From positions 1-25,201 of IMG/VR virus record IMGVR_UViG_3300042731_001967: a stretch of 25,201 nt of DNA. One strand, written 5' to 3'. Under the pieces are notes generated by a model. It was not told the origin of the DNA and did not search any database. It was given only the letters and a program-made list of their open reading frames with translations. Below, in pieces: positions 1-25,201 of this stretch. How positions within the stretch are numbered: position 1 is the stretch's first letter; each line of letters begins with the position of its first letter. This stretch comes from a virus. Made by a program: the position numbers and the translations under genes.

Positions 1-854
1 ATTATTTTCCATTCTATGCAAAGGATGGGAGAACATTATACCTGCTTGAAAGTAAGTATCAATGCAAGGGAACCGGGTTTTTTACGAATGTTATGCGGTT
101 TCTTACGCTGGAAACCGATCATTACTGTAATTTATCCGAGGAAATGGATAAAGCTTATTTTTTTGCCAAATGCCATTGTGATGAAGAAAGTGGCATGGAT
201 ATGCTTAATATAATGGCCAAAACAGGTAAAATAAACAGTGAGTTATGGGAAAGAGCCATCATCGTTTCACAAGATTTATTGAACAGTTTAACAGATGCTT
301 ATCGAAACCGAAAAAATAGCATAATAACCATACCCGAAATCATTAAAAAAGAGGTTTCTTGCGTAAGAAATGATGTTTCTGACGTAAGAAACACAATAAA
401 CAGCGTTGAAAACCCGCAAAGGAAAGGAAAGGAAACTAAAGGAAAGGAAACTAAAGGAAAGGATATATATATATCGTCCCCGAAAGATTCGGGAACGGAT
501 GTTTGCCCTCATCAAAAAATAATAGATAAATATCATGAAATACTTCCTTCTCTGCCAATGGTAAAAAAATGGCCAGATCATCTTCAAAAAATATTAAGAA
601 CCAGGTGGAAAGAGGATTCCGAAAGGCAGTCAATCGAATGGTGGGCTAAATTTTTTGAATACGTAAAAATTAGTCCGTTTCTGATGGGAAAGAAGTCTGA
701 TTTTTTGGCTGACCTTGAGTGGTTAATCAGGCCGAGAAATTTCACCAAAATAGCAAACGGAAGGTATCACCAATATATTAAAAACAATGTGAGCAGTAAG
801 ACTGAACGCACTATTAATAATCTAACTGAATGGATGGAAGAAAATGAACAATAA
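1..854 (+). CDS. Phage replication initiator-like protein (DUF4373-like N-terminus), 5' partial
   Basis: The frame is open from base 3 to the TAA at 852-854 with no stop to the left edge, so the gene begins outside the window and 283 codons are visible. The N-terminal part (YFPFYAKDG..., then LSEEMDKAYFFAKCHCDEESG) resembles the Lin1244/Lin1753-like DUF4373 winged-helix domain of phage replisome organisers. A lysine-rich linker with repeated GKETK follows at bases 420-462. The C-terminal part carries a pattern common at the end of phage O-like replication proteins: W-x2-FF-x3-K-x-SPFL-x-G, then L-x-WL and NF-x-KI-x3-Y. By family it would bind the phage origin and recruit the helicase loader encoded next. 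Dyad repeats lie inside the gene. Family assignment is from pattern memory, not a search; the internal ATG at 93 is not the true start. Confidence 0.8.
   Translation, partial: YFPFYAKDGRTLYLLESKYQCKGTGFFTNVMRFLTLETDHYCNLSEEMDKAYFFAKCHCDEESGMDMLNIMAKTGKINSELWERAIIVSQDLLNSLTDAYRNRKNSIITIPEIIKKEVSCVRNDVSDVRNTINSVENPQRKGKETKGKETKGKDIYISSPKDSGTDVCPHQKIIDKYHEILPSLPMVKKWPDHLQKILRTRWKEDSERQSIEWWAKFFEYVKISPFLMGKKSDFLADLEWLIRPRNFTKIANGRYHQYIKNNVSSKTERTINNLTEWMEENEQ
97..116. repeat. Dyad repeat, outlying copy of the putative iteron
   Basis: GGTTTC at 97-102 is the exact inverse of GAAACC at 111-116. The core at 99-114 is 16 bases, TTTCTTACGCTGGAAA, and shares TTTCTT, a central CG and a terminal GAAA with the two copies at 355-391. 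It lies in the coding sequence of the replication gene. Whether it is a functional binding site is inference. Confidence 0.4.
355..391. repeat. Two dyad-symmetric 16-base repeats, candidate initiator-binding iterons
   Basis: TTTCTTGCGTAAGAAA (355-370) and TTTCTGACGTAAGAAA (376-391) differ at two positions and start exactly 21 bases apart, which is two helical turns, so they would face the same side of the duplex. Each is an imperfect inverted repeat (TTTCTT/AAGAAA in the first; GTTTCT 375-380 with AGAAAC 387-392 in the second). They sit in the part of the replication gene that encodes the linker between its two domains, just before a purine-rich repeat. Sequence facts are direct; the origin role is inference by analogy with lambda. 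Confidence 0.5.
426..474. repeat. Purine-rich 15-base direct repeat followed by (AT)6, candidate DNA unwinding element
   Basis: The unit GGAAAGGAAACTAAA occurs at 426-440 and 441-455 and begins a third time at 456, running into an uninterrupted AT dinucleotide tract at 463-474. The plus strand is almost purely purine from 418 to 463. In frame it encodes the repeated GKETK linker. It lies immediately 3' of the dyads, the same order as iterons and the AT-rich asymmetric tract in lambda ori. As a tandem repeat it could also vary in copy number without breaking the frame. Confidence 0.5.
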
Positions 855-1302
855 AAAAATATTTGCTGAATACATGACTGTACTCGGAGAAATTCACGGA
901 AAGGAAATTTCTAAAACTTTGGCTGAATCGTATTTTGAAATTTTAAAGCCTTATTCAGACAATGAATGCATAACAGCCTTTAAACTCGTTATAAAAAATT
1001 CCAAGTTTTTCCCTAAGCCAGCTGAGATTCTTGAATTATTAGAGTCAAAAAACAAGCTTTCATCTTCTGAAGCATGGGGAAAAGTTATTGATTGTTTAAC
1101 ATATGGTAGGCAATCGGAGAATCCCACAATTTCAAAAGCTATTTCTGCACTTGGCGGCTGGGATTATTTATCGAAACTTTCTTACGATGATTTACACTGG
1201 CAGGAAAAAAGATTTAAAGAATATTTTAATGATTTTCAGAATAAAAATGATTTTGATCAAGATTTGATCGAATTTAAAGACAATATTTTATTGATTGATT
1301 AA
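844..1302 (+). CDS. Putative phage replicative helicase loader
   Basis: 152 residues; the ATG overlaps the end of the replication gene by 11 bases, implying translational coupling. The sequence fits small helicase loader/inhibitor proteins of the G39P type: an N-terminal helical segment with Y-F at residues 30-31, then a short FFPKPAEILEL block around residues 55-65, then AW-x2-V and a LGGWDYL motif before KRFKEYF near the C-terminus. Such proteins bring the replicative helicase to the initiator-bound origin. Position directly after an initiator supports the role. No ATPase (DnaC-like) Walker motif is visible, so this is not a DnaC/lambda-type AAA+ loader. Assignment is from motif and context only. 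Confidence 0.65.
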   Translation: MNNKKIFAEYMTVLGEIHGKEISKTLAESYFEILKPYSDNECITAFKLVIKNSKFFPKPAEILELLESKNKLSSSEAWGKVIDCLTYGRQSENPTISKAISALGGWDYLSKLSYDDLHWQEKRFKEYFNDFQNKNDFDQDLIEFKDNILLID

Positions 1303-1330
1303 CCTATAACCAAAAAAGGAGAAAAAGATT

Positions 1331-1666
1331 ATGGCAAATTTTATAACGGACGACATTATCAAAGAAACAAAAGAAATGATTTCAGAAGTATTGGACAGTG
1401 AGCAGGACGGGATAGATGATCTTTTCGGGGACCAAGAGGATCAAAAAAACCAGAGAGTAACTCTTAACCTGCGGGTTAATTTCTCAGCAAAAAGCGATAC
1501 AGCTATTGAGATTAAAACCCCTTACAACTACATCCTGGAACCCTCAATTCCTGCAAAGAAACAGAACAAGACCTTAAAAAGGATTGTCGATATCAAGCAG
1601 GGCCGGATTGCATTCACGGAAAAAGGAGGAGAGGATGAAAAGGAAGAAGAGGACACCGAAGAGTAA
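1331..1666 (+). CDS. Hypothetical acidic phage protein
   Basis: 111 residues, start chosen at the ATG preceded by AAAAAAGGAG about 8 bases upstream. The N-terminal 30 residues are predicted helical and acidic (FITDDIIKETKEMISEVL). The middle (QRVTLNLRVNFSAKSDTAIEIKT) has alternating hydrophobic residues suggestive of beta strands. The tail is almost all Glu, Asp, Lys and Gly. I do not recognise the family with certainty. It sits between replication and recombination genes, and its stop overlaps the next start as TAATG, so it is probably co-translated with the resolvase and acts in DNA metabolism; that role is inference. Confidence 0.7.
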   Translation: MANFITDDIIKETKEMISEVLDSEQDGIDDLFGDQEDQKNQRVTLNLRVNFSAKSDTAIEIKTPYNYILEPSIPAKKQNKTLKRIVDIKQGRIAFTEKGGEDEKEEEDTEE

Positions 1667-2127
1667 TGAGCTTTCCAGCTATAAAAATAACGCTTTCGGG
1701 GACCATAAGATCCAAGAAAAACAGTCATACACCTATACCTCTGCCGTCAAAGGCAGTAACCAGGTTTAAGGCTTTATTTGGTAAAAGTTGGAAATATGCT
1801 CAGGTCCTTATCGTCCCCGGTAAAACTTATAAAAAATGGGAAGCGGCAGCCCGGGATCAATTAATGGCGATATTACCTCCCGGGCGCAAGCTCTTAACCT
1901 GTCCTTTGCACGTTAAAGCGATATTTTACTACAAGGGGCCGCGCCCAGATCTGCAGGGTGCCATGGAATCACTGGCCGATTGTCTCGAAGGTTATATTTA
2001 CGAAGACGACAAACAGATTGAATCTTGGGACGGCAGCCGGATAGTGCATGATAAGAACGATCCGAGGGTTGAAATTGAGATCTTAAAATATGAACCGGAA
2101 GCCCAGCTGTTTCCGCTTTTTAAGTGA
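1666..2127 (+). CDS. rusA: RusA-family Holliday junction resolvase
   Basis: 153 residues, slightly longer than E. coli RusA (120). The diagnostic block is visible at about residues 91-118: GPRPDLQG, L-A-D-C-LEG, then EDDKQI. Asp95, Asp105 and Asp114/115 match the acidic residues that bind magnesium in this family (seen as PD...D.L.G....DD.QI). The N-terminal strand ITLSGTIRSKKNSHTPIP fits the usual P-x-SKN-type opening. The enzyme would cut four-way junctions, clearing branched concatemeric DNA before packaging. Insertions at residues 37-60 are longer than in E. coli RusA. The start overlaps the preceding stop (TAATG). Confidence 0.9.
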   Translation: MSFPAIKITLSGTIRSKKNSHTPIPLPSKAVTRFKALFGKSWKYAQVLIVPGKTYKKWEAAARDQLMAILPPGRKLLTCPLHVKAIFYYKGPRPDLQGAMESLADCLEGYIYEDDKQIESWDGSRIVHDKNDPRVEIEILKYEPEAQLFPLFK

Positions 2128-2134
2128 GTAAACC

Positions 2135-2311
2135 ATGGAAGTATACATCTACCAATGGGGTAATAATTCAAAAAGGAAAACAATGAAGGGCCGAAAATGT
2201 ATCATTTTTTGCCGGGCAAAAAAGAACTCTATTGGAATTAAATTTATTGATAATGGTCAAAGTGAATGCGTTTCTAGGTATTCAGTGAGGGAGATATTAT
2301 CGAAAACATAA
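2135..2311 (+). CDS. Small basic phage protein, 58 aa
   Basis: An ATG at 2135 seven bases after the RusA stop opens 58 codons to the TAA at 2309-2311. A second in-frame ATG at codon 17 (MKGRKC) is an alternative start. The core GRKCIIFCRAKKNSIGIKFIDNG followed by a Ser/Arg/Val-rich end resembles small phage proteins with an SH3-like strand pattern (a basic first half, then V/I-x-F-x-DG, then V-S-R). Such proteins often lie beside resolvase genes but have no firm function. No strong Shine-Dalgarno precedes 2135; GTGAGTAAACC is the only purine-rich stretch. Gene reality is moderately sure, function unknown. Confidence 0.6.
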   Translation: MEVYIYQWGNNSKRKTMKGRKCIIFCRAKKNSIGIKFIDNGQSECVSRYSVREILSKT

Positions 2312-2451
2312 TATTTTGGATAGCCGTTTTCGTAATCCTGCCTTTCTTCAGCCTTGCAGCCGCCGGCATTCTTTATTTACTATATTTGCCTCCGGGTCAC
2401 CGTGAGAGCGATAAGGTAAATTATATTAACCCGGATGATATTGATTTTTAA
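2296..2451 (+). CDS. Tiny single-pass membrane protein with non-standard start
   Basis: From the in-frame TAG at 2275 the frame is open to TAA at 2449-2451, yet it contains no ATG, GTG or TTG before the hydrophobic stretch. It encodes IIENIIFWIAVFVILPFF, then SLAAAGILYLLYLPPG, followed by a charged tail ending NPDDIDF: a convincing membrane segment or hairpin with a soluble acidic tail. The best initiation site is ATT at 2296, four bases after a GAGGGAG ribosome site at 2287-2293 (ATC at 2299 is next). A -1 frameshift from the overlapping 58-residue gene is the alternative. It could be a holin-like or exclusion protein, but nothing proves that. Confidence 0.45.
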   Translation: MIENIIFWIAVFVILPFFSLAAAGILYLLYLPPGHRESDKVNYINPDDIDF

Positions 2452-2467
2452 AGGAAAGGAGCGAGAT

Positions 2468-2944
2468 ATGAAAAATATAATATTAATAATTGGTTTCTGT
2501 ATGGTTTTTATGGGGTGTTATAATCACGAAACTGAGAAACAATCGCATGAAGAAGAAACAAGTATGATGCAAATCGGCCAATTTTGGATCCAATCTGAAC
2601 AACCGGAAGACCCTTTTCAAAGTAAAGCCATCAGGCAAATAACAGATATGAAAGGTGATTATGTTATGCTTGATAATGGATATTCAATTTCAAAAAAAGG
2701 TTTAGCTTCTATATGTGATTTTTATAAAGATGGGGAAATAAAAACATATACTGATGAGGATATCCCTGACAATTACAGAATTGTTAGATCAGAAGATGGT
2801 AAAAAATGGACTTGGCAGAAAAAAGGATATAGGGATAAATGGGAAACTTCTCTATTTTGGGAAGATTCTAAAGCCGAGGCCATAAAAGCGGCAATAGATT
2901 ATGAAGAATATATTAATTCTAAGCCAAAAGTTGTCAGTGATTGA
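2468..2944 (+). CDS. Putative phage-encoded lipoprotein
   Basis: 158 residues from the ATG at 2468, chosen because AAAGGAG (2456-2462) lies correctly upstream and because it opens directly with a lipoprotein signal peptide: MKN, a hydrophobic run ILIIGFCMVF, and a lipobox ending MGC at residue 16 or so. The longer frame from ATG 2435 would add a pre-signal tail and is disfavoured. The mature part starts polar and Glu-rich, then has a W/Y/D-rich globular region (GDYVMLDNGYSISKKGL; GKKWTWQKKGYRDKW). Exported phage lipoproteins commonly act in superinfection exclusion or at lysis. No family was recognised, so that is only a guess from localisation. Confidence 0.75.
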   Translation: MKNIILIIGFCMVFMGCYNHETEKQSHEEETSMMQIGQFWIQSEQPEDPFQSKAIRQITDMKGDYVMLDNGYSISKKGLASICDFYKDGEIKTYTDEDIPDNYRIVRSEDGKKWTWQKKGYRDKWETSLFWEDSKAEAIKAAIDYEEYINSKPKVVSD

Positions 2945-2969
2945 TTTAAGGCATGATTAATTTTCCCAT

Positions 2970-2999
2970 TTGACAGCCCAATATTAAAAATATTATGAT
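2970..2999 (+). promoter_or_regulatory. Sigma70-like promoter ahead of packaging genes
   Basis: TTGACA at 2970-2975 matches the -35 consensus fully and TATGAT at 2994-2999 matches the -10 in five of six bases, with an 18-base spacer. A TATTAT at 2991-2996 is an alternative with a 15-base spacer. Transcription would begin near 3006 in the gap after the lipoprotein gene and drive the small HTH-like gene and probably the packaging genes. The leader carries GCTGC (3021-3025) and GCAGC (3038-3042), able to form a small hairpin just before the ribosome site GGGGAG. Confidence 0.5.
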
Positions 3000-3055
3000 G
3001 TGGGCGGCCAGGGTGGGTAAGCTGCGAGTGCAACGATGCAGCGGGGAGATATGAG

Positions 3056-3292
3056 ATGTCCAATACTTTAGACGAGGTTCTTAACGGCTGGAAAGAGATC
3101 AGGGAATTCTGGGACCCGTACATGTCAGAGTATTATTTCAATAAACATATCAAAAAACTGTTAATTGATACCGTCGTGTTTAAGCGGCGGTATGTTAATA
3201 CGACAAGGTACACTTCAAATATCCCCGTTTATTATACTTACAAGGCGCTTTTAATATCTTTTAAAATAAAACAGGAGAACATGAAAAAATAA
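3056..3292 (+). CDS. Small helix-turn-helix-like protein
   Basis: 78 residues starting at the second of two overlapping ATGs (3051 gives only six codons; 3056 lies seven bases after GGGGAG). The order GWKEIREFW, then a polar turn, then SEYYFNKHIKKL, then RRYV and TTRY, fits the layout of short HTH/excisionase-like DNA-binding proteins in which helix 2 begins KEI and the recognition helix begins with Ser. Phage small terminase subunits also use such domains, and the gene lies just upstream of a terminase-like pair. It could therefore be a DNA-recognition partner for packaging or a regulator. Neither is proven; the basic C-terminal tail is consistent with DNA binding. Confidence 0.6.
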   Translation: MSNTLDEVLNGWKEIREFWDPYMSEYYFNKHIKKLLIDTVVFKRRYVNTTRYTSNIPVYYTYKALLISFKIKQENMKK

Positions 3293-3352
3293 TTCCTTAA
3301 TAAAACCCTCCTATATCATACTTTCCCTGCTCAACCTACCCCTAGTGAAAAA

Positions 3353-3381
3353 TTGACAAATAAAAACAAGTAATTTAAGCT
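3353..3381 (+). promoter_or_regulatory. Possible promoter for a leaderless small terminase transcript
   Basis: TTGACA at 3353-3358 is a perfect -35 hexamer. At a 17-base spacing lies TAAGCT (3376-3381), a weak -10 with three of six matches. If used, transcription would begin around 3388-3390, directly at the ATG at 3391, which has no purine-rich ribosome site. The -35 is clear; the -10 and the leaderless interpretation are inference. Confidence 0.3.
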
Positions 3382-3390
3382 ACTTACATC

Positions 3391-3891
3391 ATGTCAGATG
3401 AAAGCAAGATAACGGCAAAAGAAATTGCGGACGACTTATTGAACCCCTTTGTCGATTTCCTCGAAAAGGGCGGTATTACTGACGATTTTCTTGTTAAGCA
3501 GCTGAAAAAAGAGTTTCGATCAAAGGAACCTAAGATAATAAAAGTGAAAGGTGCGGTTAGTCAAAATGATTTACCGCCTGGATTTAAGCTTATTGCAACT
3601 TCGGGAACGCTTTCATACCAGGAAGGCGATGATGGTCAAGAGGAAGTTTATGGAAGCGGCGATTCAATTATTCAGTACAAGGTTCACAACATCGGTATAA
3701 GCCAGAGAGCTAGGATGGATGTCCACAAGCTGAAAGGTCATTATCCTGCGGAGAAGCATGAGCACTCAGGACAAATAAATGTGATCCCTCAATTAACAGA
3801 CGAAGACAGGGAAATGTTAAAATCAATATCAAGTCAGGTTGTTAATGAGATATTACAGCAACATAGAGAAGCAATTAAGCCCGGGAGCTGA
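3391..3891 (+). CDS. Putative terminase small subunit
   Basis: 166 residues. The segment IGISQRARMDVHKLKGHYPAEKHEHSG in the C-terminal third resembles the R-x-R-A-x-D-x-x-x-KL-x-G-x-YP-x-EK-x-E block typical of phage small terminase subunits. It lies directly before the large subunit and overlaps it by about 50 bases. The N-terminal region (ITAKEIADDLLNPFVDFLEKGGITDDFLVKQL) is helical, as expected for the DNA-recognition end. The start is fixed by an in-frame TAA at 3376-3378; ATG 3391 is the only ATG before the middle of the gene and has no Shine-Dalgarno. The protein would recognise the phage genome for packaging and regulate the motor. Confidence 0.7.
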   Translation: MSDESKITAKEIADDLLNPFVDFLEKGGITDDFLVKQLKKEFRSKEPKIIKVKGAVSQNDLPPGFKLIATSGTLSYQEGDDGQEEVYGSGDSIIQYKVHNIGISQRARMDVHKLKGHYPAEKHEHSGQINVIPQLTDEDREMLKSISSQVVNEILQQHREAIKPGS

Positions 3892-5497
3892 TGAGGCTTT
3901 AAAATCGGTTAATCCATGGTTTTGGGCGTATACTTCAGGAATCAGGTTGATCGGCAATGTTCCTTTTTCACTCAATGGACATGAGTTCCAGGTCAGGCCA
4001 ATGTCAATCCATCCTCCGGAAAAAGTCATACGCAAGGCTACCCAGGGGACTTTTTCAGAGGGAGAAATATTAAATACTATTCACGGATTAAAGTATTCTT
4101 ATTATCAACGTGGCGTTATGTATTTAATGCCTACTAAAGATAAAATATCAGATTTCAGTAAGTCACGTTTTAACCCTCTCATAAAAGAAAATCCCGACAC
4201 AATAGGAAACTTCGTTCGAGACACAGACTCATCGACCATTAAAAGAATTGGAAGTGGATTTTTATATTTCAGATCCGGGAGATTGTCGCAGGATGTAGGA
4301 GGTCGGGGCGACATGAAATCCAGTGCTGCACTCAAGGGAGATCCTGTTGATCATGCTGTGATGGATGAATACGACGAAATGGACATGAAAATAGTTGAGT
4401 TTGTTGATGGTCGTATGGCAAAATCAGCAGTACGAACAAAGTCATTTATTGCGAATCCTACATTGCCGGATTATGCGAGTGATAAGAAATTCCAGGACTC
4501 ATCACAGGAATACTGGTTTACTAAATGTGAACATTGTGGACGTTACACCTGTATGGATCTTGAAGAATATTGGGACGAAAAGAACCTGACAAGCACCGAG
4601 AAGGTATTAAAACGTCAGAAAGATGGCTCAGTTATAAGAATCTGTCATCATTGCGGCAAAGGAATTGATACCCGTTTTGGTCTGTGGGTGCCTCAGAAAC
4701 CTAGAATAAAAGACGTGATAGGCTTTACAATTGGACATCCTTCTTACCCATGGATTGATTTAAAATCACTTCTAAATACATGGGAACATCCGGACGCTGA
4801 CAAGGCAAACTTTATCCGGCTTCGGCTGGGAAGAGCCTATATTGAGGCTGAAAACCGGCTGTCTATTCAGGATGTATATGACTGCTGTGGAAATCACGGC
4901 ATGTCAAGCTCTTCAATCAGTCAAACATTCATGGGAGTTGATCAGGGTGGTTCACAAAAGGATTTATTTCATATCGTGATAGGTGAGAAACATCCGGCAA
5001 AGAAAGGTAAGATACTTTTTATCGGGATCGAAAAAGGATGGTCAGAGCTTGACGCGCTTATGAAGCGCTTTAATGTAGGCCGATGTGTTATTGACGGACT
5101 TCCAAACCAAGAGGATGCCAGGCTATTTGCAAAGAGATTTCCCGGGAAAGTGTTTCTATCCTATTTTTCAGAGCATCAGAAGGGCGATTATAACTGGAAT
5201 GAGAAAGATTACACTGTTACATCGTACAGAACTGAGGCCATGGACGCCAGCCATAAAGAAATAAGCGAACAGGATATTGTTCTTCCCGTAAAGAGCGGTA
5301 TCATTGAAACATATGCAAAACATTGCCATGCCACTGCTAAAAAGCTGGAAACAGACGAAAAAACCGGATCACAGCGGTATATTTATATTCCAAAACTGGG
5401 CGGGCCTGATCATTACAGATTGGCTCAGTGTTATGAAACCATGGCCAGGAATGGTACCTATAACCTATTTCCAAGCCTAAAGGCAGGATCAAATTGA
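3839..5497 (+). CDS. Terminase large subunit, GpA-like
   Basis: 552 residues, shorter than lambda gpA (641). The ATPase half shows a GpA-type adenine/phosphate-binding block at 63-74 (VIRKATQGTFSE) rather than classical GKT, a Walker B at 174-177 (VMDE), and PTK near 98. A four-cysteine zinc-binding insert (Cys230, Cys233, Cys269, Cys272) separates it from the nuclease half. There MGVDQGG (Asp368) and CVIDG (Asp419) place two RNase H-fold acidic residues. It would translocate DNA into the prohead and cut it. Codon 1 could be ATG 3839 or ATG 3845; both lie inside the small-subunit gene with a poor ribosome site, so coupled translation is likely. The stop overlaps the next TTG start. Confidence 0.92.
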   Translation: MLMRYYSNIEKQLSPGADEALKSVNPWFWAYTSGIRLIGNVPFSLNGHEFQVRPMSIHPPEKVIRKATQGTFSEGEILNTIHGLKYSYYQRGVMYLMPTKDKISDFSKSRFNPLIKENPDTIGNFVRDTDSSTIKRIGSGFLYFRSGRLSQDVGGRGDMKSSAALKGDPVDHAVMDEYDEMDMKIVEFVDGRMAKSAVRTKSFIANPTLPDYASDKKFQDSSQEYWFTKCEHCGRYTCMDLEEYWDEKNLTSTEKVLKRQKDGSVIRICHHCGKGIDTRFGLWVPQKPRIKDVIGFTIGHPSYPWIDLKSLLNTWEHPDADKANFIRLRLGRAYIEAENRLSIQDVYDCCGNHGMSSSSISQTFMGVDQGGSQKDLFHIVIGEKHPAKKGKILFIGIEKGWSELDALMKRFNVGRCVIDGLPNQEDARLFAKRFPGKVFLSYFSEHQKGDYNWNEKDYTVTSYRTEAMDASHKEISEQDIVLPVKSGIIETYAKHCHATAKKLETDEKTGSQRYIYIPKLGGPDHYRLAQCYETMARNGTYNLFPSLKAGSN

Positions 5498-6207
5498 AAG
5501 AATTCAAGCTCATAAAACGGGGCGGAGGCGGTTACATTGTTGACTATCTCAACGATGCAGGCGGAGAATCATCAACGTATGCAATGGCCGTTGCATCGGC
5601 ATTGATCGCTCCTGTCGGGTTTATCCCAGGATATTATTTAACTGTTGGAATCCAGTTCGAGCAGACCAAATCCGGGCTATTCAAACTCATATTTATTAAA
5701 GAAATGGAAAGCCCTTCACAGGCCGAGCTTATAACCAGCTTTATTGACAGTGCCTTAGTCAACCATGTTGAGTATGTTTATGTTGACAGAAAAGAGAAAA
5801 AGGACGGATTTTTCGCAAATGTTCATCAATCCGGGATAAAAACTCACGCACCATGGAGATTATTGCCGGCGCCATCAGCAAATGATGTGTTGTATGGCAT
5901 ATCTCTTATCACTCAATATATCAAAGATGCTGCTATCAATTGTCCAGATGACAGTATATTTTTTAAGCAGTTAAATGACTTAGGCATCAGGGATCAGCGG
6001 AACACTCAGGATATTAAGCAGACCCTGGAAGGACCTGAACTGTATGCTTTCCATGCTCTCAGGTTTATACTGGCAGGCATGGAAAGGGATATTTTACCGG
6101 TGTGCAAGCCCGGGAATGTCTATAAACTGGAAGCTAATCGATTCTACAAGCCGTCGATTTATTCAAAAGATTCTACGCCTTCGCGTGAAAGTGGGTTTTT
6201 CGTATGA
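5494..6207 (+). CDS. Conserved-looking protein after terminase, possible degenerate RNase H-like fold
   Basis: 237 residues starting at TTG 5494, which overlaps the terminase stop as TTGA; AGGCAGGA about eight bases upstream supports it. The region YYLTVGIQFEQTKSGLFKLIF (48-68), a helix, then VEYVYVDRKEK (92-102) and later ELYAFHALRFILAG (182-195) recall the strand-helix-strand order of terminase nuclease domains. However, the first expected Asp is replaced (VGIQFEQ), leaving Asp98 as the only clear acidic match. It may be a packaging accessory protein or an inactive nuclease paralogue. I do not recognise a named family. Tight coupling on both sides (TTGA, then ATGA) suggests it works with packaging or portal assembly. 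Confidence 0.75.
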   Translation: MKEFKLIKRGGGGYIVDYLNDAGGESSTYAMAVASALIAPVGFIPGYYLTVGIQFEQTKSGLFKLIFIKEMESPSQAELITSFIDSALVNHVEYVYVDRKEKKDGFFANVHQSGIKTHAPWRLLPAPSANDVLYGISLITQYIKDAAINCPDDSIFFKQLNDLGIRDQRNTQDIKQTLEGPELYAFHALRFILAGMERDILPVCKPGNVYKLEANRFYKPSIYSKDSTPSRESGFFV

Positions 6208-6395
6208 CAATCATAGAAGTTATAAGGATATTAAGGAAAGGCAAGTATGAAGCATTGGCCGTTGAACATTTAGGAAATAAAGCCTATTGGGATCCAATGA
6301 GAGATACATTTTTCCAGCAATATAAAAAAGCTAGATATGAAATACACAAATATAAAATATTAAACTGGCTCTTAAAAAAGTTAAGGATATTATAA
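6204..6395 (+). CDS. Small hypothetical protein before the portal gene
   Basis: 63 residues; the ATG overlaps the preceding stop as ATGA and its TAA overlaps the portal start as TAATG, so it is embedded in the packaging operon. The sequence begins MTIIEVIRILRKGKYEALAV, is rich in Lys, Tyr and Arg, and ends in a hydrophobic-basic helix (ILNWLLKKLRIL). No recognised domain. Its junctions and full-length open frame make a real gene likely; function is unknown, perhaps a small portal or packaging accessory. Confidence 0.65.
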   Translation: MTIIEVIRILRKGKYEALAVEHLGNKAYWDPMRDTFFQQYKKARYEIHKYKILNWLLKKLRIL

Positions 6396-8566
6396 TGATA
6401 TCAGATATCTATAAAACTCGAACAGCAGCCACTAATGCAACTGAGCCGATCCCTCCAATGTCCAGGGAAATGATCAGAGAGTCGGAAAAGAAAGTCCCAG
6501 GAAGTGCTTACGAGAAACGCATCCGGGAACTTCTGAACAAAGTCAGGGAAGATCAGAGCCAAAGACTCCCGACTATGCTGGCAGGCCATGTCAGAAAAGC
6601 TTTTGAAGCTGCCAAGACTGCAAAGACATCAGCTGGAATTGATGATCTGCTTGATTCATGCCTTAGGGCCCGGAAAGGTAAGTATGACCCGCAGGATCTG
6701 GCAAAGATCAGAGAAGCCACGCCAGGCGGATCAGAGCTTTACATGATGCTGACAAATGATAAAAGCAGGGCATGTGAAGCAATCCTGAAGAATACTCTCC
6801 TTCCTGCAGGTGTTGAAAAGCCATGGGGTTTTGATCCCAGTCCGGTACCCGAACTCCCGGAGGCGACAAGGGTTGAAATACAAGAGCAGATTATAAGAGA
6901 ATCAACAGAAGTTATGGTAGCAGATGGTTACAATTACGATGCTATCGATGAGAACCAGGTAAAAAACAGGCAGGCCGAACTCCAGAAAAAGACCATGACT
7001 GAGAATTATAAACAGGCAAAGGTCCAGACTGAAATACTTGAGAAATATGTCGAGGATCAGCTTCTGGAGGGAAATTTCTATGAAGAGCTGGCAAAGGTCA
7101 TAAATGATATTTCTATTTTCCCTACCGCTTTTCTGAAAGGCCCCATTAACAGAATGGCTCCGGCCATGAAGTTTGACGACAATATTCAAAAGCACATTAC
7201 AATCAATAAGTTACAACGGCAATATGACAGAGTAAGTCCTTATGATGCCTTCCCAGCTCCTGGAGCAAAGAATATACATGACGGGCCTTTTATACAAAAA
7301 CATCGATTGAGACTGTTTAAGCTTCAATCATTGATCGGAGTTGATGGGTACGACGATGAAGCAATCCGGGCCGTTTTACTGGAATACGGGCAGGGAGGTT
7401 TAAGGGAATGGTTATCAGGAGACACCTCCCGCGAATATGCCGAGGGAAGGCCCCTTGCAGAGACCGACCCCGACCCACAGATTGATGCCATAGAATACTG
7501 GGGTTCTGTCCAAGGTAAAGCTCTGATTGATTGGGGAATGTCTGAGGATAAGATTGATAAACCTGAATTCGCCTATCATATCACTGCTTGGCTTATTGGT
7601 GACTGGATAATAATGGCAAGACTAAACAATCATCCTCTTGGCCATAATCCCTATTTCGCAGCTTCCTTTTCGTATAATAATGACAGTATATGGGGCGAGA
7701 GTCCTCCAATGCTTATGGCTTCAGAGCAAAAAGCCTGTAATGCGTGTGCAAGAGCACTGTTTAATAGAATGGCGTTTGCTTCCGGCCCTATCATGGAAAT
7801 AATCTGGGACAGGCTGGCGCCCGGGGAAAACCCGACCAATATCAGGCCATGGATGCTGATTAAAACGCGGTCAGATGTTAATAGCCCTGCTCAGGCAGTT
7901 TACCTGACTGAGTTTAACCCATTTTCAAATGTTTTCCTGGAAGTATATGAGTACTTTGCAAAGCAGGCCTCCGAAACAACCGGAATTCCGGATTATGTAT
8001 CTGGTGGAACCGATGACGCGCACAAAACAAGCTCCGGTTTTGCTATGCAGATCAATAACATGAATGCCATGATGCGTAATGTCGTTATGGGCATTGATGA
8101 CAATATCGTTAAAAAGGTTATTTATGAGCACTGGCTAAGCGTTATGCTGTTTGATGACGATGTGCCTAAGATTGGGGACGTGGCTATCCGGGCCAGGGCT
8201 TCTGATTACATCATTGCTCAGGAGCAGTTACAGCTCAGAAGGAATGAATTCCAAGAGTCTACAGCAAATCCGTATGACATGGATATCATTGGGAAACGTG
8301 GCAGGGCAAATATGCTCAGGGAAAATGCAGCAGGTCTTAAATATGATAATGATATCGTTCCGAGTGATGATGAGATGGCTATGCGTGAGGATAAAGACGC
8401 CATGATTCAGCGTCTTATGATGCAGATAGACCAGTTGACCGGAGGCGCAGGGCCAGAGACAGCCGGTGGAAATGCAGGATTAAGGAATGTTAAAAAAGGC
8501 GCTCTTATGGATAACGCCGGAGGGCAGAAAGGCAATGAGCCTGGAAGGATGATGGTTAATGCCTAA
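6395..8566 (+). CDS. Portal protein (head-to-tail connector), podovirus type
   Basis: 723 residues, in the size range of large podovirus portals such as P22 gp1. Features that fit: a helical N-terminus, repeated Q/E/K helices (residues 160-230), the TAFLKGPINR segment near 247, a central aromatic wing-like region (WLIGDWIIMARLNNHPLGHNPYFAASF), SEQKACNACARALFNRMAFASGPI, then QASETTGIPDYVSGG and the long helix with SSGFAMQINNMNAMMRNVVMGID, typical of the portal stem and crown. The tail is Gly/Asn/Met-rich and probably disordered. Twelve copies would form the DNA-entry vertex docking the terminase. It sits right after packaging genes, as usual. Family identity is from pattern and position. Confidence 0.9.
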   Translation: MISDIYKTRTAATNATEPIPPMSREMIRESEKKVPGSAYEKRIRELLNKVREDQSQRLPTMLAGHVRKAFEAAKTAKTSAGIDDLLDSCLRARKGKYDPQDLAKIREATPGGSELYMMLTNDKSRACEAILKNTLLPAGVEKPWGFDPSPVPELPEATRVEIQEQIIRESTEVMVADGYNYDAIDENQVKNRQAELQKKTMTENYKQAKVQTEILEKYVEDQLLEGNFYEELAKVINDISIFPTAFLKGPINRMAPAMKFDDNIQKHITINKLQRQYDRVSPYDAFPAPGAKNIHDGPFIQKHRLRLFKLQSLIGVDGYDDEAIRAVLLEYGQGGLREWLSGDTSREYAEGRPLAETDPDPQIDAIEYWGSVQGKALIDWGMSEDKIDKPEFAYHITAWLIGDWIIMARLNNHPLGHNPYFAASFSYNNDSIWGESPPMLMASEQKACNACARALFNRMAFASGPIMEIIWDRLAPGENPTNIRPWMLIKTRSDVNSPAQAVYLTEFNPFSNVFLEVYEYFAKQASETTGIPDYVSGGTDDAHKTSSGFAMQINNMNAMMRNVVMGIDDNIVKKVIYEHWLSVMLFDDDVPKIGDVAIRARASDYIIAQEQLQLRRNEFQESTANPYDMDIIGKRGRANMLRENAAGLKYDNDIVPSDDEMAMREDKDAMIQRLMMQIDQLTGGAGPETAGGNAGLRNVKKGALMDNAGGQKGNEPGRMMVNA

Positions 8567-8780
8567 CTGGATACCAACAACAGAGTTGACCGATGTGGAA
8601 TTGCATCACATTGAAAGCCTGAAAGAAGGCCGGGGAACCGAAGGAATATTGAAAATGCTTTCACTCGTCGAAAAGAACGCGATTAAATTATGTGTAAACA
8701 CGAAGGGTATACAGCAGTATAGAGCCCAGGGTGTAGCTCAGTTCCTGGAAGAGCTGAGCGAAATTATACAGAGGAAATAA
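8559..8780 (+). CDS. Small hypothetical phage protein
   Basis: 73 residues. The ATG lies eight bases inside the end of the portal gene, downstream of GGAAGGATGATGG, giving translational coupling. Sequence is mostly helical: LTDVELHHIESLKEGRGTEGILKMLSLVEKNAIKLCV, then YRAQGVAQFLEELSEII. No catalytic motif or membrane segment is seen. Similar small helical proteins often follow portal genes, but I cannot assign a function. It closes the packaging-portal block, as the next 88 bases are non-coding. Confidence 0.65.
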   Translation: MPNWIPTTELTDVELHHIESLKEGRGTEGILKMLSLVEKNAIKLCVNTKGIQQYRAQGVAQFLEELSEIIQRK

Positions 8781-8792
8781 GCACCCTCCGCT

Positions 8793-8811
8793 ATATCGCA
8801 TAGGGCGATAT
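8793..8811. repeat. Perfect inverted repeat in the gap before the beta-helix gene
   Basis: ATATCGC (8793-8799) pairs exactly with GCGATAT (8805-8811) around the loop ATAGG. No T-run follows, so it is not a standard terminator. It could be an mRNA processing or protein-binding site between the portal block and the next ribosome site (AAAGGAGG at 8854-8861). The rest of the 8781-8868 gap shows nothing else clear. Confidence 0.4.
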
Positions 8812-8868
8812 GTAGTAAAGGCGTAGTGGGGAATCGATAACGCAGGGATGCACAAAGGAGGATTTGTC

Positions 8869-9807
8869 ATGAGAGACATAACGAGATCAATTTATGAATT
8901 AACAGTTAAAAGAATTCTGGACCCGATGGGTAGAGATATCACTCCCGGGGCCAATCCACACGGAGGAATGGACTATTTTGTCGATGGTAATGCCTCAGCT
9001 TCTGGTGAAGGAACAAGCTGGGGAAAAGGTGGCTTTAGCCCTTATAAGACATTAGCCGAAGCAATAGCGGCCAGCAATACGAGTATCGCTCTTTCTGCTA
9101 ACCGATGGTGGGCGCGACGGAACAGAATATTCTGTTGTGGTGATGCCCTTGACGAAACATTGACCCAGTTACCTACAAAGTGCGATATAATCGGGGTTGG
9201 ATCATATGACGGTTATACCAGGTGCGGTCTTTCCGGAAATCACAGTTCAGCAGCAGAATGTTATGGAACCAGATTTTTTAACATGCACTTTCTGGCGGAT
9301 GCCACGGCATCGGCAATATTTACTCTTGCCGGGGCAAACAGTGCAAGTGGGGTTCAGTTTCATGATTGTTGCTTTGATGGTACTCTCGGAACCGTAACCA
9401 GCGGTATTTTGGCGACAGCAATGCCTTTCCTTGGGGTGTTCGATTGCGAATTCAAGGGAGCTTTCGCGACTTCTTACATTTCATTCGGGGCCGGTGAAGC
9501 TGGCGGAGCAAGGATTGAAAACAATGTCATGTCAGGATCTGCGGCAGCGGGTATAATCGTTAATGCAAGTACAACGACATCATGGGAAGCATGGTTAAGG
9601 AATAACAGCATTGAAGCCGCCACACTGGTTTTTGATGATAATTCAGACCTGTTTCACTATGTCGGGAATGATTTCATCAGTGATGTTGCCGTTACTGCAG
9701 GATACGCAGAAGCTGTTGACGCTAACCCAAAGCTTGGGGCCCGGAATTATCTTACAGCCGACAATATCGCCAATGTTCTTTATCCGGTTGTTGATACAAC
9801 CACATAG
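8869..9807 (+). CDS. Predicted parallel beta-helix virion-associated protein
   Basis: 312 residues from the ATG at 8869, preferred over the ATG at 8848 because AAAGGAGG sits just before it. After a short N-terminal helix (RSIYELTVKRIL) comes DYFVDGNASASGEGTSWGK and PYKTLAEAIAA, the opening typical of pectate-lyase-like parallel beta-helix proteins. Short turns follow with repeated small residues (GVQFHDCCFDG, GVFDCEFKG, ARIENNVMSG, WLRNNSIEA, HYVGNDFIS), each one rung. In phages such folds are tailspikes, capsid-bound fibres or depolymerases. No catalytic acid pair is obvious, and the location between portal and scaffold is unusual for a tailspike, so a head-associated fibre or spike is equally possible. 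Confidence 0.75.
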   Translation: MRDITRSIYELTVKRILDPMGRDITPGANPHGGMDYFVDGNASASGEGTSWGKGGFSPYKTLAEAIAASNTSIALSANRWWARRNRIFCCGDALDETLTQLPTKCDIIGVGSYDGYTRCGLSGNHSSAAECYGTRFFNMHFLADATASAIFTLAGANSASGVQFHDCCFDGTLGTVTSGILATAMPFLGVFDCEFKGAFATSYISFGAGEAGGARIENNVMSGSAAAGIIVNASTTTSWEAWLRNNSIEAATLVFDDNSDLFHYVGNDFISDVAVTAGYAEAVDANPKLGARNYLTADNIANVLYPVVDTTT

Positions 9808-9814
9808 GAATTAA

Positions 9815-10315
9815 ATGAGAGTTAATATCGTCGGAAAAGGATCAGGTTGGAAAGATGCCCCAGAAGATAATTGCTGGGGCATTACCCAGCTCATTTGTAA
9901 ACGCAAAGTCGATAGAGTAATTGACATGAACGATTATAGATTATGGGGAGATGTCGAAGAAAAAGAAGCGCATAAAGCGAGAAAGATCGCTGAATCCCTT
10001 AAAATCGAATATATTGACCTGCAGAATTACCCTTTACCTGATGTTATTAACTGGTTTAATACCGATTACTTTGGCAGTACAGTTGATTATGCTATTGCAT
10101 TGGCCTTATTTGAAGAATATAATGATATTCATCTTTACGGAATAAACATGCTTGAAGGGACCGAATACCGGCATCAAAAACCAAGCTGTGAATTCTGGAT
10201 AGGGTATGCCAGGGGAATAGGAGGTGATGTCACGAATCACAGTAAATTATCAAGTTTAATGCGGACAAAAGACGGGCTATTGTACGGTTATGGAACAAAA
10301 CAAAGTAGAAATTAA
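9815..10315 (+). CDS. DUF115/MptE-like Rossmann-fold protein
   Basis: 166 residues, ATG at 9815 seven bases after the preceding stop, with AGGAATT as a ribosome site. The N-terminal strand and glycine loop VNIVGKGSGW (3-12), CWGITQL (20-26), RVIDMND (34-40), then the helix FGSTVDYAIALALFEEY (86-102), the strand IHLYGINM (105-112), and EYRHQK plus FWIGYARGIG form a pattern I associate with phage proteins related to the 6-hydroxymethylpterin diphosphokinase MptE-like/DUF115 group. Its substrate in phages is unknown. Neighbouring structural genes suggest modification of a virion component or a moonlighting morphogenesis role; both are inference. It continues into the next small gene, whose ATG lies within its end. 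Confidence 0.65.
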   Translation: MRVNIVGKGSGWKDAPEDNCWGITQLICKRKVDRVIDMNDYRLWGDVEEKEAHKARKIAESLKIEYIDLQNYPLPDVINWFNTDYFGSTVDYAIALALFEEYNDIHLYGINMLEGTEYRHQKPSCEFWIGYARGIGGDVTNHSKLSSLMRTKDGLLYGYGTKQSRN

Positions 10316-10403
10316 TAATCGAGATATAGTCACGGCAATTATCAGGGGCCTGAAATTAACAGTCAGGCTCCTGGAAAAACTTTTAAAAGGAGAGAAAATC
10401 TAA
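10290..10403 (+). CDS. 37-residue amphipathic helical protein
   Basis: An ATG at 10290, inside the end of the preceding gene, opens 37 codons to the TAA at 10401-10403, which overlaps the following ATG as TAATG. The product starts MEQNKVEINNRDIVTAI and ends in a basic amphipathic stretch, LKLTVRLLEKLLKGEKI. There is no recognised domain. The double overlap and the fact that the ribosome site of the next gene (AAAAGGAGAG) lies within its last codons argue for genuine coupled translation. Confidence 0.55.
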   Translation: MEQNKVEINNRDIVTAIIRGLKLTVRLLEKLLKGEKI

Positions 10404-10687
10404 TGAATCCGATGGAAGAGACAGCGGAAATCGAAAGCAAAGAGCTTGAATCTGACGAAGGTCAGACGATTAATGAAGAGGTAAACGCCTCAGGTGAGAG
10501 AAAGTTAACGCTGAAGGGCTATAAAAAAGTACCTTCTAAATATAACCCAATGAAAAGAAACTTTCAGTTTAAACTTGAGGGTATCTATTACGAAGTAGTA
10601 GACACCCGCAAAAGAGACAGGGCCTTTATCCGGATGCTCGGTATCCCGGTCTATGTTGATGAGCAGGGGCGGGAGGTGCAACTATGA
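10403..10687 (+). CDS. Hypothetical protein, 94 aa
   Basis: The ATG at 10403 follows AAAAGGAGAG at a good distance. The first 30 residues are acidic and low-complexity (EETAEIESKELESDEG), probably disordered. The second half is basic and strand-rich: KLTLKGYKKVPSKYNPMKRNFQFKLEGIYYEVVDTRKRDRAFI, ending in a conserved-looking IPVYVDEQGREV. I do not recognise the family. The ATGA overlap with the next gene places it in one operon with the neighbouring unknown genes between the Rossmann protein and the scaffold. Confidence 0.7.
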   Translation: MNPMEETAEIESKELESDEGQTINEEVNASGERKLTLKGYKKVPSKYNPMKRNFQFKLEGIYYEVVDTRKRDRAFIRMLGIPVYVDEQGREVQL

Positions 10688-11370
10688 TAGATATATGGTT
10701 GGATGATTCCATAAACATCAACGATGTAGAATTTATTCAGGTTGATGGAATATTATTTAGGCGATATAAGCCAAATGAAGCTATATCTAAAACCTTTATT
10801 CCAATAGGTGAAAAGAGGCTGGGCGAGTATGTCAAAGATGTTTTTGAGAGCTATACTCAGTCAGCGGCTTATCAAAAGTATCAAGCCGAAAAGGCTAAGG
10901 CTGAAGCTGAGGCAAGGGCGCATGAGGACAGCGAACTTAAGATGTGTCAAAAAGAGCGTGAGGATGTGATTAAGTTCCTCCGGTCGGAATGCGAAGAATA
11001 TGGAGACCTTGACTGGACTGACGACCTTCATTTGGTGGACATCCTTGATAAACACCTCTTAAACTATTTGGAGACATTTGTTCCTAAAAAGGGAAGGGCT
11101 AAGGATATCAGAGATGAATGGTTTGAGTCAGCAACCCGGGCACTTGCTGAAGAAGTAAAAAAGACGACTGACGAAACCATAGCCAAGCAGATGGCCGAAA
11201 TAATTCGCATGGATGAAAGGACGAAGGTTTGGAAAGAAATAAGCAAACTTATAGAGCCCGGAGAATTAAAAGGTAATGGTTGCGATAAAGCAGCTCAAAG
11301 AAATGGTATCATAAGGAGTGCCAATTTAATTGCTAATATGGGGATTAATCGGGAGGTCACCAATGGCTGA
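10684..11370 (+). CDS. Hypothetical coiled-coil protein
   Basis: 228 residues, ATGA overlap with the gene before. The N-terminus is strand-like (WLDDSININDVEFIQVDGILFRRY), followed by a long charged helix (about residues 45-105) with alanine/glutamate/lysine heptads (YQKYQAEKAKAEAEARA) and further helical segments. The end is polar. Cysteines at 82 and 91 or so are isolated and form no zinc motif. No family recognised. Coiled-coil content and location before the scaffold gene are compatible with a morphogenesis or internal head protein, but this is weak. Its last codons contain the ribosome site and start of the next gene. Confidence 0.7.
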   Translation: MIDIWLDDSININDVEFIQVDGILFRRYKPNEAISKTFIPIGEKRLGEYVKDVFESYTQSAAYQKYQAEKAKAEAEARAHEDSELKMCQKEREDVIKFLRSECEEYGDLDWTDDLHLVDILDKHLLNYLETFVPKKGRAKDIRDEWFESATRALAEEVKKTTDETIAKQMAEIIRMDERTKVWKEISKLIEPGELKGNGCDKAAQRNGIIRSANLIANMGINREVTNG

Positions 11371-11914
11371 AGACTGGCGCAGAGACGCAACAGACAAGAT
11401 GACCTTCGGGGAGATGAAGAAAACAGACATTGATAACCTTACCTTGGTTACCAAAAAGTGTAAGGAATACATGTTTGAAAACCTCAAAGATGCCCTGATG
11501 TGGACAAACGAAACCATGCAGGCTATATGTGTGAAAATGGGAGTCGATAAAAACGGCACCATTAACAGGGCAATGCAAATGCCTTTGGATTCACTGCCTA
11601 TAAAGCAGGTGATCAATGAATGTCCTCCCCAGATGAGAGGGCAAGTTGATTACCGGAAGCTCTATGCAGCTAAAATGCTGGATATAAAGCTGAAGGAAGC
11701 AGATATCCAAATTGAGGACCGGAAGTACAATGATGCAATAAATGCATGGCGTACCGGGCATTATTTCTATCATCATAATGAGATAGCCTATTTTATCAGT
11801 GCTCCATACCGCAGGAAGGGCGGTCATTATCAGACCCCGCATGTAATAGTGCCGGCGTTTGGTAAGTGGTTCATTCAGAGTAATTGGATGGAACTGGTTA
11901 AGGTGGTGTCATGA
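11363..11914 (+). CDS. Hypothetical protein, 183 aa
   Basis: Start at ATG 11363, six bases after GGGAGGT, overlapping the previous stop by eight bases; the upstream ATG at 11330 lacks a ribosome site. The N-terminal half is helical (MTFGEMKKTDIDNLTLVTKKC, FENLKDALMWTNETMQAICVKMG). The C-terminal third is rich in His, Tyr and Trp (WRTGHYFYHHNEIAYFISAPYRRKGGHYQTPHVIVPAFGKWF) and looks like a compact beta domain. No recognised active site or family. The ATGA junction with the following small gene keeps it in the operon. Function unknown. Confidence 0.7.
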   Translation: MAEDWRRDATDKMTFGEMKKTDIDNLTLVTKKCKEYMFENLKDALMWTNETMQAICVKMGVDKNGTINRAMQMPLDSLPIKQVINECPPQMRGQVDYRKLYAAKMLDIKLKEADIQIEDRKYNDAINAWRTGHYFYHHNEIAYFISAPYRRKGGHYQTPHVIVPAFGKWFIQSNWMELVKVVS

Positions 11915-12081
11915 TTGAATATGATCTAAGGAATGAAAAAACGAAGGTTGACACTATAACAATAGATAAAATAACAAAAATAGAATCACCTTCAATATAT
12001 GGAAAATCCATTGTAGAAACAATGGCTGAAATTCAGGCCCAAATTGATAAGGTTATAAGCATATCAAAACATTTATTGTAA
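11911..12081 (+). CDS. 56-residue hypothetical protein
   Basis: ATG at 11911 overlaps the preceding stop as ATGA and opens 56 codons to TAA at 12079-12081. The product has an N-terminal charged strand-like half (MIEYDLRNEKTKVDTITIDK) and a helical C-terminal half (SIVETMAEIQAQIDKVISIS). Ribosome site AAGGTGG (11900-11906) lies just upstream. It is AT-rich relative to the capsid genes. No family recognised. It is the last gene before the long hairpin terminator and closes the unknown-gene cassette. Confidence 0.55.
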   Translation: MIEYDLRNEKTKVDTITIDKITKIESPSIYGKSIVETMAEIQAQIDKVISISKHLL

Positions 12082-12145
12082 ACAGCATAACCCCTTAACC
12101 CCACTCCACGGACTCGGATAAGGGAAGCCAAACACGCTTAAAACT

Positions 12146-12221
12146 AAGCCTCTTTGGATCTAATAAGATCAAATATGATCAAATGTGATCATGATCTTAA
12201 ACGATCCGAAGGGGCTTTTTT
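12146..12221 (+). terminator. Long GATC-rich hairpin terminator ahead of the scaffold gene
   Basis: AAGCCTCTTTGGATC (12146-12160) pairs with GATCCGAAGGGGCTT (12203-12217) over 15 positions with two G-U pairs, followed directly by a six-T run (12216-12221). Inside, TAAGATCA (12164-12171) pairs exactly with TGATCTTA (12192-12199), extending the stem with a small internal bulge, and TGATCA palindromes sit at the tip. This is a strong rho-independent terminator shape. It separates the unknown-gene cassette from the scaffold and capsid genes, so the latter probably have their own transcript start or depend on read-through. Confidence 0.8.
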
Positions 12222-12231
12222 ATATACGCGA

Positions 12232-12267
12232 CATGGGAAGACTGGCCGGACGGAATAAGCTCCCATG
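12232..12267. repeat. Inverted repeat in the scaffold gene leader
   Basis: CATGGGA (12232-12238) pairs exactly with TCCCATG (12261-12267) with a 22-base GC-rich loop. It lies in the 93-base gap between the terminator and the scaffold start. I see no convincing -35/-10 pair in this gap, although a promoter for the capsid genes would be expected here. The stem may be a leader RNA structure or an operator; no function can be shown. Confidence 0.35.
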
Positions 12268-12314
12268 AGCATAAAAAAATCGAAGACCGTAAAGTCGGCT
12301 CGATGGAGGACAAA

Positions 12315-13394
12315 ATGACAGATGATTTAATGGCAAAAATCAGGAAAACCAAAAAAGAAGCAGAAGAATTGAAAAAACAGGGAGCTAATGGCGGATTGCC
12401 GCCTGGCGAAGGGGATCAGCTAAATCCTGATACTCCCCCTGGAGATGATGACCAAAACCTGAAACCAGGTGATGAAGGCGGGCAGTTTGTAAGAGACCGT
12501 ATTCCGGAGGCCGAACGAGTTAAAAACGACGGCACCCAGAAAGACGACGGTTTCAAGCAAAAATATGATGTTCTGCAAGCCAAGTATGACAAAGAAGTGC
12601 CTAAACTCCATGCAGAGTTGAGGGAAATGAGAGAATCATTGAAAGGTTTCCAGGCAACCATCGAAAACCAGAACACGCTCATTAAAGAATTAAGCGCAGG
12701 CAAGAAGCCCAAGGAAGAAGAGAAAGAAGTCCATAAGGCCACTAAGTATTCAAAACTGGATCTGGATGATTTTGAAAATTACGACGAAGGAATCCAGAAA
12801 ATAATAGGTACATTGAATTCAGTTATTGAAGATGCTGACCTGCTGAAACAGGAGAACACAAGGCTAAAAAGTGAGAACGAAAGCCTTAAGCAGGAGTTTA
12901 CGTCTGTCAAAGACACAGCCACACAGACGTCTCAGGAGTTCAAGAAAACATCTTCTGACAGTTTCTGGCGCGCCATTGATGCCGCGGCCCCAAAGTTTTA
13001 TGAGTATAACGGGGACGAAAACGGCAAAGGTGGAGATCCCAGGTGGACTAACTTCCTTGATGGGTTTGACTCAGAGATGATGCAGTATCGTACAAAGGCT
13101 ATGAATGCTATACGATCATTGAATTCTGAAGCACTTGTGTCAATAGTGAAAGAGTTTGAGTCACTTATAGAAAACAATGGCGGAGGAAAAGGCGGAGATG
13201 GTGGCAGGATAATATCTCCCGGGCGTGGAGCGGGTTCAGGCAGTGGCGGAGGAGGCTCTGAAAGCTCCAAAATAGTCACGATGGAAGACTTAGACATTGC
13301 AGAAAAAATGATGAGGGCCGATAAAATCACTACTCAGGAATACAAAAAATTAGTCAGGACCTATGAAGAACAACAAAGGCAGGGAGCAAGATAG
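12315..13394 (+). CDS. Putative capsid scaffolding protein
   Basis: 359 residues from ATG 12315, chosen because GGAGG at 12305-12309 would overlap the alternative ATG at 12303. The protein has a Lys/Glu helix, a Pro/Gly/Asp-rich disordered linker, two long predicted coiled-coil helices (about residues 75-130 and 160-210), a short globular block (SFWRAIDAAAPKFYEY, WTNFLDGFD), a Gly/Ser-rich linker, and a C-terminal helix-hairpin with DLDIAEKMMRADKI and EYKKLVRTYEEQQ. That build and its position directly before the major capsid gene are typical of scaffold proteins that fill the prohead and leave or are degraded before packaging. No protease motif is visible. Family assignment rests on composition and synteny. 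Confidence 0.8.
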   Translation: MTDDLMAKIRKTKKEAEELKKQGANGGLPPGEGDQLNPDTPPGDDDQNLKPGDEGGQFVRDRIPEAERVKNDGTQKDDGFKQKYDVLQAKYDKEVPKLHAELREMRESLKGFQATIENQNTLIKELSAGKKPKEEEKEVHKATKYSKLDLDDFENYDEGIQKIIGTLNSVIEDADLLKQENTRLKSENESLKQEFTSVKDTATQTSQEFKKTSSDSFWRAIDAAAPKFYEYNGDENGKGGDPRWTNFLDGFDSEMMQYRTKAMNAIRSLNSEALVSIVKEFESLIENNGGGKGGDGGRIISPGRGAGSGSGGGGSESSKIVTMEDLDIAEKMMRADKITTQEYKKLVRTYEEQQRQGAR

Positions 13395-13447
13395 GTTTTT
13401 ATGAGTGTTCCCGCCTATAATAACCATTTTGAGAGGAGAATTTAATT

Positions 13448-14377
13448 ATGTCTATTGGAGCAACAGCGGGGACGCCGCAATATTCAGGTAATTATGTACC
13501 CACCTATTTTAGTAAGATGATGCTGGTTGAGCTGTATGAAACCACTTGTCTGAAAGAAGTAACCAACAACAATTATCTCGGGGAGCTAAAAAAGGGCGGA
13601 GATGCTATTATCGTAAGAACCCTCCCGACGATCACCATCCGGGACCGTGCTAAAAACGGAAGGGTTATTATCCAGAACCTTGATAATGACCCGATCAACG
13701 TATCAATCGACCACGAAAAGTATTTCTCTTTCGTGATTGACAGGGTTGACGAGTTCCAGAGTGACCTGGACCTGCAGGGAGAGTTTGCCGAGCACGGCGG
13801 CAGAACGATGAATGATAACATCGAGACAGCGATTTTTGCTGATATTTACGCTGATGTCCATGCATCAAACGCAGGTGCCACAGCAGGGGCAAAGACGGCC
13901 GGGTATAACCTGGGAGCGACTGCCGCATCCGTGGCCATTTCAAAAGTAAACGTCTATGAGAAAACAGTCGATTGTAATACTGTGCTTGATGAACAGAAAG
14001 CGCCGCAGAATCAGAGATTTATAATTGTTCCTCCGGCTATGGCTAACCTGTATCAGAAGGGCGATCTCAAGGATTCAGCTGTTTACAAAGATGGTGAGCC
14101 CGTAGCGAAAAACGGCTGGATGGGTGTAATGCCTCTTTCCGGTATGAGCGTTTACAAGGTAACTACATTAACAAGTGTTTCAGATACTTATACCTGCTTT
14201 CATGTTCTTTTTGGGCAGAAAGAGGGCACCTGTTATGCTTCTCAGCTTGACGAACTCAAGATCGGCGAAGATGTGGAAATCAGGGGCAAGGTATGTTCAG
14301 GCTTCAACGATTTCGGTTACAAGGTAGTAAAATCGGAATTACTGGGCGATATGTACTGTCACTTTGTTAATGACTAA
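13448..14377 (+). CDS. Major capsid protein (HK97-like fold expected)
   Basis: 309 residues, preceded by GAGAGGAGA, one of the strongest ribosome sites in the window, as expected for the most abundant virion protein. The order SKMMLVELYETTCLKEVTNNNYLGELKKGGDAIIVRTLP, then the strand-rich DPINVSIDHEKYFSFVIDRVDEFQSDLDL and the helix EHGGRTMNDNIETAIFADIYADV, matches the E-loop and spine-helix region of small coat proteins (N4 gp56/P22-like layouts). PPAMANLYQKGDL and GWMGVMPLSGMSVYKV follow the usual A-domain pattern. It comes directly after a scaffold and before a decoration-like gene. Fold is inferred from pattern, not modelled. Confidence 0.9.
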   Translation: MSIGATAGTPQYSGNYVPTYFSKMMLVELYETTCLKEVTNNNYLGELKKGGDAIIVRTLPTITIRDRAKNGRVIIQNLDNDPINVSIDHEKYFSFVIDRVDEFQSDLDLQGEFAEHGGRTMNDNIETAIFADIYADVHASNAGATAGAKTAGYNLGATAASVAISKVNVYEKTVDCNTVLDEQKAPQNQRFIIVPPAMANLYQKGDLKDSAVYKDGEPVAKNGWMGVMPLSGMSVYKVTTLTSVSDTYTCFHVLFGQKEGTCYASQLDELKIGEDVEIRGKVCSGFNDFGYKVVKSELLGDMYCHFVND

Positions 14378-14385
14378 TAACTAAC

Positions 14386-14401
14386 GCCCTGGCAACGGGG
14401 C
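14386..14401 (+). other. Small hairpin between capsid and decoration genes
   Basis: GCCCT (14386-14390) can pair with GGGGC (14397-14401), including one T-G pair, around the loop GGCAAC. There is no strict T-run, only TTAATTTTAAAA. It could stabilise the abundant capsid mRNA or partly attenuate transcription into the next gene. Weak feature. Confidence 0.35.
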
Positions 14402-14426
14402 TTAATTTTAAAAAGGAGTAAATATT

Positions 14427-14960
14427 ATGGCTACATATCAAAAGAAAGGGGCGGGATATGCTCTGCCTCAGTTTGGGAATGTCTACCAGGAAAAAATCAG
14501 CGTTCCCGATTTAATAGCTGCTGGCTCCAATTCCGGCCTTGCGCTTACATCGGCTCCGAACGTAGGGGTTGCATTGCCCTCTACCGGGTTTGCCGATGGT
14601 GATATCCTTGAGATATTCTGGGTACCAAAGGGCACGGTTGTAAGGGGTGTCGGGCTATATGTTATTACAGCAGAGGGCGCTCAGTGTACTATCGATGTCG
14701 GAGTCCAGTCATCTACTGAAACAAATGAAGGCCAGAACATAGACACCTGGATCGACGGCGGAGATCTTAATGCTGCTGCCGGAACTTACACCATGACAGG
14801 CTCTATTGGTGAAGCTTCTGACGATCTGTTTATGGGTGAAGTAATCTTTGAAACCAATGGCTCTATTGATATTGAGTTCAATGATGATAATACAGGCGTA
14901 ACAGAGTTTGTAATATGGGCAGAAATAATTCCTCTTGATTACAGTCTGTTCGGCTTCTAA
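14427..14960 (+). CDS. Putative capsid decoration / head-stabilising protein
   Basis: 177 residues, ribosome site AAAAAGGAG at good distance. Sequence is Gly/Ala/Thr/Asp-rich and strand-dominated: FADGDILEIFWVPKGTVVRGVGLYV, then TIDVGVQSS and DTWIDGGDLNAAAGTYTM, IGEASDDLFMG, and SIDIEFND near the end. This jelly-roll or beta-sandwich-like arrangement, with D-I-x-x-x-x-x-PKGTVV, occurs in phage proteins encoded just after the major capsid gene that sit on the head surface. Role as decoration protein is inferred from location and composition. A strong terminator follows immediately, so capsid and decoration genes probably end one abundant transcript. Confidence 0.7.
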   Translation: MATYQKKGAGYALPQFGNVYQEKISVPDLIAAGSNSGLALTSAPNVGVALPSTGFADGDILEIFWVPKGTVVRGVGLYVITAEGAQCTIDVGVQSSTETNEGQNIDTWIDGGDLNAAAGTYTMTGSIGEASDDLFMGEVIFETNGSIDIEFNDDNTGVTEFVIWAEIIPLDYSLFGF

Positions 14961-14984
14961 TCAGGAGACACTTTAATTAATCAA

Positions 14985-15018
14985 AAAAGGCGGGGATATT
15001 GAAGATTCCCCGCCTTTT
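14985..15018 (+). terminator. Strong terminator after the decoration gene
   Basis: AAAAGGCGGGGA (14985-14996) is perfectly complementary to TCCCCGCCTTTT (15007-15018), a 12-base stem with a GC-rich core and ten-base loop, ending in T4. A-run on one side and T-run on the other make it potentially bidirectional. It closes the scaffold-capsid-decoration block 24 bases after the last stop; the next gene's ribosome site AAGGAGAG begins right after it. Confidence 0.85.
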
Positions 15019-15034
15019 CCAAGGAGAGTAAAAC

Positions 15035-15565
15035 ATGGGAAAAATACCACAATATGTTATGAAAAGGGGAACAACCAGATTTTTGGTAGCCACACCTGAA
15101 TTGCTTAAAAGGGATGATATGATTCTTGTGGATAGCGAGACCATAAAAGTCCGCATTGCAGCTCAAGAAAGAATTTTGGCTGAAAGGAAGGCTTATCTGG
15201 CAGCTATGCAACAGGGATTACCAGAGGATATTGAGAAAGGAGCTATCGCATTAAAAGAACTTAATGCACAGATAGCCGCAACTGACGAGCAGATTAAAGC
15301 CCTTGAAAAAGACCAGACTCCTGTAGACGAAAGGGACCCTGAAGACAATGAAGAGGAGAACGAGAAGGTTTTTAATGACCTGGTAAACGAGGACAAGGAC
15401 GTAAAGTCTCTCAGGGCCATGAGAAAAGCCAAATCGATAGCCGATTATCTTGAGGCTAATTATGGCATTGCACAGAAATACACAGACGAAGACGCCGACA
15501 AATTGAAAGAACAGGCTATTAATCTCCGTACCGAAACACTGAGAGAGCAGTTTAATAGCAAATAA
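15035..15565 (+). CDS. Hypothetical helical protein, 176 aa
   Basis: Start supported by AAGGAGAG nine bases upstream. A short basic N-terminal part (PQYVMKRGTTRFLVATPELLKRDDMILV) is followed by a long coiled-coil region (about residues 38-95, IRAAQERILAERKAYLAAMQ-like with ELNAQIAATDEQIKALEK), an acidic stretch (ERDPEDNEEENEKVF) and a final helix with SIADYLEANYGI. The ending resembles short phage proteins with a 'YLEANYG/L' helix placed before head-tail adaptor genes, but I have no named family. It may be a minor head or connector-associated protein. Confidence 0.7.
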   Translation: MGKIPQYVMKRGTTRFLVATPELLKRDDMILVDSETIKVRIAAQERILAERKAYLAAMQQGLPEDIEKGAIALKELNAQIAATDEQIKALEKDQTPVDERDPEDNEEENEKVFNDLVNEDKDVKSLRAMRKAKSIADYLEANYGIAQKYTDEDADKLKEQAINLRTETLREQFNSK

Positions 15566-15576
15566 GGGGGTAGTTC

Positions 15577-16218
15577 ATGGCTACCATAACTGTTAAGCGG
15601 GTAATCGACAGTGTATCGGATATTCTTCAAAGTACTGAAACCGATGAGGATGATAGAAGTTATCCCGAATCTGATCTTGTAGAATATTATAATTTAGAGG
15701 TCAGGGATATCGTTTCCAAATACCCTGATGCCTACGCGGTTACTCGCTCTGTAAAACTGGCTCAGGGTGTCGAGCAGTATATCCCTAATGATGGCATAGC
15801 ACTTCTTACAGTAACTATGAATATGGGTACAGACGGGGATGATCCAACTCCCGGGACGCCGGTAGAAAAATGCGAACTTGCCTCTATGCAGAGAGCTGAC
15901 CGGTCATGGAATACTGCTACAGAGCAGGAAGAAATCTATAATTTCATGCCTGATCCTGCCGATCCTCGGCATTTCTGGAATTATCCTCCCTCAGATGGAA
16001 CCGGCTATATTTCCGAAGAGTTTTCAGTTGTACCTGACACAGTTGTATGGGATGAAGATGGAGACTGGGAAACTGCGGTTGTTCCTATTCTGGAAAAATA
16101 TGTACAGAAGCTTGAAAGAAGAATAATTGCCAGAGCTTACAAGCGGGACACGGATATTCCGGGAAACATCTTAAGGGAAAACGATAACCAACAGGAGGCT
16201 GTACAGGATGGCAACTAA
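15577..16218 (+). CDS. Phage adaptor-like protein (DUF6682-like)
   Basis: 213 residues with GGGGGTAG as ribosome site. The layout fits DUF6682 phage proteins: N-terminal VIDSVSDILQSTETDEDDRSYPESDL-type helix region with LVEYYNLEVRDIVSKYPDAY, a strand VKLAQGVEQYIP, IALLTVTMNMGTDG, then ADRSWN, then FMPDPADPRHFWNYPPSDG and a strand with EEFSVVPD, ending in a helix (LEKYVQKLERRIIARAYKRD). Such proteins lie between capsid and tail genes of podoviruses and are thought to build the head-to-tail connector below the portal. It overlaps the next gene, which encodes a second adaptor-like protein. Assignment from pattern and synteny. Confidence 0.7.
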   Translation: MATITVKRVIDSVSDILQSTETDEDDRSYPESDLVEYYNLEVRDIVSKYPDAYAVTRSVKLAQGVEQYIPNDGIALLTVTMNMGTDGDDPTPGTPVEKCELASMQRADRSWNTATEQEEIYNFMPDPADPRHFWNYPPSDGTGYISEEFSVVPDTVVWDEDGDWETAVVPILEKYVQKLERRIIARAYKRDTDIPGNILRENDNQQEAVQDGN

Positions 16219-16888
16219 TATATCCGACTGGTATTCAAATATAATAAAATCTATTCCAGGCCTGCCGTATCCTGCTCTTATTGAGGCTGGAAGAAAGGCT
16301 TCCCGGGAATTCTGCAAACAGACATGGCTTTGGAAAAACACGCTGGATCTGATTGATGTTGTTGCCGACACATCCGCATACAGCTTAACTATACCAGCAG
16401 CGTTATACGCCGATCTGGAAGCAATACCGGATGATGGAGTAAGATACAAACAAGATGGAGAGGATGAAGATCAGTTTGCAAATCTTATCTGTACTTCAGA
16501 GAGCGAGCTTGATGCGGCTTACCCGAATTGGCGCTATAAGACGCATCCAGCCCCTTCAATGTTCTACGTTGACAATGTAAATAAAAACGTAAATCTAGTT
16601 TATACACCGGAAGATGACAGTACCGAAGGACTCGAAGTATCGGTAATTTTGAAACCTTCCAGAACTTCTACAGTAGTGCCTGATTTTCTTTATGACGATT
16701 ATGAGGAAGTCATGGACGCAGGGATTTTTACACGTCTTTTTAACCAGAAGTCAGAGTCGTGGTATGACCCTGTTGAAGCAGGCAGACAAAAAGTTATGTT
16801 CAGAAACGGCTGTAACGATGCCAAAATCAAGCGGTTTACCGGGAAAACAAATAAGCCTATGAATATTAAAATGAGGTTTTTTGCATAA
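16208..16888 (+). CDS. Head-tail adaptor / tail tubular A-like protein
   Basis: 226 residues, ATG 11 bases inside the previous gene after ACAGGAGG. The sequence begins with a helix (SDWYSNIIKSIPGLPYPALIEAGRKASREFCKQTWLW), then DTSAYSLTIPAALYADLEAI, which resembles the opening of phage connector proteins of the tail tubular A / gp4 type (a W-x-x-x-x-x-x-A-x-x-FC-x-x-T-x-LW pattern then Y-x-L). The C-terminal part (VPDFLYDDYEEVMDAGIFTRLFNQKSESWYDPVEAGRQK) is the matching helical bundle. It would extend the portal ring toward the tail. The next gene overlaps by one base (TAATG). Confidence 0.7.
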   Translation: MATNISDWYSNIIKSIPGLPYPALIEAGRKASREFCKQTWLWKNTLDLIDVVADTSAYSLTIPAALYADLEAIPDDGVRYKQDGEDEDQFANLICTSESELDAAYPNWRYKTHPAPSMFYVDNVNKNVNLVYTPEDDSTEGLEVSVILKPSRTSTVVPDFLYDDYEEVMDAGIFTRLFNQKSESWYDPVEAGRQKVMFRNGCNDAKIKRFTGKTNKPMNIKMRFFA

Positions 16889-17331
16889 TGGCCCTAAAAT
16901 ACATCTTCACGAATAACGCAGAATCGAAACTGGCCTCAGCCATGGGCGGGAGTGATACGTCGCTACCTGTTACCTCCGGAGATGGATCATTATTCCCTGA
17001 TCCAACAGAAGGGACTGAATGTTTCGTCGTTCAGGTAGTCGAAGGAAGTCAGAAAGCTTATATGACCTGTACGGTGAGAAGCAGTGATACGCTGACCGTA
17101 ACTCGCACTGATTCTTACAGTTTTACGACGGATGCCACTGTAAAATGTGTGCTGAACGCTGCTATACTGACAACCTTCCTGCAGAAAGGCACTGAGCGAG
17201 AAGTGGCCGGAGATCCGGAAGTTCTTGGAACTACAGCCGCTCATTTTGGTGAAGAGGTATTTAACACGGTTGACGAGACCTGGCACAAGGATTGTGACGG
17301 GACATGGAAGGTGATGACAGGTGGATCGTAA
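16888..17331 (+). CDS. Short tail/fibre-adaptor protein, paralogue of the N-terminus of the 18095 gene
   Basis: 147 residues, TAATG overlap with the preceding gene. The core SLPVTSGDGSLFPDP...CFVVQVVEGSQKAYMTCTV and DTLTVTRT, followed by VLNAAILTTFLQKG, is a domain seen in many phage tail and fibre proteins (strand, G-G-x-x-FP, then TLTV-x-R). The segment 90-145 aligns by eye with residues 100-152 of the protein at 18095-19504 (AAILTTFLQKGTEREVA versus AALLTAMIQKEAPRQVA; GEEVFNT versus GEKVYRT; GTWKVMT versus GTVWQALT). It may attach a receptor-binding protein to the tail. It ends where the larger paralogue continues into a propeller. Confidence 0.7.
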   Translation: MALKYIFTNNAESKLASAMGGSDTSLPVTSGDGSLFPDPTEGTECFVVQVVEGSQKAYMTCTVRSSDTLTVTRTDSYSFTTDATVKCVLNAAILTTFLQKGTEREVAGDPEVLGTTAAHFGEEVFNTVDETWHKDCDGTWKVMTGGS

Positions 17332-17539
17332 TAGAATGATATGTAGATTTTATTGGCAGGCCATTAAAGAAGCTTCATTTGGAGTGAAGGTGAGGCAACT
17401 AATAATAGAAAAATATTTTAGAACAGAAAATGAAGTTAGGGAATGCTTTAAGGTTATAAAAGATAGATTTCCAGTTCCAGAAGGTATGCAATGGTTATTT
17501 GAATGGGATGAGGTATTAAAAAGAAAAACCCCAATATAA
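17321..17539 (+). CDS. Small AT-rich hypothetical protein
   Basis: 72 residues from GTG 17321, or 67 from ATG 17336; AGGTGG at 17319-17324 would serve the ATG, while GGAAGG serves the GTG. It overlaps the end of the tail gene. The product is basic and helical (FYWQAIKEASFGVKVRQLIIEKYF) with FPVPEGMQWLFEWDEVLKR near the end; no recognised domain. Base composition is strikingly AT-rich: bases 17401-17460 have 13 G/C in 60 by hand count, against 35 in 60 for bases 16921-16980. Its last codons and stop lie within a terminator stem-loop. Confidence 0.6.
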   Translation: MDRNRMICRFYWQAIKEASFGVKVRQLIIEKYFRTENEVRECFKVIKDRFPVPEGMQWLFEWDEVLKRKTPI

Positions 17540-17560
17540 TAAAATATCGAGGTTTTTCTT
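17521..17560 (+). terminator. AT-rich terminator overlapping the end of the 72-residue gene
   Basis: AAGAAAAACC (17521-17530) is exactly complementary to GGTTTTTCTT (17551-17560). The 20-base interior carries a further ATAT/ATAT pairing. The T-rich 3' arm acts as the T-run; the stop codon (17537-17539) lies in the loop. It would end the transcript of the upstream gene before the next islet gene. Confidence 0.55.
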
Positions 17561-17569
17561 CCTTTGATG

Positions 17570-17601
17570 TTGGCCACCGAGTAATAAATGTAAGATATAA
17601 T
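17570..17601 (+). promoter_or_regulatory. Possible promoter for the AT-rich islet
   Basis: A perfect TATAAT lies at 17596-17601 just after the terminator and 12 bases before the ATG at 17614. The upstream -35 is poor: TTGGCC at 17570-17575, 20 bases away. A moron-style transcript of the small genes would start near 17608. Only the -10 is convincing; in such AT-rich DNA it may be chance. Confidence 0.3.
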
Positions 17602-17613
17602 AGAGATCGGATA

Positions 17614-17853
17614 ATGTCAAGTAAATACGAAAAAATGAATGATGGTGAAGCATACAGGTTTGATAAGCGAACTACTCTTCGATTTGCATGTTGTGATTGC
17701 GGGATGGTTCATGAATTCAGATTTGCGGAAACAAAAAAGTACATGTATTTCATGGCCACTCAAATACCAAGGGCTACAGCACAATTAAGAAGAAAAGAGT
17801 ATGGAAATCTTCATAAAGGTGTACGAAATTGGAAAATAACAAAAAAGTTATAG
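17614..17853 (+). CDS. Small Cys/His-containing hypothetical protein
   Basis: 79 residues, basic. Residues 26-33 read CCDCGMVH: Cys26, Cys27, Cys29 and His33 could help bind a metal, but only one half of a zinc site is present, so dimerisation or no metal is equally possible. The pattern R-F-x-C-x-D-CG-x-VHEF resembles short phage proteins with an LxCxDCGLVH-like core. Ribosome site is weak (GAGATCGG). It lies in the AT-rich islet, after the terminator and possible promoter, and overlaps the next gene if that gene starts at TTG 17829. Function unknown. Confidence 0.6.
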   Translation: MSSKYEKMNDGEAYRFDKRTTLRFACCDCGMVHEFRFAETKKYMYFMATQIPRATAQLRRKEYGNLHKGVRNWKITKKL

Positions 17854-18098
17854 ACATGAAAGAGGCGACTAAGCCATTAGGGATGATAGCTACTTTTAAG
17901 GAACTATTACAAGATTTGGAAGATGATAAGGTTTCTGAATTCGTAGTTATATCAAGGCTTAAAAGCTCTGAGAATATCAATGGAGATGGCCATAAAGTTA
18001 AATTTAATTGGATGGCTAGAGAATCTTGCCTTACTTGCTTAGGACTTCTTGAGTATATGAACACAAAAATAAAAGATCATATGTGGGATAGAGAATGA
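17829..18098 (+). CDS. Small hypothetical protein in the AT-rich islet
   Basis: 89 residues from TTG 17829 (AAAGGTG at 17816-17822 upstream), or 80 residues from ATG 17856, which has no ribosome site. The product MKEATKPLGMIATFKELLQDLEDDKVSEFVVISRLKSS, then a C-terminal helix with CLTCLGLLEYMNTKIKDHM, follows a strand-helix pattern of small phage proteins with an LLxxLExxKVxxFVVISRL core. No catalytic motif. Its ATGA junction with the large propeller gene couples the islet to the tail operon. Function unknown; codon use is AT-rich like its islet neighbours. Confidence 0.65.
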   Translation: MENNKKVIDMKEATKPLGMIATFKELLQDLEDDKVSEFVVISRLKSSENINGDGHKVKFNWMARESCLTCLGLLEYMNTKIKDHMWDRE

Positions 18099-19504
18099 CC
18101 GCAAACGCAGAACTCATATGGAATGACCTGGCCTATGGCAGAATAAAAGGAGGGATAACCTCTGTTGCCACATCAATAGAACTTTATCCGGGCGATATAC
18201 AGCTTTTTCTTCCTCAGTGGTCTTCTGGGAAAAACTTTTATCAGACAATCACAGATAGCCAGAATAACATTGAGGTAGTAAAGGTAACCGGTTTAACAGC
18301 AAAAACCAATAAATTAACGGTATCCAGAGGGCAGGACAGCACAAATGCCCGGGAATGGTACGATGGAGCCGTAATCAACCACAGAATAAATGCAGCCTTG
18401 TTAACCGCAATGATCCAAAAAGAGGCTCCCAGACAGGTTGCGTATGATCCAAATGGAATTCTTTCCCCTGCTTATCGTGGGGAAAAAGTATACAGGACAA
18501 GCGGACAATGGTTTAAAAATGTATCAGGGACGGTCTGGCAGGCACTTACGGAGGAAGTTTTACCGTTTGCCTGGACGGAATATGATATCTCAGCTCTATC
18601 TATTTCAGGTCTTTTAAATGGGTGCTACGATTCTGATAATGATAAATATGTATTGAATAATTATGGGAATGAATTCAATGATCAAATAGAGTCTACGGAT
18701 GGCGGCGGTACAAGCTGGAGTTTAAAAAATGGATCTTTTGCATATGGATTTAGGAAATCAATATACGTTCCGGCTTTAGGGCTCTATCTTGCACATCATA
18801 ATTATGCTTTTGTGGATGGCCCTGGTTTCTATTCTTCTCCCGATGCAGTTACGTGGACCAAAAGAACCGCAACAACCGGATTTTCATGTTACGATATGGC
18901 ATACGATCCTGTTTCAGGCGTAATTATAGCAGTGGGTGATGGAGCGGCTGGATATCTGGACATATGGCGAACCACTAATGGCACAAGCTGGACAGGATAC
19001 GCCAATCCTACAACATGGGGTCTCAATACAGTTCACTATTCATCAGATTTAACTTTATGGATTGTCGCAGGTTACAGAATAGGAATCGCAACTTCTCCTG
19101 ACGGGATCACGTGGACACAGAGAACGCCTGATTCTGATGGCTATGATGACACATACGAGTATTTTAACAGTGTAGCATCTTATGACGGCACTATAATAGC
19201 AACAGGTAATATTAAATCAGGTAACAACTGGTTTCAATATTCAACAGATGGAATAAACTGGAATGCAGCTCAAACTATCTCAGGCACAAATTTAGCAGGC
19301 GGCTTAACCTGGTGTGGAAATAAATGGATAGTGACTCAGGGGATGAGTTTATTTTATTCTGAAGATGGATCAACGTGGACAGAAGATGAAACGGTTGCAG
19401 ATTTCGGGAAAAATTTATCAAGCCGATTTTATAACGAATCTTATAGTTCAATAATACTATTTGATGCGGCCAGTCAATCGGTGATAGTTGGTGTAGTTAA
19501 TTAA
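18095..19504 (+). CDS. Tail protein with C-terminal Asp-box beta-propeller, likely receptor-binding
   Basis: 469 residues, ATGA overlap with the gene before. Residues 1-152 are a tail-adaptor domain paralogous to the whole protein encoded at 16888-17331. From about 165 to the end run six repeats carrying an Asp-box (S/T-x-D/N-G-x-T/S-W) with the Trp at 208, 254, 299, 340, 389 and 428: STDGGGTSW, SPDAVTW, TNGTSW, SPDGITW, STDGINW and SEDGSTW. The spacing of 39-49 residues is one blade each, so a six-bladed propeller (sialidase/BNR-type) is expected. Such domains bind or degrade surface glycans. Catalytic residues of a sialidase (Arg triad, Asp, Tyr/Glu pair) are not obvious, so glycan binding on the host surface is the more cautious guess. 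Confidence 0.75.
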   Translation: MTANAELIWNDLAYGRIKGGITSVATSIELYPGDIQLFLPQWSSGKNFYQTITDSQNNIEVVKVTGLTAKTNKLTVSRGQDSTNAREWYDGAVINHRINAALLTAMIQKEAPRQVAYDPNGILSPAYRGEKVYRTSGQWFKNVSGTVWQALTEEVLPFAWTEYDISALSISGLLNGCYDSDNDKYVLNNYGNEFNDQIESTDGGGTSWSLKNGSFAYGFRKSIYVPALGLYLAHHNYAFVDGPGFYSSPDAVTWTKRTATTGFSCYDMAYDPVSGVIIAVGDGAAGYLDIWRTTNGTSWTGYANPTTWGLNTVHYSSDLTLWIVAGYRIGIATSPDGITWTQRTPDSDGYDDTYEYFNSVASYDGTIIATGNIKSGNNWFQYSTDGINWNAAQTISGTNLAGGLTWCGNKWIVTQGMSLFYSEDGSTWTEDETVADFGKNLSSRFYNESYSSIILFDAASQSVIVGVVN

Positions 19505-19528
19505 AAATGCCAATACAGGCGGAGATAA

Positions 19529-21565
19529 ATGCGTTTATCAATAACAGTTCCACAGGGCATGTACCCCAAAATATCAAAAGACCTGATAGGGTTTCAATCT
19601 GCTCAGCTGGCTGAAAACTGCAAATTGACCGATGGACAGCTAAGGCCGTGGTATAACTATCTTTTTACAGAACTTGCAGTAAATAAAGGTATTGTAACAG
19701 CTTTATATTTATATGAGTCTGAATATTGGTTCGCGTTTGAGGCTGACGTTGATATTGTACCTGCACCCGTGGCAGGTGACACTGAATCAAAATTATATTA
19801 TACCGGTTCTGGAATCCCCAAAAAGACGAACCTTGATGAAGCGACAACAGGAACCGGGGCAATGCCTATCAACTTTTATCCTTTGGCGGTACCTACTCCC
19901 AAAAATGCATTATCCTCAGTTTCAACCTCTCCGCCAGCCGGTTCAGGTGATGACCGATATGTTACGTACAGGTGGACAATAGTTACGTCCTGGGGAGAAG
20001 AAGGGTTTCCCGGACCCGCTTCCACTGCTTTGGAAGTTAAAAATGGTGAGGAAGTCACACTGTCTGATATTTCAATGATCTGGGAAGCCGGAACATCTTA
20101 CAGCCTGAATGAAATGGTATTTGATACCACGGACGAAGGTGGAACTTATATCTATGTATGTGTCCAAGCCGGGACGTCTGGAGGAAGTGAGCCGACTTGG
20201 AATGAGACCGTTGACGGAAATACCATTGATAATACTGTAATATGGAGATGTTACAAAAATATATTTATATACAAAAGGATATACCGGTTAGCGGATGGCG
20301 AAACTTCTGCAAAATATAAAAGAGTGACGACTATTGCATCAACTGAAACAGGATATGTAGACACTGTCGAAGATGACGACCTGGGCGGTTCATGCCCTTC
20401 ATTAAATTTTGAAGACGGAGGCCAAGCAGACGCGGACTGGGATACCCCTTCACAAAATCTTCAAGGATTAATTGATTTTGGGTATGGAATAGTAATAGGC
20501 TCTACAGGTAAAGATATATACCCTAGTATTCCTTATAAGCCATGGGCGTACCCGATAGCATTCAGCTTGTCATCTCCGAATGATATTCTTTTGATAAAGC
20601 CGATAGTTGACGGGATATCGGTTGTATTTACATCCAAAGGTGTTCATTTATTGAAAGGAACTTCTTCCGGGTCTCTTCTACTTGGAAAAGAATTGCCGGA
20701 TAAAAAGCCCTGCTTGTCAAAAAAAGGCGCGGTAGCTTATTCTACCGGAGTTATTTATCCGGCCACGGACGGCTTAAGGAATATTGCCAGTGACGGAACA
20801 AATACCCTTCTAACCGTAAAACATTATGATGTTGAGACATGGGCCAATGTTTATCCATCGACAATGCATGCCTGTATTCATGATAATAAGTATTTCGGAT
20901 TTTATAAATCCGGCAGCAATGAAGGGGGAATAGTTTTAGATTTAATTACCGGGCATTTAACTACCCTGGATTTTTATACTTTTGCGACTTATGTAGATCC
21001 TGAAACCGACACACTTTATTTTTTAAGGAGCACTGCCATGAGTGGATTTAGTGAAATATGGACAAATCCTGATGCCGCCAGCGCGTCTGGAAAAGCAACA
21101 CAATACGATCTTACGGGCGGGGCCGGAGTGATGGCGAGTATTTCGCAGCCCGATTATGCCAGGAACATGATATTGACATTAACTGATGCCAATGATTCTG
21201 TTACTGCAATCAGCATTACTATTGCAGGCACTAATTCAGAAGGTGAATCTGAAAGCGAGTCCTTTGATTTTGATGATTTCACGGCAAAAACCGCTACAGG
21301 CAATGTAGCGTTTGCAGAAGTGGATTCAGTTACCATAAATTCAGTTACAGGGGCAGCGGCAGGAGATGTCCTTGATCTTGGATGGGGTAAAAAATTCGGA
21401 TTACTGAACGATATTTCAGCGGAAAGTGACATTATTAAGATAAACGAGAATAATGATGACGCCGATGTTGACGATTTAACAATCAGTACAACTTACAACA
21501 CAGTGCAGTTTGAGACCGATCCTGATGCTTCCAATGATTACCAGGTTTGGTATACAACGGATTAA
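19529..21565 (+). CDS. Podovirus-type tail protein
   Basis: 678 residues. The opening MRLSITVPQGMYPKISKDLIGFQSAQLAENCKLTDGQLRPW matches the start of a common podovirus tail protein family (R-x-S-x-x-x-PQG-x-YPK, then Q-x-A-x-N-x-x-LTDG-x-LRPW), followed by a beta-rich body with a fibronectin-like segment (ALSSVSTSPPAGSGDDRYVTYRWTIVTSWGEEGFPGPAS, about residues 125-165). The C-terminal portion (YARNMILTLTDAND...ITIAGTNSEGESESE) is a repeated-strand domain typical of phage tail or fibre attachments. It probably forms the hub of the short tail beneath the adaptors. Start ATG lies after GGCGGAGA. It lies just before a partner gene. Confidence 0.75.
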   Translation: MRLSITVPQGMYPKISKDLIGFQSAQLAENCKLTDGQLRPWYNYLFTELAVNKGIVTALYLYESEYWFAFEADVDIVPAPVAGDTESKLYYTGSGIPKKTNLDEATTGTGAMPINFYPLAVPTPKNALSSVSTSPPAGSGDDRYVTYRWTIVTSWGEEGFPGPASTALEVKNGEEVTLSDISMIWEAGTSYSLNEMVFDTTDEGGTYIYVCVQAGTSGGSEPTWNETVDGNTIDNTVIWRCYKNIFIYKRIYRLADGETSAKYKRVTTIASTETGYVDTVEDDDLGGSCPSLNFEDGGQADADWDTPSQNLQGLIDFGYGIVIGSTGKDIYPSIPYKPWAYPIAFSLSSPNDILLIKPIVDGISVVFTSKGVHLLKGTSSGSLLLGKELPDKKPCLSKKGAVAYSTGVIYPATDGLRNIASDGTNTLLTVKHYDVETWANVYPSTMHACIHDNKYFGFYKSGSNEGGIVLDLITGHLTTLDFYTFATYVDPETDTLYFLRSTAMSGFSEIWTNPDAASASGKATQYDLTGGAGVMASISQPDYARNMILTLTDANDSVTAISITIAGTNSEGESESESFDFDDFTAKTATGNVAFAEVDSVTINSVTGAAAGDVLDLGWGKKFGLLNDISAESDIIKINENNDDADVDDLTISTTYNTVQFETDPDASNDYQVWYTTD

Positions 21566-21569
21566 TTAA

Positions 21570-22082
21570 ATGACTCTCTACCGAAATAAAATATACGAAT
21601 GGGAAGGCGACACATCACAGCCTTACCCGAATGATTTAACTTTTTGGTCAGGCCGTGTATTGTTACCCAAAAGAAAGACATTTTATTGTGCCAGGGTAAT
21701 AGCTGATACAGGAGACCGTCAGACATATTTTGAGCAGGTAGAAGCCAGGAAAAGAGCAATAAAACGCAATAATGAACGGATATCGGCTGGAATTATATGG
21801 AATCCGGTTATAGGGTACGATATTGAAATTAACGGAGATGACCTTGAAACAGTCCCCACGGTAGGGGATTATTCAGGGGATTATAATTTAACAGTAAGTA
21901 TTTATGGTGATGATACTCTTCTTCATCAAAAAAACATATATGCCAACAATAAACCATTTCTAATTAAAGGTGGTATACGCGCCCGAGCATGGGAAATAAT
22001 CATTGAAGGAAATGTTACGGTAAGACGGTTTGATATGGCCGATTCGATGGAAGAATTAATGCAAGAAGATCAGGAGGCATAA
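21570..22082 (+). CDS. Tail partner protein of the preceding gene
   Basis: 170 residues, starting four bases after the previous stop without a clear ribosome site, so translation is probably coupled. The N-terminal LTFWSGRVLLPKRKTFYCARVIAD and C-terminal NNKPFLIKGGIRARAWEIIIEGNVTVRRFDMADSMEELM match a strand-rich phage tail domain in which W-S/G...LPK..F..ARV is followed by F-R/I-L/K-G-G-x-RA-x-x-WE-I-x-I-x-GNV. In related phages this module can be fused to the large tail protein, which suggests it extends that protein. A run of ARKRAIKRNNERI forms a basic helix in the middle. Identity from pattern only. Confidence 0.65.
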   Translation: MTLYRNKIYEWEGDTSQPYPNDLTFWSGRVLLPKRKTFYCARVIADTGDRQTYFEQVEARKRAIKRNNERISAGIIWNPVIGYDIEINGDDLETVPTVGDYSGDYNLTVSIYGDDTLLHQKNIYANNKPFLIKGGIRARAWEIIIEGNVTVRRFDMADSMEELMQEDQEA

Positions 22083-22085
22083 AGC

Positions 22086-23117
22086 ATGGCAACCAAAAAA
22101 CAAGAATGGCTATCACAAGGCGGTGCTAATCCAATAACCATATTTTATGGCAAAGATGGTCGAAGATATGACACCTGGGAAGCCGCTCAAGCAGCAGATA
22201 GGGCTTATGATATGCAAATGGGCTCATCGGGAAATAAAGCAAGAGACGTATACAATGCATCAAAAGGCCTGTCCACAAAATCGGGATCTTCTTCCGCTGC
22301 ATCATCGAATATGACTAATGAGTTTTTGTCAAAGTGGGGCGAAATAAATCAGGAAACACTCAGTTTATTAACGAAAACACTGGAAGGAACCTTTTCCGGG
22401 GAATCACCCCTTACCGGTATCTACAGCGATCTTATGAGTAATATCCAAAATCAGATATCTTCATTTGATGAACAGTACGGCGGTTATACTCAGAGGGCAT
22501 TAGATTCTACCATGGAAGATATTGACACCCGGAGAGGCCTTGTTAAAAATATAACCAATTTAGCGCAGCCTGATTATGCCGGTGTCTCAGGAAGGGCCGC
22601 TGCTGATGTGGCCGCACAAAGCGAACTTTCGCGGGAAGAAGCCGCAATTAATGCAATGAGTTACGGAGTTGACCCAACATCCGGAAAATTCGGGGCACTT
22701 ACAAAGAAATCAACTTTAAACGAAGCCCGGGACAAAGTAAGGGCCATGAATGAAGCACGAACCGCGGAAAAAAATAGAGTAACAGGACTAAATTTAGAGG
22801 CACTGCATGCAGTAGATCCGACCATTACGGCAAAAATAGCCTCTGATTTAATGGGGCAGAAAACTAATTTGCTTGGATTACAAACCAATGCAGCAGGGGC
22901 AATGACATCCGCTGAAAAAGCAAAAGCTGACACGGCTATCGCTGTTGCCAATGCTGTCGGAAATATAGGATCACAATATGGAAGTGCTGGATTGACATTA
23001 CTTGGCATAAATGAAGGGCGTTCGGGAGAAGGCGCCGGAACATCTGAGGGTATATATACTTCCATCTATGGGGATAGAGGAAAAAAGCTAGATGAACAAT
23101 TGGCTACGAGATCATAG
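22086..23117 (+). CDS. Internal virion / ejection protein 1
   Basis: 343 residues after AGGAGG (22072-22077). Composition is Ala/Ser/Gly/Asn-rich and largely helical, with the segment DTRRGLVKNITNLAQPDY and then AGVSGRAAADVAAQSE, followed by GVDPTSGKFGALTKK and EARDKVRAMNEARTAEKNRV. These blocks resemble podovirus internal virion proteins that are ejected into the cell and help DNA cross the envelope (gp7/gp14-like roles). No lysozyme or protease motif is visible in this one. Location after the tail genes, followed by two more proteins of similar build, gives the usual ejection-protein set of three. Confidence 0.7.
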   Translation: MATKKQEWLSQGGANPITIFYGKDGRRYDTWEAAQAADRAYDMQMGSSGNKARDVYNASKGLSTKSGSSSAASSNMTNEFLSKWGEINQETLSLLTKTLEGTFSGESPLTGIYSDLMSNIQNQISSFDEQYGGYTQRALDSTMEDIDTRRGLVKNITNLAQPDYAGVSGRAAADVAAQSELSREEAAINAMSYGVDPTSGKFGALTKKSTLNEARDKVRAMNEARTAEKNRVTGLNLEALHAVDPTITAKIASDLMGQKTNLLGLQTNAAGAMTSAEKAKADTAIAVANAVGNIGSQYGSAGLTLLGINEGRSGEGAGTSEGIYTSIYGDRGKKLDEQLATRS

Positions 23118-23131
23118 GGAGGATTATTATT

Positions 23132-24163
23132 ATGGCTGATATGGGACTAAGTTATTCAAGAGGCTATGGGTTGGGACAGCAGGACAGAGCCATGGATCAG
23201 GAATCTTCCAATGTCTACGATAAAATATATGGAAATCGCAAGCCCATGTCTGGCGTTATTGATTTGAAGCGTGAAAAAACCGCCAAGGAAATGCTTGAAG
23301 AAAGCAAACAAATGGTATTAAAAACCAAGGCTTTAGAGCTGGAAAATAAAGAAAGAGAACTTGCCATTAAAGAAATGGCCCTCAATAACGCAGCGAACAG
23401 AGGTCTTGTTACTGAGCGAACAGAAGATATGAGGTCACGAAGGGAATTCGATCAATCACGGCAGGGCATAACTGATGCTGAACAGAGAGCCGAAAAAGCC
23501 AGAGGGGTTGTAACAGCTGAAGAGGACAAAAGAAAAAATGATTTACTGAAAAATGCAATGAGGGGTTTTTATACCGGAGATACACAGGCAATTAAAGAAT
23601 ATTTTGATACTTTTGGAAGCCAGGGCGTATCTATTCAGGACGTTATAATCGCTTCAAATGGTCAAATAATCGTTGATTTTGGAGACGGGAAAGAAGTCAA
23701 ATTTAACAGCCCCAGAGAAGCTATCGAAAAACTACTTGTTCCCGCTCAATTGATTGAACAGGGCATAGCCGGAAAAATGACTGAGGCACAACAGAAAAAA
23801 GCTAAACAGGAAGATAGAGGCCTTGTCATTGAAGAAAGACGCGCAGGGGCATACGAGAGAAGTATTGACGATCTTTCGAGACAGAGATCAGGAGAATTAA
23901 CTGAAAAGCAGAGAGCCGATATGTATGATAAAGCTGTGAGAGCTTACAATGACGCTATTGAGAAGGGAGTTATTACCAAAGACGACTACACTCAGGATGA
24001 GTATGTCCAGCAATATATGAAAGGCGCCCAGGGTACAGGGCTAAATACAGCAGGTACAGCCGAATATCAAACCAAAGAAGATGTAAGAAAAGCTTTTAAG
24101 AATGGTGACATATCACAGGATGAAGCTTTAAAAATCTTAAGAGATAAATTTGGTATGAATTAA
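23132..24163 (+). CDS. Internal virion / ejection protein 2
   Basis: 343 residues, ribosome site AGGGAGGA. Starts with SYSRGYGLGQQDRAMDQ, then a long charged coiled coil (about residues 45-140, KTAKEMLEESKQMVLKTKALELENKERELAIKE), a short globular core (FYTGDTQAIKEYFDTFGSQGVSIQDVIIASNGQIIVDFGDGKEV), a second helical stretch and a final KFGMN. The FGDGKEVKFNSPREAI strand-loop matches a small domain in phage internal proteins. Helical, Gln- and Ala-rich, non-enzymatic. It would sit inside the capsid and be ejected before the DNA. Identity from composition and synteny. Confidence 0.65.
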   Translation: MADMGLSYSRGYGLGQQDRAMDQESSNVYDKIYGNRKPMSGVIDLKREKTAKEMLEESKQMVLKTKALELENKERELAIKEMALNNAANRGLVTERTEDMRSRREFDQSRQGITDAEQRAEKARGVVTAEEDKRKNDLLKNAMRGFYTGDTQAIKEYFDTFGSQGVSIQDVIIASNGQIIVDFGDGKEVKFNSPREAIEKLLVPAQLIEQGIAGKMTEAQQKKAKQEDRGLVIEERRAGAYERSIDDLSRQRSGELTEKQRADMYDKAVRAYNDAIEKGVITKDDYTQDEYVQQYMKGAQGTGLNTAGTAEYQTKEDVRKAFKNGDISQDEALKILRDKFGMN

Positions 24164-24164
24164 T

Positions 24165-25201
24165 ATGGACGCATTAGATTACTTAAATAGTGATGAGAAC
24201 AACGCTGATTCTTTTCTTTCAGGCCAGGATAATTCCGCTGAGGGATTTCTTTTTTCAGAAGATATAGAAAACCCCGATGCTGGATTGGGCGTAATAGGAA
24301 GGGTTGCTAAAGCAGGGAGGCAGGCATATCAGGCGATAGGAAAAGGGGCCGGAAATATAGAAATAGGGATTGCATCTCAAATTGAAAATCAACCCAAAAT
24401 GCCCCCTCCGTATATGACTCCAAGAATGTATGAAGATTGGAAAAAAAGTAGCCCCGAACAATATGAAGCGGTAAAAAAGGGTGAAAGAATTGGCAAAAAT
24501 CCACTTTCAGATGTCCTTTATCAAGCTTCCGAAGTTTATCCAGATATTGAAAAGGGCAGGCCTCTCGGCATATTCAGTGATGCAATAAACGGGTTTATGG
24601 AGTTTGCTCCGGCCATGGCTTTAACTGCTGTAGCTCCTGGGGTTGGCACCATGGCAACGTTTGAATCTATAGCTGGAAGCAAATATGACCAATATATTGA
24701 AGAGGGGAAAGACCCTGAAACGGCTTATAATGCTTCTGTTTTGAGCGCATCCCTTACGACCCCTGTTGAAATGGCTGGAAATTTAATTCAGTTAAAAACG
24801 CTTGGGAAGTTACTGCAGCCTTTCGCAACTAAAACAAAATTAAGCAAACCATTTCAGCAGTATATTTCTGCCATTTTTAAAAATGCGGCCGCTGAAGGAA
24901 TTGAGGAACTTACACAACAGGAACTTGATGTAATAGCTGATACTTATGCGAATAATCCTGATGCTGAACCTCTTGACTTAGCCAATAAGATAGGGTCTGA
25001 GTATCTTAAATGGGAAACCCATAAAGAGGCATTACAGGCCGGAGGAATTGGAGCACTAGGAGGAGCCATTATTCCGGCAGTTGGGGGAGGTGTAAGGTAT
25101 GCATCAGACAGAGTGCAGGGTGAGGATATACTCGAAATCAAAGCGAGAATAAGGGAAAAAGAAGAAGAAAAAACGCGACAGGGAAAGGTAGGAACACTTA
25201 C
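24165..25201 (+). CDS. Large internal virion protein, 3' partial
   Basis: ATG at 24165 one base after the previous stop; 345 codons are open to the right edge with no stop. The N-terminal 45 residues are acidic and low-complexity; then GRQAYQAIGKGAGNIEIGIASQ, a helical region, and two hydrophobic Gly/Ala-rich segments (about 147-165, EFAPAMALTAVAPGVGTMA; and 288-311, EALQAGGIGALGGAIIPAVGG). Between them lies AAAEGIEELTQQ (241-252), a motif common in the helical linkers of giant phage ejection and polyvalent proteins. This probably is the large third ejection protein, which in podoviruses often carries a lytic transglycosylase or other enzyme in its missing part. The membrane-like segments fit a channel role. 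Confidence 0.7.
   Translation, partial: MDALDYLNSDENNADSFLSGQDNSAEGFLFSEDIENPDAGLGVIGRVAKAGRQAYQAIGKGAGNIEIGIASQIENQPKMPPPYMTPRMYEDWKKSSPEQYEAVKKGERIGKNPLSDVLYQASEVYPDIEKGRPLGIFSDAINGFMEFAPAMALTAVAPGVGTMATFESIAGSKYDQYIEEGKDPETAYNASVLSASLTTPVEMAGNLIQLKTLGKLLQPFATKTKLSKPFQQYISAIFKNAAAEGIEELTQQELDVIADTYANNPDAEPLDLANKIGSEYLKWETHKEALQAGGIGALGGAIIPAVGGGVRYASDRVQGEDILEIKARIREKEEEKTRQGKVGTL

What the first reader, a model, noticed from the sequence alone, without database searches (positions are those of the whole stretch)
97..474. Candidate lambda-like replication origin inside the initiator gene
Inside the replication-initiator gene lie two 16-base dyad repeats (355-370 and 376-391, starts exactly 21 bases apart) that differ at only two positions. 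They are followed by an almost pure-purine tract with a 15-base direct repeat and then (AT)6 at 463-474. A third related dyad is at 97-116. In lambda, iterons with dyad symmetry sit in the middle of gene O, between its two domains, followed by an AT-rich, purine-asymmetric unwinding region; here the order and the location in the inter-domain linker are the same. Known: lambda architecture. Seen: repeats, tract and spacing. Inferred: that this protein binds them. Coding constraint for a lysine-rich linker is the main rival explanation for the purine repeat, but it does not explain the dyads.
Basis: partly seen in the sequence, partly recalled or inferred. Interest (0 to 1): 0.6.

Follow-up and report, generated by a model that had tools for sequence, protein, structure and literature searches.

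The report
Phage replication origin inside initiator gene
The phage most likely starts copying its DNA from a site written inside the gene for its own replication-starting protein, where docking repeats lead into a stretch repeating every five bases; hundreds of phages share this layout, and the five-base stretch is kept by selection on the DNA, not on the protein.

Summary
Gene 3-854 (cut off by the record's 5' end) has a Lin1244_N (PF14297) N-domain and an O-like C-domain.

In 17 homologues picked by protein alone, period 5 exceeds a synonymous-codon null (combined P about 2e-22; periods 6-8 do not), and so do iteron pairs (3e-8). Purine richness alone is explained by lysine codons. Iterons sit at fixed steps from the tract and resemble each other within a gene. 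The fifth pentamer base is usually T, but never where that would make an in-frame stop. The layout persists across ten unrelated C-domains, and a period-5 tract recurs in the experimentally established Tuc2009 origin, in an unrelated initiator family.

The dyad at 97-116 and the (AT)6 are not supported as parts. Intragenic iteron origins are known (lambda, P22, SPP1, Tuc2009). I found no description of the period-5 tract in the open papers searched. No binding or replication was tested.

The parts
3..854 (+). Replication initiator gene, 5' end missing (record begins inside it)
   Evidence: Lin1244_N 2.2e-05; phrog_5810 1.7e-26, phrog_345 O-like 7.8e-16
3..353 (+). N-domain (Lin1244_N), putative winged-helix iteron-binding domain
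   Evidence: AlphaFold2 pLDDT 88.6; no significant PDB match, top hits mostly winged-helix regulators; DNA binding inferred
354..371 (+). Iteron 1, GTTTCTTGCGTAAGAAAT
   Evidence: position -64 of the family ladder
375..392 (+). Iteron 2, GTTTCTGACGTAAGAAAC
   Evidence: position -43
396..413 (+). Degenerate tract-proximal iteron 3, ATAAACAGCGTTGAAAAC, right arm conserved in the family
   Evidence: position -22, the commonest place in 135 genes; alignment of 17 homologues
418..462 (+). Nine in-register pentamers AxAxx (AAAGG/AAACT); - strand reads TnnT every 5 nt; proposed unwinding and strand-capture tract
   Evidence: 40-bp window at 430 is in the 95th percentile of predicted duplex instability in the window
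463..474 (+). (AT)6, present here but not conserved in relatives; probably only extends the melting region
489..854 (+). C-domain (O-like / helicase-loader contact), exchanged among close relatives
   Evidence: ten C-domain clusters against one N-domain cluster in 17 homologues
844..1302 (+). Next gene, DUF6475/phrog_10105, weak match to a helicase-loader family; candidate P-like loader
   Evidence: phrog_2289 helicase loader only E 0.063

Best explanation
This is the phage's replication origin, embedded in the initiator gene between the domains of its product. The winged-helix-like N-domain (inferred) binds three 18-bp iterons spaced 21 bp (two helical turns, one face of the DNA). The nucleoprotein complex strains and opens the adjacent tract, and one strand of the opened tract is captured in a 5-nt register (AxAxx on the + strand, TnnT on the - strand), by the initiator oligomer or by a DnaD-like or loader protein: the phage counterpart of ssDUE recruitment at DnaA-trios and at plasmid DUE repeats. 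The C-domain then brings the helicase loader and DnaB. Shown: sequence anatomy, DNA-level constraint, fixed register, and conservation while C-domains change. Inferred: binding, opening, strand capture, helicase loading. The origin itself I put at about 0.86; the 5-nt strand-capture step alone at about 0.5.
For: Synonymous nulls on 17 protein-selected homologues: period 5 P 1.8e-22, iteron pairs 3e-8, same tests in the N-domain not significant. Pentamer A1 98.5% and A3 97.8% vs 84% and 72% under the null, 7-8 sd. Fifth base T in 314 of 346 cases at codon positions 2/3 and 0 of 122 at position 1, where it would make TAA. DNA pattern for the tract -> 120 loci, 117 with a sense ORF of at least 150 aa, tract median 448 nt from the ORF start, 112/119 Lin1244_N, 115/119 phrog_2562 'replication initiation protein'. 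Iterons at fixed places, 90 perfect-anchor sites vs 15.1+-3.5; within-gene core identity 7.3/12 vs 5.1+-0.2. In five 45-58 kb relatives the initiator tract is the strongest period-5 place of the genome (5/5); in the four whose iteron I searched, 0-2-mismatch copies lie only in the initiator gene. One N-domain cluster with ten C-domain clusters. Tuc2009 rep, whose intragenic repeats are an established origin (PMC8965321), carries the same layout.
Against: No binding, melting or replication data for this family. GC skew is uninformative: positive throughout the window, and only one of five relatives (L008) switches sign at the initiator. Column covariation between N-domain and iterons is confounded by clade. 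Iteron 3 is degenerate, and iteron pairs are significant on their own in only about half of the homologues, though positions are shared.
Confidence: 0.86

Rival explanations
1. Coding only: the repeats follow from a lysine-rich flexible linker and a heptad-like VSxVRN repeat; the DNA pattern is a by-product of the protein.
For: Purine richness is fully explained by codons (P 0.40-0.67). The two window iterons encode a 7-residue repeat (VSCVRND VSDVRNT).
Against: Period 5 and iterons exceed synonymous nulls. Peptides differ completely between homologues (KGKET, SKVKK, RKEKK, TLHYT, REEKS) while the AxAxx pentamers stay. 33-bp (11-residue) iteron spacing is also common, so no heptad is kept. T is avoided only where it makes a stop.
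Confidence: 0.04
2. The dyads are operators for a phage repressor or an autoregulatory site of the initiator, not an origin.
For: Dyads look like repressor operators; initiators can autoregulate.
Against: Good copies lie in mid-gene only, with none elsewhere in the window within 3 mismatches, and 0-2-mismatch copies only in the initiator gene in four relatives. They are in fixed register with the tract.
Confidence: 0.06
3. It is an origin, but the tract is only a generic easily melted, purine-biased DUE; the 5-bp register has no reader and is a relic of repeat expansion by slippage.
For: Tandem repeats grow by slippage; lambda-family tracts are A-rich with only weak period 5; predicted instability is in the 91st-95th percentile.
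Against: A1 and A3 stay near 98% while positions 2, 4 and 5 change (AAAGG, ACACT, AGAGT, AAAGC), in register across substitutions, anchored at one distance from the last iteron. Slippage alone would not preserve single positions over such divergence. G-containing pentamers are not the easiest melting choice.
Confidence: 0.35
4. The region is a recombination hot-spot for domain exchange (a linker that permits module swapping) rather than an origin.
For: C-domains are exchanged exactly downstream of the tract.
Against: Does not explain dyad iterons, helical phasing, concerted iteron evolution or the stop-avoiding pentamers; Tuc2009's equivalent region is an origin (PMC8965321). It may be a secondary effect.
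Confidence: 0.04

Closest known systems
Phage lambda ori in gene O (also P22 gene 18)
   Same: Origin inside the initiator gene, between DNA-binding and loader-contact domains; dyad iterons followed by a purine-asymmetric A-rich tract; loader or helicase gene downstream; the lambda-family tract CACAAAAGAAACTATTACAAAAG is conserved while iterons differ; [quoted passage not shown]
   Different: Lambda has Phage_rep_O (PF04492) as N-domain, four iterons, and no significant strict period 5 (P 0.26). Here: Lin1244_N, three iterons at a 21-bp step, strict AxAxx pentamers.
Lactococcal phage Tuc2009 rep (orf16) origin
   Same: Established origin of direct repeats inside the gene, bound by its product (PMC8965321; record note 'contains origin of replication'); period-5 tract directly after iterons, strongest of the genome, beyond synonymous null (P 0.002); same stop-avoiding pattern.
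   Different: Different N-domain and Rep_Org_C C-domain; pentamer AGGTT/GGATA instead of AAAGG; different iterons.
SPP1 oriL in gene 38
   Same: Direct repeats plus AT-rich DUE inside the initiator gene (PMC6316719).
   Different: Known from the paper only; the SPP1 record was not available, so sequences were not compared.
DnaA-trios and DnaD recognition element of oriC; RctB and TrfA DUE repeats
   Same: Short tandem repeats in the DUE read on one strand by the initiator (PMC10316083); DnaD needs two 5'-TnnT-3' motifs (PMC10201434), which the - strand here offers every 5 nt.
   Different: Register of 3 (DnaA) or units of 4 (ATCA, GGTT) rather than 5; DnaA, RctB and TrfA are unrelated initiators; binding not shown here.

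Membership tests
Lin1244_N initiators (PF14297) | N-terminal domain match | tested here: met
   E 2.2e-05, 25.5 bits vs cut-off 25; homologues much stronger
Lambda O family (Phage_rep_O, PF04492) | PF04492 N-domain | tested here: not met
   Not among Pfam matches up to E 1; lambda O itself matches at 5.7e-36
Lambda O family (Phage_rep_O, PF04492) | O-like C-domain | tested here: met
   phrog_345 'replication initiation O-like' 7.8e-16, residues 137-256
Intragenic iteron origin (functional class: lambda, P22, SPP1, Tuc2009) | Multiple directly repeated dyad sites within the initiator gene | tested here: met
Intragenic iteron origin (functional class: lambda, P22, SPP1, Tuc2009) | Adjacent unwinding tract | tested here: met
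   Sequence and predicted stability only; melting not measured
Intragenic iteron origin (functional class: lambda, P22, SPP1, Tuc2009) | Initiator binds the iterons | not testable with these tools
   Predicted winged-helix-like N-domain is compatible only
Intragenic iteron origin (functional class: lambda, P22, SPP1, Tuc2009) | Autonomous replication from the site | not testable with these tools
   Needs a replication assay
Intragenic iteron origin (functional class: lambda, P22, SPP1, Tuc2009) | GC-skew switch at the site | tested here: inconclusive
   Window starts inside the gene and skew is positive throughout; 1 of 5 relatives switches there
DnaD recognition element (TnnT) | At least two 5'-TnnT-3' on one strand of the unwinding region | tested here: met
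   Implied on the - strand by A3-N-N-A1 of successive pentamers; definition from PMC10201434
DnaD recognition element (TnnT) | Bound by a DnaD protein | not testable with these tools
   The window's C-domain gives no DnaB_2 (DnaD-like) Pfam match; 35 of 119 relatives have one

The most novel reading that the evidence does not exclude
Phage initiators read a single-stranded code with a 5-nt register (AxAxx/TnnT, or AGGTT in a second family) when opening their intragenic origins. It is analogous to the 3-nt DnaA-trio, shared by unrelated initiator families, and strong enough to impose pentapeptide repeats on the proteins that contain it.
Probability: 0.4. Interest if true: 0.8.

Novelty: new variant of a known kind. 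Interest (0 to 1): 0.6.

Why it matters
How initiators open origins and hold one strand is still called an open question (PMC5043065). Here a simple sequence rule (18-bp iterons at whole-turn steps, then in-register pentamers) predicts origins in phages of unknown hosts from sequence alone, assigns a function to the puzzling KGKER/SKVKE-type linkers of phage initiators, and offers a register that can be mutated base by base while leaving the protein unchanged. The frequent exchange of C-domains with the origin left in place suggests a movable unit of N-domain, iterons and tract.

Tried and rejected
Third dyad at 97-116: rejected as a part. (AT)6: not conserved. Purine bias as evidence: rejected, coding explains it. 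Heptad/coiled-coil origin of the 21-bp spacing: rejected, 33-bp spacing is also common. GC skew: inconclusive. Mutual information between N-domain columns and iteron arms: spread over the domain and driven by clade, no claim made. C-domain scan of viral contigs found no relatives. Profile search of PDB sequences with the N-domain: no hit. The generic pattern GTTTCN8GAAAC with 2 mismatches is too loose to be useful genome-wide. Strict period 5 as a universal rule: rejected; lambda relatives are only loosely periodic and phi297 shows period 6. The SPP1 record and the r1t and TP901-1 papers were not available. Rfam and tRNA scans of the window: nothing.

Full report
WHAT THE WINDOW IS. The window is a 25,201-base virus record that begins inside a replication initiator gene (3-854). 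Downstream come a DUF6475/phrog_10105 gene, RusA, terminase, portal and capsid genes. The N-domain is Lin1244_N (PF14297, E 2.2e-05); the C-domain matches phrog_5810 (1.7e-26) and phrog_345 'replication initiation O-like' (7.8e-16). The only genome-assembly relatives found are metagenome-assembled Desulfobacterales/Deltaproteobacteria and Treponema/Spirochaetaceae contigs, so the host is probably of that kind (inference).

THE OBSERVATION. The two dyads are exactly as described: three places within three mismatches of TTTCTTACGTAAGAAA in 25 kb, 0.15 expected. When the same protein is recoded synonymously, the combined dyad and match score of the two sites is never reached in 5,000 draws under either null. 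Purine richness is reached readily (P 0.40-0.67). The five-base periodicity of the tract is not (P<0.0002 with window codon usage; 0.003 with within-gene permutation).

HOMOLOGUES CHOSEN BY PROTEIN. Searches gave 16 further distinct genes sharing the N-domain (47-79% identity to the window). Scanning statistics over the linker, against synonymous nulls, give Fisher P 1.8e-22 for period 5. Period 4 is marginal (0.025); periods 6-8 are not significant; period 5 is not significant in the N-domain control. For the best iteron pair the value is 3e-8, with the control at 0.49. The genes are related, so these combined values overstate independence. Anchored on the Q (or H/E) codon that starts the tract, the first eight pentamers of 17 genes have A at position 1 in 98.5% and at position 3 in 97.8%, against 84+-2% and 72+-3% under the null. 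The encoded peptides differ completely (KGKET, SKVKK, RKEKK, REEKS, TLHYT). After the tract the proteins fall into ten C-domain clusters against one N-domain cluster, so the unit that stays together is N-domain + iterons + tract.

PATTERN-CHOSEN LOCI. 119 lie in a sense ORF longer than the antisense one, 117 of those ORFs have at least 150 aa, 113 are in one reading frame, and the median distance from the ORF start is 448 nt. Of 119 ORFs, 112 match Lin1244_N, 35 match DnaB_2, and 115 match phrog_2562 'replication initiation protein'. The fifth pentamer base was free in the pattern: T in 106/117 at codon position 2 and 208/229 at position 3, but 0/122 at position 1, where T followed by AA would be a stop. 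So the DNA consensus is AAAGT and the protein merely accommodates it. Pentamers 6 and 7, outside the pattern, keep A1 and A3 at 97-100%.

ITERONS. In 135 genes, 18-mers GTTN12AAC with perfect anchors occur 90 times in the 160 nt before the tract, against 15.1+-3.5 after codon shuffling. They sit at preferred positions counted from the first pentamer: -22, -43, -64, -85 or -22, -55, -76/-88, i.e. steps of 21 and 33 bp, close to whole helical turns. Their inner 12 bases agree within a gene (7.32 of 12) more than across genes (5.08+-0.20 shuffled), and the two inner arms are complementary more than re-paired arms (3.06 vs 2.25+-0.08 of 6). Phages therefore differ in iteron sequence but each is internally consistent, as expected of cognate initiator sites. 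In the window the ladder is 354-371, 375-392 and a degenerate 396-413; the pentamers start at 418.

WHOLE GENOMES. In five relatives of 45-58 kb the strongest period-5 place of the whole sequence is this tract. For four of them I searched the phage's own iteron: 0-2-mismatch copies occur only in the initiator gene. GC skew is not decisive; only L008 switches sign there.

BEYOND THE FAMILY. Tuc2009, whose intragenic repeats are bound by Rep2009 and serve as origin (PMC8965321), has iterons followed by GGATA/GGTTA pentamers: the strongest period-5 place of its genome and significant against synonymous recoding (P 0.002). A second scan for that pentamer found 78 loci with the tract in the interior of a sense ORF (42 after removing similar ones); 36 of those 42 match phrog_5708/8489 'DnaD-like helicase loader'. 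The remaining hits are mostly simple repeats. TP901-1 and A118, two further phages with initiators of other families, show no significant period 5. Lambda O relatives with different iterons keep a common tract CACAAAAGAAACTATTACAAAAG, but strict period 5 is weak there (P 0.01-0.44), and phi297 shows a period-6 repeat after its iterons. The period is thus a feature of at least two initiator families, not of all.

MECHANISM. Lambda O binds iterons as an O-some; two iterons plus the AT-rich tract form the minimal unwinding unit; O, P and DnaB contact the opened strand (PMC7466680, PMC5043065). DnaA-trios, the ATCA repeats of V. cholerae ori2 and the GGTT repeats of RK2 show that tandem short repeats in a DUE can be the single-stranded binding register of the initiator (PMC10316083). 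DnaD needs two TnnT motifs (PMC10201434), which the - strand of AxAxx pentamers supplies every 5 nt. I therefore propose iteron-anchored opening of 418-475 with capture of one strand in a 5-nt register. Structure prediction gives a confident, mostly helical N-domain (pLDDT 88.6) whose best but non-significant PDB matches are mostly winged-helix regulators.

LIMITS. Nothing here was tested at the bench. The collections are metagenome-heavy. Literature was limited to open papers, so a description of the pentamers in subscription papers (for instance on phage r1t or in reviews of phage replication modules) cannot be excluded.

Noticed in passing
L276 (Pseudomonas phage phi297), replication gene 481-1503: After dyad-like repeats (ACCTGTGAC...GTCACG) comes GACAGGGACAGGGACAGGGACAGGG, a period-6 repeat: another register in a GC-rich phage with a C-domain related to the window's.
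   Followed up: no
L266-L271, L273, L275 (lambda O homologues): A tract like CACAAAAGAAACTATTACAAAAGAAAAAAG after the iterons is strongly conserved across enterobacterial, Mannheimia and Pseudoalteromonas phages whose iterons differ.
   Followed up: partly
L146-L265 (pattern hits): A second initiator family (Tuc2009-like, MAQRRMFSKxITxSDxFLDMP) carries AGGTT AGGTT AGGTA pentamers with the same avoidance of in-frame stops (TAG).
   Followed up: partly
A2 members (119 initiators): One member with a Lin1244-type tract scores for DnaA_N (5.6e-11), and 26 match phrog_6251 'replisome organizer DnaA-like': C-domains appear to be borrowed from several helicase-recruiting proteins.
   Followed up: no
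L014 4887-6149: An insertion with a helix-turn-helix-like segment (SVREVADILECNPETIKNHIRELW) separates the N-domain from iterons and tract, yet both stay in register.
   Followed up: no
L008 contig G002 46370 and 47667: Iteron-like sites (3-4 mismatches) inside the N-domain coding part and about 1 kb upstream of the initiator; GC skew changes sign at 47 kb.
   Followed up: no
window 12157-12191: Tandem repeat (GATCAAATAT)x3.5 directly before the gene at 12303; function unknown.
   Followed up: no
L115 388-414: The one clear non-initiator hit of the first scan is a CAAAC-type repeat at the start of an unrelated ORF.
   Followed up: no
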